Assembly (NCBI RefSeq): GCF_014217805.1
Contig: NZ_CP055156.1
Location: forward strand, 2,424,585-2,488,584
Length of the DNA: 64,000 nt
Direction: 5' to 3'
Source of the DNA: Adhaeribacter swui
Lineage (GTDB): Bacteria; Bacteroidota; Bacteroidia; Cytophagales; Hymenobacteraceae
Shown: piece after piece, positions 1-64,000 of the stretch
Numbering within the stretch: position 1 is the first letter of the stretch
How the letters are laid out: each line of letters starts with the position of its first letter
Notes under the pieces: generated by a model
Databases searched by the model: none
What the model saw: the letters and a program-made list of their open reading frames with translations, nothing else
What the model was told of the DNA's origin: nothing
Position numbers and translations under genes: made by a program

Positions 1-2
1 AT

Positions 3-533
3 CAATACGCGTTTCTTACACCTTTGCGCTTACTGGTTACCAACCACCGCAGCCTGAACGACCGCAAAAAATACCCCAATATCTATTCGTATGGAGTTAC
101 CATAAAAGCATCAGCCCGCTTTGTAGTTCGCATTATCAGTAATTTCCGGTTAAAGCCCAACTGGGTAGAAGGCATGACTAGCGTACAATACGATACCACT
201 AAGGCCAACCGCATGGCCATGGCTTATAAATGCAATTTAAACCGCGGACAGATTGATATTCAAACGGTGCAGACTTTTATTGGCGAAGAACATATTGAGT
301 ACGTCGAAAAGATTTACAATTTCCGGGTGTTTCCGAATGCGCTTTTGTTTTATTACTTAACGGTAGTAGATGCGCAGCATACCTATCTTTCAATCAAATT
401 CCATTACAGCCGGGTGCTGAAAAAACGCTTTTTTTATTTTTACATGCGCCGCCGCATGAAGCTCTTCCTGGGCAAATCGCTTCTGAACCTCAAAAGCCTC
501 TGCGAAAAAATGTACGAAGAAAACCCGCATTAA
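3..533 (+). CDS. SRPBCC-like protein, 5' end outside the window
   Basis: The reading frame is open to the first base of the window, so the gene begins upstream; a TTG at 24 is only an internal codon. About 177 residues are visible. The alternating beta-strand pattern (for example VEKIYNFRVFPNALLFYYLTV) followed by a long C-terminal helix (LGKSLLNLKSLCEKMYEE) is what the SRPBCC/START-like ligand-binding fold looks like, and such domains end DUF2652-type proteins in Cytophagales. That is a fold-level inference; no catalytic residues can be named. The protein could also be the tail of a larger signalling protein. It stands alone, with 177 bp before the next gene. Confidence 0.6.
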   Translation, partial: QYAFLTPLRLLVTNHRSLNDRKKYPNIYSYGVTIKASARFVVRIISNFRLKPNWVEGMTSVQYDTTKANRMAMAYKCNLNRGQIDIQTVQTFIGEEHIEYVEKIYNFRVFPNALLFYYLTVVDAQHTYLSIKFHYSRVLKKRFFYFYMRRRMKLFLGKSLLNLKSLCEKMYEENPH

Positions 534-710
534 CCGATTATAGCCAATCACCGGAAGCAGCAATTTTTAAAAATTTTCATTTCTGTCGTATCTGAACTAC
601 CTTTTTTATTTCCTTAAAATATCTTCTTTTAACAAAGATCGGTACCTAGCTTTTTTTAATTTTAATAATCCCGTTAACTTCCGGTTATAATTTAAAAGCA
701 GCATACGGGC

Positions 711-3146
711 ATGAAATTACTATTGGCCTTGGTAAGTGTGGGCTTAAGCCTGGTACTAATTATTGCTTTAAACACCTCGTTTGGCATCGCGCCCCCAGTA
801 GGTAAATTCCTGAGTCCGTTTGTGGGATTCTGGCAAAATGCCGAAACCCGGGAGGCATCGTTAGTAGCGGAAATCCCGGTTTCGGGGGTACAAGCCGAGG
901 TGAAAGTTTTATACGATGAAAACCGGGTGCCGCATATTTTCGCTCAAAATAACCACGACGTATATTTTGCCCAAGGTTTTGTAACCGCCCAGGACCGGCT
1001 GTGGCAAATGGAATTCCAAACGCATGCGGCGGCCGGACGAGTTTCGGAGATTATTGGCACCAGCACCTTAGAGAGGGACCGTTTTCAAAGACGCATGGGC
1101 ATGGTGTACGGTGCCCAGCAATCGTTAAAAGCCATGCTCGCCGATCCGCGTTCCCGCGAAATGTTAGAAGCTTTTACTGCGGGCATTAATGCCTACATCG
1201 GACAGTTAAAACCAAAAGATTATCCTCTGGAATATAAATTACTGAACTACGCGCCCGAACCCTGGACACCTTTAAAATGCGCCTTACTCCTAAAACAAAT
1301 GGCCTACGATTTGGCTGGTCGCAGCGACGATTTACGGATGACCAACATTTTGTGGAAGTATGGACCCAGCGTTACCAAAAATTTATTTCCGGATTACCCT
1401 TTCCTGGAAGACCCCATTGTACCCTCGGGCACGCCGCTGGATTTTAAACCTTTGCCCATTCCGCCGGAACCCGCTTCTTTTATTGCCAGCCAAACTGATA
1501 AAAAAATAGAGAACGAACCTGATCCGGAACTGGGTAGTAACAACTGGGCCGTATCGGGCGCTAAATCGGCTACGGGTTACCCGCTCTTAGCCAACGACCC
1601 GCACCTGGAATTAAACTTACCTTCTATCTGGTACCAGATTCAATTAGTAACCCCCGACATGAACGTATACGGCGTTTCGTTACCGGGCGCACCTAACGTT
1701 ATTATTGGTTTTAACGAACGCGTGAGCTGGGGCGTAACCAACGTGGATGCCGATGTAATGGACTGGTACGAGCTAAAATTTAAAAATTCGGCGCAGCAAG
1801 AATACTGGCACGCCAACCAATGGAAACCCATCCGGAAAGTTACTGAAGAAATAAAAATCAAAGGCGCTCCTTCGGTTTTTGACACGGTTTCTTATACGCA
1901 CCACGGGCCCATCGTGTACGACCAAGCCGGGCAAATTTATAACAAACAATCGCCGGTAAAACATGCTATGCGCTGGATAGCGCACGAGCAATCGAACGAA
2001 ATGCTGGCTTTTTACCTGCTCAACCGCGCCAAAAATTACACCGATTACCGACAAGCGCTGACGTATTACACGGCGCCCGCGCAAAATTTTATTTACGCCG
2101 ATGTAGCCGATACCATTGCGATTTGGCCAAACGGTAAATTCCCGCTAAAATGGCCCGATCAAGGTAAATTTATTCTGGACGGCACCGATCCGGCCTACGA
2201 TTGGCAAGGTTGGATTCCCCAGGCGCACAACCCGCACGTGGTAAATCCGCCACGCGGCTTTGTCAGTTCGGCCAATCAGTTTTCCGCCGATCCCAAGCAA
2301 TACCCTTATTACCTCAATTGGCAGTTTTCGCCGGCGCAGCGGAGTATCCGCATTAACCAACGCCTGGCACAAATGCAAAAAGTTTCGGTAGACAGCATGC
2401 GCCAATTACAAAACGATAACCTGAACTTGCACGCCCAAACCATTTTACCAGCAATGCTGGCGGCCGTTCAGAAAGATAAATTAAGTAAAGCACAGCAGCC
2501 AATTTTTAAAATTTTAACTTCCTGGAATTATTTTAACAATGCCACCGAAATAGCCCCGAGCATTTTTCAGGAATGGTGGCCCATCTTGGACCAGGCCATC
2601 TGGGAAGATGAATTCGGTAATAGCCCTGATAGGCAACTCCGTTACCCCAGCCTGGATCGTACCATGCAACTTATTTTAAAAGAGCCGCAAGCCCGTTGGT
2701 TCGATAATATTAATACGCCGGAGAAAGAAACTTTAACGCAACTGGTTACCACTACTTTTCAGGCTACCGTAGATTCTTTACAACACCGTTATGGGCCGGT
2801 AAGCTCTAAATGGCAATGGGCGCAGGTAAAAAGTACCGATATTCTGCATTTAGCTAAGTTGCCCGGCTTTGGCCGGAATGATTTGGTAATTGGTGGTGGT
2901 GGTGGTATTGTAAATGCCACCGGTGCTCGTCGTGGTCCTTCGTGGCGCATGGTGGTAGCTCTGGGGCCGGATGTTCAAGGCTACGGCGTTTACCCCGGTG
3001 GCCAGTCGGGGAATCCGGGTAGTTATTACTACGATAATTTAATTGAAACCTGGCGGCAAGGGAAATTATTTAAATTACAATATTTGAAAAATGCGTCGGA
3101 GCCAGCGGCAAAGCAAATGGCGGTGCTGCAGTTGGTGCAGAAGTAG
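711..3146 (+). CDS. Penicillin acylase (amidase) family protein
   Basis: An 811-residue N-terminal-nucleophile hydrolase of the penicillin/acyl-homoserine-lactone acylase family. An N-terminal hydrophobic segment (about residues 3-22) marks export to the periplasm or membrane anchoring. The alpha-chain region carries the typical DENRVPHIFAQN and FVTAQDRLWQME motifs. The autoprocessing site is GSNNWAVSG: Ser276 would become the free N-terminal nucleophile of the beta chain after cleavage of the Gly-Ser bond. The C-terminal GGQSGNPGS motif is also family-typical. Length matches the family. The natural substrate is unknown; Bacteroidota members probably cleave amide or N-acyl compounds. Single gene; an AT-rich palindrome at 2501-2515 lies within the coding sequence. 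Confidence 0.93.
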   Translation: MKLLLALVSVGLSLVLIIALNTSFGIAPPVGKFLSPFVGFWQNAETREASLVAEIPVSGVQAEVKVLYDENRVPHIFAQNNHDVYFAQGFVTAQDRLWQMEFQTHAAAGRVSEIIGTSTLERDRFQRRMGMVYGAQQSLKAMLADPRSREMLEAFTAGINAYIGQLKPKDYPLEYKLLNYAPEPWTPLKCALLLKQMAYDLAGRSDDLRMTNILWKYGPSVTKNLFPDYPFLEDPIVPSGTPLDFKPLPIPPEPASFIASQTDKKIENEPDPELGSNNWAVSGAKSATGYPLLANDPHLELNLPSIWYQIQLVTPDMNVYGVSLPGAPNVIIGFNERVSWGVTNVDADVMDWYELKFKNSAQQEYWHANQWKPIRKVTEEIKIKGAPSVFDTVSYTHHGPIVYDQAGQIYNKQSPVKHAMRWIAHEQSNEMLAFYLLNRAKNYTDYRQALTYYTAPAQNFIYADVADTIAIWPNGKFPLKWPDQGKFILDGTDPAYDWQGWIPQAHNPHVVNPPRGFVSSANQFSADPKQYPYYLNWQFSPAQRSIRINQRLAQMQKVSVDSMRQLQNDNLNLHAQTILPAMLAAVQKDKLSKAQQPIFKILTSWNYFNNATEIAPSIFQEWWPILDQAIWEDEFGNSPDRQLRYPSLDRTMQLILKEPQARWFDNINTPEKETLTQLVTTTFQATVDSLQHRYGPVSSKWQWAQVKSTDILHLAKLPGFGRNDLVIGGGGGIVNATGARRGPSWRMVVALGPDVQGYGVYPGGQSGNPGSYYYDNLIETWRQGKLFKLQYLKNASEPAAKQMAVLQLVQK

Positions 3147-3892
3147 TATTTTGATTAGGTGCGATTTGCTATGGCCACTATGGCGCTGATTTACTTCCGT
3201 ACCTTTCGAATTAAGTTAGCTTAAAAGTTCTCGTTCGCATAGTTGGCTAAATAGCTTTGGTTGTTTAGTGAAGTTGTTTCATAGCTGAGGTCTTGTTCTT
3301 TTTGTCTTGACACAAAAAGAACCAAAAAAGTCAAGACGCTAAAAACTCGCTGAACGCTCAGACAGTTTAGCGTCAATTTCTGCACCTGGCTCAGGATACT
3401 TGTTGCATAGCAAACTGGCAAAATTTTAAATTTAAAAATTTAAAGTTTTGTCAAACATCGTTGCGCTGGCGCGAGCGTCCCGCTCGTGTCTAAAATGTAG
3501 TAGGCCTCTGGCTGGGCAAACAGAGATAAGCGTAAATTATAGGCCAAAACTTGAAATTATTACCGTACGGCCAATGGACAATCACGAGCGAAGCCGCTCT
3601 TCATAGATTGATATAAGTTAAGAACTTAAAACCAATTTGGAGAGGGTAGGGGGAGGATGAACCCCACGAAAATAATTTGATAAATGGCATCTGTAAAAAA
3701 AAACTCCTCGCCTTGGATAAGGAGGGGTTGGGGGTGGTTGACTTAACTGGAGAACCGATGAATTTTTAAATTTTCTTTATTCTGGCCAATCGGTAGCAAC
3801 CAAAGTTTTACCTGGCGGCAAACTAAAAGTAATAAGTGGAGCATCCTAAAGCCCGAAATACAAAGAAGCTAAAATAGAAAAACTAAGAAAAT
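3147..3892. repeat. Gene-free 746 bp with intergenic repeat hairpins
   Basis: No convincing gene. A perfect 11-bp stem (3295-3305 with 3312-3322, loop CTTGAC) is followed by GTCAAG at 3330-3335, able to pair with the loop, which is a repeat unit seen widely between Bacteroidota genes. Further on are a CGAGCG-TCC-CGCTCG hairpin near 3470-3485 and a G-rich stretch (GGAGGGGTTGGGGGTGG, near 3720) of the type often dispersed in these genomes. A 66-codon minus-strand frame crossing the first hairpin is composed of repeat sequence and is not annotated. Confidence 0.6.
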
Positions 3893-4225
3893 ATGCTGTT
3901 ACTTTTAATCCTGATTATTGCTTTTGCTTTACAGTTTTTTTTGCCCTGGTGGATTGTGGCACCGGTGAGTTTTGGGTTAGCTGCCTGGCTAGGCCGAAAA
4001 GGATGGTCTTCATTTGGGGCCGGATTTTTGGGGATTGGTTTAGGCTGGCTGGCGCTCAGTGCCTTTATTCATTTCCGGACCGAAGGTATTTTAACCAATA
4101 AAGTTATTCAGTTATTTGGCTTACCTAATCCGGTGCTTTTACTGCTGATTACAACTTTAATCGGTGGTTTAGTTGGCGGGCTTTCGGCTTGGGCGGGTTA
4201 TTGTTGCCGCCGGTTAATTTTTTAA
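3893..4225 (+). CDS. Small integral membrane protein, unknown function
   Basis: A 110-residue, very hydrophobic protein with about four transmembrane segments (roughly residues 1-17, 20-36, 40-60 and 77-101) joined by short loops containing RKGWSS and RTEGILTNK. I do not recognise the family. It lies 59 bp upstream of the S9 peptidase (using that gene's ATG at 4285) on the same strand, so the two may be co-transcribed. Hydrophobicity, ATG start and fit between neighbours favour a real gene. Confidence 0.65.
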   Translation: MLLLLILIIAFALQFFLPWWIVAPVSFGLAAWLGRKGWSSFGAGFLGIGLGWLALSAFIHFRTEGILTNKVIQLFGLPNPVLLLLITTLIGGLVGGLSAWAGYCCRRLIF

Positions 4226-4284
4226 AAAATTCAATTACAGCTACCCGGCTTTTCTTCGCATTTGCTATTTATTTAATTTTGTCC

Positions 4285-6666
4285 ATGCCTATTTCTTATT
4301 TGTCTTCTAGTGTTTCCACAATAAGTAAAGTCCAGTTTATTTTAAAAATATGGATTTTACTTTTGCCAGTTATAAGTTTTGCTCAAAATGCAAAATCTAC
4401 TTTAACCATCGAAAAAATAATGCAGGGTACGGGTTTTACCGGTACTTCGCCCAGCGAAATTTCGTGGTCCGAAGACAGCCGCTTAATTTACTTTAAATGG
4501 AATCCCGAAAAAGCCCGAACCGATTCGTTGTACCGGGTAACCGCTGCGGGCGAAAATATTAAAAAGCTAACCCGCCAGGAAGCCGAAGCTTTGCCCACGC
4601 AAGCGGGTGTTTACAACCGGGCTTACACCCTGAAAGTGTACGAGAAAAGAGGCGATATTTACTTGTATAACCGTAAAACCAACCAAAGTTGGCCGTTAAC
4701 CAAAACTCTGGAAGCGGAAACCAACCCGGTTTTTAGCGGCGATGAGCAGCAGATTATTTTTACGCAAAATTCTAATTTATTTGCCTTGCACCTGGGTAGC
4801 GGTCAGTTAACCCAGTTAACCAATTTTTTACCGGGAGCTAAAAAAGACCAAACTAAAAACGACCAGGAAAAGTGGTTGCAGCAACAACAGCTCGCTTTAT
4901 TCGACATCGTGAAAAAACGCCACTCCGAAGAGCAAGCCTCGAAGCTGGAAAATAAAAAATTTAAAAAAACGCAACCAAAAGAAATCTACACTGGCGAAAA
5001 AACAGTAGAGAATGCGGTACTCAGCCCCGATGGTAATTTTGTAACCTACCGGGTAGTAGCTCCATCAAACAATGCGAAGAAAACCATTGTACCTAATTAT
5101 GTTACTGCCTCTGGTTTTACCGAAGACATTCCTTCCCGCACCAAAGTGGGAGCCCCTTTAGCCGCTTCCGAAATGGGCTTGTACGATATTGCTCGAGACA
5201 CTACGTATCAGATTCTTTTTAAAGATATTAAAGGCATTACTGAACAACCCGAATTTTTAAAAGATAAAAAGAAAACCGCTGCTCCACGTCCGGTAGCTTT
5301 TTATGGTCCGTTTTGGTCGGATAATGGGAAAAACGCAGTGTTGGTGTTGCGGTCCCAGGATAACAAAGACCGCTGGCTGGTGCAGTTTAACCCAACTACC
5401 CGCGCCTTAAAAGTACTAGACCGCCAGCACGACGAAGCCTGGATTAACGGCCCGGGTATCGACTACGAAGCTGGTGATCTAGGCTGGCTCCAGGATAATG
5501 AAACGCTCTGGTTTCAATCGGAAGAAACGGGTTACTCGCACTTGTATACCATAAACACCCGCACCAATCAAAAGAAACAAATCACTAAAGGCAAATATGA
5601 AGTGTCCGGCGTACGGCTCTCCCGTGATAAAAACTTTTGGTATTTCCAGGCAAATAAAGTGCATCCGGGAGAACAGCATTTTTACCGTTTATCGGTGCGG
5701 GGCGGCGAGCCCCTGCAGCTTACTACCGGTGTGGGTGGGCACGAAGTAACGCTTTCGCCGGACGAAAAAAACTTGGCCATCCGCTACTCTACCACCAATA
5801 AACCCTGGGAATTATTTGTGATGCCCAACCGGGCTGGTGTTAAACCCCGGCAAGTAACTAATTCACTCACCCCTGAATTTAAAGCCTATGCCTGGCGCGA
5901 ACCGGAAGTAACCAGCTTTAAAGCCCGCGACGGTGCCGAAGTTTTTGCCCGCATTTACCGCCCCACCAATGCAGTTGCTAACGGACCGGCTGTAGTTTTT
6001 GTACATGGCGCCGGCTATTTGCAAAATGCGCATAAGTGGTGGAGCTATTATTACCGCGAATACATGTTTCATAATTTTCTGGTCGATCAGGGCTATACCG
6101 TTATGGACATTGATTACCGGGGTAGTGCGGGTTATGGCCGCGATGTGCGCACCGGCATTTACCAGTTTATGGGCGGCAAAGATCTCACCGACCAGGTTGA
6201 TGGAGCGGCTTATTTGGTGCAGAAGTATCAGGTAAATCCGAAGAAAATTGGCATTTACGGCGGCTCTTACGGCGGTTTTATTACCTTAATGGCTTTGTTT
6301 ACGCAACCCGATGTATTTGCTGCCGGAGCCGCATTACGTTCGGTTACCGACTGGGCGCATTATAACCACGAGTATACCGCCAACATTTTAAATGAACCTT
6401 TTACTGATTCCACGGCTTACGTGAAAAGTTCGCCTATTTACCATGCGGCTGGTTTAAAAGGAGCTTTGCTCATGTGCCACGGTTTGGTGGATACCAACGT
6501 ACATTTCCAAGATATTATCCGGTTAACGCAACGCTTGATTGAACTGAAAAAAGAAAATTGGGAGTTGGCCGTTTACCCCGTAGAAAACCACGCTTTTACC
6601 GAACCCAGTAGCTGGACCGACGAATACAAACGGATTTTTAAATTATTCGAAGCAAACCTGAAGTAA
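4285..6666 (+). CDS. S9 family serine peptidase (DPP IV / prolyl oligopeptidase type)
   Basis: Start chosen at the ATG at 4285: it gives a clean signal peptide (hydrophobic KIWILLLPVISFA, cleavage before QN) and avoids the overlap that a TTG at 4189 would cause. The N-terminal two-thirds hold WD/PD40-like propeller repeats (LSPDGNFVTYRV, TLSPDEKNLAIRY). The C-terminal alpha/beta-hydrolase domain carries the nucleophile motif GGSYGG (Ser codon at 6265), an acidic residue in HGLVDTNVH and the His in ENHAF, completing the catalytic triad. Predicted periplasmic dipeptidyl or oligopeptidase that takes part in peptide utilisation. About 793 residues, normal for the family. Confidence 0.93.
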   Translation: MPISYLSSSVSTISKVQFILKIWILLLPVISFAQNAKSTLTIEKIMQGTGFTGTSPSEISWSEDSRLIYFKWNPEKARTDSLYRVTAAGENIKKLTRQEAEALPTQAGVYNRAYTLKVYEKRGDIYLYNRKTNQSWPLTKTLEAETNPVFSGDEQQIIFTQNSNLFALHLGSGQLTQLTNFLPGAKKDQTKNDQEKWLQQQQLALFDIVKKRHSEEQASKLENKKFKKTQPKEIYTGEKTVENAVLSPDGNFVTYRVVAPSNNAKKTIVPNYVTASGFTEDIPSRTKVGAPLAASEMGLYDIARDTTYQILFKDIKGITEQPEFLKDKKKTAAPRPVAFYGPFWSDNGKNAVLVLRSQDNKDRWLVQFNPTTRALKVLDRQHDEAWINGPGIDYEAGDLGWLQDNETLWFQSEETGYSHLYTINTRTNQKKQITKGKYEVSGVRLSRDKNFWYFQANKVHPGEQHFYRLSVRGGEPLQLTTGVGGHEVTLSPDEKNLAIRYSTTNKPWELFVMPNRAGVKPRQVTNSLTPEFKAYAWREPEVTSFKARDGAEVFARIYRPTNAVANGPAVVFVHGAGYLQNAHKWWSYYYREYMFHNFLVDQGYTVMDIDYRGSAGYGRDVRTGIYQFMGGKDLTDQVDGAAYLVQKYQVNPKKIGIYGGSYGGFITLMALFTQPDVFAAGAALRSVTDWAHYNHEYTANILNEPFTDSTAYVKSSPIYHAAGLKGALLMCHGLVDTNVHFQDIIRLTQRLIELKKENWELAVYPVENHAFTEPSSWTDEYKRIFKLFEANLK

Positions 6667-6774
6667 GTGCGCTTTAACTTAAATGCTACTCTGCCAAAAA
6701 CTAAAAATTTAAAAATTACCTAAAGCTGATTGCGGTAATACGTATTCTGCTAATCAATCTAACTAAATCAACTC

Positions 6775-7230
6775 ATGTACGACGAATATAGCCGGGGTAA
6801 TTTTACTATTTCCACGGATCCAGGCAAACTTGATATCAATGTTATTCATCGGTATTTAACCGAAGAATCTTACTGGGCGCAGCAGATTTCGCGGGAACTC
6901 GTCGAAAAATCCATCCGGCATTCGTTCAACTTTGGGGTGTATCAGCAGCACGAGCAGGTTGGGTTTGCCCGGGTAGTAACAGATTATGCTACTTTCGCCT
7001 TACTCTGCGATGTGTTTATTCTGCCTGCTTACCGCGGCCAAGGTTTATCGAAATGGCTGGTAGAGGTTATTGTGGCGCACCCGGAACTGCAAGGCTTACG
7101 CCGGTTTTCGTTATACACCAAAGATGCCCACAGTTTATATGCGCCATTTGGGTTTAAACAGATTGCCGATCCCAGCCGGGCCATGGAGATTAAAAATTTA
7201 AATGTATATAGCAAACCGGCGCTACCGTAA
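6775..7230 (+). CDS. GNAT family N-acetyltransferase
   Basis: 151 residues with the acetyl-CoA-binding signature of the Gcn5-related fold: beta-strand 4 (ALLCDVFILPAYRG) and the pyrophosphate loop RGQGLSKWL (Q/RxxGxG/A pattern), then LYTKDAHSLYAPFGF near the end, typical of strand 6. Cytosolic. The acetyl acceptor cannot be deduced. It faces the minus-strand PAP2 gene tail to tail with a 15-bp gap. Confidence 0.9.
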   Translation: MYDEYSRGNFTISTDPGKLDINVIHRYLTEESYWAQQISRELVEKSIRHSFNFGVYQQHEQVGFARVVTDYATFALLCDVFILPAYRGQGLSKWLVEVIVAHPELQGLRRFSLYTKDAHSLYAPFGFKQIADPSRAMEIKNLNVYSKPALP

Positions 7231-7245
7231 TTCAAATTTTTTAAA

Positions 7246-8058
7246 TTATTGAATTGCGTAAGTTACGGCAAACCCATTGCCCGCTATCGGATTGTAAGTC
7301 GGCAGCACCGAGAAGCCGGAGTGGTTGCTTTTTTTATGCAGGTGCGGTACCAATATCCCAACAGTAGAACCAACGGCATACCCAATCAAATTGTCGCTTA
7401 AAAAATGCTTGCCCGCTCTTAGGCGCAAATAACCCACTGAGGCCGGTATAGCTGCAGCGGCTCCCCACACTACGGGGCGCCAGGGCGAGTCCGGGTAATA
7501 ATCATTAAAAACTTTAGCTGCAAAAAAAGTAGCACTGGCGGTAGCGGCGGTGTGGCCGGCAAAAAATGAGTTTTGCGCGTTTTTAGTAGTTTTTTTGTCG
7601 TTAGGTGTATTCTCTCCATAAACAAGCGGCCTTTTCCGGTACACCGAGCCTACGGTCATGGAGTAGATGGAACCGGTAATAGCTAAGGTTTCTCCGTAAA
7701 GAAATAATACTTGCGAGGTATTGCTCCGCATATTTTTATCGAGCAATAAAGTAAAAGGTACGGCAAACGAACCATAAAAAGGAATATTACTTAGCTTCCT
7801 GGCGTTCTCGTTGTAGTTTCCTGCCGAAAAACGGTCGAATTTATTTACGTTGTTTTTACTTAAGCCATTTACTTCGGTTTGGCTTAAGCCACTTTTATTG
7901 CTGATTAAATACAACCCCAAGCCACTAACGGCTACCCCGCCTAAGGTAATTGGGCCATCTACTTTAAACTTAGTTTTATAAGGCGATTCGGTTTGGGCAA
8001 AGCTGGTAAACGAAATTTGAAAAAATGCGAGTACTACTAGTAAAAATTGATTCTTCAT
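7246..8058 (-). CDS. PAP2-family phosphatase
   Basis: Start set at the internal ATG at 8058, which gives a good signal peptide (MKNQFLLVVLAFFQISFTSFA, cut before QT); the longer frame adds 15 residues that would bury it. The three phosphatase motifs are present: KRPLVYGEN (KxxxxxxRP-like region), FFAGHTA (the SGH motif) and RLRAGKHFLSDN (SRxxxxxHxxxD). Expected to hydrolyse a lipid phosphate or pyrophosphate at the periplasmic face, for instance undecaprenyl diphosphate or phosphatidic acid. Around 270 residues, as usual for Bacteroidota members. Confidence 0.9.
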   Translation of the reverse strand: MKNQFLLVVLAFFQISFTSFAQTESPYKTKFKVDGPITLGGVAVSGLGLYLISNKSGLSQTEVNGLSKNNVNKFDRFSAGNYNENARKLSNIPFYGSFAVPFTLLLDKNMRSNTSQVLFLYGETLAITGSIYSMTVGSVYRKRPLVYGENTPNDKKTTKNAQNSFFAGHTAATASATFFAAKVFNDYYPDSPWRPVVWGAAAAIPASVGYLRLRAGKHFLSDNLIGYAVGSTVGILVPHLHKKSNHSGFSVLPTYNPIAGNGFAVTYAIQ

Positions 8059-8212
8059 GCGATAATATCCTCCGGGCACAACTGGCTGAAAGTGCCATTC
8101 CAATCGCTAAACGCAATTTAATTTTATTTGGTTATGTATTCCGTTGCTTAAAACCCGATGATTTCTGTTTAAAACAATTAAACAGATAACAGGAAAAACA
8201 AATGCGGGTAAG

Positions 8213-8220
8213 TATCTTTG
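8213..8220 (+). promoter_or_regulatory. Putative Bacteroidota -7 promoter box
   Basis: TATCTTTG matches the TAnnTTTG consensus exactly and lies 18 bp before the start codon of the membrane protein at 8239, giving a very short leader. No clear TTG -33 box is at the expected spacing. Confidence 0.45.
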
Positions 8221-8238
8221 CCCCGGAAAACCACTTAA

Positions 8239-8922
8239 ATGAACCACACTGCATTAACTAAAGTAGAGATTTTTGTTTTATACCTGGTTTTTGGCCTGCT
8301 TGTATTTGGCATTGTGCTCTCCCGTACCGATCCTTACTGGTTTGAGTTTACTTATGCCGTAGAAGATGGCTTTATTGAATGGATGACCGTTTTACCCTTA
8401 CTGGCCGCTATGGTAGTAGCGCTAAAAAGATTTGGGCAGTTGTACCGGCATAAAAAATGGTTATTTGGCGCTACCTTATTGGGTATAGCCGCTTTTTCTT
8501 TTTTTGCTGCCGGCGAAGAATTAAGCTGGGGGCAACGCATCTTAAACCTGGAAAGCTCCGATTTTTTTAAAAAAAATAACGCCCAGCACGAAACTAACTT
8601 TCATAACTTAATTGTAGGCGGCCAGAGTGTAAACCTGCTGATTTTTTCCCGGCTGTTAATTTTGGTGGCGGCTATTTACTTGTTGGTTTTACCCGTTATT
8701 TACCGGCGTTCAGCGGTTGTATTTTCTTTTATTAATCAAGCTGGAGTGCCGGTAGCCCGCGGTTATCAAATTGTAGCTTTTCTGCTTGTTTTCGTGTTAA
8801 TATCTCTTTGCCCCTTAGGTAAACGGGCCGAACTGCTCGAATTTGGCGGGTGTTGCTTGTATTTTTTAATTGTACTGTATCCGGCAAATAAAACGATTTA
8901 CCGGGTATCTGCTAGCGATTAG
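8239..8922 (+). CDS. Polytopic membrane protein with GEELSWGQR motif
   Basis: 227 residues, about six transmembrane helices. The segment AAGEELSWGQRIL follows the third helix and resembles a motif (GEE-x-SWGQR) conserved in a family of uncharacterised bacterial membrane proteins; the charged residues at a membrane edge suggest a functional site, but I know of no demonstrated activity. Other conserved-looking residues are the charged stretch ERAEDGFIEW-like region near residue 40 (AVEDGFIEWMTVLP). Transcribed alone; metK follows 109 bp downstream on the same strand. Confidence 0.75.
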   Translation: MNHTALTKVEIFVLYLVFGLLVFGIVLSRTDPYWFEFTYAVEDGFIEWMTVLPLLAAMVVALKRFGQLYRHKKWLFGATLLGIAAFSFFAAGEELSWGQRILNLESSDFFKKNNAQHETNFHNLIVGGQSVNLLIFSRLLILVAAIYLLVLPVIYRRSAVVFSFINQAGVPVARGYQIVAFLLVFVLISLCPLGKRAELLEFGGCCLYFLIVLYPANKTIYRVSASD

Positions 8923-8963
8923 TAACTGAAGCAATTATATTTTCCATTCCATTAAAATTGTTT

Positions 8964-8971
8964 TAGCTTTG
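8964..8971 (+). promoter_or_regulatory. Putative -7 box of metK
   Basis: TAGCTTTG fits TAnnTTTG and lies about 60 bp before the metK ATG. No SAM-riboswitch fold was recognised in the short leader. The -33 element is not evident. Confidence 0.45.
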
Positions 8972-9031
8972 CAACGGTTTTGCCAAACGGTAACCCTTAT
9001 TTTAATACGATAAAATTAATCTGTAACAAGT

Positions 9032-10300
9032 ATGGCATATTTATTTACTTCGGAATCGGTATCGGAAGGACATCCGGATAAGGTAGCCGATCAGATTTCC
9101 GATGCGCTCCTCGACGAATTTTTAAAACAAGATCCCCAGTCGAAGGTGGCTTGCGAAACGCTGGTAACTACTGGTTTGGTAGTATTAAGCGGCGAGGTAA
9201 AAACCAAGGCTTACGTAGATGTGCAAAAAGTAGCCCGCGATGTAATTAAAAGAATAGGCTATACTAAATCCGAGTACAAGTTTGATTCGGAAGCTTGCGG
9301 GGTTATTTCGGCCATTCACGAGCAGTCCGGCGATATTAACCAGGGCGTGGAACGGGCCAACCCCGAAGACCAGGGCGCTGGCGACCAAGGAATGATGTTT
9401 GGTTACGCCACCAACGAAACCGATACCTACATGCCTTTGGCCTTGGAGTTGTCGCATTTGCTTTTAAAAGAATTAGCGGCCATCCGGAAGGAAGGTAAAG
9501 AAATGACTTATTTGCGGCCTGATGCAAAATCGCAGGTAACCATTAAGTACAGCGATAATCACGTTCCCGAAAAGATTGACACCATCGTTATCTCTACCCA
9601 GCACGACGACTTTGCCGACGAAGCCGCAATGCTGGAAACGATTAAGAATGATGTTTTAAATATTTTAATTCCGCGGGTTAAATCTTTATTGCCTGCCCGC
9701 ACGGCTGATTTATTCGGCGCAGATATTACCTACCACATTAATCCAACGGGTAAATTTGTAATTGGCGGACCACACGGCGATACGGGCTTAACTGGTCGTA
9801 AAATTATCGTGGATACCTACGGCGGTAAAGGGGCCCATGGCGGTGGCGCTTTCTCGGGCAAGGATTCTTCTAAAGTAGACCGCTCGGCGGCTTATGCTAC
9901 CCGGCATATTGCTAAAAACTTAGTAGCGGCCGGCGTTGCCGATCAGGTATTGGTACAAGTTGCTTACGCCATAGGGGTAGCGGAGCCGGTTGGCTTATAC
10001 GTTACTACTTACGGTACTACCAACGTGAAAGATAGCCAAGGCCAGGTATTAAGCGATGGTGAAATTTCGCAAAAAGTAAGTCAGTTGTTTGATATGCGCC
10101 CGTATGGTATCGTAAAACGTTTTGGTTTACAGAACCCTATTTTCGCCGAAACCGCTGCTTATGGTCACATGGGCCGGCCAGCCGGTACCAAAAAACTGGA
10201 AGTTCAGGTAAATGGAACTACAGAAGTACGCGAATACGAAACCTTTACCTGGGAAAAACTCGATTACGTAGATCAGATTAAAACTGCCTTTAGTTTATAA
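9032..10300 (+). CDS. metK: S-adenosylmethionine synthetase
   Basis: Methionine adenosyltransferase: makes S-adenosylmethionine from methionine and ATP, cytosolic tetramer. Diagnostic motifs are [15 protein letters not shown] (ATP and Mg binding, His in GHPDK), [12 protein letters not shown] (signature 1), and [15 protein letters not shown] (signature 2, P-loop-like). It is 422 residues, close to Bacteroidota MetK lengths. The ATG start is followed at once by the conserved [15 protein letters not shown] opening, so the start is secure. A strong terminator follows. Confidence 0.99.
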
Positions 10301-10322
10301 GGCTATAATACAAATTTTTAAA

Positions 10323-10355
10323 AAGAAGGCCGGTACTTGTACCGGCCTTCTTTTT
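10323..10355 (+). terminator. Rho-independent terminator after metK
   Basis: A perfect 14-bp stem (10323-10336 paired with 10339-10352, core GGCCGGTAC) with a 2-base loop and a T run. It ends metK transcription. Confidence 0.9.
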
Positions 10356-10368
10356 TATTGTAATTGAT

Positions 10369-10483
10369 GTTGTTTAGCATTCTAGAAGCAAGTAGCATTT
10401 TGTGGCGCTATCCTGTTTTGGTGGTGGGGATACCCCCAAAGGCGAATGTTGCCTCTAGTTTTAATAAATGCTAAACAGCTTTA
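10369..10483 (-). repeat. MITE-like element, copy A
   Basis: A non-coding element of about 115 bp with terminal inverted repeats: TGTTTAGCATT at the left end and AATGCTAAACAGCTT at the right. Its reverse complement matches the element at 22851-23002 through shared internal blocks (CAAAACAGGATAGCGCC, CACAAAAT, ATTCGCCTTTG). Internally it has GGGGATACCCCC, a small palindrome. No transposase is near, so it would be a non-autonomous mobile element. Confidence 0.7.
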
Positions 10484-10495
10484 CTATAAAGAAAA

Positions 10496-10795
10496 TTAGT
10501 GCGCTGTAATTTTATCCTTGTATTTTTTTAATTGCCGGGTCATCGAATCCATGGCCTTATCGGTGGCGGTTTCAAACGTATCTGCTTCTTCTTTGGTAAA
10601 CAATGTGCTGCCCGGCACAAAAAGCTTTACCTCCACAATCTTATTGGCTATTTGGTTATTATTCCCTAATTTCAGAAAAACTTCGCCTTCAACAATGCGA
10701 TCGTAAAACGTATCTAGTTTATTAATCTTTTGTTGAACAAAGTCTTGCAATTCCGCTCTGGCATCAAAATTAACAGCATTAATTTGTAATTTCAT
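10496..10795 (-). CDS. hpf: Ribosome hibernation-promoting factor (HPF/RaiA, short form)
   Basis: 99 residues with the beta-alpha-beta-beta-beta-alpha HPF/YfiA fold: MKLQINAVNFDARAELQDFV opens the fold and the C-terminal helix (ETATDKAMDSMTRQLKKYKDK) is typical. It binds the 30S subunit near the decoding centre and stabilises inactive ribosomes in slow growth. It is the short form, lacking the C-terminal dimerisation domain. Third gene of a minus-strand cluster rpsU - xer - hpf, an arrangement known from other Bacteroidota, with only 25 bp separating it from xer. Confidence 0.93.
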   Translation of the reverse strand: MKLQINAVNFDARAELQDFVQQKINKLDTFYDRIVEGEVFLKLGNNNQIANKIVEVKLFVPGSTLFTKEEADTFETATDKAMDSMTRQLKKYKDKITAH

Positions 10796-10820
10796 AGTCG
10801 ATAAATAATTAAAGTGAAAC

Positions 10821-11699
10821 TTAGGCTTTAGGGTGAGCTTTATCGAAAATCGATTTTAATTTCTCGATGGAATTATGGGTATATACCTGTGTGGCAGCCA
10901 AACTAGCATGTCCTAATAAATCTTTAATGGCGTTTAAATCAGCTCCCTTGTTTAATAAATGGGTGGCAAATGAATGGCGCAGCACATGCGGATTGGTATG
11001 TCCGGAAGTGGTGATCATGCCAATATATTTTTTAACGGTTCTATACACAAATTTTGGATAAAGCGGCACCAGTTTATTAGTAACGAGCAGCCTATTGGTA
11101 GGGTTATCCGGGAACTCACTTTTTTTCTTTTCGAGGTAAGTAGTCAGGCAGGCGAGTAGCGAATCGTTTAAGGGAATTAACCGTTCTTTATTGCCTTTGC
11201 CCAACACTTTTACCGTACGGCCCGATAAATTTAAATCTGCGTGCGAAACCCCGATGAGTTCGGACAGGCGCATGCCGGTGCCGTATAAAAATTCTAAAAT
11301 TAACTTATCGCGGTAACCGGCAAAGGAGTCTTCAAATTCAAAAGAATCCAGCAAATTATTAAAGGTATTTTCGGCCACAAAAGCCGGAAGCTTTTTAGAG
11401 GCTTTGGGTGGTTTAATCCGTAAGGTAGGATTTTTGGTAATTCGTTCTTCGCGCAGTAAAAACTTGTAGTAAGAGCGCAGGCAAGCAATTTTACGATTAA
11501 CCGTACGCGCATCTAAGTCTTTCTGCACCAGGCTTACCAGCCAGGAGCGGATAATATGAAAATCGGCTTCGGCGGCATCGGTAATCTGGTAGGTGGTTTG
11601 CAGGTAATCGGCAAACTGACCTAAATCGGTTTTGTACGAGAGTAGGGTATGCGGACTAAAACGCTTCTCGTATTGCAGGTATTTAAAAAATAATTCCAT
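10821..11699 (-). CDS. Tyrosine recombinase, XerC/XerD type
   Basis: 292 residues. N-terminal SAM-like core-binding domain (about 1-90) and C-terminal catalytic domain with all the family residues: Arg in GTGMRLSELIG, Lys in GKGNKERLIPL, HVLRHSFATHLL (His and Arg), the second His in LLGHASLAATQ, and the nucleophile Tyr in QVYTH. In this chromosomal context (next to rpsU and hpf) it is probably a housekeeping Xer recombinase acting on chromosome dimers rather than a phage integrase. XerC versus XerD cannot be decided from the sequence alone. Confidence 0.92.
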   Translation of the reverse strand: MELFFKYLQYEKRFSPHTLLSYKTDLGQFADYLQTTYQITDAAEADFHIIRSWLVSLVQKDLDARTVNRKIACLRSYYKFLLREERITKNPTLRIKPPKASKKLPAFVAENTFNNLLDSFEFEDSFAGYRDKLILEFLYGTGMRLSELIGVSHADLNLSGRTVKVLGKGNKERLIPLNDSLLACLTTYLEKKKSEFPDNPTNRLLVTNKLVPLYPKFVYRTVKKYIGMITTSGHTNPHVLRHSFATHLLNKGADLNAIKDLLGHASLAATQVYTHNSIEKLKSIFDKAHPKA

Positions 11700-11769
11700 A
11701 AATCAGTACTGAATCAGCTACGCTAATAGTAGTACTAATTTATGGAATAAATATATGGGATACGAATAG

Positions 11770-11964
11770 TTAGTAGTTTTCGTTAGCAAAAAGCTGTTGT
11801 TTGTATACAGCTCTTTCTTTTTGTTTCTTTTTGCTTACGGATGGTTTTTCAAAATAAGTTCTGGCGCGTAATTCTTTTAACACACCGGTTTTTTCGAATT
11901 TTTTCTTAAATCTCTTAAGAGCTCTGTCTACTGATTCGTTATCTTTTACGTTTACAATGATCAT
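11770..11964 (-). CDS. rpsU: 30S ribosomal protein S21
   Basis: 64 residues starting MIIVNVKDNESVDRALKRF, which is the canonical Bacteroidota S21 start; a further upstream ATG would add 15 unrelated residues, so the ATG at 11964 is chosen. Basic, helical, with the characteristic KKKFEKTGVLKELRAR segment. Component of the 30S subunit platform near the 16S 3' end. First gene of the rpsU-xer-hpf cluster. Confidence 0.98.
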   Translation of the reverse strand: MIIVNVKDNESVDRALKRFKKKFEKTGVLKELRARTYFEKPSVSKKKQKERAVYKQQLFANENY

Positions 11965-11991
11965 GTTTTGATTACTAATTTTTAGGGATTG

Positions 11992-12022
11992 CAAATTTAG
12001 ATACAACATTACTCAAAATCAA
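11992..12022 (-). promoter_or_regulatory. Promoter of rpsU (Bacteroidota -33/-7 type)
   Basis: On the minus strand TAAATTTG (11999-11992) matches TAnnTTTG, and a TTG (12022-12020) lies 20 bp further upstream, close to the normal -33/-7 spacing. The predicted start of transcription lies about 20 bp before the rpsU ATG. Confidence 0.65.
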
Positions 12023-12251
12023 GCAAAAGGTTTTATTTTTACATAATACTTTGCGCTTCCGGGTACTTAATTTTTAATAATAGTTTAAAAATAAGCAAAC
12101 ACAAGCAAAAACCTCAACTTCAAACCCTTAGTTAACTAAGCATTTCTTGTTTTACGGCAAATTACCTGCAGGCGACTTTTGAGTTAAGGTATATTTTAGT
12201 CCGGTGCATTTTTGCTTTAAGGTAACGGAGCAAAGCAAATTTTTAAAATTT

Positions 12252-13391
12252 TCACCGTAACACTTCCCGGGAAATAACCAATTTCTGAATTTCGGAGGTG
12301 CCTTCGCCAATGGTGCATAGCTTGGCATCGCGGTAATATTTTTCGGCCGGATAATCTTTGGTAAAACCGTAACCGCCCAAGATTTGTACAGCTTCGTTAG
12401 CCGCTCGTACGCTTACTTCCGACGCATAATACTTGGCCATGGCCGATTCTTTGGTTACATTTTCGCCTTGATCTTTTAAATCAGCGGCCCGGTAAGTAAG
12501 CAAAGATGCCGCAGCGATTTCGGTAGCCATATCGGCTAGCTTAAATGATATGGCCTGAAAGTTTACCAAGGGTTGATTAAACTGCTGCCGTTCCTGGGCA
12601 TAATGCAAGGCTGTTTCATACGCTCCCTGGGCAATGCCTAAACTTAGCGCAGCAATAGAAATGCGGCCCCCATCGAGTATTTTCAGGGATTGCACAAAGC
12701 CATCGCCCACTTCGCCCAAAATGTTATTCCGGTGAACCCGGCAATCTGTGAGTATAAGCTCCGTAGTTTCGGAAGCCCGCATGCCTAGTTTATTTTCTTT
12801 GCGGCCATGGGTAAAACCTTCGTGTGGTTTAGGAATAACAAAAGCCGTAGCGCCGTGCGAATCGCCAATGGCACCGGTGCGGGCTATAACCACCGCTATG
12901 TTGCTCGATTTGCCGTGCGTAATAAAATTTTTAGTGCCGTTTAGTACGTAGTAATCCCCATCCGGAACCGCAACGGTGCGCATGTTACCGGCATCAGAAC
13001 CGGTATTGGGCTCCGTTAATCCCCAAGCACCAATCCATTCGGCACTAGCTAATTTCGGTAACCATTTTTGTTTTTGATCTTCGTTGCCAAATTGTAAAAT
13101 ATGCCCGGTACACAAAGAATTATGCGCTGCCATCGATAATGCAATAGAGCCATCTGTTTTTGCTAACTCGGCAATAGCTGTTACATATTCTTTGTATTCC
13201 AAGCCAGCCCCACCATATTGCTCCGGCACTAAAACGCCCATTAAGCCTAGCTCACCTAATTTTTTAAAAATTTGCACTGGAAACTCTTGATTTTCGTCCC
13301 ATTCCATCATAAAAGGCTTTATGTGTTTTGCCCCAAACTCCCGGATGGTTTCCGCAATAAATTGTTGATTTTCGGTGAAGGTTGTTTGCAT
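12252..13391 (-). CDS. Acyl-CoA dehydrogenase
   Basis: 379 residues, FAD-dependent alpha,beta-dehydrogenase of acyl-CoA (beta-oxidation or branched-chain amino acid catabolism), cytosolic. N-terminal helical domain, then the FAD/substrate beta domain with GAWGLTEPNTGSDAGNM and the C-terminal helical domain ending YRDAKLCTIGEGTSEIQK, where the Glu of GEGTSE is the catalytic base position of the short/medium-chain group. Substrate length cannot be assigned. Single gene; a 240-bp AT-rich gap separates it from rpsU. Confidence 0.95.
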   Translation of the reverse strand: MQTTFTENQQFIAETIREFGAKHIKPFMMEWDENQEFPVQIFKKLGELGLMGVLVPEQYGGAGLEYKEYVTAIAELAKTDGSIALSMAAHNSLCTGHILQFGNEDQKQKWLPKLASAEWIGAWGLTEPNTGSDAGNMRTVAVPDGDYYVLNGTKNFITHGKSSNIAVVIARTGAIGDSHGATAFVIPKPHEGFTHGRKENKLGMRASETTELILTDCRVHRNNILGEVGDGFVQSLKILDGGRISIAALSLGIAQGAYETALHYAQERQQFNQPLVNFQAISFKLADMATEIAAASLLTYRAADLKDQGENVTKESAMAKYYASEVSVRAANEAVQILGGYGFTKDYPAEKYYRDAKLCTIGEGTSEIQKLVISREVLR

Positions 13392-13660
13392 GATGCGTTT
13401 AACTTCTTAAACTATATAAATTATGAACAAACAGGAAGCGTGCCGTAACAAGATAGCTTTAATAAAAGCAAGTAATTTAGAACAAATACTCAGGCTCCAT
13501 GGCTTGTACCCTAAAATAATCCAATGCCTTGGCTTGGTTTATATATTTGGCAAGCAGGCATAATTTAGCTTTATTTGTAAGTTATTTTAAATAAAATAAG
13601 TAGCTTGTCCGTTAATAATAACGAAAAAGCATTGCTTTCATTATTAATAAAATATAATCA

Positions 13661-14536
13661 ATGCGTATCTTCTTCCGGTTTCGTTTACATTTATATTTCA
13701 GTTTATTTTTAGCCTTTTCTCTGTTTTCCTGCCGTAGCAGCTATAATCAAAATATTATGTTTAAAACCACCGGCGACATAAACGTTGGTAAGCTAACGCA
13801 ATCTTTAGCTTCGGTGGAACGGAACTATATTATTCAACCGAACGATTATATAGATGTACGGGTATACACCAATAAAGGTGAACGTATTTTTGACCCAAAT
13901 GGAGAATTGCCTTTCGGGGCTCCGGGCGGTATTAATAACCGTAATAATCAAGGAGCTAACCGAGGTGCCCGTACGCAGCGTAGTGGGGCAGTACAAGGTA
14001 ACCAAGGTAATAATTATGGGTACTACAACAATACGGAGTTTTTGGTGCAGCACGATGGGCTTGTTAAACTGCCGATGGTGGATTATGTAAAAGTAGCGGG
14101 TTTAACGCTGCTGCAAACCGACTCGTTGTTGCAAACCCTGTATGCTACCTATTATGTAGAACCATTTGTATCTACCCACATTACCAATAACCGCATTTTT
14201 GTTTTAGGGGCGAATGGGGGTACTGTTATACAAATGACTAACGATAATATGAACTTGTTTGAAGTGTTGGCCCAGGCCGGCGGGATAACCCGCGAAGGCA
14301 AAGCGCACAATATTCGTATTATCCGGGATTATCTGGATCATGACCCTATCGTGCAGCTAGTAGATTTAAGCACCATCGACGGCATGAAAAAGGCTAGTTT
14401 GTACGTAGAACCCAACGATGTAGTGTATATTGAACCTAACCAACGGCTGTTTTTTGAATTACTACGCGACGTAACGCCTGTTATAAACACGTTTGTGGGG
14501 GTAGTTTCTACGTACTTATTAATTAAAAATTTATAA
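13661..14536 (+). CDS. Wza-like polysaccharide export lipoprotein
   Basis: 291 residues. Signal peptide with a lipobox (FSLFSCRSS, acylated Cys about residue 24), polysaccharide export domain (YIIQPNDYIDVRVYTNKGE), then an SLBB-like part (RIFVLGANGGTVIQMT ... LAQAGGITREGKAHNIRIIR), and a hydrophobic C-terminal segment (FVGVVSTYLLI). An Asn/Gly/Arg-rich low-complexity insert lies around residues 88-120. Expected to form the outer-membrane part of a capsule/exopolysaccharide translocon with the Wzc-like kinase encoded 35 bp downstream. Confidence 0.92.
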   Translation: MRIFFRFRLHLYFSLFLAFSLFSCRSSYNQNIMFKTTGDINVGKLTQSLASVERNYIIQPNDYIDVRVYTNKGERIFDPNGELPFGAPGGINNRNNQGANRGARTQRSGAVQGNQGNNYGYYNNTEFLVQHDGLVKLPMVDYVKVAGLTLLQTDSLLQTLYATYYVEPFVSTHITNNRIFVLGANGGTVIQMTNDNMNLFEVLAQAGGITREGKAHNIRIIRDYLDHDPIVQLVDLSTIDGMKKASLYVEPNDVVYIEPNQRLFFELLRDVTPVINTFVGVVSTYLLIKNL

Positions 14537-14571
14537 TATAATTGTGTTTAATAGAAATAACACAAAACTAA

Positions 14572-17007
14572 ATGGCGAATAAAGAAAGCATTGTGCTGGA
14601 GGAACTGGATAATAGCAACTATGCTTCCACGATAGAGGCAGAGGAAGAAAACCGCGGGGGAGATATTGATTTTATTATGCTGCTCAGCCTGGTCCGGAAA
14701 AGCTTAATCTGGGTAGCGCTGTTAATTGTAATGGGTTTAATCGGGGCTTTCTTATTCCTGCGTTATACCAAACCTTTATACAAATCTTCTTCTACTTTAA
14801 AAATTGATGAGGAGTCGGAAGCCGGGCGTTTAGGTTTAGACGGAACAATTGAAAACCAGCAAACTATTGCTAATTTATCTGGCGAGATTGAGATTATTAA
14901 ATCTAATTTAACGTACGAGCGCCTGCAGCAAAAACTACCCTTGGATATTAGTTATTATGCCATTGGTAATATTTTAAACGAAGAACTTTACCGGACTGCT
15001 CCTTTTGGTGTAACTTACGAAATAACCAACGAAGCTTTTTACAACGTTAAGTTTGGGGTTACTTTACTAGATGCCAACCGGTTTAATTTAACTTATCTGC
15101 AAGGAGATGAGGAAATAACAGAAGAACATAGTATTGGTAAACCGGTGCAAAAACCTGGTTTTAACTTTACCTTAAACTTACGGGTACCTTTAACTTCCGA
15201 TATATTAGCGCAACAATACTATTTTGTAATAAATAGCACCAGCGCTATCCGGCAATACCTTACTTCTAACGTAGCAGTTAATATTATTAATCTGGATGCC
15301 AGCACCGTCGAAATATCTTTCACCGATCATAATCCTTATAAGGCGCAAGAAATTGTAAATTCTATTGATTCGGTTTACCTGGAACAAAAAATTGCCCTAA
15401 AAGATATGGCTACCCGCCAGACGCTTTCTTTTCTGGATGAGCAGTTAAAAGAAACCAACGAAAATCTGGGTAACTCCGAGATTCAGATGGAGAATTTTGT
15501 AAAGCAAAATAAGACCTACGATGTGCGGGCCGACGTGACCAAACAAATGGGTAAGCTGGAAGAACTGAATAAAGAACGGGTTAACCTGCGCCTGCAAATA
15601 TCTTTACTCAACGAAATAAACCAGTTATTGGGTCGTAATACCAGTCTGGATCAGATGGTGCCTTCGCTAAAAGAATTAAACGATGAGCAGCTTACTGCCC
15701 GCATTACCCAATTGAGTAACTTGCAGTTAGATCGTAGTTTAATGATGCAATCGTACAAAACTACCACCAAAGCTTACCAACTGCTCGAAGAAGAAATTGA
15801 TTTTGCCGAAAAAGCTGTGCGTAAATTGTTAGCGCAAAATCAGATATTGCTGCAAAAAGAAGTGGATATAATTGATGGAAACATCCGGAATATTCAGCAG
15901 GAGCTTTTACAAATGCCCGGTAAAGAAACGCAACGCGCCCGGCTGCAACGGCTTTTTGACTTGCACGAAAAATTTTACCTGATGTTAATGGACAAAAAGG
16001 TAGAATTTGGCATTGCCCAGGCCGGTACAGTGCCCGATTTCCAAATATTAGCGCCTGCTTCCCGCCCCACGGCACCTATTTATCCGAGTAAATTATTGGT
16101 ATATGGCATTGGCCTGGCGGGCGGGTTGTTTTTAGGTTTAGGTTTAATTGCGGGCCGTTACTTATTGCATAATACCATAACCAGCTTACCCGAACTGGAA
16201 AGAGGCTCTCTGGCGGCTGTTTTAGGTGTTATACCGCGATATAGAAAAGAAAAACTACCGATTTCTAAATTAATTGTCGATAAAAATCCCAAATCGGCTA
16301 TTAGTGAATCTATTCGTTCGGTACGTACTAACCTGGAGTTTATATCTGCTTCAAAGAATAAACGCTTAATTTCTATTACGTCTACTATAAGCGGTGAAGG
16401 TAAAACGTTCGTGGCCGTTAACTTAGGAGCTATTATTTCGCAATCGAATCAACGGGTTATTATTCTGGATTTAGATTTACGTAAACCTAAAATTCACCAG
16501 GCTTTTAATGCCGAAAATACCAAAGGCATTAGCACCATTCTGATAGAACGGCATAATGTAGCAGAATGCATCCGGCGTACGAGCATGCCAAATCTGGACT
16601 TTATAACGGCCGGTCCAACTCCTCCAAATCCGGCCGAGCTGATTTTAAATCCCAGCTTTGACGATATGATTGAAGAGTTGTATCATTCGTACGATGTAAT
16701 TATTGTGGATACGCCACCGGCAGGTTTAGTTACCGATGGTATTTTGGTAATGCGTAAAGCCGATATTCCAATTTATATTTTGCGGGCCGGGTTTTCGAAA
16801 AAATCATTCTTGAAAAACATGAACAAGATTATGCGCATTAATAATTTTAATAAAATGTGCACAATTTTGAATGATGCGGACAGTATGGTAGCTTATGGTT
16901 ATGGCTACGGCTATAGTTATGGCTACGGTTACGGTTATTCTAATTCGTACTACGAAGATGAACAGCCGGAGAGTTTTATTACCCGTTTGAAGAAAAAATT
17001 TACCTAG
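14572..17007 (+). CDS. Polysaccharide co-polymerase / tyrosine autokinase (Wzc-like)
   Basis: 811 residues. Wzz domain with two membrane helices (about 44-64 and 509-529) around a long periplasmic coiled-coil part, then a cytoplasmic BY-kinase domain: Walker A STISGEGKTFVAVN (Lys611), Walker A' VIILDLDLRKPK, Walker B DVIIVDTPPAG. The C-terminal tail has ten tyrosines within residues 775-794, arranged as Tyr-Gly alternation; this is the autophosphorylation cluster. It controls chain length and export of the polysaccharide, countered by the phosphatase encoded 3 bp downstream. The Tyr-Gly tail is coded by near-tandem hexanucleotides. Confidence 0.95.
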   Translation: MANKESIVLEELDNSNYASTIEAEEENRGGDIDFIMLLSLVRKSLIWVALLIVMGLIGAFLFLRYTKPLYKSSSTLKIDEESEAGRLGLDGTIENQQTIANLSGEIEIIKSNLTYERLQQKLPLDISYYAIGNILNEELYRTAPFGVTYEITNEAFYNVKFGVTLLDANRFNLTYLQGDEEITEEHSIGKPVQKPGFNFTLNLRVPLTSDILAQQYYFVINSTSAIRQYLTSNVAVNIINLDASTVEISFTDHNPYKAQEIVNSIDSVYLEQKIALKDMATRQTLSFLDEQLKETNENLGNSEIQMENFVKQNKTYDVRADVTKQMGKLEELNKERVNLRLQISLLNEINQLLGRNTSLDQMVPSLKELNDEQLTARITQLSNLQLDRSLMMQSYKTTTKAYQLLEEEIDFAEKAVRKLLAQNQILLQKEVDIIDGNIRNIQQELLQMPGKETQRARLQRLFDLHEKFYLMLMDKKVEFGIAQAGTVPDFQILAPASRPTAPIYPSKLLVYGIGLAGGLFLGLGLIAGRYLLHNTITSLPELERGSLAAVLGVIPRYRKEKLPISKLIVDKNPKSAISESIRSVRTNLEFISASKNKRLISITSTISGEGKTFVAVNLGAIISQSNQRVIILDLDLRKPKIHQAFNAENTKGISTILIERHNVAECIRRTSMPNLDFITAGPTPPNPAELILNPSFDDMIEELYHSYDVIIVDTPPAGLVTDGILVMRKADIPIYILRAGFSKKSFLKNMNKIMRINNFNKMCTILNDADSMVAYGYGYGYSYGYGYGYSNSYYEDEQPESFITRLKKKFT

Positions 17008-17010
17008 CAT

Positions 17011-17766
17011 ATGGCTTCTTTCCTGAAGAGGCTGTTCCGGAGTAACGCTCCTGCACCTAAATCTGCTGATTTTTTAAATTTTTTAGGTACCGACATGCAT
17101 GCCCACCTGTTACCGGGCCTGGATGATGGCGCTGAATCTATGTCGCAAGCTTTAGCTATGGTCCGGCAAATGCAGCAACTAGGTTATCAGAAGCTTATCT
17201 TAACGCCGCACATAATGGGCGATTTTTATAAAAATACTCCCGCCGGTATTAAGGCTACCTTAACCGCCTTGCAAACTGCCGTACAGCAAGAACAAATACC
17301 CGTAGAACTTGAATGTGCTGCGGAGTATTATTTAGACGAATGGTTTGTGCAAAAAATAGAAGAAAAAGAACCTTTATTGTCTTTTGGAGCTAATTATGTA
17401 CTTATCGAAACGTCGTACATTAACGAGCCCATGCGTTTTCAGGATATTATTTTTCAGATAAAAAGTAACGGCTATAAACCAGTACTGGCTCACCCGGAAC
17501 GTTATTCGTATTTATTTAATCGCTGGAACCACCTGGTAGAGTGGCACGAAAACGAAGTATTGTTTCAAGTAAATTTAAATTCGCTAACGGGGTATTACGG
17601 TTCAGAGTCTAAGCGAATAGCCACCAAATTAGTGGAACATAAATTGATAGATTTTGTAGGAACCGATGCGCACAGCGAAAAGCACATTCAATTTCTGCAA
17701 AAATTACCCGCAACTGCTGCGTTCAAAAAATTGCAGCAGTTACCTTTGCGTAATCAAACTTTATGA
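17011..17766 (+). CDS. Tyrosine-protein phosphatase, CpsB/CapC (PHP) family
   Basis: 251 residues of the PHP metallo-phosphatase fold: metal-binding motifs TDMHAHLLPGLDDGAES, LTPHIM, LAHPERY and GTDAHSEKH are all present. It should dephosphorylate the tyrosine tail of the Wzc-like kinase encoded immediately upstream (gap 3 bp), so the two are translationally close and co-transcribed. Length matches CpsB/YwqE proteins. Confidence 0.94.
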   Translation: MASFLKRLFRSNAPAPKSADFLNFLGTDMHAHLLPGLDDGAESMSQALAMVRQMQQLGYQKLILTPHIMGDFYKNTPAGIKATLTALQTAVQQEQIPVELECAAEYYLDEWFVQKIEEKEPLLSFGANYVLIETSYINEPMRFQDIIFQIKSNGYKPVLAHPERYSYLFNRWNHLVEWHENEVLFQVNLNSLTGYYGSESKRIATKLVEHKLIDFVGTDAHSEKHIQFLQKLPATAAFKKLQQLPLRNQTL

Positions 17767-17789
17767 TTTCTCTAATTTAATTTTATTCT

Positions 17790-18770
17790 ATGGTTTTTGT
17801 TACGGGTAGCAGTGGTTTAATTGGGTCTTACCTGTTAGCACAACTATTAGAACAAGGCCACCTGGTAAAGGCTTTGGTGCGCTCCCAACCAAATAGTAAT
17901 CAGTTACAACATATTAATCTGCAATACATCGTCGGCGATATTCTGGATGTAAGCGTATTGCAACAAGCCATTGCGGATAACGATTACGTATTTCATTGTG
18001 CCGGCCTGGTGTCGTATGCGCCGCAAGATGCCGACTTATTAAAGCAAATAAATGTAGAGGGTACGGCTAATGTGGTAAATACCTGTTTAGCTCGGCAAGG
18101 GGTAAAATTATGCCACGTAAGCTCGGTAGCCGCTATTGGTCAGCAAAAAGGAGCTAGTATTCTGGACGAAACTGCCAAGTGGGACCCCAATGCCGAAGTT
18201 TCGGTATACGCCAGTTCTAAATATTTTGCCGAATTAGAAGTATGGCGCGGCGTAGCCGAAGGTTTGGCCGCTGTAATTGTGAACCCTTCGGTAATTTTGG
18301 GACCGGCCGACTGGACCCGCAGCAGCACGCAATTATTTAAATATGTATTTAACCAAAACGCCTTTTATACCGGCGGATATATTAATTTTGTAGATGTACG
18401 GGATGTAGTGGCCAGCATGTTGGCTTTAACGTTTTCGGAAATAAGCGGCGAGCGGTTTATTTTAAACGCGGGCCAGGTGGTATACAAAGATTTTTTTAAA
18501 AAAGTGGCTGATTATTTAAACCGAAAACCACCCGGTATTAAAGTGCCCGGCGCTTTAACCGAAATAATCTGGCGGTTAGAAAGTTTACGTTCTTTTTTTA
18601 CCGGCAAACGGCCTCTAATAACCAAAGATACAGCCCGTATTGCCAAAAAGAACTACTTGTACGCCAACACCAAAATATCAAAACAATTAGCTTTTACCTT
18701 TAAAACCCTCGAAGAAACCTTAAATTGGAGTTGCCAGGAGTTAAGGCTAAAATACCAGTTACCCGTATAA
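17790..18770 (+). CDS. NAD-dependent epimerase/dehydratase (extended SDR)
   Basis: 326 residues. Rossmann signature TGSSGLIGSYLLAQLL at the N-terminus, HCAGLVSYAP, a Ser in CHVSSVAAIG and the catalytic YASSK (YxxxK). Closest in appearance to extended SDRs that reduce or epimerise sugars or dihydroflavonol-like substrates. Situated 23 bp downstream of the CpsB-type gene, probably in the same transcription unit, which suggests a sugar-nucleotide role, but this is inference. Confidence 0.88.
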   Translation: MVFVTGSSGLIGSYLLAQLLEQGHLVKALVRSQPNSNQLQHINLQYIVGDILDVSVLQQAIADNDYVFHCAGLVSYAPQDADLLKQINVEGTANVVNTCLARQGVKLCHVSSVAAIGQQKGASILDETAKWDPNAEVSVYASSKYFAELEVWRGVAEGLAAVIVNPSVILGPADWTRSSTQLFKYVFNQNAFYTGGYINFVDVRDVVASMLALTFSEISGERFILNAGQVVYKDFFKKVADYLNRKPPGIKVPGALTEIIWRLESLRSFFTGKRPLITKDTARIAKKNYLYANTKISKQLAFTFKTLEETLNWSCQELRLKYQLPV

Positions 18771-18851
18771 TACTTTATTATTCTAAAACTATTTAAGTCT
18801 GCAAATTGTCATATAAGATGCATTGATATGCAGGTAAACCTATATTAGTAA

Positions 18852-20249
18852 ATGAACGAAAATTCTGAAGAAAGAAACGAAGAGTTGGGTATAATAAAAA
18901 AATTTGAAGCCATGGTTTCGCGGAATGAAACCGTGTTTTTTGATTTATCTGATTTTGAATTCATAATTGATCATTATACCACCAGTTTTAATTATACCAA
19001 AGCTTTGCAAGCCTGCGAAGCAGCTTTAAACCAATATCCGTTTTCTACGGAATTGCTGATTGATAAATCGCAGTTATTAGCCATGGCCGGCAATTTTGCC
19101 GAAGCCATTGATATGATTGATCAAGTAGCGCTCCTGGATCCGGATAATGCCGATGTGCTGGTAACCCGGGGTGTAATTCATACCCAAAAAGGCGAATACC
19201 AGGCGGCAATCGATTATTTTAAGCAAGTAGTGGAGGCCCATCCCGAGCGGGACGATGTATTTTTTAATATTGGATTAACCTACCAAACCTGGGGCAAGTT
19301 TAAAGCTGCCGCTAAGTACTATAAAAAGTGCTTGCAAATAAATCCGGAGAACGAAATGGCCATTCAGGAAATTCTGTACTGCCTGGATATTACCGGTAGT
19401 TTAGAAGGTTGTTTGCCGTTTTTGCAGGAGTTTATCGACCGTGATCCGTATTCCCATACCGCCTGGTTTAACATGGGCTTGCTGCAATATAAATTAGCCG
19501 ATTTCGAGAAGGCGCTAGCCGCTTTTGAGTACGCCACTATAATTAAATCCGATTTTACCGAAGCATTTAATCACTTAGGAAATACGTACGTGGGGTTAGG
19601 CGAATTTAGCAAAGCCATTGAAGCTTTTACCACGGCTTCAACCCTGGATCCGGAATCTTCGGAGATTGTGTGTAACATTGGCGAGTGTTACGAAAAGTTA
19701 CGTCAGTGGGATTTGTCGCGGAAGTATTACCAAAAAGCCATTGATTTAAACCCCGAAATGGATGAGGCTTGGTTTGGTATCGGGATTATTCTGAATGCCC
19801 AGGATAAATGGTTCGAAGCCTTGCATTTTTTTAGAAAAGCCGCTACTATTTACCCCGATAGCGCTGATTATTGGGTTGCTTTAGCCGCTGCGGAGTTTAA
19901 CGTGGGCAACATTGTGTCTAGCCTGGAGTGCTACGAAAAAGCCAGTGTACTGGCGCCCACTAATAAAGATATCTGGTTAAACTGGTCGATTATTTTATAC
20001 GACCAAGGTAATTTTGAAGGGGCTATTGATTTGATTCATAATGCATTGGAGTTGCAGCCTGATGCCGCCGAGCTGCACTATCGGTTATGCGCTTACCTGC
20101 TTTCTGCAGGAAAATATAAAGAAGCGTATAATTATTTAGAAAATGCATTAATTTTGGACTTCGATAAGCATTACTTACTTTTTGAGTATTTCCCGGAACT
20201 GGAGTCGCAGCGAGCCTTGGCCCGGTTAATAGATCAGTACCGCAAGTAA
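18852..20249 (+). CDS. Tetratricopeptide repeat protein
   Basis: 465 residues made almost entirely of TPR units (about ten to eleven) from residue 35 to the end, e.g. ALAAFEYATIIKSDFTEAFNHLG and AIEAFTTASTLDPESSEIVCNIG. No signal peptide or membrane segment, so cytosolic. TPR arrays serve as protein-interaction scaffolds; the partner cannot be told. The acidic N-terminus (NENSEERNEELG) is outside the repeats. Co-directional with the polysaccharide genes but 81 bp from the epimerase. Confidence 0.9.
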   Translation: MNENSEERNEELGIIKKFEAMVSRNETVFFDLSDFEFIIDHYTTSFNYTKALQACEAALNQYPFSTELLIDKSQLLAMAGNFAEAIDMIDQVALLDPDNADVLVTRGVIHTQKGEYQAAIDYFKQVVEAHPERDDVFFNIGLTYQTWGKFKAAAKYYKKCLQINPENEMAIQEILYCLDITGSLEGCLPFLQEFIDRDPYSHTAWFNMGLLQYKLADFEKALAAFEYATIIKSDFTEAFNHLGNTYVGLGEFSKAIEAFTTASTLDPESSEIVCNIGECYEKLRQWDLSRKYYQKAIDLNPEMDEAWFGIGIILNAQDKWFEALHFFRKAATIYPDSADYWVALAAAEFNVGNIVSSLECYEKASVLAPTNKDIWLNWSIILYDQGNFEGAIDLIHNALELQPDAAELHYRLCAYLLSAGKYKEAYNYLENALILDFDKHYLLFEYFPELESQRALARLIDQYRK

Positions 20250-20261
20250 GAGTGCCGAAGG

Positions 20262-20398
20262 GTTGAATGGCTATTATTGTTGAATGGGAAAATAGCCGAA
20301 TTGCAAAGGAATTTTAAAAAACGGCTCACAAGCTTGGTAAAAAATTCTGCTGCATGCCAAATAATTCAACCAATTAATGCTTAATCCAGCCATTCAAC
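20262..20398. repeat. Long-spaced inverted repeat
   Basis: GTTGAATGGCT at 20262-20272 and its exact complement AGCCATTCAAC at 20388-20398 border a 115-bp AT-rich gap. They may form the ends of a small decayed element or a leader structure ahead of the next gene. Confidence 0.4.
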
Positions 20399-20417
20399 AT
20401 TCAGACAATCTAAATTA

Positions 20418-21194
20418 ATGAACTATCATCTTAGTCATTTGCCCGAAAGGGACACTAAACCCCGCGAAAAAGGATGTACCATGGCCATGGATAAAGGCCT
20501 TAGCATTCGGGAGGTAGAGGATTTTATTGAAGTAGCCGGCGAATACGTAGATTTGGTGAAACTCGGGTGGGCTACTTCGTACGTAGTTCCTAATTTAAAA
20601 CGCAAGCTGGAAGTTTACCGCGAAGCCGGTTTGCCGGTTTATTTTGGCGGTACGCTCTTCGAAGCTTTTATTATCCGTAACCAGTTTGATGAGTACCGCC
20701 GCTTGCTGGATTCTTTCGGGATGACGATTGCGGAAGTATCGGATGGGTCTATTGAGTTGAATCATGATCAGAAATGCGAGTACATCCGCGCCTTATCCAG
20801 CCAGGTAACCGTATTATCGGAGGTTGGTTCCAAAGACGACCAGAAAATCATTCCGCCTTACAAATGGATTAGTTTAATGCAGGCCGAGTTAGATGCCGGC
20901 TCCTGGAAGGTAATCGGTGAGGCCCGCGAAGGAGGTACCGTGGGTTTGTTCCGGTCGACGGGCGAAGTACGCAGCGGTTTGGTAGAAGAAATTCTGACTA
21001 AAATTCCTTTTGAAAAAATTATCTGGGAAGCTCCGCAGAAAGAACAACAAGTGTGGTTTATTAAATTGCTGGGGGCTAACGTAAACCTGGGTAATATTGC
21101 CCCCAACGAAGTTATTCCGCTGGAAACCATCCGGTTGGGCATTCGGGGCGATACTTTTATGGATTTTTTAAATTTAGAAGAAATTAAAAAATAA
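20418..21194 (+). CDS. comA: Phosphosulfolactate synthase (ComA family)
   Basis: 258 residues, TIM-barrel enzyme that adds sulfite to phosphoenolpyruvate to give (R)-phosphosulfolactate. The sequence shows the family pattern: MAMDKGLSIREVEDFIEVAG, VKLGWATSY, YFGGTLFEAF, VLSEVGSKD and IWEAPQKEQQVWFI. In methanogens this starts coenzyme M synthesis; Bacteroidota lack that pathway, so here the product could feed sulfolactate or sulfonolipid precursors (inference). Followed by a terminator, hence probably monocistronic. Confidence 0.9.
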   Translation: MNYHLSHLPERDTKPREKGCTMAMDKGLSIREVEDFIEVAGEYVDLVKLGWATSYVVPNLKRKLEVYREAGLPVYFGGTLFEAFIIRNQFDEYRRLLDSFGMTIAEVSDGSIELNHDQKCEYIRALSSQVTVLSEVGSKDDQKIIPPYKWISLMQAELDAGSWKVIGEAREGGTVGLFRSTGEVRSGLVEEILTKIPFEKIIWEAPQKEQQVWFIKLLGANVNLGNIAPNEVIPLETIRLGIRGDTFMDFLNLEEIKK

Positions 21195-21202
21195 AAATTG
21201 CC

Positions 21203-21232
21203 AAAGAGTTACCTATTCGGTGACTCTTTTTT
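21203..21232 (+). terminator. Terminator after phosphosulfolactate synthase
   Basis: 11-bp stem (21203-21213 with 21219-21229, one G-T pair) with a TATTC loop and a T run. Confidence 0.85.
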
Positions 21233-21287
21233 ATATCGGTTAAATTAAAATGTATTTTGTTTATTAGGGTTGCCTTACTTTGTACCT

Positions 21288-21965
21288 ATGGAGCTGTTGC
21301 ACAACTTTATTGATTTCTTTTTGCATCTGGACGTTCATTTGTCGGAGATAATCCGGGACTACGGAGTTTGGGCTTACTTAATTTTATTTCTAATAATTTT
21401 TGTGGAAACTGGCTTGGTAGTAATGCCGTTTTTGCCCGGCGACTCGTTGTTGTTTGCGGCCGGGGCTTTTGCGGCTCCGCAATTATTAGATAATGGCCAA
21501 ACCATAGCTGGCCCTTTTAATATTTATTATTTAGTTATTTTACTCTTTATAGCGGCTTTCCTGGGCGATATGCTTAATTTCCATATTGGCGATTACCTGG
21601 GGCCTAAAGTGTTCCGGCGCGATTATAAATTATTAAAACGCGAACACTTACTAAAAACGCAAAATTTCTACGAAAAACACGGTGCCAAAACCATTATTAT
21701 CGCCCGGTTTATTCCAATCATCCGCACGTTTGCGCCGTTTATTGCCGGCGTGGGTACCATGCGGTATTCCCGGTTTATGGCTTACAATATAATTGGCGGG
21801 TTTCTGTGGGTTACGGGCTTTTTGATAGCCGGCTATTTATTCGGAAATATTCCGGCCGTGAAAAAGAATTTTACTTTAGTAGTTTTTGCCATTATCGGGG
21901 TTTCTATTTTGCCGCCGCTCTACGAAGTTGTAAAACAAAAATTTTTTTCAAAAAAAGTAGCTTAG
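21288..21965 (+). CDS. DedA family membrane protein
   Basis: About 225 residues; the ATG at 21288 (MELLHNFIDFF) is preferred over a TTG at 21270. SNARE-associated/DedA domain: FVETGLVVMPFLPGDSLLFAAG in the first half and GAKTIIIARFIPIIRTFAPFIAG with the conserved Arg residues in the second, five to six membrane helices. Members are polyprenyl-phosphate or phospholipid translocases that sustain envelope homeostasis and pH tolerance. Located in the inner membrane. Followed closely by aroE. Confidence 0.93.
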   Translation: MELLHNFIDFFLHLDVHLSEIIRDYGVWAYLILFLIIFVETGLVVMPFLPGDSLLFAAGAFAAPQLLDNGQTIAGPFNIYYLVILLFIAAFLGDMLNFHIGDYLGPKVFRRDYKLLKREHLLKTQNFYEKHGAKTIIIARFIPIIRTFAPFIAGVGTMRYSRFMAYNIIGGFLWVTGFLIAGYLFGNIPAVKKNFTLVVFAIIGVSILPPLYEVVKQKFFSKKVA

Positions 21966-22030
21966 CCGCTTTATCTACTTAAAATTTAAAGCAAAATCAT
22001 TCCCCGGAAAAGCGCAAAACAGGCATTTTC

Positions 22031-22765
22031 ATGAAAGAATACGGACTTATTGGCTTTCCATTGAGCCATTCTTTTTCGCAGAAATACTTTACCGAAAAAT
22101 TTAAAAATAGTGGCATAACCGATTGCCGATACGAGCTGTTTGAGTTAAGCGATATAAACCAATTTCCGAACTTAATTCAAAGCCGACCTTTGCTGCGCGG
22201 TATTAACGTAACCATTCCGTACAAACAAGCCATTATTCCCTTTCTGGATGAATTAGAAACCGTAGCCGCCGGCATTGGCGCCATTAACGTAATTAAATTT
22301 GAGAATGGTAAACTAAAAGGCTATAATTCCGATTACCAGGGTTTTATGCAGTCGCTGCAAAACTTTTATCCAATTAACGCGCAATCGCAGGCGCTGGTAT
22401 TGGGTACGGGCGGCGCAGCTAAAGCGGTAACTGCGGCCCTGGATCATTTGGGTATAGCCTATAAACAAGTTTCGCGGAATCCGGCAATTAATCAGTTAAA
22501 CTACGAACAACTTACGCCCGAGGTACTCCAACAATATCCGCTGATTATTAATACTACGCCCTTAGGTACTTATCCCCGGGTAGATACGGCGCCCCCCATC
22601 CGGTACGAAGCTTTGTCGGCGCAGCATTACCTCTACGACTTAGTGTATAACCCCGCCGAAACAGAGTTTTTGAAGCGCGGCAAAGCAGCGGAGGCACAAA
22701 TCAAAAACGGTTACGAGATGCTCGTGTTGCAAGCCGAAGTAGCCTGGCAAATCTGGAACAGTTAA
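22031..22765 (+). CDS. aroE: Shikimate dehydrogenase
   Basis: 244 residues. Reduces 3-dehydroshikimate to shikimate with NADPH in the aromatic amino acid pathway, cytosolic. Substrate site GFPLSHSFSQKYF and INVTIPYKQAI (catalytic Lys), NGYNSDYQGF-type Asp (KGYNSDYQGF), then the NADP fold with LVLGTGGAAKAV and the closing YDLVYNPAETEFLK. Slightly shorter than the E. coli enzyme, as usual in Bacteroidota. Confidence 0.96.
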   Translation: MKEYGLIGFPLSHSFSQKYFTEKFKNSGITDCRYELFELSDINQFPNLIQSRPLLRGINVTIPYKQAIIPFLDELETVAAGIGAINVIKFENGKLKGYNSDYQGFMQSLQNFYPINAQSQALVLGTGGAAKAVTAALDHLGIAYKQVSRNPAINQLNYEQLTPEVLQQYPLIINTTPLGTYPRVDTAPPIRYEALSAQHYLYDLVYNPAETEFLKRGKAAEAQIKNGYEMLVLQAEVAWQIWNS

Positions 22766-22850
22766 TTAATTCACTTTTCACCCGGAAAGTAAATAGCAGA
22801 AATTTAAAAATTTAAAAAATCCGGATAGTACAACGGCCGAATTTTAATTT

Positions 22851-23002
22851 AGAAGCTGTTTAGCCTTAATAAAAATAGAGACAACCTTCGCCTTTGAGGA
22901 GGGGCCACAACCAAAACAGGATAGCGCCACAAAATACTACTCCTAAAAGCTTCTAGTTGGTGCCTTTAATTATTAGATTTTAGAATGCTAAACAGCTTTA
23001 TA
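22851..23002 (+). repeat. MITE-like element, copy B
   Basis: About 150 bp, begins AAGCTGTTTAGC and ends AATGCTAAACAGCTT, giving terminal inverted repeats. It is the same family as 10369-10483 in opposite orientation and is longer because of extra sequence before the right end (near 22955-22985). No coding potential. It fills most of the 415-bp gap between aroE and the sigma factor gene; the rest is AT-rich leader with an imperfect inverted repeat (GCAACCAAC ... GTTGGTGTTGC, 23118-23159). Confidence 0.7.
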
Positions 23003-23180
23003 AATATTTTGTAGTCTTGCCTAATTTTTTTAAAACACTTCTTTTAGCCGATTAAACCATTCTTTAGCAGTATCTTAGTATCTGTAATTAGATTATTTTT
23101 AAATTTTTTTATTTGCGTGCAACCAACGGCAGACCATCGGGGTCATGTTGGTGTTGCAGCCTTAAAGGATCCTATTTCGA

Positions 23181-23756
23181 TTGAAACTTTTTACGCGCCA
23201 TTTATCTGAAGACGATGAACTGATTGCCGGGTGCATTGCCGGCAAACGGGACATGCAGCGGCGGCTATACGACAAGTATGCCGCTCGGATGATGGCGGTA
23301 TGCCTGCGGTATTCCCGCACCAGTTTTGAAGCTGAAGATGTGTTGCAGGAAGGTTTTGTGAAAGTGTTTGGCAACATCCAGAATTTTAAACGTGATTGCC
23401 CGATAGAGTTCTGGATCCGGAAAATTATGGTGAATACGGCTTTAAAACACCACCGGCAAAAAATGCACGTAAGTTCGGTGGCCGAAGTAGAGCAGGTAGA
23501 AAATCAGCCGGAAGAAGAATTTATTTTTTCGAATTACGGCTTCGAAGAATTACTGGCCATGGTGCAGCAGTTGGCGCCCCGCTACCAATTGGTTTTTAAC
23601 TTATACGCCATCGAAGGATTTACGCACAAAGAAATTGCCGCCCAACTAGATATTTCGGAAGGTACTTCCAAATCGCAGTATTCGCGGGCACGGGCAATTT
23701 TAAAAGAAATGATTGAATTGAAAGAACGAAAATACAATGAAAAAATCATCAGATAA
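23181..23756 (+). CDS. ECF RNA polymerase sigma factor
   Basis: 191 residues. Region 2 (AEDVLQEGFVKVFGNIQNF, with WIRKIMVNTALKHHRQ) and region 4 helix-turn-helix (LAPRYQLVFNLYAIEGFTHKEIAAQLDISEGTSKSQYSRARAIL) are clear. The start is a TTG, the only sensible one. It overlaps the next gene by 20 bp, a coupled sigma factor / membrane partner arrangement common in Bacteroidota, so the downstream protein probably restrains or senses for this sigma factor. Confidence 0.93.
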   Translation: MKLFTRHLSEDDELIAGCIAGKRDMQRRLYDKYAARMMAVCLRYSRTSFEAEDVLQEGFVKVFGNIQNFKRDCPIEFWIRKIMVNTALKHHRQKMHVSSVAEVEQVENQPEEEFIFSNYGFEELLAMVQQLAPRYQLVFNLYAIEGFTHKEIAAQLDISEGTSKSQYSRARAILKEMIELKERKYNEKIIR

Positions 23757-25383
23757 CACGAACCGGCCTCGTAAGCTGGAGGAGGTTTTCCGGGATGGTT
23801 TTGAGCCAGCCGAGGTAAACCCCCGGGCTAGTACCTGGCACCACATTGAGCAAGAACTGGAAGTGCAGCAAGCCAGCTATTATAAAAAGCGCCTGGTTTG
23901 GTACCGTAGCGTAGCCGCGGCCAGTGTTTCTTTGTTGTTGGTAACCTTGGGTTATTTTTGGTACGATGCCCAAACTCGTCACCAGTTTAATGTGCCTGCC
24001 GCCACAAACAATACCGTGGTGCAAAATAATACTACCCAAAATACCGAAAGTGTAGCAAGCGCTAACCAAAATACTACTTCGGAAGAAGCAAAAATTTTAA
24101 AAAAATCGCCAGTTTATGAATCGTTGGTAAGGCAAACGCCACCAGCAGCCCAACTGGCCCGGTCTGTTAACCGTAAAAATAAAAAAAACAACTTACCAAA
24201 TACCGAATCAAACCCAGAGCAAATAGCAAAAACGCCGTTTCAATCTCCGGACCGGTTTTTTGGTTTCGCCAACAGAAATAAAATAACAGATAAAACCGCT
24301 GCCGAAAAAACGACTGTTGGCGATAATAACGCTATCGTTCCGGAAAATATATTGGCGGCAAACCCGGCGCAAACCGCAACCGTGCCTGCTTTACCCACTG
24401 ATTCGGCTACCGTTTTAGTTGCTAAAAACGAACCAACATTAAAAACCGATAGTGCTGGCGTATTTACGGCGGCGCTAATGCCAGAAGAAACTAAAAAGAA
24501 ATCTGTTGGCTCGCGGTGGGCTTTAGGTGGCGGTACGGGCTCCCAGTACTTCGAGCAGAATATTAAGTTTGATAACGGACCTGGTTTGGCATCGGCCAGC
24601 AATCTGCAAGCCTATAGTTTTTCCAACGTTGCCCGAAATTCTATAACTAACACGGTGGAAGCCGCCAGTGAAGAATTTAACGAAAATACGCAATCTGCTT
24701 TTTCGTTTAGAGCGGCCATAGGGGCTAATTACCGCATCAACGATAAATGGAGCATCGAAACCGGACTAAATTACGCCGAAAATAAAGCTCAGACTTTAAC
24801 TTCATACATTATTTACAAACGCCCTGCGGCTTTAAATGATTTCGCTAACATTAAACCCGAAAATGCTTTTGTACATGATAATTCTAATAATTTAAATTCC
24901 GACGTAACCATACCAGTTACTATTTTTCTAGCCCGGTTAACCGATACGGATTTATCTAATGCCCAGGTAACCGTAGACAAAGTTGAGCCTTTTAACATGT
25001 ATTACCGGTATCGGCAGTTAGGCGTGCCTGTGCGGATGCGTTACCAACAGGGGCGGGGCAAGTGGTTTAATTTTGTGCAGGCCGGGGGCGCTGTTAACGT
25101 TTTGCTGCAAACCAGTATCTTATCTGATTCGCCCAAAGTACCAGCCGTAGAATATTCCCTTGGCCATTCTTCGCCCTTCCGAAAATGGTATTTTACCGGC
25201 TTAGGTTCCGTAGGTCGCGGATTAAAAATATCGGAGGTGTGGCAAGTACAAGGCAGTCTGGATTTAGCTTATAGCTTCTCCACCTTAGCCTTAAGCCCGG
25301 ATCAAGTACCTAATTTAAAGCAGCAAAAGCCTTATTACGTGGGGTTTGGGGTAAGCAGCAGTTATGTGATCGGGAAAAAGTAA
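23737..25383 (+). CDS. Membrane-anchored partner of the sigma factor with outer-membrane-like C-terminal part
   Basis: 548 residues. A charged cytoplasmic N-terminus (residues 1-65), one transmembrane helix (about 66-86, VAAASVSLLLVTLGYFW), a long Asn/Thr-rich linker (90-250) and a C-terminal beta-rich segment (SRWALGGGTGSQYFEQ ... FRAAIGANYRINDKWSIETGLNYAENKA) typical of small outer-membrane beta-barrels (PorT/OMP_b-brl type). Because its start overlaps the sigma gene, an anti-sigma role for the N-terminal part is likely, but this is inference. Confidence 0.8.
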   Translation: MKKSSDNTNRPRKLEEVFRDGFEPAEVNPRASTWHHIEQELEVQQASYYKKRLVWYRSVAAASVSLLLVTLGYFWYDAQTRHQFNVPAATNNTVVQNNTTQNTESVASANQNTTSEEAKILKKSPVYESLVRQTPPAAQLARSVNRKNKKNNLPNTESNPEQIAKTPFQSPDRFFGFANRNKITDKTAAEKTTVGDNNAIVPENILAANPAQTATVPALPTDSATVLVAKNEPTLKTDSAGVFTAALMPEETKKKSVGSRWALGGGTGSQYFEQNIKFDNGPGLASASNLQAYSFSNVARNSITNTVEAASEEFNENTQSAFSFRAAIGANYRINDKWSIETGLNYAENKAQTLTSYIIYKRPAALNDFANIKPENAFVHDNSNNLNSDVTIPVTIFLARLTDTDLSNAQVTVDKVEPFNMYYRYRQLGVPVRMRYQQGRGKWFNFVQAGGAVNVLLQTSILSDSPKVPAVEYSLGHSSPFRKWYFTGLGSVGRGLKISEVWQVQGSLDLAYSFSTLALSPDQVPNLKQQKPYYVGFGVSSSYVIGKK

Positions 25384-25460
25384 TTTTTTAAAATTTCCTG
25401 ATTTTCAATAAATCACTAAAACAAGACTGGTAAGTAACAGAAGCTTAAACATGTTTTGCC

Positions 25461-25577
25461 ATGCAGTTGCCAACTAAACAAAAGAATTTTTCTTCGGGAT
25501 GGTTTGAGTTTTACATGCCGGCTTTGGGGTGGCTGCTGCTGAGTTTGATGCTCTTATTATCGGTGCTGTTGAGTTAA
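25461..25577 (+). CDS. Possible 38-residue single-span membrane peptide
   Basis: ATG-to-TAA frame encoding a polar start (MQLPTKQKNFSSGWFEFY) and one hydrophobic helix (LGWLLLSLMLLLSVLL). It sits between two real genes, 26 bp before the lipoprotein start, co-directional. It has the composition of a genuine small membrane protein, but with no homology evidence it may be chance. Confidence 0.35.
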   Translation: MQLPTKQKNFSSGWFEFYMPALGWLLLSLMLLLSVLLS

Positions 25578-25603
25578 AAAAGGTAAATTTTAAAATTTTT
25601 GGT

Positions 25604-26107
25604 ATGAAGCAGGCCCATGTATTTTGGTTAATTATTTGGTCTTTCTTGGCCTTTGCCTGCGATACCGAAACCGGTAAAAAAGCGGATTCGCCGCATCTTG
25701 CCTTTTACACCTTAGAAAATCAAAATACCATCAACCCGGGTTGCGAGCTAGATGTAGCCACGGCCCGCGAAAAAGATAAAATTATTGCGAACGATGAAGT
25801 GCTTTCTTACCACGCGGCAGAGCATTATTTTATTTTAACGGCCGCGGCAGTTAATCGCTTAAAAAATATAAAGAGCCAAACGCCTTTTTACCTGAAAGTG
25901 GATAACCAGGTAGTTTACTCCGGATTTTTAATGCCGGGTTATTTAAGTCTGGCTTGTTTTGATAAAGTTGTTATTGATCCGTTGGCTTATAATAATATTA
26001 TTTGGGTGCGCTACGATTACGCCAACGCGGGCAAACCCACCAACGATTTCCGGAACAATGCTACTTTATTAGAGGTGCTGCAAAAACAAGGAAAGTTAGA
26101 AAAATGA
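25604..26107 (+). CDS. Lipoprotein of unknown function
   Basis: 167 residues from the ATG at 25604; the signal peptide MKQAHVFWLIIWSFLAFAC ends in a lipobox (LAFAC), which fixes this start against a longer frame. The mature part is a compact alpha/beta sequence without a motif that I recognise (VVYSGFLMPGYLSLACFDKVV). Overlaps the next lipoprotein gene by four bases (ATGA), so the two are translationally coupled and probably work together at the outer membrane. Confidence 0.75.
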   Translation: MKQAHVFWLIIWSFLAFACDTETGKKADSPHLAFYTLENQNTINPGCELDVATAREKDKIIANDEVLSYHAAEHYFILTAAAVNRLKNIKSQTPFYLKVDNQVVYSGFLMPGYLSLACFDKVVIDPLAYNNIIWVRYDYANAGKPTNDFRNNATLLEVLQKQGKLEK

Positions 26108-26463
26108 ACCGGGCATTAATAAAAGCAACACTGGTATTGGGGTTAGTAAGTCTGCTTACCAACTGTACCAAAAACGACTCGGCCGAACTAATTAGCGGCC
26201 AGGTTATTTGCCGGGGAGGTTGTTGGCCCAATGCTTATTACGTTAATGTAAAAGGCGAAAAATTAAAAGGTAAAACCCATACCGTAATCGATTATAATGG
26301 CGTAAACCGGGGGCAGTATAATAACGTGCTTATAATAAATAATTTAAAAATCAGCGATCAGCAGGAGGGCAAAAATATCTTTTTTAAAAATTACCTAGAT
26401 ACCGAAGTGAGTTGCCAATCGTCGTACCCTCGGGCCATCCGCGAAATTGAAATTACCTACTAA
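26104..26463 (+). CDS. Small lipoprotein, coupled to the preceding gene
   Basis: 119 residues from the ATG in the ATGA overlap. The signal peptide (NRALIKATLVLGLVSLLTNC) has a lipobox LLTNC. The mature protein has four further cysteines (CRGGC, CQSS pattern) that may form disulfides in the periplasm. No recognised domain. The frame is open upstream to 26002 but that part overlaps the preceding gene and lacks a signal peptide. Confidence 0.75.
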   Translation: MNRALIKATLVLGLVSLLTNCTKNDSAELISGQVICRGGCWPNAYYVNVKGEKLKGKTHTVIDYNGVNRGQYNNVLIINNLKISDQQEGKNIFFKNYLDTEVSCQSSYPRAIREIEITY

Positions 26464-26792
26464 GTATGCGATTTTTAAAATTTTAACTAACTGGTAGTTA
26501 TCAAATACAAAATTACATTTACCTGCTTGGCAATTGTTTATCAATAGCTTAATCTTTATATCAGGTAAATAATAGATATCTTACACTATACTAAACTCTA
26601 CTAAGCCTACTCCTTTTCTGGTGTGGGTTTTTTTATTTATATGTCAACTTTCCTGGAATTAAGATTTTTTAAAATAACTTATTCCGGTTCTGTATTACGC
26701 TAATCTGCGCCAATAACTTAATCATCAATTATTTAATTTGAAATATTATCTTTAAACCTATATTTTTTTAATCTACCCTAAAAAGTCTACCT
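26464..26792. other. Gene-free 329 bp
   Basis: AT-rich and without coding frames. An imperfect hairpin (AAGCCTACTCC with GGTGTGGGTTT, then seven T) near 26605-26635 may terminate the lipoprotein operon. The rest presumably contains the promoter of the outer membrane protein gene, which I could not pinpoint. Confidence 0.4.
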
Positions 26793-27872
26793 ATGAAAAA
26801 AACTTTACTCGTAACTTGTTTGGTTGTATTTTCTTACTTACAAGTAAAGGCCCAGGGCTGCGTGGCTATCCGGAGCACCGGAGGCTTATGCACCATGACC
26901 GCTCACCCCGACAGCATGGCCGAAGCAGGTAGTTGGGTGCTGGCAACTAACAGCCGTTATTTTAAATCGTTTCGCCACTTTAAAGGTCGCGAAGAACAAA
27001 AAGAACGCCTGGAACTGGGCACCGAAGTAATCAACCACCAGTTCGCGCTGGATATTTCTTTAACCCGCCACCTTAACCGGTTTTGGTCGGTAATGGTAGA
27101 TGTGCCGTTGCTGTACAATTCCCGGTCGTCGTTGTACGAACACGGTCGGGCCGAACGCGGCATGATGCATTCTTCGGGCATTGGCGATGTACGCCTGGCG
27201 GCTTACCGCTGGTTAGTAGATCCGGCGAAACACCACAAAGGTAACATTCAGGTGGGCTTAGGTTTAAAACTACCAACTGGCGATTACGATTACAAAGATT
27301 ATTGGCAAAACGTAGGGCCGAATGGTACCAAGGAACTGCGCACCGTGGATCAGTCTATTCAGTTAGGTGATGGCGGCACCGGTATTTCGGCGGAATTAAA
27401 TGCATTTTACTCCCTTACGCCCGGCTTGGGCGTTTACGGTAATTTTTACTACCTGGCAAATCCGCGGGAACAAAATGGCGTGCGCACCTACCGCGAGATG
27501 GTAAGCCTTACTTTAGCTAACGAAAGCATTATGAGCGTGCCGGACCAGTACATGGGGCGGGCCGGGTTAAATTATTCGTATCGGAGTTTGATTTTATCCG
27601 CGGGCATGCGCTTAGAAGGCATACCGGTGTACGATCTGATTGGCGGCAGCGGCGATTTCCGGCGGCCGGGTTATATTTGGTCAGCGGAGCCGGGTTTAAC
27701 CTACCAGTTTAAAAAAGTGAATTTGTTTGCTACCGTGCCAGTGGCCTTAGTGCGTAACCGTACCCAAAGCGTGACCGATAAAGAAAATTCCGTGATCCGG
27801 CAAACTTTTGTGCAAGGCGATGCGGCTTTCTCGGATTACACTGTTAACGTTGGCTTTTCGGTAAGGTTGTAA
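26793..27872 (+). CDS. Predicted outer-membrane beta-barrel protein
   Basis: 359 residues. Signal peptide MKKTLLVTCLVVFSYLQVKA cut before QG, then alternating amphipathic strands (ALDISLTRHLNRFWSVMVDVP, HKGNIQVGLGLKLPTGDYD, LSAGMRLEGIPVYDLIGG) ending in an aromatic-poor strand (YTVNVGFSVRL). Overall pattern resembles the MetA-pathway/transporter-like barrels annotated in Bacteroidota. The two early cysteines (QGCVAIRSTGGLC) are a distinctive conserved-looking motif. Substrate unknown. Followed by a strong terminator. Confidence 0.8.
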   Translation: MKKTLLVTCLVVFSYLQVKAQGCVAIRSTGGLCTMTAHPDSMAEAGSWVLATNSRYFKSFRHFKGREEQKERLELGTEVINHQFALDISLTRHLNRFWSVMVDVPLLYNSRSSLYEHGRAERGMMHSSGIGDVRLAAYRWLVDPAKHHKGNIQVGLGLKLPTGDYDYKDYWQNVGPNGTKELRTVDQSIQLGDGGTGISAELNAFYSLTPGLGVYGNFYYLANPREQNGVRTYREMVSLTLANESIMSVPDQYMGRAGLNYSYRSLILSAGMRLEGIPVYDLIGGSGDFRRPGYIWSAEPGLTYQFKKVNLFATVPVALVRNRTQSVTDKENSVIRQTFVQGDAAFSDYTVNVGFSVRL

Positions 27873-27896
27873 CTAAATCAAATTTTTAAAAATTTA

Positions 27897-27927
27897 AAAA
27901 AAGCCATTCCGGAAGAATGGCTTTTTT
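27897..27927 (+). terminator. Terminator after outer-membrane protein gene
   Basis: A perfect 13-bp stem (27897-27909 with 27915-27927, core AAAAGCCATTC) with a CGGAA loop and T-rich end. Confidence 0.88.
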
Positions 27928-28161
27928 GCTTAATTCTTATAGCGTAGCCTTTAAATTTTGCTTATAAACCGATACCGGCAGAATAGTTAAAAAATAGTTT
28001 AGATTCACCCGTAAAAGATCAGAAATGGGGTATAAATTCGTTCTATAAAACAGCTATTTTAGCGTTGCCAAACCCGACTTTTCTCCCATTTATTCCGGAA
28101 GCTTCGCAACTCTACGGGGTTATAAATTGTTATAATCTGTTACTAAAATTTAAAAAATCTG

Positions 28162-30186
28162 ATGGATTTTAAATTAACTTCAGAATTTAAACCTACCGGC
28201 GATCAGCCGAAAGCCATTTCTCAATTAGTAGAGGGGGTGCAGAACGGCGAACCGGCGCAAGTGCTTTTGGGGGCTACTGGTACCGGTAAAACTTTTACCG
28301 TGGCCAACGTTATTCAGCAGGTGCAACGACCGGCTTTGGTGTTGTGCCACAACAAAACGCTAGCGGCACAGTTATACGGCGAGTTTAAGCAGTTCTTTCC
28401 GCAAAATGCGGTAGAGTACTTTATTTCTTATTACGATTACTACCAGCCCGAAGCTTACATTGCGGCATCCAATACTTTTATTGAAAAAGACTTAGCCATT
28501 AACGAAGAAATCGAAAAGCTGCGGTTGCACTGCACTTCTTCGTTGTTATCAGGGCGGCGCGATATTATTGTGGTGGCTTCGGTGTCGTGTATTTACGGTA
28601 TCGGTAACCCCGAAGAATTTGGGAAAAACGTGATTTACCTGCAACCCGGTCGTAAGTTTAGCCGCAACCAGTTGTTGTACCAGTTTGTGCAAATTTTGTA
28701 CAGCCGCACCGAGGTAGAGTTTACCCGGGGCACGTTCCGGGTGAAGGGCGATACCGTAGATATTTTCCCGGCTTACGCCGATTATGCGTATCGCATTTAT
28801 TTTTTCGGCGACGAAATTGAATCCATTCAGCGCATTGATCCGGCTTCGGGTAAAAAAATCGCCGAAGAAGATCAGATTGCTTTATATCCGGCCAACTTGT
28901 TTGTTACCGGCCAGGATGTAATGCAGCAAGCCATCCGCGAAATCCAGTTTGATTTGGTAGCCCAGCACGATTACTTTTTAAAAGAAAGTCGCGACGAAGA
29001 AGCCAAACGCATTAAAGAACGTACCGAGTTCGACCTAGAAATGATCCGGGAATTGGGTTATTGCTCCGGCATTGAGAACTACTCGCGGTATTTTGACCGG
29101 CGTACCCCGGGAGCCCGGCCTTTCTGTTTACTGGATTATTTTCCGGAAGATTATTTAATGGTAATCGACGAAAGTCACGTAACTACGCCGCAAGTGCGGG
29201 CCATGTGGGGCGGCGACCGTTCCCGGAAAACCGCTCTGGTAGAATGGGGATTCCGGCTACCATCGGCGATGGATAACCGGCCTCTTACTTTTAACGAGTT
29301 TGAGTCGATGATGCGCCAAACCATTTTTGTAAGCGCTACGCCCGGCGATTACGAATTGCAGAAATCCGGTGGGGTAGTGGTAGAGCAAATTATCCGGCCA
29401 ACTGGTTTATTGGATCCGGAAATTGAAGTGCGGCCGAGCATCAACCAGGTAGATGATTTGCTCGACGAAATTGACGAGCGCATTAAAATGGGCGACCGCA
29501 TACTGGTAACCACGCTCACCAAGCGTATGGCCGAGGAGCTTTCTAAATACATGGAGAAACTCAACATTAAAGTAAAATACATTCACTCCGAGATTAAATC
29601 CCTGGACCGGGTGGAGATTTTACGGGAATTGCGCCTGGGCCACATCGACGTGTTAATTGGGGTAAACTTGCTGCGCGAAGGTTTGGATTTACCGGAAGTT
29701 TCGTTGGTGGCGGTGCTGGATGCGGATAAAGAAGGTTTCTTGCGCGATCAACGGTCTTTAATTCAAACTACTGGTCGTGCCGCGCGGAACAGCCAGGGCA
29801 AAGTAATTATGTACGCCGACCGCATGACTGGTTCGATGCAACGTACCATCGACGAAACCAATCGCCGGCGGGCCGTGCAAATGGCTTACAACGAAGCGCA
29901 TGGCATTACGCCAACTACGGTACGCAAATCAAAAGAAGAAATATTTGAGCAAACCGCCGTAGCCGATGCCCGGCCTATGCCAAAAGTGTACGCGGGCCCT
30001 GCGGAAGTATCTATTGCGGCAGAACCGGTTATTCAGTACATGAAGCGCGAAGAGCTCGAAAAACTGATTAAGAAAACCGAAAAGCAAATGGAGGCTGCGG
30101 CCAAAGACCTCGACTTTTTGCAAGCTGCTAAGCACCGCGACGAACTCGCGGAGTTGCGTAAAATGCTGAAGAATAAACGGGATTAA
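28162..30186 (+). CDS. uvrB: Excinuclease ABC subunit B
   Basis: 674 residues. Nucleotide excision repair helicase-like subunit that verifies damage after loading by UvrA and recruits UvrC. Walker A GATGTGKTFTVAN, beta-hairpin YYDYYQPEAYIA, helicase motifs (DESHVT, VSATPGDYE, TGRAARN) and the C-terminal UVR motif that binds UvrC (EKLIKKTEKQMEAAAKDLDF). Full length. Single gene with its own terminator. Confidence 0.99.
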   Translation: MDFKLTSEFKPTGDQPKAISQLVEGVQNGEPAQVLLGATGTGKTFTVANVIQQVQRPALVLCHNKTLAAQLYGEFKQFFPQNAVEYFISYYDYYQPEAYIAASNTFIEKDLAINEEIEKLRLHCTSSLLSGRRDIIVVASVSCIYGIGNPEEFGKNVIYLQPGRKFSRNQLLYQFVQILYSRTEVEFTRGTFRVKGDTVDIFPAYADYAYRIYFFGDEIESIQRIDPASGKKIAEEDQIALYPANLFVTGQDVMQQAIREIQFDLVAQHDYFLKESRDEEAKRIKERTEFDLEMIRELGYCSGIENYSRYFDRRTPGARPFCLLDYFPEDYLMVIDESHVTTPQVRAMWGGDRSRKTALVEWGFRLPSAMDNRPLTFNEFESMMRQTIFVSATPGDYELQKSGGVVVEQIIRPTGLLDPEIEVRPSINQVDDLLDEIDERIKMGDRILVTTLTKRMAEELSKYMEKLNIKVKYIHSEIKSLDRVEILRELRLGHIDVLIGVNLLREGLDLPEVSLVAVLDADKEGFLRDQRSLIQTTGRAARNSQGKVIMYADRMTGSMQRTIDETNRRRAVQMAYNEAHGITPTTVRKSKEEIFEQTAVADARPMPKVYAGPAEVSIAAEPVIQYMKREELEKLIKKTEKQMEAAAKDLDFLQAAKHRDELAELRKMLKNKRD

Positions 30187-30190
30187 AAAA

Positions 30191-30224
30191 CAAAAAGCCT
30201 TCTTCGAAACCAGAAGGCTTTTTG
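30191..30224 (+). terminator. Terminator after uvrB
   Basis: A perfect 13-bp stem (30191-30203 with 30212-30224, CAAAAAGCCTTCT) with 8-base loop, A-rich before and T-rich at the end, so possibly active in both directions. Confidence 0.88.
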
Positions 30225-30275
30225 TTTAATTTGGCTTCTCATTACCCGTTTTTTAAATTTTTAGCTTTTTCATAC

Positions 30276-30698
30276 ATGTCCAGCCCGCTCATAGTCTACC
30301 GCACCGGCAACGATTTAGATTTAAACGAAGTAATAGCTCTGTACGAAGCCTCCACGCTCGGCAAACGCCGCCCGATGCAGGACCGCGCCCGGATGCAGGC
30401 CATGTTGCAACACGCCAACCTGGTTATAACGGCCTGGGCCGATGCGCAACTCGTAGGCATTTCGCGGGCCCTGTCGGATTTTGCTTTTGTTACCTACTTA
30501 TCTGATCTAGCCGTGCATCGCGATTTTCAGAAGCAAGGCATTGGCAAAGAATTAATCCGGCAAACGCAATTAGTTGGCGGGCCACATGCCAAAGTTATTT
30601 TGTTGGCGGCTCCAGCGGCCGAACAGTATTATCCGCACATTGGGTTCTCGCATCATCCGCAAGCCTGGATGTTAAGCGGAGATGCCTTGGTTAAATAG
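30276..30698 (+). CDS. GNAT family N-acetyltransferase
   Basis: 140 residues from the ATG at 30276 (MSSPLIVYRTGNDL); an upstream frame start at 30222 lies on the uvrB terminator. GNAT core: FVTYLSDLAVHRDFQKQGIGKELIRQT contains strand 4 and the QxxGxG acetyl-CoA loop; LAAPAAEQYYPHIGF is the usual strand 5-helix 4 region. Acceptor unknown. Followed 23 bp later by the reductase gene. Confidence 0.9.
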   Translation: MSSPLIVYRTGNDLDLNEVIALYEASTLGKRRPMQDRARMQAMLQHANLVITAWADAQLVGISRALSDFAFVTYLSDLAVHRDFQKQGIGKELIRQTQLVGGPHAKVILLAAPAAEQYYPHIGFSHHPQAWMLSGDALVK

Positions 30699-30721
30699 CT
30701 GGCAATTGTTGAAATTAATTG

Positions 30722-31291
30722 ATGCAAACCGTGAGAAAGAAAATTCTGGCGATTTCGGGAAGTACCAAGAAAAACTCTTCCAATGAAGCGATTATTCGAT
30801 TTGTGGCCAATTCTCTGCAGGAAGAAGCCGATGTTCAGTTGTTTAACAGCATCGATCAATTGCCGCACTTTAATCCAGATTTAGACCATGAAGCGCCGCC
30901 CGCTGGAGTGGCAGATTTCCGGCGGCAGATTCAGGAGGCGGATGGCGTATTAATCTGCACGCCCGAGTACGTTTTCAGTTTGCCCGGCAGTTTAAAAAAT
31001 GCCCTGGAGTGGAATGTTTCTACCACTAATTTCTCGAACAAGCCGGTGGCTATTATTGTGGCCGCTGCTTCCGGCGAAAAAGCTATGGAATCGCTCGCTT
31101 TAATTCTAACCACCATAGAAGCTCGACTGCCGGAAGAATCTAAGCTTTTAATCAAAGGTGTAAAAGGAAAAATCAACGCGCAAGGTGAGATTCAGGATGC
31201 GGCCACCATTCGCCAGATCGAAGCCTTAACCGCCTCTTTCATGCGAACTATAAATGCCGCAAACGAAATCCCGACCAAGTACCAGATGTAA
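30722..31291 (+). CDS. NADPH-dependent FMN reductase family protein
   Basis: 189 residues, flavodoxin-like fold: ILAISGSTKKNSSNEAIIRFV (FMN phosphate-binding loop GSTKKNSSN), LICTPEYVFSLPGSLKNALEW (the PEYxxSxPGxLKNAxDW signature). Cytosolic reduction of FMN, quinones or azo compounds with NAD(P)H. The ATG at 30722 directly follows an in-frame TTG that would add only one residue. Confidence 0.92.
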   Translation: MQTVRKKILAISGSTKKNSSNEAIIRFVANSLQEEADVQLFNSIDQLPHFNPDLDHEAPPAGVADFRRQIQEADGVLICTPEYVFSLPGSLKNALEWNVSTTNFSNKPVAIIVAAASGEKAMESLALILTTIEARLPEESKLLIKGVKGKINAQGEIQDAATIRQIEALTASFMRTINAANEIPTKYQM

Positions 31292-31417
31292 TAAATAAAC
31301 GAATTTGCCTTAGTTTATCCCTGAAAAAAGCCAGCAGAAATAATTAAATTTAAAAAATTAACTCAGAGCTAAAAATTAGTTTTACTTTCATTCGTTTACA
31401 TATTACTCTTCAGAAGA

Positions 31418-31723
31418 ATGGCATTTGGGTCGACTAAAAAATGCAAGAATTGCGGAAAGTGGTCGCATTGGAACCAGCAGGTGAACGACACCTGCGAGTT
31501 TTGCGGTCATTTGCTCGATGAAAAAGCCTTTCTGGCGCAGGCTAAATCCGAGGCAGAAGCCAATGAGAAAAAGCCTAACCAGCTTAACATGGAGCTAATT
31601 AAAATTTACCCCACCGATTCCTTATTCGTGAAAATGGGTAAGCGGGTGGTGCAGGCCGTTCAAATTTCGTTTATTGCTATTATTTCTTTTATCCTCTGGT
31701 TTTTAACCATGCTCGCCGGCTAA
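31418..31723 (+). CDS. Zinc-ribbon protein with C-terminal membrane anchor
   Basis: 101 residues. CKNCGKWSHWNQQ ... CEFCGHLLDE forms a four-cysteine zinc ribbon at residues 9-34; a charged linker follows and the C-terminus is one helix (VVQAVQISFIAIISFILWFL). Function unknown; resembles small Bacteroidota inner-membrane proteins with rubredoxin-like ribbons. Its stop codon overlaps the ATG of the next gene by one base, so the two form an operon. Confidence 0.8.
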   Translation: MAFGSTKKCKNCGKWSHWNQQVNDTCEFCGHLLDEKAFLAQAKSEAEANEKKPNQLNMELIKIYPTDSLFVKMGKRVVQAVQISFIAIISFILWFLTMLAG

Positions 31724-32097
31724 TGCAAATCTTACGTAATCCTATTTTCTTGATTTCGGCGGGCATTTTCTGGATCACATATACGCTGGAATATTTTAAA
31801 ATTTTTACGTGGCCTTTCGTGCATTATTACCTCGACGATGTGTTGGCTATGCCGGTTATTTTAACTTTAACGGTGGCGGTACAACGCCAATGGATTTACC
31901 GCAACTCGCAGTACGTGCTTTCTAAAACGCAGGTAATTTTTGCGGTGGTGTATTTAAGTATTTGGTTCGAAGGTGTTTTACCGGCTTTATCCGATAAATA
32001 CACCCGCGATGCTTGGGATGTAGTAGCGTATGTAGCCGGAAGTTGCTTATTTTATAAATTTATAAACCGCCCCATATCCGTATCTTTGCCGCATTAA
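31723..32097 (+). CDS. Small four-helix membrane protein
   Basis: 124 residues, four predicted helices, with the sequence FTWPFVHYYLDDVLAMPVILTLTVAVQR, shown here in parts as WPFVHYYLDDVLAMPVIL, recognisable in a Bacteroidota family that databases often call magnesium citrate secondary transporter; that name is poorly founded. The conserved HxYLDD-type acidic pair in a loop at the membrane edge suggests a catalytic or ion site. Coupled (TAATG) to the zinc-ribbon gene. Confidence 0.7.
   Translation: MQILRNPIFLISAGIFWITYTLEYFKIFTWPFVHYYLDDVLAMPVILTLTVAVQRQWIYRNSQYVLSKTQVIFAVVYLSIWFEGVLPALSDKYTRDAWDVVAYVAGSCLFYKFINRPISVSLPH
32081..32088 (+). promoter_or_regulatory. Putative -7 box ahead of the broken GNAT gene
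   Basis: TATCTTTG matches TAnnTTTG exactly and lies 31 bp before the TTG start of the GNAT frame, inside the 3' end of the preceding gene. Confidence 0.45.
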
Positions 32098-32119
32098 AAC
32101 AAGATTTACTACTCCATCA

Positions 32120-32640
32120 TTGAAAAAAACAGTTACTCTCCGCCAGGCTAACAGACCGGATGCCGAATTACTAGCCCGGCTTAGCTGGCAATCATTTGAA
32201 GAAGCATTTGGCGCCGATAATACCCCGAAAACATGGCCGCTTTCCTAAATAAACATTTTACCCCGGAAGCAGTTGCCATTGAATTAGCCGAACCTGCCTG
32301 TGAATTTTACATTGCCGAAATGGCTGACGAACCGGTGGGTTATTTAAAAATTGAGTTCCCGGCTTTAAATACCCAGGTGCCTTTTGCCAATCCATTAAAA
32401 ATTAACCGGCTGTATTTGCTGCGGCAATACTTAGGTATGGGCCTCGGCGACCAACTCATGCATTTCAGCGTTGAAAAAGCAAAATTACTGGGCTGCGATG
32501 CCGTCTGGCTCACCGTTTGGGAGCACAACCCCCGCGCTATTTCTTTCTACCAAAAATGGGGCTTCTACCAGGCCGGCACCGATGATTTTACCCTAGGCGA
32601 CGACATCCAGTTGGACTACCTCATGGTAAAATCGCTGTAA
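32120..32640 (+). pseudogene. GNAT acetyltransferase with an apparent -1 frameshift
   Basis: The second frame (ATG at 32233, 135 residues: MAAFLNKHFTPEAVAIELAE ... LLRQYLGMGLGDQLMHFS ... NPRAISFYQKWGFYQAG) lacks the N-terminal part of a GNAT domain. That part exists upstream in another frame from TTG at 32120: KKTVTLRQANRPDAELLARL, then SWQSFEEAFGADNTP. The family sequence at the junction would read GADNTPENMAAFL, which is restored by adding one base near 32227-32231. So this is one gene of about 173 codons split by a one-base loss. It may be a true pseudogene, a sequencing error, or a shortened but expressed protein. Confidence 0.75.
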
Positions 32641-32681
32641 TGGTTTAATAAGACTTGGCTGTAAGTTATATTTTAAACTTT

Positions 32682-32732
32682 TTCGGATTACAAATCCGAA
32701 CGTTTGGGCGAACGAGATTTGCAATCCCGTTC
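32682..32732. repeat. Two adjacent short-loop hairpins
   Basis: TTCGGATT-ACA-AATCCGAA (perfect 8-bp stem, ACA loop, 32682-32700) and GAACGAGATT-TGC-AATCCCGTTC (10-bp stem, one mismatch, 32710-32732). Both belong to an intergenic hairpin family with a GATTxxxAATC core. Confidence 0.6.
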
Positions 32733-32906
32733 AGCATTCTTTTAATACTTATTCTATTTTGATTATCTGATTGTAAAACCACAATAATTTAAAAAATCAC
32801 TGTTGTAAGCCATAATTAAAAAGTGAAAGTTACGGAAGTAACTTCCGCGCCATAGTGAAAGTTTCCCAACTATACAAAGTGCCGCAGCTAAGCGCGATTG
32901 ACACCA

Positions 32907-33057
32907 GTTTGGCTCTTTCGGGCCTTCTAAGGTTCCGGTACGAGCAAAGGAAGCTTAGAAGGCCCGAAAGAGCCAAACGAGGCCAGTCGGCCATGAGGCA
33001 AACTCAGCCCGTTCAAACTAGATAGCACCGCAGCCTGGAGACGGGAACCGGCTCCAA
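32907..33057 (+). repeat. Long-hairpin dispersed repeat, copy 1
   Basis: Begins with a perfect 24-bp inverted repeat (32907-32930 with 32955-32978, starting GTTTGGCTCTTTCGGGCC) around a 24-base loop and ends with a conserved tail: GGCCATGAGGCAAACT, TCAAACTAGATAGCACC, GGAGACGGGAACCGGCTCC. The same tail and head occur at 40519-40703 (inverted) and 40857-41081. Non-coding. Part of the 745-bp gene-free stretch 32641-33385. Confidence 0.7.
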
Positions 33058-33124
33058 GTAATAAAGGTAAAATACTAAATTTTAAAAAATTACTTTTTAG
33101 CAGCTCGCTACAGCCGATGCGGGT

Positions 33125-33218
33125 TCCGGCTAAAGCCGGAGTAAAGTCACAGACTTTACATTATAAATAGGCACAAGTTTGAAAACTTGCGCCAGAGAAA
33201 GAGCCTGGAGACTTGAAA
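33125..33218. repeat. String of four short hairpins
   Basis: TCCGGCT-AA-AGCCGGA (33125-33140), GTAAAGTC-ACA-GACTTTAC (33141-33159), GGCACAAGTTT-GA-AAACTTGCGCC (33170-33193, one mismatch) and a TGGAG-ACTTGAAAAGA-CTCCA type hairpin (about 33205-33226). No coding frame. Stem sequences are unrelated while loops are tiny. The rest to 33385 is degenerate sequence of the same look. Confidence 0.6.
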
Positions 33219-33385
33219 AGACTCCAAAGAACTAAAAGAAAGCAATTACAAAAGCAGATATGCCAGGCAGGAGACTGGCCCTTGTCCAAAAGTCACCAGT
33301 AATGCTAGGCTAAACACAGGCACCCGTTTGATAGAGATTTGAAAATGATTCTAAAAGATAGCAGTCAGAATTCAAGAACAACGCT

Positions 33386-35623
33386 TTAGACCAACAATAA
33401 TCCTTTCTCCCGAAGCAAAAACCAGGTCGGCGAAATCAAAAACTCCGAAAACGTAAGTCCTGCCTGTTGCGGAAACCGCTGCGCCAAATCTTTTAACCGA
33501 ACGGGATTAACCGCATCGCAACTTACCTGCGCGAGCATTTCTACTAACCATCGCCCAATTACGGCCGTCGTTTTAATTTGAAAATCTTCGGCTTTTTCGT
33601 AGAAAGTAAGCACGGCTCTTTCGGTTTTTTTACCTTTTTTAACGAGAGTAAGTACTTCCATTTCCGGCGAATTGCCCAGCCAAAGCACGCGTAAGTTTTG
33701 TTTTTCGCTGTCGGGTTTACCAGGAGTCGCAATGGCTTGCTCAATTAAAACCGGACTGACAGTAGGACGTTGCACTTTAAAATCGAACCAGAAAGAAAGC
33801 GGTTCCTCCAGGCCAATGCCGTGCATGTAGTTATAAATGGCCTTAGCTAAGCCCGCGCCAAATAACTCGTGGTCGCAGCCCTGCGGGTCGTCGTGCCATA
33901 AATCGTTGTGGGCAAAATTACCGGCCGGCGGACCAATCTGGCGTACGCCGTACTTTTCGGGGTTTTTACCCACCGGGCTGTGCGCCGTCATGGAAAAGCG
34001 GTGCCAGAACCCCGATTGAATCACATTATGCAAAAACAACTGCCGCACCACTTCTAAAGAATCAATGGTTTCCTGGGCGGTTTGGGTCGGGAAGCCGTAC
34101 ATGAGGTACGCGTGCACCATAATGCCGGCTTGAGTAAAGCCCTCGGTTACCCGGGCTACCTGCGCAATGGTAACCCCTTTTTCCATTTTGGCCAGCAACC
34201 GATCCGAAGCTACTTCTAAACCACCCGAAACCGCAATGCAACCCGAAGCGGCGAGCAACCGACAGATATCCGGCGTAAAAGTTTTTTCGAAGCGGATATT
34301 TCCCCACCAGGTTATTTTTACCCCGCGCCGGATTAACTCGATGGCTAAATCCCGGAGGGCCAAAGGCGGTGCAGCTTCATCCACAAAATGAAAACCGGTT
34401 TGGCCAGTTTGCGCCACAATGGACTCAATGCGGTCTACTAACAAGGTAGCGGGAGCGGTTTCGTAGCGGGCAATATAATCCAGGGTAACGTCGCAGAACG
34501 AGCAACGCTTCCAGTAACAGCCGTGCGCCACGGTTAATTTATTCCAACGCCCATCGCTCCAGAGCCGGTGCATGGGGTTCATCACCTCAATTACCGATAA
34601 GTATTTATCTAAAGGCAAATCAGCGTAATCCGGGGTGCCTACTTCGGTGTGCGGGATGTTGGCATCCTGACAACCGTTTATGTATTTGACCTCACCCGCT
34701 TCCCGCAGGAAAGTACGTTGCAGTAGCTCTTTTGGCCGGTTACCCTGCAAATGCTCCAGCAGTTTTAACCACGGACCTTCGCCATCGTCGAGGGTTACAA
34801 AATCAATAAAATTAAAAAAACGGGGTTCATTCAAACTACGCAGTTCCGTATTGGGGTAACCACCACCCATGATGGTTTTTACTGCCGGGTATTGTTGTTT
34901 AATGTACTGGGCACAGCGCAAAGCGCCGTATAAATTACCCGGAAAAGGCACTGAAAAACCCACTATATCGGGTTTTACCTCCGCCAAACGTTCTGCCAAT
35001 ATTTCTAACAACAGTTCATCCACCAGGTTCGGTTTCTCATCTAAAGCCGTTTGCAACGGGTTAAAAGACGTGGCTGATAAAGCTAGTTTTTCGGCGTAGC
35101 GGCTAAAGCCAAAGTACGGGCAGATGGTTTCTTTAATTAAATCGCCGAGATCTTCGAGGTACAGCGTGGCTAAATGACGGGCTTTATCGTTAATGCCCAT
35201 GGCGCCGAAGGCAAATTCTAAATCGCCGATTTGGTCAAAGCGCGAAGCTTCGGGTAAAAAGCCGTTGTAGCAAATTTGCTGAGCCAGCGTGGTGTCGGTG
35301 TTTTGCAAAAAGCGGATCGTAGGCTCAATGGTAGCCAGGTAAAACCGCTTTAAGCGCAGCATGCGTTTGCAGTTGTCCGAAAGCGTTAGGTTTTGCTGTT
35401 CAATGGCGTTAAAAACCCGCGTAAGGCCGGTCCGCGAAAAAAGTTTTAAAACCAGTTCAATGCCAAAATCGGCTTGCGTAACCGGATAGTGGTATTGCTG
35501 CAAAAAACCTTTAATGTACGCCGTAGCCGGGTAAGGCGTGTTTAATTGCGTGAGCGGCGGCGTAATAAGTAAGATTTTAGGTGCTGGTAACAAAGTTTCG
35601 GGCTTAGTGCAGGTAAAGAACAT
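33386..35623 (-). CDS. B12-binding domain radical SAM protein
   Basis: 745 residues. N-terminal half resembles the cobalamin-binding module of class B radical SAM enzymes (ILLITPPLTQLNTPYPATAY, KPDIVGFSVPFPGNLYGA, IMGGGYPNTE), followed by the radical SAM barrel with the iron-sulfur motif HGCYWKRCSFCDV (codons near 34496-34522) and GFHFVDEAAPP, GGLEVASDRLLAKMEKG. The cysteine spacing reads CX4CX2C instead of the usual CX3CX2C. Likely methyltransferase or ring-forming enzyme; substrate unknown. Stand-alone gene. A C-terminal region (about 590-745) follows that I do not recognise. Confidence 0.88.
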   Translation of the reverse strand: MFFTCTKPETLLPAPKILLITPPLTQLNTPYPATAYIKGFLQQYHYPVTQADFGIELVLKLFSRTGLTRVFNAIEQQNLTLSDNCKRMLRLKRFYLATIEPTIRFLQNTDTTLAQQICYNGFLPEASRFDQIGDLEFAFGAMGINDKARHLATLYLEDLGDLIKETICPYFGFSRYAEKLALSATSFNPLQTALDEKPNLVDELLLEILAERLAEVKPDIVGFSVPFPGNLYGALRCAQYIKQQYPAVKTIMGGGYPNTELRSLNEPRFFNFIDFVTLDDGEGPWLKLLEHLQGNRPKELLQRTFLREAGEVKYINGCQDANIPHTEVGTPDYADLPLDKYLSVIEVMNPMHRLWSDGRWNKLTVAHGCYWKRCSFCDVTLDYIARYETAPATLLVDRIESIVAQTGQTGFHFVDEAAPPLALRDLAIELIRRGVKITWWGNIRFEKTFTPDICRLLAASGCIAVSGGLEVASDRLLAKMEKGVTIAQVARVTEGFTQAGIMVHAYLMYGFPTQTAQETIDSLEVVRQLFLHNVIQSGFWHRFSMTAHSPVGKNPEKYGVRQIGPPAGNFAHNDLWHDDPQGCDHELFGAGLAKAIYNYMHGIGLEEPLSFWFDFKVQRPTVSPVLIEQAIATPGKPDSEKQNLRVLWLGNSPEMEVLTLVKKGKKTERAVLTFYEKAEDFQIKTTAVIGRWLVEMLAQVSCDAVNPVRLKDLAQRFPQQAGLTFSEFLISPTWFLLREKGLLLV

Positions 35624-35720
35624 CCGCGAACCCGCAGAAGTTTACCCGGCGCAAAATTACTGCTTTCATGGGCAATATTATATCGGTTGGTTGTTTACTA
35701 ATGAATAAAAATATATGCGA

Positions 35721-36623
35721 TTACTCCACCGGATTGGGCAGGTTAAACTTGGCGGTAAATTGCTGAATAAACCAATCGGTAACTGCATTCGAGGCGGCGG
35801 GCTTGTAGGCCAATACCACTTCGGTAGAAATGGGTATTTCTTTTAAATCGTAATATGCGAGTTTTAAAAATGGATACTGCTCCTGAACCGAAGCCGGCAC
35901 AATAGAAACGCCCATACCGCTCTCGACTAGTCGTAAAATAGAATGGATGTTATTAGCTTCGTGGGCCACCTCCGGCGTAAAACCCAACCGATGGCAAATT
36001 TCTACTAACTTTCGGTAGTAGTCGGGCGCGTAATCCTGGTTAAAGAAGATAAACGGCTGATTTTTTAAAAATTTGCCTAATGTATCTGTGCCCGTCAAGG
36101 TTTGTGCGTTGGCCGGCATCACCACCGCAAAAGGATCCTGAAACAAATGAATAATTTTTAAATTTTCGGAGTTTACGGGTGTCCGCATAATGCCCACGTC
36201 CAGCTTACCTTCTTCCAGCGCCCGGATTTGCTTTACGGTGGGTACTTCGTACAAGCGGGTTTTGGCGAAGGGGAAAAAAGTGGGCAGTTCTTTTAAAATG
36301 GGTACCAAATGTTGTTGGTAAGTAGAACTGATGTAGCCAATCCGGAGCGGGGTATGTATAGCCCCTTGCATTTGCTTCACCAGGTTTTTGCTTTCTTCGA
36401 GGTGCGAGAAGAGCGCATCGATTTCTTTTTTAAAAAATTGGCCAGCCCGGGTGAGGCTAACCTGTTTATTGCTGCGCGTAAACAAAATTACCCCCAACTC
36501 CTCTTCTAGTTCTTTTATTTGCCGGCTCAAAGGAGGCTGGGAAATAAACAGCTTATTAGCAGCTTTCCGGAAATGCAGTTCTTCGGCTACCGTTTTAAAA
36601 TAAAGCAAATGGCGTAACTCCAT
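35721..36623 (-). CDS. LysR family transcriptional regulator
   Basis: 300 residues from the ATG at 36623, giving the standard LysR start MELRHLLYFKTVAEELHFRK; a longer frame back to 36752 adds 43 residues without similarity. N-terminal winged helix-turn-helix (AANKLFISQPPLSRQIKELE) and a periplasmic-binding-like effector domain (PLRIGYISSTYQQHLVPIL ... ESGMGVSIVPASVQ). Divergent from the methyltransferase gene with 128 bp between, so it probably regulates that gene and itself. Confidence 0.93.
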   Translation of the reverse strand: MELRHLLYFKTVAEELHFRKAANKLFISQPPLSRQIKELEEELGVILFTRSNKQVSLTRAGQFFKKEIDALFSHLEESKNLVKQMQGAIHTPLRIGYISSTYQQHLVPILKELPTFFPFAKTRLYEVPTVKQIRALEEGKLDVGIMRTPVNSENLKIIHLFQDPFAVVMPANAQTLTGTDTLGKFLKNQPFIFFNQDYAPDYYRKLVEICHRLGFTPEVAHEANNIHSILRLVESGMGVSIVPASVQEQYPFLKLAYYDLKEIPISTEVVLAYKPAASNAVTDWFIQQFTAKFNLPNPVE

Positions 36624-36691
36624 TCCGTATGATACCTGTAAGGTATGGTTTGTTGATAAAAATGATACTTTACAAATATCGTTGGTGGCTA

Positions 36692-36699
36692 TAGATTTG
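36692..36699 (+). promoter_or_regulatory. Putative -7 box of the methyltransferase gene
   Basis: TAGATTTG matches TAnnTTTG, 52 bp before the ATG, inside the LysR/methyltransferase divergent region. Confidence 0.4.
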
Positions 36700-36751
36700 C
36701 CAAAAAGATAAGGCCGGAAGCCGAATAAATCATGAATAACCCCGATGAACA

Positions 36752-37474
36752 ATGGAACAAAATGTAAAACCTAAATCCACCGTAGCGGAAATACGGGAAC
36801 GATTTGACCAGGACGTGGAGCGATTTTCTAATCTGGAAACTGGTCAGCAATCGACCGTAGATGCCCCGATTAGTTTAGAATTAATTACCGAGGCGGTAAA
36901 GTACGCTACGCTGAAAGCTTCGCGCTTGCTGGACATTGGCTGTGGGGCAGGCAATTATACTTTAAAGCTCCTAAGCAAAATACCCAACATGCATTGTACT
37001 CTGGTAGATTTGAGCCAACCCATGCTCCAGAAAGCCCAGGAAAGAGTAAGCGCTGCTACTACCGGCACCGTGGAAACAAAACAAGTTGATGTGCGGGATT
37101 TAGATTTACCGGAAAACTTTTACTGTACCATTTTGGCCGGTGCGGTGCTGCACCATTTACGCACAGACGAAGAATGGGAAGCAGTTTACACCAAATTGTA
37201 CCAAACCTTAAAACCGGGTGGCACCTTCTGGATTTCGGATTTAATTACGCACGAGGCAACGCCGATTAATAAGTTAATGTGGGATAAGTACGCCGATTAC
37301 CTGGAACAACTAGGAGGCATTGCCTATAAAGAGAAAGTCTTGGCTTACATCGAGAAAGAAGATTCGCCCCGTTCTTTAACCTATCAGCTTGAGTTATTAA
37401 AAAAAGTAGGTTTCCGGTATACGGAAGTGTTACACAAAAACGGTTGTTTCGCCGCTTTTGGGGGAATCAAGTAG
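36752..37474 (+). CDS. Class I SAM-dependent methyltransferase
   Basis: 240 residues. Motif I LLDIGCGAGNYTLKLL, motif II TLVDLSQPMLQKAQER, and ILAGAVLHHLRTDEEW, a typical small-molecule methyltransferase Rossmann fold. Substrate cannot be inferred. Divergent from a LysR regulator that likely controls it. Confidence 0.92.
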   Translation: MEQNVKPKSTVAEIRERFDQDVERFSNLETGQQSTVDAPISLELITEAVKYATLKASRLLDIGCGAGNYTLKLLSKIPNMHCTLVDLSQPMLQKAQERVSAATTGTVETKQVDVRDLDLPENFYCTILAGAVLHHLRTDEEWEAVYTKLYQTLKPGGTFWISDLITHEATPINKLMWDKYADYLEQLGGIAYKEKVLAYIEKEDSPRSLTYQLELLKKVGFRYTEVLHKNGCFAAFGGIK

Positions 37475-37827
37475 ATAAAAAATCAACTGAGATACGAACT
37501 TTACCTCATATTTACCGTGCTTTCGAGTTAATAGAATTAAAAACAGCACTATTTTGCTTATTCCACAATGTCATTCAGGAGGAACCTATTTGGCTACGTA
37601 GCTAAATAGTTTTCTTCTGAATGACGAAAATAAATGAGAAAAAGCCATGTAAAAGTATCCTTCTAGCAAGTACTTCTGTTTGGTGTTTGCATCAAGCATT
37701 GCCCATCTCGAATCTTTATTTTTTAATTCAGGCGACACTTACATTTACAATAGTTTCTGAAGAATACAGAATTCCCGTTAAAGCGTCTGGAAACTTCGGC
37801 TAATTCTAAGAAATTTAAAAAATAACT
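37475..37827. other. Gene-free 353 bp with a palindromic repeat
   Basis: Holds the CATTCAG-type repeat at 37566-37626 and AT-rich flanks. A 60-codon frame starting inside the repeat (37621) has no protein-like features and is not annotated. Confidence 0.5.
37566..37626 (+). repeat. Palindromic intergenic repeat, copy 1
   Basis: Ends GTCATTCAG (37570-37578) and CTGAATGAC (37617-37625) pair perfectly, and the centre CTATTTGGCTACGTAGCTAA is itself nearly palindromic around GCTACGTAGC. The related copy is at 50034-50091. Confidence 0.65.
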
Positions 37828-38763
37828 TTAATGAACGTGTTCGCAGGTTTGCTCGCAGACGGGTTGGTTCACTTTTTCAATCTGGATGGTAGCGTGGTTA
37901 ATCTGGTGATGGTGGGCTAGTTCTTCCCGGATGTGCGCCAGTAAGGTATCGGAGGTGTTTTCCTGTACTACCAGGTGAGCCGTAAGCGCATTTTCGGTGG
38001 TGCTCATGGCCCAGATGTGCAAATCGTGCACGTTTTTTACGCCCGGGAAATTGGTTAATAATTGCCGGATAGCCGGTAAATTAACGCCGCTGGGTACCCC
38101 ATCCAGGGATAATTTTAAAGATTCGGTGAGCAAACTCCAGGTACTCCACAAAATGACCACAATAATCACTAAGCTAATCACGGAATCTACCCAGAACCAG
38201 TTGGTATAGTAAATGGTAACGCCCGCTAGCACTACCCCCAACGACACCAGCGCATCGGCAGCCATGTGCAGGTAAGCGCCTTTTACGTTTAAATCTTTGT
38301 CTTTATCGCGCAAAAATAGCAAAGCCGTGCCGGCATTCACCAGAATACCAATGCCCGAAACGTACGCGATGTACTGACCGCCTATTTCCTGCGGTTGCCC
38401 CAATCGCTGAAAAGCTTCCCAACCAATCGCTCCTACAGCTACCAATAGTAATACCGCATTAAACAGCGAAACCAGCGTAGTCGATTTTTTAAAGCCATAA
38501 GTATAATCGTCGGTGGCTTTTTTGGTGGCTAACCGAGTCGCGAACAAAGCCAAAATCAGACTGGCTACATCACTTAAATTATGACCCGCATCGGTGAGCA
38601 GAGCCAGCGAGTGCAGCCAAAAGCCGGTAGCCGCTTCCAGAACCACGAAAACTATATTCAGGGCAATACCTATTACAAACGCCCGCGTTAAATTGGTAGG
38701 CACTTCGTGGTGATGGTGATGGCCGCCTTGGGAGTGATCGTGGGAGTGTGAGTGGGAATGCAT
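37828..38763 (-). CDS. Cation diffusion facilitator (zinc/divalent metal exporter)
   Basis: 311 residues. His-rich cytosolic start (MHSHSHSHDHSQGGHHHHH), six membrane helices with LALLTDAGHNLSDVASLI (metal site, HxxxD in helix 2) and LHMAADALVSLGVV (second HxxxD in helix 5), and a C-terminal domain (VKNVHDLHIWAM). Exports Zn(II) or related ions by proton antiport at the inner membrane. Gene neighbours (His/Met-rich outer-membrane protein; HMA-AraC protein) suggest a metal-resistance group. Confidence 0.94.
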   Translation of the reverse strand: MHSHSHSHDHSQGGHHHHHEVPTNLTRAFVIGIALNIVFVVLEAATGFWLHSLALLTDAGHNLSDVASLILALFATRLATKKATDDYTYGFKKSTTLVSLFNAVLLLVAVGAIGWEAFQRLGQPQEIGGQYIAYVSGIGILVNAGTALLFLRDKDKDLNVKGAYLHMAADALVSLGVVLAGVTIYYTNWFWVDSVISLVIIVVILWSTWSLLTESLKLSLDGVPSGVNLPAIRQLLTNFPGVKNVHDLHIWAMSTTENALTAHLVVQENTSDTLLAHIREELAHHHQINHATIQIEKVNQPVCEQTCEHVH

Positions 38764-38881
38764 AGGTACTAGTTATCGGTTATTCGTTGTTAGTTTTTTC
38801 CGGAAGTCCTTACTAAGCTATAGTATAATAACGAAATTAAAGAACAACCTGGATTAAGTTACCGGTAAATTTTAAAAAATG

Positions 38882-38931
38882 CCTGCTTGTAGCAGGTAAA
38901 CCAAATAATTTTAAAAATTTAGTTTACCTGC
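38882..38931. repeat. Hairpin pair downstream of the His/Met-rich gene
   Basis: CCTGCT-TGT-AGCAGG (38882-38896; ACA loop on the other strand) overlaps a larger inverted repeat GCAGGTAAAC / GTTTACCTGC (38892-38901 with 38922-38931). May act as terminator of the minus-strand gene at 38943, though without a clear T run. Confidence 0.5.
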
Positions 38932-38942
38932 CGCTTAATTTT

Positions 38943-40361
38943 TTAATGCATGCGCATCAGTGAAGGATTTATCCGCAAATAAACTTCACCGGATACGGGC
39001 ACCTTGCCGTAAATAGGTTTTAATTGGTTGCCAGGTGCGTACACGCTGCCTTGTACTCCTATGGTTAAGTCGGTGTTCCATTGCTGGGCTACTACGCGGC
39101 TTACACCTAAGGTTAAGGCGTGCACATTAAAAATTTCGTCGTGCTCAAACTGTTCTAAACTTAGTTCTTCGGGGGTTTTCTGAATCCATTCGTAGCGGCC
39201 GTAAATGCCGGTTTTGTTTAGTTGCAGGTTACTTTCGGCCAGAACAGAATGTTCCCGGTGGTCGTGGCCGGCATCGTTTAAGCCCCACACCAGCGCCGAC
39301 GTGATGTGCTTACGATCACCCAGCATTTTGCTGTGTAATATTGATGCGGTGGTGCGATCCACGTTGGTTTCGGGTTCCAGGGCTTCCGGCGAATGAATAA
39401 AACCCCTGGATACCTGCAAGGCTAAACTGCGGGTAGGGTTATAAGATAAACGGTACGAATACGAGTCAAACAGCGGCTTATCGATGCCGTAACGATTTTC
39501 GTTGGGTTCACGGCCAGTAAAGCTGGAGCCTTCCAGTTTCCAGTTTTTGTAACGCACGCCCAGGGTAGCTACGCCAAAAGTAATGTGGGTGGCATCCTGC
39601 CAGTGGTGGCCCAACACCGCATCGGGGTTGTTAAAGCTGGAAATCCGGTGCATAAACGCCACTGGGCCCAAAGCTGGTTCGCCGGGTAAACCAAAGTAAG
39701 CGGTTACATCTACGTCCGGACTAACCTGGTGGGTGTAGGCCACCGATAATTCCGAGAAAAGATCGTGGGGGTGTTGCCGGTCTACGAGCCGCTGGCCTTT
39801 ATACGTTTCGCCGGACTGAAATAACAAAGGGTAGCCTTGTTTGCCTTCGGTAATAGGGTCCAGCGATAGCATGGCGTTAAAGTTAAACAAGCCGCGTTTA
39901 CCTACCGGCCTTTGAATCATGGCCATAAACCAGTTGGATGCATCCAATTTGCTATCGCCCCGGTTACCCGCGTTAAACAAATCCTGGTTGGTGTAGCGCA
40001 AATATACACTCCCGTGAAACATCATGTTCCAGTTGCCGGCGTGCTTCATGTACATATACATGGGCGTTTCGTCGGGGTTCCAGGCAGTACCGGAGCCGTT
40101 CCGGTTCATGGGTAAACTGCGCGAAAACGCGTGCGTCATGGCGGGCATATTGTGCATGCCGCCTGGCATCATGCTGCTGTGCTGGTTATGGTTGGCCTGG
40201 GTGGTATCGGTGCCAGCCTGATGGTTGTGCATCATACCATGATGGTGTTGGTGTGTAGTATCGGTAGCGGGTTGAGCCTGGTGCTGCTCATGCTGCGCCT
40301 GCAAAGGCAAGCTATTCAACGCCAGTAGAGTAAAAGTAGTTATTAAGGTATTCTTGAACAT
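38943..40361 (-). CDS. His/Met-rich outer-membrane protein of a metal-handling locus
   Basis: 472 residues from the ATG at 40361 (MFKNTLITTFTLLALNSLPLQAQ, signal peptide cut before HEQ); an upstream in-frame ATG gives a poorer start. Residues 24-80 are rich in His and Met (THQHHHGMMHNHQAG, HNQHSSMMPGGMHNM), typical copper/silver-binding composition. The remainder is a beta-strand-rich outer-membrane protein (SVYLRYTNQDLFNAG, LGVRYKNWKLEGSSF, LTIGVQGSVY). No catalytic motif. Likely binds or senses periplasmic metal. Confidence 0.75.
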   Translation of the reverse strand: MFKNTLITTFTLLALNSLPLQAQHEQHQAQPATDTTHQHHHGMMHNHQAGTDTTQANHNQHSSMMPGGMHNMPAMTHAFSRSLPMNRNGSGTAWNPDETPMYMYMKHAGNWNMMFHGSVYLRYTNQDLFNAGNRGDSKLDASNWFMAMIQRPVGKRGLFNFNAMLSLDPITEGKQGYPLLFQSGETYKGQRLVDRQHPHDLFSELSVAYTHQVSPDVDVTAYFGLPGEPALGPVAFMHRISSFNNPDAVLGHHWQDATHITFGVATLGVRYKNWKLEGSSFTGREPNENRYGIDKPLFDSYSYRLSYNPTRSLALQVSRGFIHSPEALEPETNVDRTTASILHSKMLGDRKHITSALVWGLNDAGHDHREHSVLAESNLQLNKTGIYGRYEWIQKTPEELSLEQFEHDEIFNVHALTLGVSRVVAQQWNTDLTIGVQGSVYAPGNQLKPIYGKVPVSGEVYLRINPSLMRMH

Positions 40362-40518
40362 AGGAATAAGCATTAATTCTGTTGTAAAATTAACGCTGCT
40401 CCGGCGCAAGAGTTTAACACAATTCAGGCAACGATGTATAAAATCCGGGTTCTATTGGATTTTAAAGAATGTTGTATGTGAGTAACTAGAATAAAGCAAT
40501 ATTTGTTACGGTTATTCT

Positions 40519-40703
40519 TTGGAGCCTGTTCCAGCCTCCAGGCGCTGGTGCTATCTAGTTTGACAAGTAACCAGTTTGCCTCATGGCCGGCGGGCCCCGT
40601 TTGGCTCTTCCGGGCTGGTCTAAGCTTGTTTTGTTCGTTCCTCACAATGCCTCGTGCCTCGGCACCACAACCTTAGAAGGCCCTTCACAGCCAAACTGAT
40701 GTC
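40519..40703 (-). repeat. Long-hairpin dispersed repeat, copy 2
   Basis: Same family as 32907-33057 in reverse orientation: on the minus strand it starts GACATCAGTTTGGCTGTGAA and ends with CAAACTAGATAGCACC and a GGAGGCTGGAACAGGCTCC tail (copy 1 has GGAGACGGGAACCGGCTCC). Internal part diverges from copy 1 but matches copy 3 (CGAGGCACGAGGCATT versus CAAGGCACAAGGCATT). Confidence 0.65.
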
Positions 40704-40856
40704 GTTTATACTTAGCCTCGGCTTTTCTGACCCATCCTTAATAGAATTTAGAGTATAAAACTAAAATTTATTGGCTACTACCAATTTCTAGACTTTAGAA
40801 AGTAAACTTTCTACCTATGTTTCTCTCTTCCGGATTAAACTGTAGCTAAAAGCAAA

Positions 40857-41081
40857 GACATCAGTTTGGCTGTGGAGCACCTTGTGGACTTCCAGTGCCA
40901 AGGCACAAGGCATTCCCAGGAGCAGTCGAGGAAAGGTAAAAGTAGGAATAGCGGCATTTCCTCCCCTGTTTTTAGGGGAGGTCCCGCAGGGGGAGGGGTT
41001 TAGAGGTCCGTCGGCCAGGAGGCAAACTGGTTACTTGTCAAACTAGATAGCACCACTGCATGGAGACGGGAACCGGCTCCA
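40857..41081 (+). repeat. Long-hairpin dispersed repeat, copy 3, with nested insertion
   Basis: Starts GACATCAGTTTGGCTGTGG and ends TGGAGACGGGAACCGGCTCC. Longer than the others because a G-rich repeat (CTCCCCTGTTTTTAGGGGAG at 40961-40980, then GGGGGAGGGG) is inserted in the middle. Inverted relative to copy 2. Confidence 0.65.
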
Positions 41082-41207
41082 AAAATCAACCAGGAGAGAA
41101 TTTAATTACCAGTTAAGACGATGATAGCTTTTCTTCGTCTGGTACTAAATAGCACTGACCAAAAGCTAGTAATATCTGGTACTCCGAATTTCTAATTTTT
41201 AAAAAAT

Positions 41208-41774
41208 CTAGCCAATAGCATCCAAAGGCGTACGGGTGGGTTGCAGGGAGTTTTTGTACTCACTTACCGATTGACCCGTAATCTTTTTAAATTGATTAGA
41301 TAAGTGCTGCACACTGCTGTATTGTAGTTGGTGGGCAATTTCGCTCAGAGTTAATTGTCCGTAGGATAACAGCTCTTTTACCCGCTCAATTTTTAACAGA
41401 ATAAAATATTTTTCGATGGTGAGAGGTTCCAGGCGCGAAAATACTTTGCTCAGGTAAGAATAATCAGTATCCAGTTTTTCGGCTAAATACACCGAAGTAG
41501 TAACAGGCTGGTAGGCCGTTTCGAAATGCTGCAAATAATCGATTAAGGTATTTTTAATTTTTTCTACTAACTGCCGGTCCCGATCGAGCAAAAGAGTAAA
41601 ACCTTCGGGTTGCAAGGCCGCATCAATCTTAGTTAAATCCGGGTGGCCCGACACCTCGGCATAACCCAATTGTACCTCATTTACCTGTAAGCCTTGTTCC
41701 TGTAAAACCCGGGTAACCGTGCTGATGCAGCGCGGGCAAACCATGTTTTTAATATGTAAGGTAGTTGTTTCCAC
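41208..41774 (-). CDS. HMA-like metal-binding domain fused to AraC-type HTH
   Basis: 188 residues. The N-terminal ~65 residues have the heavy-metal-associated fold with the thiol motif NMVCPRCISTV (CxxC) after TLHIK; the C-terminal ~105 residues are an AraC-type helix-turn-helix (LTLSEIAHQLQYSSVQHLSN, FKKITGQSVSEYK). The fusion suggests a regulator that senses Cu(I), Zn(II) or a similar ion through the cysteine pair and controls the neighbouring transporter and outer-membrane genes. Lies 850 bp upstream of the His/Met-rich gene, same strand. Confidence 0.85.
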   Translation of the reverse strand: METTTLHIKNMVCPRCISTVTRVLQEQGLQVNEVQLGYAEVSGHPDLTKIDAALQPEGFTLLLDRDRQLVEKIKNTLIDYLQHFETAYQPVTTSVYLAEKLDTDYSYLSKVFSRLEPLTIEKYFILLKIERVKELLSYGQLTLSEIAHQLQYSSVQHLSNQFKKITGQSVSEYKNSLQPTRTPLDAIG

Positions 41775-41881
41775 AGGAGTAAAATCTTGCTTTAATGATT
41801 ATACGATAATATAGGGCAACCAGGTAAAAGGGGATCTAATACTAATTTAAAACCTAGAATACCGGCAATTGTTTATACCGC

Positions 41882-42157
41882 TTAGCGCAGCCAGCGATTA
41901 AATACGTTATTAACCAGCGGAATAATGCCCAATACGGTAGCGCTAATCAACAGGAAAATAACAAAAGTGGCGCTGAATAAGCGTTTAAAAAAGCCAGGCG
42001 GAAAACCAAAAACGTACAAAATTAAAGCCGTGGCGATAAAAAAACTGACAAGAAAAATAATTAGAATTTGTCGCCGTAATCCGGCCTTATCAAATAATGG
42101 CCGGCTTTTACGGGCAGATTTTTTTACAGCGGCTTTCGGCACGTTTTGCTTTCTCAT
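41882..42157 (-). CDS. Small two-helix membrane protein
   Basis: 91 residues: a strongly basic N-terminus (MRKQNVPKAAVKKSARKSR), two membrane helices (about 30-51 and 58-81) and a short basic tail. Unknown function; length and composition resemble small Bacteroidota inner-membrane proteins. Divergent from the lipoprotein gene at 42367. Confidence 0.6.
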   Translation of the reverse strand: MRKQNVPKAAVKKSARKSRPLFDKAGLRRQILIIFLVSFFIATALILYVFGFPPGFFKRLFSATFVIFLLISATVLGIIPLVNNVFNRWLR

Positions 42158-42366
42158 CTGATTGGGTTTTACGGTTGGGGCAAATAAACCGCGTACAAAA
42201 ATAAGATTTTCCGGTAGGATTTGCCTTTGTCCGGATTTTTAAATTAAACCAAAACAATATCCCTTTAACCATTCAACCCGGCTGCCGTACATAACCGAAC
42301 GAGCCCGGTAAGCCTTTGTTTTACTTGTTGCCGGGTTAAATTAAGCTTCACTCAATATAACAGACT

Positions 42367-42645
42367 ATGAAAAAAATACGGCAAACCATGCACCAATTTG
42401 GTTTAGTACTGGTATTCGGAGCAGCGCTCAGTTTTTCGGCCTGCAGTACCGGCACCAAAGAAGGTGATACTAATGTAGAAGAAGGCAGTGCCAAAGATAA
42501 AGATCCGGAAAATTTAAATATCCAGGAAACCGATTCGGTGGGTCGACCTGATAGCCTGGACATGGATAAAAATGAAACCTACCAAAAAGTAGACCCCGAT
42601 AACGGCGCCCGCGATGCCGATAACGACGGCAAAGTAGATCAATAA
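42367..42645 (+). CDS. Small acidic lipoprotein
   Basis: 92 residues. Signal peptide with lipobox (ALSFSACSTG, Cys at about residue 26), then a highly acidic, low-complexity mature part (EEGSAKDKDPENLN ... DPDNGARDADNDGKVDQ). The final NDGKVDQ resembles a single EF-hand-like calcium loop fragment, but no true motif is present. Envelope protein of unknown role, followed by a strong terminator. Confidence 0.75.
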   Translation: MKKIRQTMHQFGLVLVFGAALSFSACSTGTKEGDTNVEEGSAKDKDPENLNIQETDSVGRPDSLDMDKNETYQKVDPDNGARDADNDGKVDQ

Positions 42646-42660
42646 TAAGAAAATTTAAAA

Positions 42661-42701
42661 AATAAACCCGCCAGAAAGTACAATCTGGCGGGTTTATTTT
42701 T
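42661..42701 (+). terminator. Strong terminator
   Basis: Perfect 15-bp stem (42661-42675 with 42684-42698, core AACCCGCCAGA), 8-base loop, T-rich 3' side. Serves the small lipoprotein gene. Confidence 0.9.
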
Positions 42702-42822
42702 ATGATGGATGCGCCTGAAGAAAAAGGACACATTTTATCTTAAACTGAATATCTAAATAGAGGATATTCAGTTTAAGATTGATTTAAAATCCAGCGTCTA
42801 ATATCTTGGTTGTAGAGCCTTT

Positions 42823-43911
42823 TTACTTAAAAACAAATTCACTCGGTCCAACGCTTACGGTAAACGAATCGACAGCCGCCCCGTTCGGGTTAAAACGCAC
42901 TACTTTGCCACCGGCAGCAAAGCCACCGGCATCGGCGCCATAAATTAAATTATCTGCCGGGTCTACGCCAATGCCGTAAAAGTTCCGGTTAATAAAAGGA
43001 GTAGCCGTTAAGGTAGTAGCCGAAATATCTTGCTGGTAAACTTTGCCCCCGTACTGGTAATACACTTTGTTGCCGGCGCCGTTCGCCACTAAATCGTCCG
43101 GCGACAAAACTTTAGAAGTAAAAGTTAAAGTGGCTTCTACGGCGTTGGTTGTGGGGTTAAGACGCACTAAGCTGCCCGGCTTACTGGTATTTTCGTCGAT
43201 GGAGTAATCGGGGTTATAATTTTTCTCGCCACCGCACAACACCCACAATTTCTTATTCGCATCTACTACCAAACTGTTCGGCGAGGCATCTACGGTAATA
43301 GTGGTTTCCACGGCATCCGAAGTTGGGTTTATAACCGAAACGGTGTTTCCGCCGGAGTTAATTACGTATACTTTATTATTAACCAACGCTAGCTTTTCAG
43401 GCAGACTCCCAACGGCAATGGTTTTGGTTAAGGTATTCGTGGCTAAATCAATCACGGAAACCCGGCCGTTGCCGCTAAAGCTTACCCACTCGGTAACATA
43501 GCCTTTGTTATTGGCCACTACCATGTACCGGGGCAGTTGCAAATTATTGATTACCCCCAGCGATTTAAACGTATTGGCATCGGCAATTTCTATTTTGTTG
43601 CTGTTATTTACTACCACGTAAGCCTTGTCGTTGTTTACGGTTACCGATTGCACCACATCGCCCAAGGGCCGGTTGTTTTCCGTTAGAAAAACATCGGCTA
43701 CTACGGTTTTATTTTGTTTATCGATAAAGCTGATGGCGCCGTTCCCTTGCTGAAAATTGCCTTCGTTTACCACCAACACGCCCGATTCGTAAGCGCCTTT
43801 AGGTGGAGTAACCGTGCTGCCCGAATCATCGTCCTGGCAGCTGCTTAAAAAAATACTGCCCGCCAGGTAAATTCCCATAATAAAAGACCGGTTTAATAAA
43901 TTTTTGTTCAT
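42823..43911 (-). CDS. YncE-like beta-propeller lipoprotein (BtuG-like)
   Basis: 362 residues. Signal peptide with lipobox (LAGSIFLSSCQDD) and a seven-bladed propeller of about 40-residue YncE repeats (VVNNSNKIEIADANTFKSLG, INSGGNTVSVINPTSD, NGRVSVIDLATNTLTKTI). In Bacteroides, surface lipoprotein propellers called BtuG pass cobalamin to BtuB; here the gene lies directly downstream of a BtuB-like receptor and a cobalamin riboswitch, which supports that role. Not proven that this homologue binds B12. Confidence 0.82.
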   Translation of the reverse strand: MNKNLLNRSFIMGIYLAGSIFLSSCQDDDSGSTVTPPKGAYESGVLVVNEGNFQQGNGAISFIDKQNKTVVADVFLTENNRPLGDVVQSVTVNNDKAYVVVNNSNKIEIADANTFKSLGVINNLQLPRYMVVANNKGYVTEWVSFSGNGRVSVIDLATNTLTKTIAVGSLPEKLALVNNKVYVINSGGNTVSVINPTSDAVETTITVDASPNSLVVDANKKLWVLCGGEKNYNPDYSIDENTSKPGSLVRLNPTTNAVEATLTFTSKVLSPDDLVANGAGNKVYYQYGGKVYQQDISATTLTATPFINRNFYGIGVDPADNLIYGADAGGFAAGGKVVRFNPNGAAVDSFTVSVGPSEFVFK

Positions 43912-43989
43912 AGTAAATGGATTAAATAAAATAAGTAAAGGTTTGGGGTTTGTGAAAAGAGAAAAATTTAAAAAAAGATGAGGCAGCTT

Positions 43990-45909
43990 TTAATTTAAAG
44001 TAAACCGGACGCTTAGATTGTAATTCCGGCCAGGCATAGCGTAATACTCCAGGTTTTGGTACACTTTGTTAGTCAGGTTATTTACCCGACCAATTACCTG
44101 AAACCGGGTTTTATGGTATTGGATGGTTTTACCACCATAAATAGTAAGCAAGCCGTAAGTTGGCAACGAACGGGTGTTTTCGGCGGTGGTGTACCGTTGG
44201 CCAGTGAGCTGGTAATTAGTTGTAAACAACCACGATTTATAAGTTACATCGGCGTAGGCGGTAGCGGTGTGGTAAGGCACGTAAATTAGTTGCTTGCCGG
44301 TAGGTTCCGCCGAACTGCCGTACGATTCCTGTTGCCGGGAGGAAGTATAGCCGTAATTAAAGCCCGTAGTAACTTTACCTGTCCGGAGCAGCCACGAAGC
44401 CTTGCCGGATGCCTCCGCTCCGCTAGCTAATACTTTTTTTAAATTTTGGGGCGACCATACGCCCGTGCCCGCTGCCGGCAGCCATTGAATCCAGTTTTCG
44501 ACCTGCATGCGGTAAGCGGTTACTTCGGTTTCGGCGGTGAATATTCCTTGCTGGTATTTGTAAGCCAGGCCGGTTTCGTAGTTGTAGCTGTTTTCGGGTT
44601 TTAAAGTTGCGTTGCCCGTGGGCCAGTAGCGGTCGTTTAGTGTAGGCACCCGGTAGCCCCGCGAAACGGAGCCTTTCCATCCCAGCGTATAATGGTTGCG
44701 CATAAATACATCCAGGGTAAAGCCGGCAGTAGGCGCCAGCGGCGGATTAAAGCCCGTAACAAATGCTTGCCGTAGATTTAAATTCAAGTGCAGAAAATCC
44801 AGGGGATCGTAGCGAAACAAAAGAAAACCGGAAGCGCGGGTTTCGTTTACTTTTTGCCCGTAGCCATCTACATCACCAGTAAAATATTGCAGTTCGCCGC
44901 CCGCATCTACGTTTATTTTCTTGGCCAAGATAAAGTTTTGCTCGCCTTGAATTTGGTACGTATTTACCGCAGTTTCGGAATTGGTATTATCGTCGCGGTA
45001 GCGCATGTAATCGGCAAAATAAGCCCCCCGGATAGCCGTTAAGCCTAATTTACTGTGGTGGTTCCATTCGCTCATAAGCCGCCAGTTGCGGTTTGCCCGC
45101 TGGGCGTGTGTATTGGCGGCTACCATGTTGGGCTGCGATTGATTGTCGCTATCGGTGTACCAGTTCCGGATAGCCAAAGTATTGCGGGTATTCAGGCGCA
45201 GGTGCAGGTTAGTTGTAAAACCTAATTGGTACAAGGCGGCGTTTTCCTGGCACTGGTCCGGCGCCCCAAATTGCGTGATATTTTTAAATTTAAAGTTGTT
45301 TTGCGCCTCGCGGCGGAAAAAGCTGGTTTCTACGCTTACTTTTTTAGTGCTGTACTGGCCGGCTAATTGGCTAAAATACGAGTTAAAGCTTCCTGCATCT
45401 TGCTGGGCCTGCAGTTGCCAACCCGGCTGCCAGTTAGTTCTGGATGATAAAATAACGGCTCCACCAATGGCGCTGGTGCCAAAGTTAGCCCCACCCGAAC
45501 CGTGCTGTAATTGCACGCCCTGTATGGCCGTAAGCGGAATTATCGAAAAATCGGCTAGCCCCAGCGTAGGTAAGTTAATGTTAAACCCGTTCCAGAGCAC
45601 CGCCGTTTGGCTGGCCGAGGTACCCCGAAACGAAATAGTAGACAGCATGCCGTTGCCGTAGGTTTTTAAGTAAACCGGCGTACGGCTCTGCAAGGCATCC
45701 GAGAGCGAAGCAGCGTTGTTTGTTTGCAGATACGAAGAATCGAGTTGCGTTTCGCGGGAACCCAGGGTATAGCGCGGATGGTGTTGCCCAATAATCTGTA
45801 CCTCGGCCAAATCTTCGCCGGTTAAGGTATCCGGAGTAACCTGCGCCCGCGCCGCCGGCATAAGCAGCGTGGCGGCTAAGAAAATTTTAAAAAAAACTAC
45901 TACGCGCAT
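43990..45909 (-). CDS. btuB: TonB-dependent cobalamin receptor (BtuB-like)
   Basis: 639 residues from the ATG at 45909 (MRVVVFFKIFLAATLLMPAARA, signal peptide cut before QV); the frame extends 12 residues further upstream without need. Plug domain (ASLSDALQSRTPVYLKTYGN, ISFRGTSASQTAVLWNGF, GSGGANFGTSAIGG) and 22-strand barrel ending YNLSVRFTLN. No obvious TonB box could be pinned. The upstream cobalamin riboswitch identifies the substrate as a corrinoid. The BtuG-like gene starts 78 bp downstream. Confidence 0.92.
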   Translation of the reverse strand: MRVVVFFKIFLAATLLMPAARAQVTPDTLTGEDLAEVQIIGQHHPRYTLGSRETQLDSSYLQTNNAASLSDALQSRTPVYLKTYGNGMLSTISFRGTSASQTAVLWNGFNINLPTLGLADFSIIPLTAIQGVQLQHGSGGANFGTSAIGGAVILSSRTNWQPGWQLQAQQDAGSFNSYFSQLAGQYSTKKVSVETSFFRREAQNNFKFKNITQFGAPDQCQENAALYQLGFTTNLHLRLNTRNTLAIRNWYTDSDNQSQPNMVAANTHAQRANRNWRLMSEWNHHSKLGLTAIRGAYFADYMRYRDDNTNSETAVNTYQIQGEQNFILAKKINVDAGGELQYFTGDVDGYGQKVNETRASGFLLFRYDPLDFLHLNLNLRQAFVTGFNPPLAPTAGFTLDVFMRNHYTLGWKGSVSRGYRVPTLNDRYWPTGNATLKPENSYNYETGLAYKYQQGIFTAETEVTAYRMQVENWIQWLPAAGTGVWSPQNLKKVLASGAEASGKASWLLRTGKVTTGFNYGYTSSRQQESYGSSAEPTGKQLIYVPYHTATAYADVTYKSWLFTTNYQLTGQRYTTAENTRSLPTYGLLTIYGGKTIQYHKTRFQVIGRVNNLTNKVYQNLEYYAMPGRNYNLSVRFTLN

Positions 45910-46027
45910 CTTTCCCCCGTCCGAATAAAATCCGTCGGGGTACATAGGCGCAGCAAGAAAGTGTAATCTTCGTTCATCTGTCTGGCTCTTAGCTTTTTAC
46001 CCGAAAGCATGTGACAATAAATAAAAT

Positions 46028-46204
46028 TGGCAGGTCTCCTGGCTTTCTTCGGTTTGTTTGGCCTTCCCATTCTGCTTACAGAACAGTGGCAAAAGGAGTA
46101 AACAACCTTTTTAAAGAAGATTACAGTTGCGGGAACAGCTCAGGTATTACACCTGATTCCCTTTTAAGGCTTGCTTGCGGTTGCAGGCAGGCCACCAATC
46201 CGGC
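46028..46204 (-). promoter_or_regulatory. Cobalamin riboswitch (minus strand)
   Basis: On the minus strand the leader contains GGGAATCAGGTGTAATACC, then GCTGTTCCCGCAACTGTAA (the conserved CCCGCAACTGTAA core), GCCACTG, and the closing B12 box GCCAGGAGACCTGCC (46043-46029). It lies between a -7 promoter box and the BtuB start (about 118 nt of leader remain). Represses receptor and propeller expression when adenosylcobalamin is available. Confidence 0.95.
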
Positions 46205-46205
46205 A

Positions 46206-46213
46206 CAAAGATA
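46206..46213 (-). promoter_or_regulatory. Promoter -7 box for the riboswitch-controlled operon
   Basis: TATCTTTG on the minus strand, an exact TAnnTTTG match placed a few bases before the first riboswitch helix; no -33 TTG at ideal spacing. Confidence 0.6.
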
Positions 46214-46351
46214 AGTAAAAGTTTAAGATTAACTATTCTGGACGAAATGCAGTTGTTTTAAGTAAGAGTAAGGTTAGCGGATGATCGTGGTTTGGTTAAA
46301 TTTTTAAAATTTTGCTTTTCAGCTTTGAGTGCACTTGTTTATCCTGGTTAT

Positions 46352-46525
46352 GAGGAGAGACCGCTCTTGCGAACTCCTCTTGTTGTACTTAGAGTTAGCG
46401 CAGCGCTCTAAGTACTTTGGGACAGCCAATCTCTGATTGGCGTTCACCAAAACTCCCCAATACGCCAATCAGGAATTGGCTGCACAAAAAAATGCGGAGA
46501 GACCGCTCTCGCGAACTCTCCGCAT
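46352..46525. repeat. Hairpins with the same loop and different stems
   Basis: 46352-46379: GAGGAG stem around AGACCGCTCTTGCGAA. 46492-46525: ten-bp stem ATGCGGAGAG/CTCTCCGCAT around ACCGCTCTCGCGAA. Between them are TACTTAGAG/CTCTAAGTA (46386-46414) and GCCAATC-TCT-GATTGGC (46425-46441). No gene in this stretch. Confidence 0.65.
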
Positions 46526-46544
46526 AACCAAATTTTGTCTAGAA

Positions 46545-46812
46545 GCTGGTTGTGAAGACACAACCAGCGGCACAAGTAGTAGAACAATTAAACGTAAGAC
46601 GTAACCATTAGAACCGCCCATTGGCAGTGTCTCCACTGCCAATCTTTGCACGAACTTCCGTATTTAGCTTATATTCCATCCAAGGAAAGTGACTTCACTG
46701 CGAGAAGCTGGTTGTGAAGATGCAACCAGCGGCGGGTTCCAACTTTTAAACCAGTAATATGAAATATAAACTCCAGGATCGCCCAAGGCAGTGTCTTCAC
46801 TGCCCTTGGGCG
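46545..46812. repeat. Cluster of GTG-TCTT-CAC-core hairpins
   Basis: Four stems share the core GTGTCTTCAC (or its complement) but differ outside: GCTGGTTGTG-AAGA-CACAACCAGC (46545-46568), ATTGGCAGTG-TCTC-CACTGCCAAT (46620-46643), GCTGGTTG...CAACCAGC (46707-46730), and CGCCCAAGGCAGTG-TCTT-CACTGCCCTTGGGCG-like (46780-46812). Together with 46352-46525 they fill the gap between the riboswitch and the DUF4136 gene. Confidence 0.65.
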
Positions 46813-46849
46813 AAAGTCCTGATACTTGCTACTTATATCTTACTACCCA

Positions 46850-47383
46850 TTATAATTTACTAAACAACTTGGTAACCCCGGCGTTTACTTCTTTTTCCAG
46901 GGCAGCATCTTTTTTCGGGATAATGCCTTCCATGGTGCCTTGCCATACCAGTTCGTCTTTGCTGGGGTCCACGAGGTGCACCGAAACCGTGCCTTGGCGG
47001 TAGCGGCCTACTTCTACTTGCTGACTTTTCCAGGAATAACGGCGTTGTCCGATGTATTTAGGCGCATCCGTCCGGAAGTCGGTTTGGCGGGTTTGTACTT
47101 TTTCGGTGGTAACAATGCCCAGGTTAATAAGTAAATCCGGGTTAGTGGGCGCTAGCGTTAATCCTTTGGCCGTTAATTGTTGCTGGATGGCGTTTTTTAG
47201 TATGGCAATGCGGTTGTTGTACTGTGCATCTACGGGTTCGCCGTTGTTGGTAACTTCGTAAAAGTTAAAGGTTTTGTAATTGGTTAAGGTAAAATTATCG
47301 GTTGCTTCTATGTTCGAGACGCGGGCCGCGCTGCAACCCCATAAGCCAGTTAAAACTAAAAGAACAAAAAATATATTTTTCAT
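46850..47383 (-). CDS. DUF4136 lipoprotein
   Basis: 177 residues with signal peptide and lipobox (LLVLTGLWGCSAAR). The mature domain is the Bacteroidota DUF4136 fold: NYKTFNFYEVTNN, RIAILKNAIQQQLTAKG, PTNPDLLINLGIVTTEK, VHLVDPSKDELVWQGTMEGI, ending in LEKEVNAGVTKLFSKL. Outer-membrane-associated protein of unknown function. Confidence 0.92.
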   Translation of the reverse strand: MKNIFFVLLVLTGLWGCSAARVSNIEATDNFTLTNYKTFNFYEVTNNGEPVDAQYNNRIAILKNAIQQQLTAKGLTLAPTNPDLLINLGIVTTEKVQTRQTDFRTDAPKYIGQRRYSWKSQQVEVGRYRQGTVSVHLVDPSKDELVWQGTMEGIIPKKDAALEKEVNAGVTKLFSKL

Positions 47384-47517
47384 AGCTTTATCAATCAGAA
47401 TAAAACAAAACGGACGTATCTGGCTTTAATACGAAATTGCCCGAGGGAGTTTGCCGAATAAATACGGAATCCAGAAATGGGAAAATTTAAAAAAGCAGAT
47501 GTAGCGTAGTTCTAAGT

Positions 47518-48120
47518 ATGACCAAACTTTCAAAAGCATTTTACACGCGCCCGGATGTGGTGCAAATTAGCCGGGAGCTGATTGGAAAATACATTTTTAC
47601 CCGAATCGATGGCGTATTAACCGGTGGCAGAATAGTAGAAACCGAGGCGTATTGCGGCGAAAACGATATGGCCTGTCATTCGCACAGCGGCCGCCGGACC
47701 GCCCGCACCGAAATCATGTTTCAGGAAGGCGGCGTGGCCTACGTGTATCTAATTTATGGCATTTACTGTTTGTTTAACATTATCACCAACGTGGCCGAAA
47801 AAGCCGATGCCGTGTTAATCCGGGCCATTGAACCCACCGAAGGTATTCCGGAAATGCTGTTGCGCCGCAACCACACCCAGGTTACACCCAAACTTACCGC
47901 CGGACCGGGCCTGGTTACTTTGGCCTTGGGAATATCTAAAAAACACTACGGTACCGATTTAACCAGTGATTTAATTTGGCTGGAAGATCGTGGTGAAACA
48001 ATACCGGAAGATCAGCTAATTGCGAGCCCACGGGTAGGCGTGGATTATGCCGGTGAAGATGCTTTACTACCCTGGCGTTTCCGACTAAAAAACAGCCGCT
48101 GGACCAGCAAGGCTAAGTAA
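47518..48120 (+). CDS. DNA-3-methyladenine glycosylase (AAG/MPG family)
   Basis: 200 residues of the alkyladenine DNA glycosylase fold: LIGKYIFTRIDG, RIVETEAYCGENDMACHSHSGRRT (catalytic Glu-type region), VAYVYLIYGIYCLFNI and TAGPGLVTLALGI are all family signatures. Removes alkylated purines in base excision repair. The start at ATG 47518 is placed just after AT-rich leader; no operon partner. Confidence 0.95.
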   Translation: MTKLSKAFYTRPDVVQISRELIGKYIFTRIDGVLTGGRIVETEAYCGENDMACHSHSGRRTARTEIMFQEGGVAYVYLIYGIYCLFNIITNVAEKADAVLIRAIEPTEGIPEMLLRRNHTQVTPKLTAGPGLVTLALGISKKHYGTDLTSDLIWLEDRGETIPEDQLIASPRVGVDYAGEDALLPWRFRLKNSRWTSKAK

Positions 48121-48511
48121 ATTAGAATTAAAAAGTCGTTTGTGAAGATACAAACGACGGCAGGTGCGACGGCACATGGGGCTTAGTAAAACAAAATTTT
48201 GAAGGAGTGGGTGTTTGCTTAATCAACAGCATTGCTTGTGGGCAGTGCTTTCACGGCCATCTTTTGAGTAGGTCTTGAAAATTTAAAAATAGTTAAGGGT
48301 AACCTTTAAAGAAGGGAAATAATTTTAAAATTGCTTCTTACACGAAGAAAAATGAACCGCCCTGGTGGTGTCTTCACCAACCAGCTATGCCCAAAACTAG
48401 AGGCGGTTTACGAGGAAAAATGCGGCAGGAATAGTTTTGAATTTAATGAAACCATTCCATACAGCTTATTACTATTCTTTTTGATAATGACTAAAATATA
48501 AGCATTAGTCT
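48121..48511. repeat. Gene-free 391 bp with hairpins of the GTG-TCTT-CAC family
   Basis: GTCGTTTGT-GAAGAT-ACAAACGAC at 48135-48158 and CTGGTGGTG-TCTT-CACCAACCAG (one bulge) at 48362-48384 belong to the same family as 46545-46812; a weaker GGCAGTG-CTTT-CACGGCC occurs at 48241. No coding frame. Confidence 0.6.
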
Positions 48512-49639
48512 TTACATCTTCCATTTGCGGGCAATGTTGTGCGCCGTTTCGATCATGTACGGTTCCCAGGTTTCAATCTGCCAATCGGAGTGGGCGAGCG
48601 ATGAGGTTTGCAGCCTCTGGATGGCTTCTTCGGCTGAACTTGCATTTTCTAAAATACGGGATAAATGTACTTGCTGGGCTGCTAAAGTTTTATCTTCTAT
48701 GGGGTGCTCTGCGATGCTGAGCGACAACGGAAGGAAATCTTTAGCCGGATTAGTTCTTAATTTCTGGTTCTTTCGCTGGAGAATAGCCTCCATTTTTAAA
48801 AAGTCGGCATAAAACAATTGCTTGCTTTCTTCGCTTTTCAGAGCGTTGCCTAATTGTTCCAGTACCACAAATTTCAGGTTAGGGCATTTGTCAATGGTTT
48901 GCGCTAACAACGCAAATACTTCTTCCGGTACAGCTTCGTCGTGGGTATCTCTTCTGATTTGGCGGTTAGGTTCTATGGCGGAGCTTTCCCAGCTACCGCC
49001 CGAAATATGAATTTCCCGGACTCTATCCAGCGGATACAGATTGACAATCTCGTCGTAAGAAGCCCGGAAGTTATGCAGTTGGCAATACAGGTTATGTAAA
49101 TCCAGGATGATAAATCCGTTAACCGGCGTAATAAGCTGCGCTAAAAACTGCCCGTGTTGCTTTACTTCGTCGAGAGAATAAGAAAAAGCCAGGTTCTCCA
49201 GACCAACCGGGCATTTACAGGCATCTTGGATCCGGGCGAGCCGGTCCTGGCCAATGGCTAAGGTGCTGGCGGAGTAAGGAATGGGCAGGGGAGCGCCATG
49301 GTGAAAATTTTGTCCGGTCATAAAGCCAAAATGTTCGGTAATGTGATCGAAAGTATATTGACCCGAAAGCTCCCGGAGGTGCTGCAGCCAGTTTTGCTGG
49401 TTCACGCTCCACTGCCCCGAGAACAACGAAAAATACACGCCATGGCCAATCAGCCGGCCGGCCTGGCCGTAGGTTTGTAATAATTCCGAAAACCAGGCGG
49501 GTATTTGGGGCGTGCGGAATAAAGTATCAAACGACCATTCAATGGCCTCTACCTTGCCAGCCGCAAATAAAGGCAAGGCAGCCGCCAGAATATCCACATC
49601 TAAGTTACAAGCTACCGCAGCTAAAATTTTTTCCGGCAC
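48512..49639 (-). CDS. MNIO (DUF692) multinuclear iron-dependent oxidase, probable RiPP maturase
   Basis: 375 residues with a GTG start. TIM-barrel family motifs with their metal ligands are visible: IGHGVYFSLFSG, ITEHFGFMTG, VGLENLAFSYS, ILDLHNLYCQ, EIHISGGSW, RRDTHDEAVPEEV and VVLEQLGN. Related enzymes (MbnB, TglH, ChrH) rearrange cysteine residues in ribosomal peptides. A C-terminal extension of about 85 residues (from residue 290) may be a partner or peptide-binding part. A 57-residue peptide gene ending in CPGCGMG lies 33 bp upstream on the same strand; it is the likely substrate. Confidence 0.88.
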   Translation of the reverse strand: MPEKILAAVACNLDVDILAAALPLFAAGKVEAIEWSFDTLFRTPQIPAWFSELLQTYGQAGRLIGHGVYFSLFSGQWSVNQQNWLQHLRELSGQYTFDHITEHFGFMTGQNFHHGAPLPIPYSASTLAIGQDRLARIQDACKCPVGLENLAFSYSLDEVKQHGQFLAQLITPVNGFIILDLHNLYCQLHNFRASYDEIVNLYPLDRVREIHISGGSWESSAIEPNRQIRRDTHDEAVPEEVFALLAQTIDKCPNLKFVVLEQLGNALKSEESKQLFYADFLKMEAILQRKNQKLRTNPAKDFLPLSLSIAEHPIEDKTLAAQQVHLSRILENASSAEEAIQRLQTSSLAHSDWQIETWEPYMIETAHNIARKWKM

Positions 49640-49672
49640 AGCTTAGCGAATTTTCGGGGTTAGTAAAAAACA

Positions 49673-49846
49673 TTAACCCATGCCGCAGCCCGGGCAATTT
49701 CCTGGGTCGCTTTTTTCGGGAGTTTTGCTGGTTTTTTCTTTTTGGGTTTTAGGTCCGGGTAGTTCGTTTTTATCGGAGCAACTGGTGGTGGTTTGCACGG
49801 TTATGCCCAATAAAATGGCACCGAGTAGAGCTTTTGGCAGTTCCAT
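49673..49846 (-). CDS. Candidate RiPP precursor peptide with C-terminal CPGCGMG
   Basis: 57 codons from ATG (49846) to TAA. N-terminal hydrophobic segment KALLGAILLGITVQ and a lipobox-like TTSC (Cys23) suggest export, possibly as a lipoprotein. A Lys/Pro/Thr-rich linker (DKNELPGPKTQKEKTSKTPE) follows, and the C-terminus is DPGNCPGCGMG, with two cysteines and a terminal MG. Position 33 bp upstream of, and co-directional with, the MNIO gene makes it the prime substrate candidate. It is too short for typical gene finders. Comparable peptides are known next to MNIO enzymes in Bacteroidota such as Chryseobacterium. Confidence 0.8.
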   Translation of the reverse strand: MELPKALLGAILLGITVQTTTSCSDKNELPGPKTQKEKTSKTPEKSDPGNCPGCGMG

Positions 49847-50033
49847 ATTTTTAAATTTTAAAATTTTGCTTGTAGTAAGTGGTACTAATTTAACACCAGT
49901 GATTTATGCCCGCTGGGCTAATACTTTACTGACCCGGAAGAGTTAACTTTGGTTGCATGCCTTACAAAATTTATTTCGTTGAAAGTAAGCCGGGTAATTT
50001 CAGCTAAGTATAAGTAGGATAATAAATTATGGG

Positions 50034-50091
50034 CATTGTTTCGGTGGAGCCTGTTTAGCTACGTAACTAAATAGATATCTCCTGGATGACA
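50034..50091 (+). repeat. Palindromic intergenic repeat, copy 2
   Basis: Related to 37566-37626: CATTGTTTCGGTGGAGCC, the centre CTGTTTAGCTACGTAACTAA, and CTCCTGGATGAC at the end. More degenerate than copy 1. Confidence 0.6.
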
Positions 50092-50133
50092 CAGAAAAAA
50101 GGCTCGAAACATTTGCTTCGAGCCTTTTTTCTG
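50092..50133 (-). terminator. Terminator downstream of the SDR gene
   Basis: Perfect 17-bp stem (50092-50108 with 50117-50133, core AAAAAAGGCTCGAA) with 8-base loop; A-rich and T-rich arms make it bidirectional. Confidence 0.88.
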
Positions 50134-50184
50134 TATTTAACTTAATTTGAAAACGCCATAAAATTTAAAAATTGGCGGGTATAA

Positions 50185-51042
50185 TTAAGCTTCTACGGCA
50201 AAATCTACGGATTGGCTCACGGGAGCCCATTGCGCGAATTCGGCTTGTAGCGCGTATAGTTTGTTCGTGGCTAGTTCCAGGGCGTCGCTGCCCAGTAGCA
50301 AATGCAGCGGCGGGTTTTCTACTTGGGCGGCATTAATAATAGCGGCTACGGCTTTCTCGGGGTCGCCGGGCTGGTTGCCGTTAATTTGTTCCTGGTGTAA
50401 CCTTTGCATTTCGCGGGTACTTTGGTACTTGGGCAATTGTTTTTTTGCCGTTACCACGGAGCCAGCTTTTAAGAAATTTGTGCGGATATAACCCGGCAGC
50501 ACCGCGGTAACTTTAATGTTAAAATCTTTCACCTCCATAGCTAATGCTTCGGTAAAACCAATTACGGCAAATTTGGTAGCGCAGTAAATGCCAAAACCCG
50601 GATAATCGCCGGACATGCCCGCTATAGACGAAATATTAAAAATATGCCCGAAACCTTGTTGGCGTAAATGCGGCAAGGTGGCCCGGATAATGTTTAAAGA
50701 CCCAAACACGTTTACGTCGAAATTCTGGCGGGCTTCCTGGTCGGATAGTTCTTCCAGGCTACCAATTAAGCCGTAACCGGCGTTGTTTACCACGTAATCA
50801 ATCTGGCCAAAAGTTTCGATTGTTTGGGCAATGGCTTGCGTTACGCTGGCTTCATCGGTAATATTCAGGGCCAAAGGTAAAAAGCTATTGTGGGTACTAC
50901 TTATGGCTTGCTGCAATTGATCCAGATTCCGAGAGGTGGCCGCTACCCGGTATCCTTGCTCTAATAATTGCCGGGTAAGCGAAAGACCGATTCCCTGCGA
51001 CGCTCCCGTAATAAACCATACTTTGTTCTGTTGCTTGTTCAT
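50185..51042 (-). CDS. SDR family oxidoreductase
   Basis: 285 residues, classical short-chain dehydrogenase: WFITGASQGIGLSLT cofactor loop, YVVNNAGYGL, FNISSIAGMSGDYPGFG with catalytic Ser, and YCATKFAVIG (YxxxK). NADP-type specificity is likely from ATSRN after the second strand. Substrate unknown. Single gene with its own terminator. Confidence 0.93.
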   Translation of the reverse strand: MNKQQNKVWFITGASQGIGLSLTRQLLEQGYRVAATSRNLDQLQQAISSTHNSFLPLALNITDEASVTQAIAQTIETFGQIDYVVNNAGYGLIGSLEELSDQEARQNFDVNVFGSLNIIRATLPHLRQQGFGHIFNISSIAGMSGDYPGFGIYCATKFAVIGFTEALAMEVKDFNIKVTAVLPGYIRTNFLKAGSVVTAKKQLPKYQSTREMQRLHQEQINGNQPGDPEKAVAAIINAAQVENPPLHLLLGSDALELATNKLYALQAEFAQWAPVSQSVDFAVEA

Positions 51043-51199
51043 AGCGTAATTGTTTTTTTGTACAGTACAAAATTAGCTACCCAGGCACGGCAAGTGTTTA
51101 CGCGATTCAAACCAATGCTTGCTCAATTCAAATAAGGGCTAAAAACAAGCAACAGAAAAGTAAAATTTTTAAAAAACTGAACCAGCTTAAGCTTTTGGC

Positions 51200-51964
51200 T
51201 TAGTTCCAGATCCCGTTCATCTCGGTTAAAACCAAAGGTTTACCATCGGTTATTACCAGGGTATGTTCGTGTTGCGCCACAAAGCCGCCCTTGTTGCCCA
51301 CCAAAGTCCAGCCATCGTTTTCGGTTTCGGCGTAAGTAGAATGGGTGGAGATGAATGTTTCCACGGCAATTACCGAGTTTTTCTTAAACCGGGTAAAATT
51401 AAAGCGGTCGTAGTAATTCGCGATTTCGCCAGGTTCTTCGTGCAGCTTGCGGCCAATGCCGTGGCCAGTTAAATTCTTAATTACTTTGTAGCCCGATTTT
51501 TTTGCTTCGGTTTCAATTAACCGGCCCAACTCGGCCACGCGCATACCGCCTTTAATCGAGTTAATGGCTTTGGCCAGGATTTGTTTTGAAGCATCTACCA
51601 AGGGTTGGTGGTGGTTTATATCTTCACCCAAAATAAAAGAACCGCCGTTATCGGCCCAAAAACCATTTAACTCCGCCGATACATCAATGTTAATTAAATC
51701 GCCTTCCTGGAGCACCCGGGTAGCCGACGGAATACCGTGGGCAATTTCGTTATTCACGCTGATGCAGGTCCAGCCGGGGAAATTATAAGTAAGCGCCGGT
51801 GCCGAATTTGCCCCGAGTTTTTTTATAATTTGCCCGCCAAATTCATCTATTTCTTTGGTAGTCATACCTACCCTGGTGTATTCGCGCATTTCCCGGAGAG
51901 CGGTAGCCACTACTTCACTAATTATTTTCATGCCGGTTAGTTCGGCTTCTTTGGTTATCGACAT
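51200..51964 (-). CDS. map: Methionine aminopeptidase type I
   Basis: 254 residues. Removes the initiator methionine from nascent proteins; two-metal pita-bread fold: metal ligands in INIDVSAELNGFWADNG, KNLTGHGIGRKLHEEPGEI, IAVETFIS and QHEHTLVI are all visible. An opening of SITKEAELTGMKIISEVVAT is typical of the type I form. Single gene, far from secY here. Confidence 0.96.
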   Translation of the reverse strand: MSITKEAELTGMKIISEVVATALREMREYTRVGMTTKEIDEFGGQIIKKLGANSAPALTYNFPGWTCISVNNEIAHGIPSATRVLQEGDLINIDVSAELNGFWADNGGSFILGEDINHHQPLVDASKQILAKAINSIKGGMRVAELGRLIETEAKKSGYKVIKNLTGHGIGRKLHEEPGEIANYYDRFNFTRFKKNSVIAVETFISTHSTYAETENDGWTLVGNKGGFVAQHEHTLVITDGKPLVLTEMNGIWN

Positions 51965-52407
51965 CGTAACTTAATTTATATGTGTAATCACCACGCTGGC
52001 TAAAAGAATACTTGCTCTTTCGGCTAAACAGGGGTTGTTTTAATGGTAACAAAGGTCAGCCGTGTTTTTACTCCCGATTACGCCATGAAATGGCAATAAA
52101 GACGAAAAATTCGTCTTGCTAAATTATTTTTTAAATTTTAAAATTTAGATCAAACAAAGTAACCCAACCAGCCTCCAATACGCCAGTCCCGAGAAAAATT
52201 AAAAAACTAGGAAGTAATAATTAAATAATTTTAAAAAATAAATAAGGTACGATGCTAGGTTTTAGGATATTTTCTAATTATCTATCTGATTTCCAGATAG
52301 CTTAAGCTGGTGGCAATGCAAGCTTGCGAAATTTCCCGCTTTGCTTGTAAACCCAACCCGAAATAGCTTCTTATGTAAATTCAGCCTAAACAATTAATCT
52401 GACCAAA
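51965..52407. other. Gene-free 443 bp
   Basis: Mostly AT-rich with TTTAAA palindromes (52126-52148, 52208-52235) and no coding frames. The stretch 52290-52360 (CAAGCTTGCG, GCTTAAGCTGG) looks like decayed repeat. Presumably carries promoters for map (leftward) and the SnoaL-like gene (rightward). Confidence 0.4.
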
Positions 52408-52764
52408 ATGACCGAAGAATTTGCGAAACACTTTGCCGAAGAATGGATAACCGCCTGGAACACGCACGACCTGGATCGTATCCTTAGCCATTACACCGAG
52501 GATTTTACCATTGTAACCCCCATGGCCAAAAAAATAATACCCGAAAGCAACGGCACCGTTGCGGGGAAAGACCAGGTGCGGGCCTACTGGCAACAAGGCT
52601 TAAAATTAATTCCAGACCTGCGTTTTGAGTTGATAGATGTATTAACCGGCATTAATGGCATAACGCTTTATTACCACAATACCGCTACGGGTCGAAAAAC
52701 TACCGAAATTATGTTTTTAAATGCAGAGCAAAAAGTAGAAAAAGCTTTTGCCATGTATTCCTGA
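52408..52764 (+). CDS. SnoaL/NTF2-like protein
   Basis: 118 residues with the cone-shaped NTF2 fold: EEFAKHFAEEWITAWNTHDLDRILSHYTEDF is the typical opening and the rest alternates strands (FELIDVLTGINGITLYYH, TEIMFLNAEQKVEKAFAMYS). Members are small enzymes or ligand-binding proteins; no catalytic residues can be named. Single gene. Confidence 0.85.
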   Translation: MTEEFAKHFAEEWITAWNTHDLDRILSHYTEDFTIVTPMAKKIIPESNGTVAGKDQVRAYWQQGLKLIPDLRFELIDVLTGINGITLYYHNTATGRKTTEIMFLNAEQKVEKAFAMYS

Positions 52765-52920
52765 GGTTTTGCTGGCGATGAAATATTAATTTTTCAAATT
52801 TAAGAGCCAAGCGAAGTTTTATTTTTATATCTGCTTCCAGTTTAATGCCGTGTAAAGGGAGCTATGGATGGTGGCCATTTTTAAACTGGACGGAAGTTAA
52901 AAACTGCCTTTTATAAATAC

Positions 52921-52941
52921 CCACCAGCTACAAGCTGGCGG
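52921..52941. repeat. ACA-loop hairpin
   Basis: CCAGCT-ACA-AGCTGG with outer CC/GG pairs. Same loop type as 32682-32700, 33141-33159 and 38882-38896. Lies in a 273-bp gap. Confidence 0.5.
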
Positions 52942-52989
52942 GAGTTGCGGATAAAATTTTAAATTTTTGAAATTTAGATCAGGTAAAAG

Positions 52990-53029
52990 AAAGAGAATTT
53001 TCTTCGGGATGAAAAAGAAAATTCTCTTT
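52990..53029 (-). terminator. Terminator between convergent genes
   Basis: Perfect 15-bp stem (52990-53004 with 53015-53029, AAAGAGAATTTTCTT) and 10-base loop; can serve both the minus-strand AHSA1-VOC operon and the plus-strand SnoaL-like gene. Confidence 0.85.
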
Positions 53030-53037
53030 TGCGCTCT

Positions 53038-54000
53038 TTAGGCATTCTGATGATTAATCATCCAGTTAATACCGTATTTATCCGTGAAACTGCCGTAATA
53101 AGCACCCCAGAACATATCTTGTAAAGGCATTTCTATTTTGCCGCCGGCCGAAAGTTCCGTGAAAATACGCTCGGCTTCGGCCCTAGAATCAGGTTCCAGT
53201 TGAATGTGCATGTTGTTGCCCGGGGTTACCGTAAAACCAAATTCTTTGGGGGCATCGGTACCCATTAAAAGGTGGTTGCCCAGTATAGGTAATTCTACGT
53301 GCAGTACCATTTTTTTAACTTCTTCAGCCAGTAGTGGTTGGTTAGGGTCGGGCGGAAGTTCGCCGAAACGTTGGATGTCGTTGATAAAATCGGTTTTAAA
53401 AACGGATTTATAAAAATTAAAGGCTTCTTCGGTATTGCCCGGAAAGTTTAAGTAAGTAGCTACCCGGGGGCGGTTGCTGGTTTTATTTTGTTTGCGTAAG
53501 TAAAACTGGGCAGCAATGTACTGGTCCAGGTTTTCGAGGCCGGCAGTGAAACCTTCCCGGAAGCCCATCTGAATAATTTGTTCTAAATCTTCCAGCGAAT
53601 CAAAAGATAAATCGATGTTTACCCGGGTTTGCTCTTGCTGGGGCGTAAAGGTGTTTTCCCATTTGTTACGGGGCATTTCGGGGTTTAGGTTACCTTCGGC
53701 GTCGCAGAAGCCATCGATGGCGCTAAAGTATTTTTCCGGTTGAATTGTAAAGTACTCTGATTTACACCAATGCTCTTCATTCTCCGGGCCAACCATGCAA
53801 TACAACCAATGGCCGCCTTCCCTGAAATCCATAGATTTGGTTTTGGCTCGCCAGGGTTTGGGCGCCCACCACTGGTCCAGAATGTCGGCTTCGGTCCAGG
53901 CGGCCCACACCAGATCCAGGGGCGCATCAAAGAGTCTTTCTACGTTAATTTTGTGGTTTTCTTTGTCTACCGTGAAATTAAAAAGAAGGGCTTTGTTCAT
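53038..54000 (-). CDS. AHSA1 (SRPBCC) - VOC (PhnB-like) fusion protein
   Basis: 320 residues in two domains. Residues 1-165: AHSA1/SRPBCC fold (VERLFDAPLDLVWAAWTEAD, WWAPKPW, GGHWLYCMVGPENEEH, FREGFTAGLENLDQYI). Residues 175-318: VOC/PhnB-like metal-binding fold (YLNFPGNTEEAFNFYKSVF, PDSRAEAERIFTELSAGGKI, WGAYYGSFTDKYGINWMINH). The pair is often encoded separately near ArsR regulators; fusion is unusual. Start overlaps the ArsR gene by four bases (ATGA), so it is co-transcribed and probably controlled by it. Confidence 0.9.
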   Translation of the reverse strand: MNKALLFNFTVDKENHKINVERLFDAPLDLVWAAWTEADILDQWWAPKPWRAKTKSMDFREGGHWLYCMVGPENEEHWCKSEYFTIQPEKYFSAIDGFCDAEGNLNPEMPRNKWENTFTPQQEQTRVNIDLSFDSLEDLEQIIQMGFREGFTAGLENLDQYIAAQFYLRKQNKTSNRPRVATYLNFPGNTEEAFNFYKSVFKTDFINDIQRFGELPPDPNQPLLAEEVKKMVLHVELPILGNHLLMGTDAPKEFGFTVTPGNNMHIQLEPDSRAEAERIFTELSAGGKIEMPLQDMFWGAYYGSFTDKYGINWMINHQNA

Positions 54001-54323
54001 TTTTTATTTGCTTTAAGTTGTTGTAAAACATCGTCTAGCTGGCCAAACCGTTTCGCCAATAGTTGTTTGAACTGCTCCAACCACTTTTCTATGTCTTGCA
54101 TCTTATCGGCGTTCAAATGATAGTAAATTTCCCGGCCTTGTTGCTGCTGCGTTAAAATTTCGCATTCCGTGAGCACCTGTATGTGTTTAGAAATAGCTTG
54201 CCGGCTGCTGTTAAAATGCTCGGCAATGGCATTGGGCGTAAGCGCACCTACGGCCAGTAGCATAATAATGGCGCGCCGCGTGGGGTCCGAAATGGCTTGA
54301 AAAACGTCTCGTCGGGTTTGCAT
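53997..54323 (-). CDS. ArsR-type winged-helix regulator
   Basis: 108 residues, small helix-turn-helix repressor: MQTRRDVFQAISDPTRRAII, ALTPNAIAEHFNSSRQAISKH and HIQVLTECEILTQQQQGREI are the classic ArsR/SmtB pattern. No metal-binding cysteine motif of the ArsR type is visible, so it is likely a ligand-independent or small-molecule member (as in ArsR-AHSA1 pairs). First gene of a two-gene operon. Confidence 0.92.
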   Translation of the reverse strand: MQTRRDVFQAISDPTRRAIIMLLAVGALTPNAIAEHFNSSRQAISKHIQVLTECEILTQQQQGREIYYHLNADKMQDIEKWLEQFKQLLAKRFGQLDDVLQQLKANKK

Positions 54324-54509
54324 TTATCTTAACCTGCAACTATATGGTTGCAAATATAAGTGCAACTAAGTGGTTGCGCAAGTAAAATTTTAAAAAAATT
54401 AATTTTGGAGAAAGCAAGTAAGAGTTGTGAGGGAAAAATGCAGCCTGTAACGCAATACATTTGCGATGTAGATGTACATTAAAACGGCGGCGTTGGGCTA
54501 TAAAAATAA

Positions 54510-54545
54510 ACGCGTCCTGGTGAGGTCAACTTCATCAGGACGCGT
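54510..54545 (-). terminator. Hairpin terminator near the hydrolase gene
   Basis: 14-bp stem with one G-T pair (54510-54523, ACGCGTCCTGGTGA, with 54532-54545, TCATCAGGACGCGT). No T run, so termination strength is unsure. Lies between the ArsR gene and the hydrolase. Confidence 0.6.
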
Positions 54546-54601
54546 CGGGGAAAACGAAGTGTTATTCTTTACCTGGTTGAATTAAATCAAAGCTACTACT
54601 A

Positions 54602-55498
54602 TTAAGGCATATTCTTTTTCTCCACTGTCCAGCCCGCAGATTGGGCCAGGCCAGCCGGATTGCCGGTAAACATTTTGCCCGCTTCTTTATCGGCTTTTAA
54701 TTGCCATTTGTACCAGGCCGTAGCTACGCGGGCAAATTCGCCGCCGTGGGGTTGGCTGTACGTGCCGCCGTGCCCCACATCCATATTACCTACAAAAACC
54801 GGTACGTGGTTAATCTGCTTAAAATCGTCCATGCCGTTGTTATAAGCAATATCCGAGGGACCGCCTAAAAGGTAAAGTGTGGGAGTGTGTATTTTTTTTA
54901 ATTGCTCTTTACTGAGTTGCGGCATTCCGGGCATCCGGCTGGCTGCCGGATTGGTAAAGATGCCGCTGTTGCAAACCACGGTGGTGGTAATTCTGGGATC
55001 GCCGGCTACTTCCAGGGTTTGCAAGCCTCCGCAGGACATGCCGCTCACGGCAATTTTGCTGACGTCTATTTTGTTGTAATAAGGGCTATTCCGGTCTTTA
55101 TTCTGGGCAATAGCCCAATCAATAGCAGCCGTTAACTGCGCCGATTGGGAACGGTCTTTTACTTGTTCGCCGCTTTCTTTGGGCATAACGCCAATGGCCA
55201 CCACCAGAAAACCATGCGAAGCTACCTCGTTTAAAAAGTTAACGTGCTCCCAGGGCGAGTTGTAGCAGGCGCCATTTCCCCAGGCAATAATCGGTAACTT
55301 ATTCTTTTTACTAAACGCACTTATATCTTTTGGCCGGAACACCGTGTGGGTGGGCAAAGAAGCCTCGGTTAACATCAGGGCCGGGTACTTGCCGGTGCCC
55401 CCGTCTTCGATAGTTCTGGAACTTACATCCTGAGCCCATAAGGAATTGATAGAAGCAAGAAAGATAAATGCCGAAGCTAAAAAATTTAAAATTCGCAT
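54602..55498 (-). CDS. Alpha/beta-hydrolase, secreted
   Basis: 298 residues with a signal peptide (NFLASAFIFLASINSLWA, cut before QDV). Nucleophile motif SGMSCGG, Asp in LYLLGGPSDIAYNN, His in VGHGGTYSQPHG: a full catalytic triad pattern resembling cutinase/chlorophyllase-like hydrolases. Substrate unknown. Single gene. Confidence 0.88.
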   Translation of the reverse strand: MRILNFLASAFIFLASINSLWAQDVSSRTIEDGGTGKYPALMLTEASLPTHTVFRPKDISAFSKKNKLPIIAWGNGACYNSPWEHVNFLNEVASHGFLVVAIGVMPKESGEQVKDRSQSAQLTAAIDWAIAQNKDRNSPYYNKIDVSKIAVSGMSCGGLQTLEVAGDPRITTTVVCNSGIFTNPAASRMPGMPQLSKEQLKKIHTPTLYLLGGPSDIAYNNGMDDFKQINHVPVFVGNMDVGHGGTYSQPHGGEFARVATAWYKWQLKADKEAGKMFTGNPAGLAQSAGWTVEKKNMP

Positions 55499-55630
55499 GC
55501 GTTTTATAGGTTAAATTAACAGAATGATTTAGGGCAAATACCTGAAGCAAAATCTCAAACTTATTCGTTATTCGCGAAATGCCATTAACCGAAAAGAAAA
55601 CAAAGCTGTTTCAGGGGCACAGATAGCAGT

Positions 55631-56251
55631 TTAGTCATAAATATAATACTTCCAATGCTTCTTTCCGGTACTATTTAGATTAGTTGACTCGCCCGTTGTT
55701 TGATGAGAATCGGTTGGATCATACTGCACCACTTCAAAATTAAAGTTAAACAACACATTCTGCGTAAAGGTAACCGTGTAAGCATTCGGAGTTTTATCAT
55801 AGAAATAGGTAAACACTCCAATAATACCAGATGGTGGAATCTTTTTGGTTAGCTCCGCTACAGTTTTAGGGTAAGCTCCTGTTTTCTGGTGATATTGTTC
55901 TATCTGCTTCACCAGCGCCGCAGCATTGGCTATGGCTATGTTTCGGCTCATTTTTCTGGTCAGGTCAGATAACCACCCTGTGGATGCCAGGCTAATAACA
56001 GGCAATACCCAACAAAGAATTGCCAGCGCTTTTATAACGGAAGTAGTTTTTGGCTGCTTAAATGCGCTAATAGTCCAGATTAAACCGGTTGGAATGAGCA
56101 CGATGCCTAATAACCCAAGCAGTATACCGGCAGAGAAAAAAAATTGCGCCGGATAGTACAGCCAGGCTGGGCCGGGCAGAAACGGCAAGTTGGTTAATAA
56201 AACCGCTGAAACACAGGTTAAGACTACTATCTTCCAAATTCTTTTATTCAT
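55631..56251 (-). CDS. Membrane protein with a periplasmic pseudopilin-like domain
   Basis: 206 residues: three predicted helices in the first 95 residues (about 8-25, 30-58 and 74-92), then a soluble domain (IANAAALVKQIEQYHQKTGAYPKTVAELTKKIPPS), reported here in parts as IEQYHQKTGAYPKTVAELTK, whose YHxxTGxYP motif resembles the pseudopilin-type domain. The rest is beta-rich. Not assigned to a known pathway. Single gene, divergent from the macrolide phosphotransferase. Confidence 0.7.
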   Translation of the reverse strand: MNKRIWKIVVLTCVSAVLLTNLPFLPGPAWLYYPAQFFFSAGILLGLLGIVLIPTGLIWTISAFKQPKTTSVIKALAILCWVLPVISLASTGWLSDLTRKMSRNIAIANAAALVKQIEQYHQKTGAYPKTVAELTKKIPPSGIIGVFTYFYDKTPNAYTVTFTQNVLFNFNFEVVQYDPTDSHQTTGESTNLNSTGKKHWKYYIYD

Positions 56252-56438
56252 GTTTTCTGAAAATGCTTATCCTACAGGTAATAATCTGGCATCTAGGTTA
56301 AGCAAGCGGCTTAGTGCTGAAATTTTAAACTAATCAATAGTTTTCTTGATTAGGTTTGATTCAAATTACTTATTTTACGGCTAAGCTGAAGCCAGCAGAA
56401 AATAAATTTTTTAAAAATTTACTTTAAAAGAAAGTAAA

Positions 56439-57326
56439 ATGGACACGCAGGAAATAGTAAAACTTGCCGCGGAACACGGATTGGTATTGCAGGATAACAT
56501 CCAGCTAAACGAAATGGGCGCCGACTTTCGGGTAGCTTACGCCAGTGATTTATCCGGACAAAAATGGATATTACGTATTCCCCGCAGAACCGACCTCGCG
56601 GAGCAAATAGAAAAGGAAAAAAACATCCTGGCGCTCGTAAAAGACCGGCTTTCTGTAGCCGTACCGGATTGGCAAATAGTTACGCCGCGGTTAGTGGCTT
56701 ACCCCATGCTGGAAAATAGCCCCGTTCTTACCTATGACCCGCAAACCTACGAAGTTACCTGGTACGTCGACCGCAACAGCAAAGAATACATTCCTACTTT
56801 GGCCAGTACGTTGGTGCAGTTGCACGAAATTCCGGAGCAGGCGGCGGCAGCGCACGGTATTAAAATAACCACGCCCGAAACAATCCGGCAGGAAATCCAG
56901 GATAAGCTGGAGAAAGTAAAAAACGCCCTGCCGCTCTCGGCGCAGCTCGAAGAGCGGTGGCGTAGCTGGCTCAATAACGACCGCCTGTGGCCCGATTTTA
57001 CTTGTTTTATTCACGGCGATTTGTTTGCCGGTCATATTTTAGCTAAATCCGATGGGCAAATTACAGGCATTATTGATTGGTCGGAAGGGCAAATGGGTGA
57101 TCCTGCGGTAGATTTTTCGGGTCATCTGGCCGCTTTTGGCGAAGAAAGCCTGCGCGAATTAATTGCTTGCTACGAAAAAGCCGGCGGAAAAGTATGGGAC
57201 AGTTTATTTGCCCAGGTCGTAGAACGGCACGCAGCTTCCCCGTTGTTCTACGCGTATTTTGCCATTAAAACCCAAAGCCCGGAACATATCGAAGCCGCCA
57301 AAGCGCAACTGAATCCGGTAGCGTAG
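56439..57326 (+). CDS. Macrolide 2'-phosphotransferase (Mph family)
   Basis: 295 residues of the aminoglycoside-kinase-like fold. Brenner motif FIHGDLFAGHI (catalytic Asp) and metal/ATP motif ITGIIDWSEGQMGDPAVDF, plus the N-lobe WILRIPRRTDLAEQIEKE and WYVDRNS characteristic of Mph proteins. Phosphorylates the desosamine 2'-hydroxyl of macrolides, inactivating erythromycin-type drugs. Chromosomal, unlinked to mobile elements except the cassette array 0.6 kb away. The ATG at 56439 is well placed. Confidence 0.92.
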   Translation: MDTQEIVKLAAEHGLVLQDNIQLNEMGADFRVAYASDLSGQKWILRIPRRTDLAEQIEKEKNILALVKDRLSVAVPDWQIVTPRLVAYPMLENSPVLTYDPQTYEVTWYVDRNSKEYIPTLASTLVQLHEIPEQAAAAHGIKITTPETIRQEIQDKLEKVKNALPLSAQLEERWRSWLNNDRLWPDFTCFIHGDLFAGHILAKSDGQITGIIDWSEGQMGDPAVDFSGHLAAFGEESLRELIACYEKAGGKVWDSLFAQVVERHAASPLFYAYFAIKTQSPEHIEAAKAQLNPVA

Positions 57327-57502
57327 CAGGTTGATAAGTTACGTGTAAAAAGTAAATTATTGATTTACAGATAGACAATTATTGCTTAAACAATATCCTG
57401 CGGAGTGACTGATTTCGGTTCTACAGCTAAATTTTTAAAAAATTTCATTTCGGGCAAATACCGGAACGGATAACCTGTATTGGGTTAATGGTTTTATTAA
57501 GG

Positions 57503-57847
57503 CTAGGATTTAATAACAAAAGCCTGTAGCCCAGCCATTTTCCCATCGCGAAATTGCCAGACGTCGCAGTAGTTGTATTCGGTTGTTTGTCCGTCTTTAT
57601 CTGGTAAACTGATTTTACCCAGAGCCGTGACGAAATCACCTTCAGCAATTAAATTTTCGACCATAAACTGGGGCGGCTCCAGGTAAGTTTTTGCCATATA
57701 TTGCCGGACCGCTTCCTTGCCGCGCAGGGTTTGGTCGCCTACAAAGTTCCATTGCGTATCGTCGGTGCAGAAAGCCAGAAATCCTTCGTAGTCGCCTTTG
57801 GTAATTGCGGCGTTTGCCTGTTCTAATACTGCTTTATTATTTTCCAT
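57503..57847 (-). CDS. SnoaL/NTF2-like protein
   Basis: 114 residues from the ATG at 57847; the frame could begin 10 residues earlier. NTF2 fold: LEQANAAITKGDYEGFLAFC, TDDTQWNFVGDQTLRG, VRQYMAKTYLEPPQFMVEN. The conserved D..W..G pattern belongs to SnoaL-type small proteins (isomerase-like or binding). Function unknown. Lies at the end of the cassette array. Confidence 0.85.
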   Translation of the reverse strand: MENNKAVLEQANAAITKGDYEGFLAFCTDDTQWNFVGDQTLRGKEAVRQYMAKTYLEPPQFMVENLIAEGDFVTALGKISLPDKDGQTTEYNYCDVWQFRDGKMAGLQAFVIKS

Positions 57848-57934
57848 GATCAAACTACCTTTTGTTAGTAAAGGCAATATATATAAGAAAGAGGTTCTTA
57901 ATTCTGTTAGTTTCTGGAAGTGATACGTGTTTTT

Positions 57935-58315
57935 TTATTTATCTAAAAATATACTAGCTGTCAAAATAGTTAATGGCATTATGATACAATATGCTAGTCC
58001 ACACAAATATGACATCTTGTGGTACATTGAAATATGTCTTAATTTGTAGTTTCTGTAGCCTATAATTGCCATAATAACAAAACCTGGGATTGTTAAAAAG
58101 AATGCTCCTAATGAAGCCATCCCAGACCATTTCCAAAATAATTCGGTTAAAATAATCAGCAATATGCCACCGTATATACTAAAAATAAAAAAGAGGTCAA
58201 TCAATGGTGGATTTTCAATGGATTCTTTTAAAATCCTCTTTTTAAGAAATAAGTAACCTAGCAGTCCAATAATCGGAGTTATTACATGGATTAATAAGAA
58301 TGTTAGGATTTCCAT
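57935..58315 (-). CDS. Cassette gene 4: small membrane protein
   Basis: 126 residues with four predicted helices (about 5-23, 40-59, 65-87 and 103-121). Codon use is AT-richer than the neighbouring core genes. Unknown function. It is the last member of the attC-separated array: attC-like site 3 lies directly upstream (its ATG is about 14 bp from the site), and no clear attC site follows it. Confidence 0.65.
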   Translation of the reverse strand: MEILTFLLIHVITPIIGLLGYLFLKKRILKESIENPPLIDLFFIFSIYGGILLIILTELFWKWSGMASLGAFFLTIPGFVIMAIIGYRNYKLRHISMYHKMSYLCGLAYCIIMPLTILTASIFLDK

Positions 58316-58328
58316 TTATGTAAATATG

Positions 58329-58393
58329 TGCTAACGTACTTGTATAAACGGCAGTCACCGTCGGCCGAAGCTGGCATTTATACCATGTTGGCT
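58329..58393 (-). repeat. attC-like site 3 (cassette boundary)
   Basis: On the minus strand it begins AGCCAACATGGTATAAATG (R'' with AAC) and ends TTTATACAAGTACGTTAGCA (R' GTTAGCA), with an inner GC-rich part (CTTCGGCCGACGGTG). Outer arms pair imperfectly, giving the folded attC form. About 65 bp, normal for short attC sites. Confidence 0.7.
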
Positions 58394-58403
58394 GTTGCCT
58401 TTT

Positions 58404-59153
58404 TTACTTTTGTCCAAGTAAGCCTAAGCTTGGAGCAACATCTTTCCTTTTATCCAGCTGGGAAGGGTCGATACTCCATTCCCCCGCAATCTTCATCACC
58501 AACTCTTCATCTGCCCAAGTTATATCTTCTCTTTCAAAATATTTATTGTCTTTCGCTTCGTCAGAAAAGGTATTGGCGAGTTTTAGTGACTTTTCAAAAC
58601 CAATTGGAGTGCCTTCAATTAAAATATTTTCTCCTGATTCACCTAAATATGAATAAACTCGAGACACTTTTCCATCTGTTGCTTTCATCCAGCAATGATA
58701 TTCCACAATTCGGTGAGTGCTGAAAAACTGCGCTTCCCCGAATTCTTTACTTAAAATCTGTAGTAGCTCTTTTACTTCATAAATACTTTCTTCACTTCCG
58801 TCGTGAGGAAGTCCCACACCACAAGACAATGTCCAGCCATCTATAGCTGGTGTGATAAAAATAGAACCAGCATATGCCTTTTCTATTCCAACTTTCCAAT
58901 TGCACTCCTTTACATTCTTTATTCCCAGAATTCTAGCAATCTTAGCTTTGTCATCTGTCTTGACTGCAAACCACATACATTTATAGCCAAACCCTACAGG
59001 CAAATCTGGAACTGTTTGGTTTTTAGTTTCAAGAACTTTGTCGGAGATGTTAGGCGAGGCTTGGGTAGTTCTACCTTTGAGCATCAAAAATCCTAAGAAT
59101 ATAATTACTGTAAATCCTATTACTATTCCTATTGTCATATTGATACCCTTCAT
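58404..59153 (-). CDS. Cassette gene 3: single-span membrane protein of unknown function
   Basis: 249 residues. One N-terminal helix (MTIGIVIGFTVIIFLGFLML), then a soluble alpha/beta region rich in GW/GS turns (YKCMWFAVKTDDKAKIARIL, CNWKVGIEKAYAGSIFITP, VEYHCWMKATDGKVSRVYSY). No family recognised. AT-rich codon use, same orientation as its neighbours, bounded by attC-like sites on both sides (attC 2 upstream, attC 3 ten bp downstream of the stop). Confidence 0.7.
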   Translation of the reverse strand: MKGINMTIGIVIGFTVIIFLGFLMLKGRTTQASPNISDKVLETKNQTVPDLPVGFGYKCMWFAVKTDDKAKIARILGIKNVKECNWKVGIEKAYAGSIFITPAIDGWTLSCGVGLPHDGSEESIYEVKELLQILSKEFGEAQFFSTHRIVEYHCWMKATDGKVSRVYSYLGESGENILIEGTPIGFEKSLKLANTFSDEAKDNKYFEREDITWADEELVMKIAGEWSIDPSQLDKRKDVAPSLGLLGQK

Positions 59154-59181
59154 TCTGAAGTTAATTTTATTTTAAGGTTAC

Positions 59182-59248
59182 AGCCAACGGTTTGTATATG
59201 CAGAGCCAGCAGCGGAGCAAGGGTTTTGTATATACAAACCATTGTGTG
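59182..59248 (-). repeat. attC-like site 2
   Basis: Minus strand: ACACAATGGTTTGTATATAC at the R'' side and ATATACAAACCGTTGGCT at the R' side. Fourteen bases on each side (AATGGTTTGTATAT / ATATACAAACCGTT) pair with a single G-T; the centre (CTTGCTCCGCTGCTGGCTC) forms the inner arm. R' GTTGGCT lies 59188-59182. Confidence 0.75.
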
Positions 59249-59258
59249 AAGTGCTTTT

Positions 59259-59429
59259 TTATTCAGTTGTTAAATCTTTAGCTTTAACAACAACAACTTG
59301 CCCGTTTTGTGAGAAAACAAGTTCTCCATCCTCTTTTTGTTTCTTGCGGATAAGCCGTTCAACTGCCAAATCAATTCCTTTTAAAATTTTGCTTCTCAGG
59401 TCTGTGGTATTTAATTTGCCTTTATTCAT
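59259..59429 (-). CDS. Cassette gene 2b: 56-residue partner of the zeta-type kinase
   Basis: 56 residues, ATG at 59429, overlapping the zeta-type gene by 8 bp so that the two are coupled. Sequence starts MNKGKLNTTDLRSKILKGID, continues with a charged helix (LAVERLIRKKQKEDGEL) and ends in a strand-rich part (VFSQNGQVVVVKAKDLTTE). Shape and position match a small cognate partner (antitoxin) of zeta-type kinases, but no direct evidence exists. It was missed by a length cut. Confidence 0.6.
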   Translation of the reverse strand: MNKGKLNTTDLRSKILKGIDLAVERLIRKKQKEDGELVFSQNGQVVVVKAKDLTTE

Positions 59430-59997
59430 TGCTCAGAGTCTTTAATTTAGTCCAAATCTGTTCACTTTGGATGTTTAGTTCTTGGTCTTCTTGTCCTTCT
59501 GCTACTATTTTATATGGATTCTGTGAATTATCAATCAGTATCCAGTAGTTGCATATAGGGATGAATAGCTTAAAAAGATTTTGTATCCCTTTCTTATATC
59601 TTCTACGGATAATTTCTTCTGGGATATTATGTCCGCCTTCCGATACTCTTCTTTTTACCCTGGCAATCGCCAATTCAGGAGAGTTTAACCAAAAGTAAAC
59701 CAAAGCAATGCTGTAGTCCTTTTCCTTGGCTTTCTTGATTGTCTGCACATAGCTTCTTGTGGCAAGTGTAGTTTCTATAGCAAAGTCTTCTTGCTTTTTA
59801 AGTAGTTCGCCAATGCGGTGCAGCATTATTCTTCCTGCTTCAACAGCAACTTTTTCCGGCTGAAACGGAGAAAGCCCACGGGCAATTTCATCTGCATTAA
59901 CAAATTCACGGCAATCAAGCATTTCAGGAAGAACAGTAAAAGAAGCTGTTGTTTTTCCTGCCCCATTACAGCCAGATATGATGTATAAGTTTGGCAT
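59422..59997 (-). CDS. Cassette gene 2a: zeta toxin family kinase
   Basis: 191 residues. Walker A SGCNGAGKTTASFTVLPE, followed by FVNADEIARGLSPFQPE and FAIETTLATRSYV (the ETT substrate/ATP region of zeta and related kinases), then VKRRVSEGGHNIPEE (with the conserved Arg pair) and RYKKGIQN. Zeta-type enzymes phosphorylate UDP-N-acetylglucosamine or related metabolites and act as toxins or in phage defence; whether this one is toxic is untested. AT-rich codon use, cassette-borne. Confidence 0.85.
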   Translation of the reverse strand: MPNLYIISGCNGAGKTTASFTVLPEMLDCREFVNADEIARGLSPFQPEKVAVEAGRIMLHRIGELLKKQEDFAIETTLATRSYVQTIKKAKEKDYSIALVYFWLNSPELAIARVKRRVSEGGHNIPEEIIRRRYKKGIQNLFKLFIPICNYWILIDNSQNPYKIVAEGQEDQELNIQSEQIWTKLKTLSNE

Positions 59998-60061
59998 TTA
60001 TGATTCTTTTACCAAATATACAACTTTGTCAAATTTATCAGCCAGCAATCCTTAGCATTAC

Positions 60062-60129
60062 GCCCAACGTTTAGTATAAGCGGCGGGCAAGGCTGTAGGC
60101 CGAAGACTGACGTTTATACCTTGTTAGTG
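60062..60129 (-). repeat. attC-like site 1
   Basis: Minus strand: CACTAACAAGGTATAAACG at the R'' side and TTATACTAAACGTTGGGC at the R' side (R' GTTGGGC at 60068-60062 fits GTTRRRY). AGGTATAAACG and CTTATAC can pair; the centre (CTTCGGCCTACAGCCTTG) is GC-rich. The stop codon of cassette gene 1 lies inside R'' (60126-60124), exactly as in classical gene cassettes. Confidence 0.75.
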
Positions 60130-60849
60130 GTTTTTATTTTCTTTTTTAAGCTTATCAAATTTAGAAAAGAGTTCTTCTATTTTATTTTTTAAATTATTAA
60201 TTGATTGTTCTGTCTGCATACTTTCTTCTTTAATTTTGATATTTGCAAACAATGTTAACTTAGTAAGGAAGTCTTGCAACTGCCTTAATATATTAAGAAA
60301 TGCAGAAATAGTATTTCCCGCTGCCTCACCATCAAGCTTTAAAGTTGTATCATAGTATAAGCAAAAGTCTTTGTCTATATGGCCAGCTATTGTATTCCTA
60401 ATTCCTTTAATAGTTTTCAAATCATGTTCTTTTCTAAACTTTTTTATTGTTGAAAAAATATTATTGAAGTCAGGCAAGAAACTCGGGTAGTTAGAGTTGA
60501 TAATTCCTCTTAAAACAGGCTGTTGGCTCTGACTATATGTTTCTAAAGTTTCATTTATAATCAAATATCCATTTTTTATAAAGTAGGCTCGTTCCCAAGG
60601 CTGTTTAACAATACACAAATGTTTACATACAACTAGTAAATCAAGGAGTGAGATTGTAATCAAAGCATTCACTCCGTTAAGATTTTCCAATTCTGAAAAT
60701 ATATTTAGATTAGCTTCAGGAGAAGTAACAGCAATCAAGGATTTTGCCTCCTTTTGTGCCTCCAAAAAGCTTCTAAGCTTATCAAGATGAGAGGTATAGA
60801 AAGGAATACATTCGTCTGCTGTCTTGATTAAATTATCAAATCCACTCAT
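60124..60849 (-). CDS. Cassette gene 1: coiled-coil protein of unknown function
   Basis: 241 residues from the ATG at 60849; an earlier TTG would add three residues. Mainly alpha-helical and AT-rich (IISLLDLLVVCKHLCIVKQP, YLIINETLETYSQSQQPVL), ending in a Lys/Glu-rich coiled coil (EQSINNLKNKIEELFSKFDK). The final codons sit in the attC 1 R'' sequence. No family recognised. First cassette of the array in transcription order. Confidence 0.7.
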   Translation of the reverse strand: MSGFDNLIKTADECIPFYTSHLDKLRSFLEAQKEAKSLIAVTSPEANLNIFSELENLNGVNALITISLLDLLVVCKHLCIVKQPWERAYFIKNGYLIINETLETYSQSQQPVLRGIINSNYPSFLPDFNNIFSTIKKFRKEHDLKTIKGIRNTIAGHIDKDFCLYYDTTLKLDGEAAGNTISAFLNILRQLQDFLTKLTLFANIKIKEESMQTEQSINNLKNKIEELFSKFDKLKKENKNH

Positions 60850-60872
60850 TGAATTCAAATGTTGTTAATTAC

Positions 60873-60914
60873 CCCTAACTAGCAGATATAAAAAATAACA
60901 TACGCTTATCTGCA
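60873..60914 (-). repeat. Degenerate att-like end upstream of cassette 1
   Basis: Minus strand has GCAGATA ... TATCTGC (7-bp stem, 18-base loop, 60914-60883 region) followed by CTAGTTAGGGG; GTTAGGG resembles an R' box. Shorter than the other sites, so it may be a worn attC or the border of the array. Confidence 0.4.
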
Positions 60915-60955
60915 TTATATTTGAAATAAGATTTTTAAAAAGTTACTTCAACCAA

Positions 60956-61552
60956 CTACTTAAACCATTCCGAACCACCCCATAGCAGAAACAATTGGAA
61001 CAGTAAGGTTTTGGCGATGGCTGTTTTAAACAGGCGGAGGGCTTTGTTCAGGTGGTTTTCGATGTTGCTGTTGCTGGTATTTAGTTTCTGGGCAATTTCC
61101 TGGTTACTGAAGCCTTCCAGGCGGCTTAAGGTAAAAACTTGTTGGCGTACCGGGGGCAGCGATTCGATTAAATCCTTCACCTGCTGGCTCAGTTCATTGT
61201 ACCGTATTTGGTTTTCGGTAGAGCTCTCGGCGTAATCTTTGGCTGCTAGGTATTTATGGTAGGCATGCGCATACACCCGCCGTTTGGCCTTGTTATATAC
61301 CAGGTTTTTGGCAATCGTAAAGAGGTAGCTATCAATGCCGGATTCTGGTTGAATGGAGGCTCGTTTTTCCCAGACTTTCAGGAATACCTCCTGCACCACT
61401 TCTTCAGCTTCCTCTTTATTGCGAACCAGTTTTAAGGCAAAAGCATAAACTTTGGGTTCCAGGCAAAAATAAAGCTTGTCAAAGGCGGCTTCATTCCCTT
61501 TAACCAGTTCATAAACATCTTCTACCGAATAGTTTTTAGGCTCCGATTGCAT
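60956..61552 (-). CDS. ECF sigma factor, Bacteroidota FecI-like
   Basis: 198 residues. Region 2 (EEVVQEVFLKVWEKRASIQP, SYLFTIAKNLVYNKAKRRVY) and region 4 (LPPVRQQVFTLSRLEGFSNQ, EIAQKLNTSNSNIENHLNK) are clear. Divergent from a FecR-type anti-sigma gene, 316 bp away, and a SusC-type receptor; this is the standard Bacteroidota surface-signalling set-up in which receptor binding relieves FecR and activates the sigma factor. Confidence 0.94.
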   Translation of the reverse strand: MQSEPKNYSVEDVYELVKGNEAAFDKLYFCLEPKVYAFALKLVRNKEEAEEVVQEVFLKVWEKRASIQPESGIDSYLFTIAKNLVYNKAKRRVYAHAYHKYLAAKDYAESSTENQIRYNELSQQVKDLIESLPPVRQQVFTLSRLEGFSNQEIAQKLNTSNSNIENHLNKALRLFKTAIAKTLLFQLFLLWGGSEWFK

Positions 61553-61868
61553 TTTTTTAATTCATCACTAAACCAATTTTAAAATTTTTACTTTTAGCCG
61601 CCCTTATTCTGTAGCAGGAAAAGCAATTTTTAAAAAAAACCTTCAGCCAACCGAAATAGTAGATTTTAAACCGGAGCAAATTTTAGAAAAATAAGACTGT
61701 TCCGGGCGCACTTCCCTATTTTGCTTTAACCAAAGCCGGATTATTTTAAAAGTTTGTAAAACAGGTTGGTTAAATTAAAAAAAGAATATCTAAACCGAAA
61801 AAATATTTTAAAAGAGAGGTGGTGCCGGACCTGATTTGATTGTATTGATATAAAAGCAGGAAAATTTG
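61553..61868. other. Divergent promoter region, sigma factor / fecR
   Basis: 316 bp, AT-rich with several TTTAAA palindromes, no coding frame. Must hold promoters in both directions and probably the sigma-factor target; no exact TAnnTTTG was found. Confidence 0.4.
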
Positions 61869-62906
61869 ATGGACAGCCAAAAGCTAGAAAGGTTCTTTAA
61901 AAACGAATGTACCCCGGCCGAGGAGCAAGAGGTGCTGGAGTGGTTTCGGAACGAGGAGCTAAATGCCCACCAGGAGCAGGAACTGGCTAAAATGTGGGAA
62001 CAGGAAACCAGCCAACCAACAAACGACCACAACCCAACCGAAATATTAGCCAGAATAAAAGCTTCCATGCACCAAAACTACCCTGAAATGCGGGTAGCCG
62101 GTTCTGAAATAAATAAGGAAACAGAAAAGCTTGCAGGGAAAATAGAGTGGAAGAAATGGTATAAAATGGCGGCGGCTATTTTATTGCCTATCTGTTTATT
62201 AACTGTGGTGGTGCATTATTACATAAGTGAGCGCAATGCCGCCCAAATGGTAATAGCCGAAACCTTGCCGGGCGTTAGAAAAACCATATCCTTAGAAGAT
62301 GGGTCCACGATAACCTTAAACGGGAGTAGCAAAGTGGTATACCGGCAACATTTTCCGGATGATGCCCGGGAAATTACTTTAACCGGCGAAGCTTTTTTTG
62401 AAGTAGCCAAAGATAAATCGCGGCCTTTTATTGTAAAAACCGGACCTATTGCCACGCAGGCCTTAGGCACTTCCTTTAACATTAATTACCGCAATAATGC
62501 CCCCTACATAGTGGTAGCCCTCGCCACCGGAGTGGTCCGGATTGACCAGGAAATCAATCAAAATAAAACCGAGCTCACGAAACTCAGGCCAAACCAGCAG
62601 TTGATTTACGATAAAAAGACTGCCCGTTTTGAGCTGCAACCCTACGATGCCCGCGTGATTTTGGGCTGGCGCCGGGGTATTTTATTCTTTAATCAGGCCA
62701 GCCTGACGGAAGTAGTTAGCCGCTTAGAAAACTGGTACGGCATACCAATTGAATTAGCGGGTAAAGTTCCGGAAAAAACCGCAGAATGGAATTACACCGG
62801 CGAGTATAACAACCAGGCGCTGGAAGATGTGCTAACCGGCATCAGCTTCGTGAAAGATTTTACCTTCGAGAAAAAAGAAAATAAAATAGTGATACACTTT
62901 AACTAA
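61869..62906 (+). CDS. FecR family anti-sigma regulator with DUF4974
   Basis: 345 residues from the ATG at 61869 (an in-frame TTG precedes it by one codon). N-terminal cytosolic anti-sigma part (LERFFKNECTPAEEQEVLEW), one membrane helix (about 97-117, KMAAAILLPICLLTVVVHYY), FecR beta-domain (ISLEDGSTITLNGSSKVVYR, ITLTGEAFFEVAKDKSRPF) and C-terminal DUF4974 (LFFNQASLTEVVSRLENWYG). Transduces receptor occupancy to the sigma factor encoded divergently. Followed by the SusC gene. Confidence 0.95.
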   Translation: MDSQKLERFFKNECTPAEEQEVLEWFRNEELNAHQEQELAKMWEQETSQPTNDHNPTEILARIKASMHQNYPEMRVAGSEINKETEKLAGKIEWKKWYKMAAAILLPICLLTVVVHYYISERNAAQMVIAETLPGVRKTISLEDGSTITLNGSSKVVYRQHFPDDAREITLTGEAFFEVAKDKSRPFIVKTGPIATQALGTSFNINYRNNAPYIVVALATGVVRIDQEINQNKTELTKLRPNQQLIYDKKTARFELQPYDARVILGWRRGILFFNQASLTEVVSRLENWYGIPIELAGKVPEKTAEWNYTGEYNNQALEDVLTGISFVKDFTFEKKENKIVIHFN

Positions 62907-62942
62907 CCCGCTTGGCCTATGCAGGAATAAATTTAAAAAATA

Positions 62943-62972
62943 GCCGTCAGGTTTTAATTAAAACCCGACGGC
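62943..62972. repeat. Hairpin between fecR and susC
   Basis: GCCGTC-A-GGTTTT-AATT-AAAACC-C-GACGGC, i.e. 12 pairs with one mismatch, and no T run. May be an attenuator or transcript-processing site between fecR and the receptor gene. Confidence 0.5.
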
Positions 62973-63053
62973 CTGGCCCTTAAGGTACTTATGTTGGCGC
63001 ATAAACCCCTTAAAAAGGCATGGTATTATAATAAAAATCTTAAGCCCAAATTT

Positions 63054-64000
63054 ATGAAACTAAACTTACTCTACCTACTTCCGAGGGTAGCAAAAACCCT
63101 ATTGCCCGGACTTTTCCTTTTTCTAATTACTTTTTCTATTGTTCTGGCCGAGGACCTTCCTTTGCAGAACCTGAATAAAGCGAAGGTTACTTTAAACCTC
63201 TCCAACGTTTCCTTAAAAGAATTTATAGCCGCCATCGAAACCCAAACTCCCTACCGGTTTACCTTGGATGAGCAAGAGGTAGACCAGGTAGGCCGCATCT
63301 CCGTTAATGCGCAAAACGAATCGCTGTTAAAAATACTGGAACAGGTAACGGCCAGCAACAACCTGGAATTTAAACAGATAAATAACAACATCCACCTGCG
63401 GCAACAAAAAAGCAAAATTTTAAAAAACGAACAGAATAACCAAAGTTTAAAAAAGCCGGTGCCAGCCCGGGTTTCGGGAGTGGTAAAATCGGTTACCGGC
63501 GAAACTTTGCCCGGCGTAACCGTTTTGGTAAAGGGAACTACCGTGGGCACTACCACCGCCACCGATGGCAGTTATACCTTAGATGTACCGGATAACACGG
63601 GTACTTTGGTGTTTTCGTTTATTGGTTTTATTACCCGGGAAGTTCCGGTAAATTCAGAAGCGGTAATAAACGTAACTTTAACAGAAGACACCCAGAGCTT
63701 GAAGGAAGTGGTAGTAGTGGGCTATGGTACCCAGCAAAGAGGAGATATTACCAGTGCAGTAGCCACCGTTTCTACCAAAAGTATCGAGAACCAGCCATTA
63801 GCCGGGCTCGACCAGGCCATTGCGGGTCAGGCGGCGGGGGTGCAGGCGGCGCAGCGGTCCGGCACGCCGGGCGGTGGGGTAACAGTACGGGTTCGCGGTA
63901 CGGGCTCTATCGGAGCGGGCAACGAGCCGCTTTACGTGGTAGATGGCTTCCCGATTGAAGGCGATTACAACCGCGATTTAAACCCGCTGGCTACCATTAA
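63054..64000 (+). CDS. SusC/RagA-type TonB-dependent receptor, 3' end outside the window
   Basis: About 315 codons are visible. Signal peptide (LPRVAKTLLPGLFLFLITFS), STN domain (NKAKVTLNLSNVSLKEFIAA ... LLKILEQVTASNNLEFKQIN), carboxypeptidase-regulatory-like domain (VSGVVKSVTGETLPGVTVLV, GSYTLDVPDNTGTLVFSFIG) and the start of the plug (LKEVVVVGYGTQQRGDITSA, GLDQAIAGQAAGVQ). An upstream in-frame ATG at 62991 could give 21 more residues. The STN domain plus FecR neighbour indicates a signal-transducing glycan/oligosaccharide transporter. A SusD gene would be expected downstream. Confidence 0.93.
   Translation, partial: MKLNLLYLLPRVAKTLLPGLFLFLITFSIVLAEDLPLQNLNKAKVTLNLSNVSLKEFIAAIETQTPYRFTLDEQEVDQVGRISVNAQNESLLKILEQVTASNNLEFKQINNNIHLRQQKSKILKNEQNNQSLKKPVPARVSGVVKSVTGETLPGVTVLVKGTTVGTTTATDGSYTLDVPDNTGTLVFSFIGFITREVPVNSEAVINVTLTEDTQSLKEVVVVGYGTQQRGDITSAVATVSTKSIENQPLAGLDQAIAGQAAGVQAAQRSGTPGGGVTVRVRGTGSIGAGNEPLYVVDGFPIEGDYNRDLNPLATI

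Follow-up and report, generated by a model that had tools for sequence, protein, structure and literature searches.

A probable DybA/DybH-type DAG-RiPP operon in Adhaeribacter swui and its candidate ECF-type promoter

The minus-strand gene pair at positions 48512–49846 of the window (the whole stretch of 64,000 nucleotides of the Adhaeribacter swui genome that was analysed) is, with a probability of about 0.86, a DybA/DybH-type DAG-RiPP operon, encoding a putatively lipidated and probably surface-located peptide that would be modified by an MNIO enzyme and regulated by an envelope ECF sigma factor. The gene pair itself, its family membership, predicted fold, conservation and co-occurrence are established for this dybAH locus, and the A. 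swui peptide is predicted with high confidence, by homology with DybAH and HymAH, to be modified and lipidated. With it the DAG-RiPP family, a group already described in 2025, gains a member whose core is CPGCGMG. The original prediction had put the locus forward as its best candidate for an undescribed system, a claim that falls away, the group having been characterised in PMC12636315 and the peptide being modelled already by NF050125. The DAG-RiPP kind being known, what looks new about the locus is its candidate ECF promoter and regulon.

The precursor gene, of dybA type (49673–49846, minus strand), is an ATG-started frame of 57 amino acids, read from 49846 to 49673, whose C-terminus, DPGNCPGCGMG, is followed directly by the stop codon. 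The public NCBIfam model NF050125, ‘chryseobasin-related MNIO class RiPP peptide’, exists for this peptide and matches it from end to end, scoring 86.3 bits (cut-off 40) with an E-value of 1.7e-24. The hydrophobic N-terminus forms a putative lipoprotein signal peptide, MELPKALLGAILLGITVQTTTS, which by sequence pattern ends in a lipobox, TTSC, with the lipid-attachment cysteine at residue 23 (49778–49846, minus strand). At the other end of the peptide, the seven residues CPGCGMG (49676–49696, minus strand), conserved in homologues, are very likely the modified core, as the original prediction had proposed and as homology with the characterised group supports. The frame, its TTSC lipobox, its CPGCGMG end and the gap of 33 bp to the DUF692 gene were all confirmed as first described. 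Searched genome-wide as a DNA pattern, CPxCG[MLV]G with a following stop codon has a single occurrence, at the dybA gene, and its reversed control has none; additional substrates with the same C-terminus elsewhere in the genome are thereby ruled out. The precursor frame is not a product of chance, because it is matched end to end by NF050125 and because its C-terminal pattern is found only once genome-wide.

The MNIO gene (48512–49639, minus strand) begins 33 bp beyond the precursor frame with a GTG codon, is read from 49639 to 48512, and encodes a 375-aa enzyme that Pfam, NCBIfam, alignment and Foldseek place in the ChrH/DybH subfamily. It is the single enzyme match in the genome. The Pfam domain PF05114 (MbnB_TglH_ChrH) scores 110 bits against a cut-off of 25; MNIO_ChrH is the top-scoring NCBIfam enzyme model, at 410 bits, which lies under its equivalog cut-off of 600, as do the DybH locus and five other homologues (six of six checked). 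An alignment and model of the enzyme, comprising 54 of the 80 homologous loci introduced below plus the window, has 44 invariant columns, with identities to the A. swui enzyme of 44–65%. Residues H66, E102, H103, E148, D180, H182, N183, H211, D231, H233 and E261 are invariant in all 55 sequences, and several of these we take, from the structures of MbnB and TglH, to be iron ligands. The aligned TglH has the same candidate ligand residues except E102. Together, the Pfam score and the invariance of the candidate ligands bear out the earlier description of the metal-ligand motifs as intact.

An AlphaFold2 model of the enzyme (mean pLDDT 92.6) shows a C-terminal helical domain, a hallmark of the ChrH subfamily, at residues 317–372 (48524–48691, minus strand), made up of helices 317–332, 336–344 and 360–372; pLDDT exceeds 90 for the residue blocks spanning 311–370. 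The nine top PDB matches of the model in Foldseek are all TglH, MbnB or DUF692 entries. Over 372 residues the enzyme is 60% identical to that of locus L059, from Dyadobacter crusticola DSM 16708, the DybH strain. In an enzyme tree made by a quick method, the window clusters with six Hymenobacteraceae rows and one Cytophagales MAG with 96% SH-aLRT support.

Homologous loci were represented by the best 80 of 87 from one genome scan, giving 81 with the window added. In 80 of these 81 the enzyme gene is preceded by one for a precursor, L043 being the sole exception; the presence of the peptide frame beside related DUF692 genes, named beforehand as a point on which the prediction could fail, is thus upheld in this set. 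Both core cysteines are kept in the 80 precursors, although 78 of them were found by the motif CPxCGx and their conservation is hence partly a matter of construction; the other two (L070 and L073) end in CIACGMG. The commonest cores among 92 motif-bearing frames are CPACGMG (66) and CPGCGMG (13). The precursor model and an enzyme of 60–100% identity coincide in the same 9 of 39 genomes, that of A. swui included, and three other genomes of the 39 hold distant MNIO matches alone, of about 25% identity. In a phylum sample of 395 genomes the precursor model was matched in seven, in three of them above the cut-off. The four matches below the cut-off comprise three unrelated lipoproteins that resemble the precursor in their signal peptide (L094–L096) and one precursor, L097, encoded upstream of an MNIO gene.

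Five scanned neighbours of the A. swui pair encode a DNA glycosylase, a DUF4136 protein, a TonB-dependent receptor, an SDR and a methionine aminopeptidase. No gene for a partner protein of DUF2063 or MbnC-like type is among these five, in agreement with the original prediction, nor are ChrI (DUF1772), ChrE or ChrP, or any gene for an epimerase or an M42 peptidase. By a crude gene call across the 81 loci (best 80 of 87 plus the window), no neighbour cluster apart from the gene pair itself recurs in more than 11 loci, the commonest neighbours being TonB-dependent receptors (11), ECF sigma factors (10) and SusD (8). The DUF4136 gene lies 3′ of dybH in all four congeneric genomes that have dybH. 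No RNA element was matched at the Rfam gathering threshold between 47000 and 52000.

The features set out above are those of a described group. In PMC12636315, a preprint of November 2025, a large ChrH-like MNIO clade of Bacteroidota outside Chryseobacterium is reported to have an additional invariant precursor cysteine, that of the lipobox, an enzyme with a fused C-terminal helical domain, and no partner gene; a C-terminal CPxCGxG core typifies the precursors. The lipobox and the 375-residue MNIO with its C-terminal extension are present, as first noted; their description as unusual does not stand, the points so described being therefore features of the DAG-RiPP group (PMC12636315). The same text reports a −4 Da product for DybA/DybH, ChsA/ChsH and HymA/HymH, NMR data on DybA that support a macrocycle and a hydantoin, and triacylation of the DybA peptide in E. 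coli, from which the name ‘DAG-RiPP’ derives. One core thiol of the DybA product is described as free and the other as tied up, without a UV–vis feature; its ring is likened to the lipid II-binding ring of nisin, and its function is given as unknown (PMC12636315). The precursor at L059 agrees with the residue numbers given there for DybA (Met26-Asp27, Ala46 and a 13-residue LysC tail). The A. swui locus shares with DybA/DybH the two-gene order, the lipobox cysteine, a CPxCGMG core, the fused C-terminal domain and the lack of a partner, and differs in its core (CPACGMG in Dyadobacter, CPGCGMG in A. swui), its linker and its promoter, which has a TACAAC form in Dyadobacter and is TGCAACC-N17-GTCA in A. 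swui. HymA/HymH of Hymenobacter gelipurpurascens, compared here from its published description, has the CPGC core and a reported −4 Da product, but HymA ends in CPGCGLG rather than CPGCGMG (PMC12636315); Hymenobacter enzymes are among the nearest to the A. swui MNIO in the tree.

Two other assignments within the MNIO superfamily have to be weighed against a DybA/DybH-type operon. A metallophore-like or metal-buffering peptide of the methanobactin, bufferin or oxazolin type, in which cysteines become metal-binding heterocycles that chelate copper, would accord with the superfamily of the enzyme and with the two cysteines of the core, and 10 of the 81 precursors examined carry an H-x3-C-x3-C-x3-H stretch in the linker. 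Bufferins and oxazolins are likewise cysteine peptides modified by MNIOs, some with lipoprotein signals, but they have other core motifs, a separate partner protein and copper-binding heterocycles, according to PMC12452194. The A. swui peptide lacks the H/C stretch and its five scanned neighbours include no DUF2063 or MbnC-like partner, and the enzyme stays under the curated cut-offs of the bufferin (94.6 of 310 bits), HvfB (76.7 of 360) and MbnB (25.4 of 325) models. Together with the published DybA chemistry, in which one of two core thiols is bound and the product shows no UV–vis feature (PMC12636315), these model scores lead us to reject a metal chelator as the default reading and make such a peptide improbable. 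The suggestion in the original prediction that the product might be metal-chelating accordingly finds no support, the DybA product being a macrocycle with a hydantoin and one free core thiol.

Chryseobasin proper, the S-methylated +10 Da product of a ChrA/ChrH/ChrI-type cluster, shares with the A. swui locus the C-terminal motif and the enzyme subfamily, MNIO_ChrH being the top-scoring model. As described in PMC10214503, it differs in its methylated product, in a longer precursor without a lipobox cysteine and in its ChrI/ChrE/ChrP cluster. In A. swui the precursor reaches 14.3 bits against the NF050124 cut-off of 50 and the enzyme 410 against the NF050165 cut-off of 600, so that both lie under their equivalog cut-offs, and the DUF1772, epimerase and M42 peptidase genes are absent among the five neighbours; chryseobasin proper was rejected on these grounds and is very improbable. 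The lipobox cysteine, present here, is missing from Chryseobacterium precursors, and homologues from Hymenobacter, Chitinophaga and Dyadobacter are reported to yield an unmethylated product (PMC12636315).

Within the precursor family, conservation is concentrated at the two ends of the peptide. Lipobox and signal-peptide statistics were drawn from the 79 motif-bearing frames, out of 92, that match a lipobox regular expression; of the 13 left out, seven have a cysteine ending the hydrophobic stretch outside the expression and six have no such cysteine. L070 and L073, whose CIACGMG cores escape the motif, are outside all the statistics. Mean pairwise identity is 0.59 at residues 2–12, 0.26 over the ten residues before the lipid cysteine, 0.16 and 0.13 at the two linker ends, and 0.92 over the last seven residues, by whose motif the precursors were themselves found. 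Position 4 is exclusively Ser or Pro, and position 10 is Ala in 95%. Compared between genera, signal-peptide identity is 0.68 for the precursor, as against 0.25 for BamD and 0.35 for a GldJ-like protein (29 pairs each) and 0.36 for DUF4136 (14 pairs); these control lipoproteins come from the same genomes as the precursors, DUF4136 covering seven of the nine. Within genera the precursor (0.84) does not differ from two of the three control families (BamD 0.83, GldJ-like protein 0.86, DUF4136 0.50). The internal contrast between residues 2–12 (0.59) and the linker (0.16 and 0.13) is a stronger control than the matched lipoproteins. The DAG-RiPP signal peptide thus appears unusually conserved between genera, recent horizontal transfer of dybAH being a possible confounder; part of this conservation is generic, because NF050125 also matched the N-termini of the unrelated lipoproteins L094–L096 at low score. 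A conserved start of the signal peptide fits poorly with the published expectation of relaxed N-terminal selection.

The residues that follow the lipid cysteine bear on the location of the peptide. A surface-export signal, C-X-K-(D/E)2-X, is described for Capnocytophaga canimorsus in PMC5080379, with SDDDD and SDDFE in two other species. Among 79 precursors and 59 controls, an acidic residue at +4 or +5 from the lipid cysteine occurs in 62 and 15 respectively, Lys at +3 in 38 and 11, and the exact C-X-K-(D/E)2 in 15 and 1. The precursors are related, so that the counts are not independent, and the controls are other lipoprotein candidates from the same loci, doubtful entries included (one, L047, is an MNIO frame). 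The corresponding A. swui residues, +2 to +6, are SDKNE, which is not an exact C-X-K-(D/E)2 and is closer to the SD type. The likeness of the post-cysteine residues to the surface-export signal known from Bacteroidota makes display on the cell surface likely for the family as a whole and plausible in A. swui, a prediction of moderate confidence.

Upstream of dybA, a promoter-like site of ECF type, TGCAACC-N17-GTCA (49930–49957, minus strand), starts 111 bp before the ATG and was defined by alignment of congeneric upstream regions and by genome scans. In four aligned congeneric regions it is a conserved island in otherwise divergent DNA, with ATCA in place of GTCA in G003. Paired AAC and GTC elements of this kind are a mark of ECF-type promoters. 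The forms at dyb operons vary by group: TGCAAC in Hymenobacteraceae, TGTAAC-N16-CGTT in Chitinophaga, and TACAAC with TCTT in Dyadobacter. A pattern drawn up to cover these forms, and counted on the sequences to which it was fitted, has a match no more than 200 bp from the start in 37 of 73 dyb operons and in 9 of 560 other genes, the 73 upstream stretches being those of loci with a precursor located by the lipobox expression together with three congeneric genomes. By group it occurs in 14 of 15 Chitinophaga, 13 of 15 Dyadobacter, 8 of 10 Hymenobacteraceae and 2 of 33 other stretches; six sequences outside the fitting set gave one full match, two matches to the first half and three without any. 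A housekeeping-type Bacteroidota promoter, in the form used as pattern, was found in none of the 73 stretches, and a sigma-70 promoter scan found no excess, with three sites against 3.7 expected from shuffling. From this promoter anatomy, we infer with moderate confidence that dybAH is probably regulated by an ECF sigma factor.

The second, and sole other, exact TGCAACC-N17-GTCA in the 64-kb window (23118–23145, plus strand) ends 36 bp before a gene for an ECF-type sigma factor (23181–23756, plus strand; TTG start proposed), a candidate regulator of dybAH. Its product matches TIGR02937 with 93.3 bits against a cut-off of 42.9, as well as Sigma70_r2 and r4_2. The end of this gene is overlapped by the gene for a 548-aa protein (23737–25383, plus strand), a possible signal partner, with a membrane-like stretch near its N-terminus, as judged by eye, and a match to the outer-membrane beta-barrel PF13568 that is below the cut-off (E-value 8.5e-4). 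Four congeneric genomes hold 20 exact sites, three to seven per genome (the reversed pattern gives seven), of which 15 precede dybA (3), an ECF sigma factor (4), a serpin lipoprotein (4) or an LVIVD lipoprotein (4); of the remaining five, two fall within coding sequence and three ahead of genes of other kinds, and the fourth congeneric dybA carries the ATCA form, outside the exact-site count. Spacers differ among sites ahead of the same kinds of gene. Orthology of the four kinds rests on sequence likeness, Pfam having been run on the A. swui copies alone (serpin, PF00079, 248.7 bits; LVIVD, PF08309, 38.7 bits), and the LVIVD frame in genome G006 stops after 154 residues.

Six sites in two Pontibacter genomes fall, two each, before the sigma gene, dybA and a small lipoprotein, which lies some 350 bp past its site with a 35-codon frame in between. 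Genome G028, of another family, has five sites, two in coding regions and three upstream of genes, one for a sigma-like protein, one for a lipoprotein and one for a small lipoprotein with an LVIVD-like one next in line. The three sites in G442 are that of dybA and two without a clear target. Among 29 readable loci (of 30, from 14 genomes), the site stands ahead of the sigma gene in two, the best match in Pontibacter and a second match in one Chitinophaga. No site precedes the best sigma match in any of four Chitinophaga, two Hymenobacter and six Dyadobacter genomes, a distribution that speaks against one conserved regulator. The 23 sites of six Dyadobacter genomes include five at dyb (in five of the six genomes) and five before small lipoproteins, with none ahead of a serpin, LVIVD or sigma gene.

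These distributions allow two interpretations. We tentatively propose, at somewhat less than even odds, that the DAG-RiPP, the sigma factor and the serpin and LVIVD lipoproteins make up an autoregulated envelope ECF regulon acting as a surface-defence set, and that Chitinophaga and Dyadobacter have put the same RiPP under the control of their own ECF factors. The motif may instead be one that ECF factors recognise generally in the phylum, and so uninformative on the sigma factor at 23181 or on an envelope response, against which the odds lean more clearly. Half-sites close to several further ECF genes outside the genus, the related but different forms at Chitinophaga and Dyadobacter dyb operons, and the best sigma homologues of those genera, which have no site, would all be consistent with a general sequence; the recurrence of the site before the same four kinds of gene in four congeneric genomes, with differing spacers, and its rarity there, at just three to seven exact copies per genome, argue against it. 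In the papers searched, the core motif CPACGMG appears in four and the term ‘DAG-RiPP’ in one. A link between DAG-RiPPs and an ECF regulon was not found in literature searches, whose coverage omits most subscription journals, and no paper treating the TGCAACC site together with sigma factors in Bacteroidetes was found among the matches listed. Buf1 clusters hold sigma and anti-sigma genes, and the sigma-factor passages in the MNIO survey PMC12452194 concern bufferin clusters.

In the mechanism proposed for the DybA/DybH-type operon, an envelope signal would act through the autoregulated ECF sigma factor to switch on transcription of dybAH. In the cytoplasm the MNIO alone, by way of its fused C-terminal domain, would oxidise CPGCGMG by four electrons (−4 Da), and the tail would become a sulfur-bridged macrocycle and a hydantoin with a free thiol. 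After export, the modified peptide would receive its lipid on Cys 23 and be trimmed by signal peptidase II to a 35-residue lipopeptide made up of a Lys/Pro-rich linker and the modified tail. This lipopeptide may go on to the outer membrane and be shown on the cell surface, a step that draws more weakly on the post-cysteine residues of the family.

Because the apparent co-targets of the site are a serpin lipoprotein and an LVIVD lipoprotein, a protective or antagonistic function at the surface may be suggested for the DAG-RiPP, with low confidence. If the regulon is true, it would give a first functional context to a product whose role is stated to be unknown in PMC12636315, and would raise a testable question, namely which envelope signal induces a lipidated macrocycle and a protease inhibitor together.

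The linker of some DybA-type precursors, lying between the lipid-bearing Cys and the C-terminal core, contains the stretch H-x3-C-x3-C-x3-H, which was present in 10 of the 81 precursors examined (L062, L063, L067, L071, L074, L075, L077, L088, which has two, and L093), mostly from Saprospiraceae and Chitinophagales metagenome-assembled genomes (MAGs). Given this spacing, all four His and Cys residues would lie on one face of a helix. On the enzyme tree, the distribution of loci with the stretch requires three changes, fewer than in any of 500 shuffles. No mention of it was found in the accessible part of the preprint on DAG-RiPPs (PMC12636315), the main text of which lacks the term ‘CxxxC’.

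Two Chitinophaga precursors (L070 and L073) end in CIACGMG, with Ile in place of the core Pro, and the L097 precursor, which lacks the lipobox Cys and terminates in SCPACGMG, is directly followed by a 366-residue MNIO frame. A 70% GC contig from an Acidimicrobiales MAG (L090, CALHYX010000035.1) carries a ChrH-type MNIO frame of approximately barrel length, preceded by a precursor that ends in CPACGMG and has no lipobox recognizable by sequence pattern; this is possibly a further phylum for the subfamily, or a misbinned contig.

In Dyadobacter, lipoprotein-like frames of 141–142 residues sharing an RCP-x4-C motif (L234, L241, L244, L245 and L250) begin 49–54 bp downstream of a dyb-type promoter site, making them a candidate co-regulated family. 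Within the window, the start of a gene for a 548-residue protein (23737–25383, plus strand) overlaps the end of the sigma gene; its product, which contains a membrane-like stretch and matches a β-barrel only weakly, could be a signal-transducing partner of the sigma factor. Downstream of dybH, a DUF4136 lipoprotein-like gene (46850–47383 of the window, minus strand; also L149–L152) occurs in all four congeneric genomes possessing the operon, with one internal stop in the copy of genome G003.

At 12 loci (L024, L027, L034, L038, L045, L049, L051, L057, L058, L066, L078 and L088), two or three precursor frames lie upstream of a single enzyme gene. Because L051 and L078 each include one frame without a lipobox, a single enzyme may act on both lipidated and secreted substrates.
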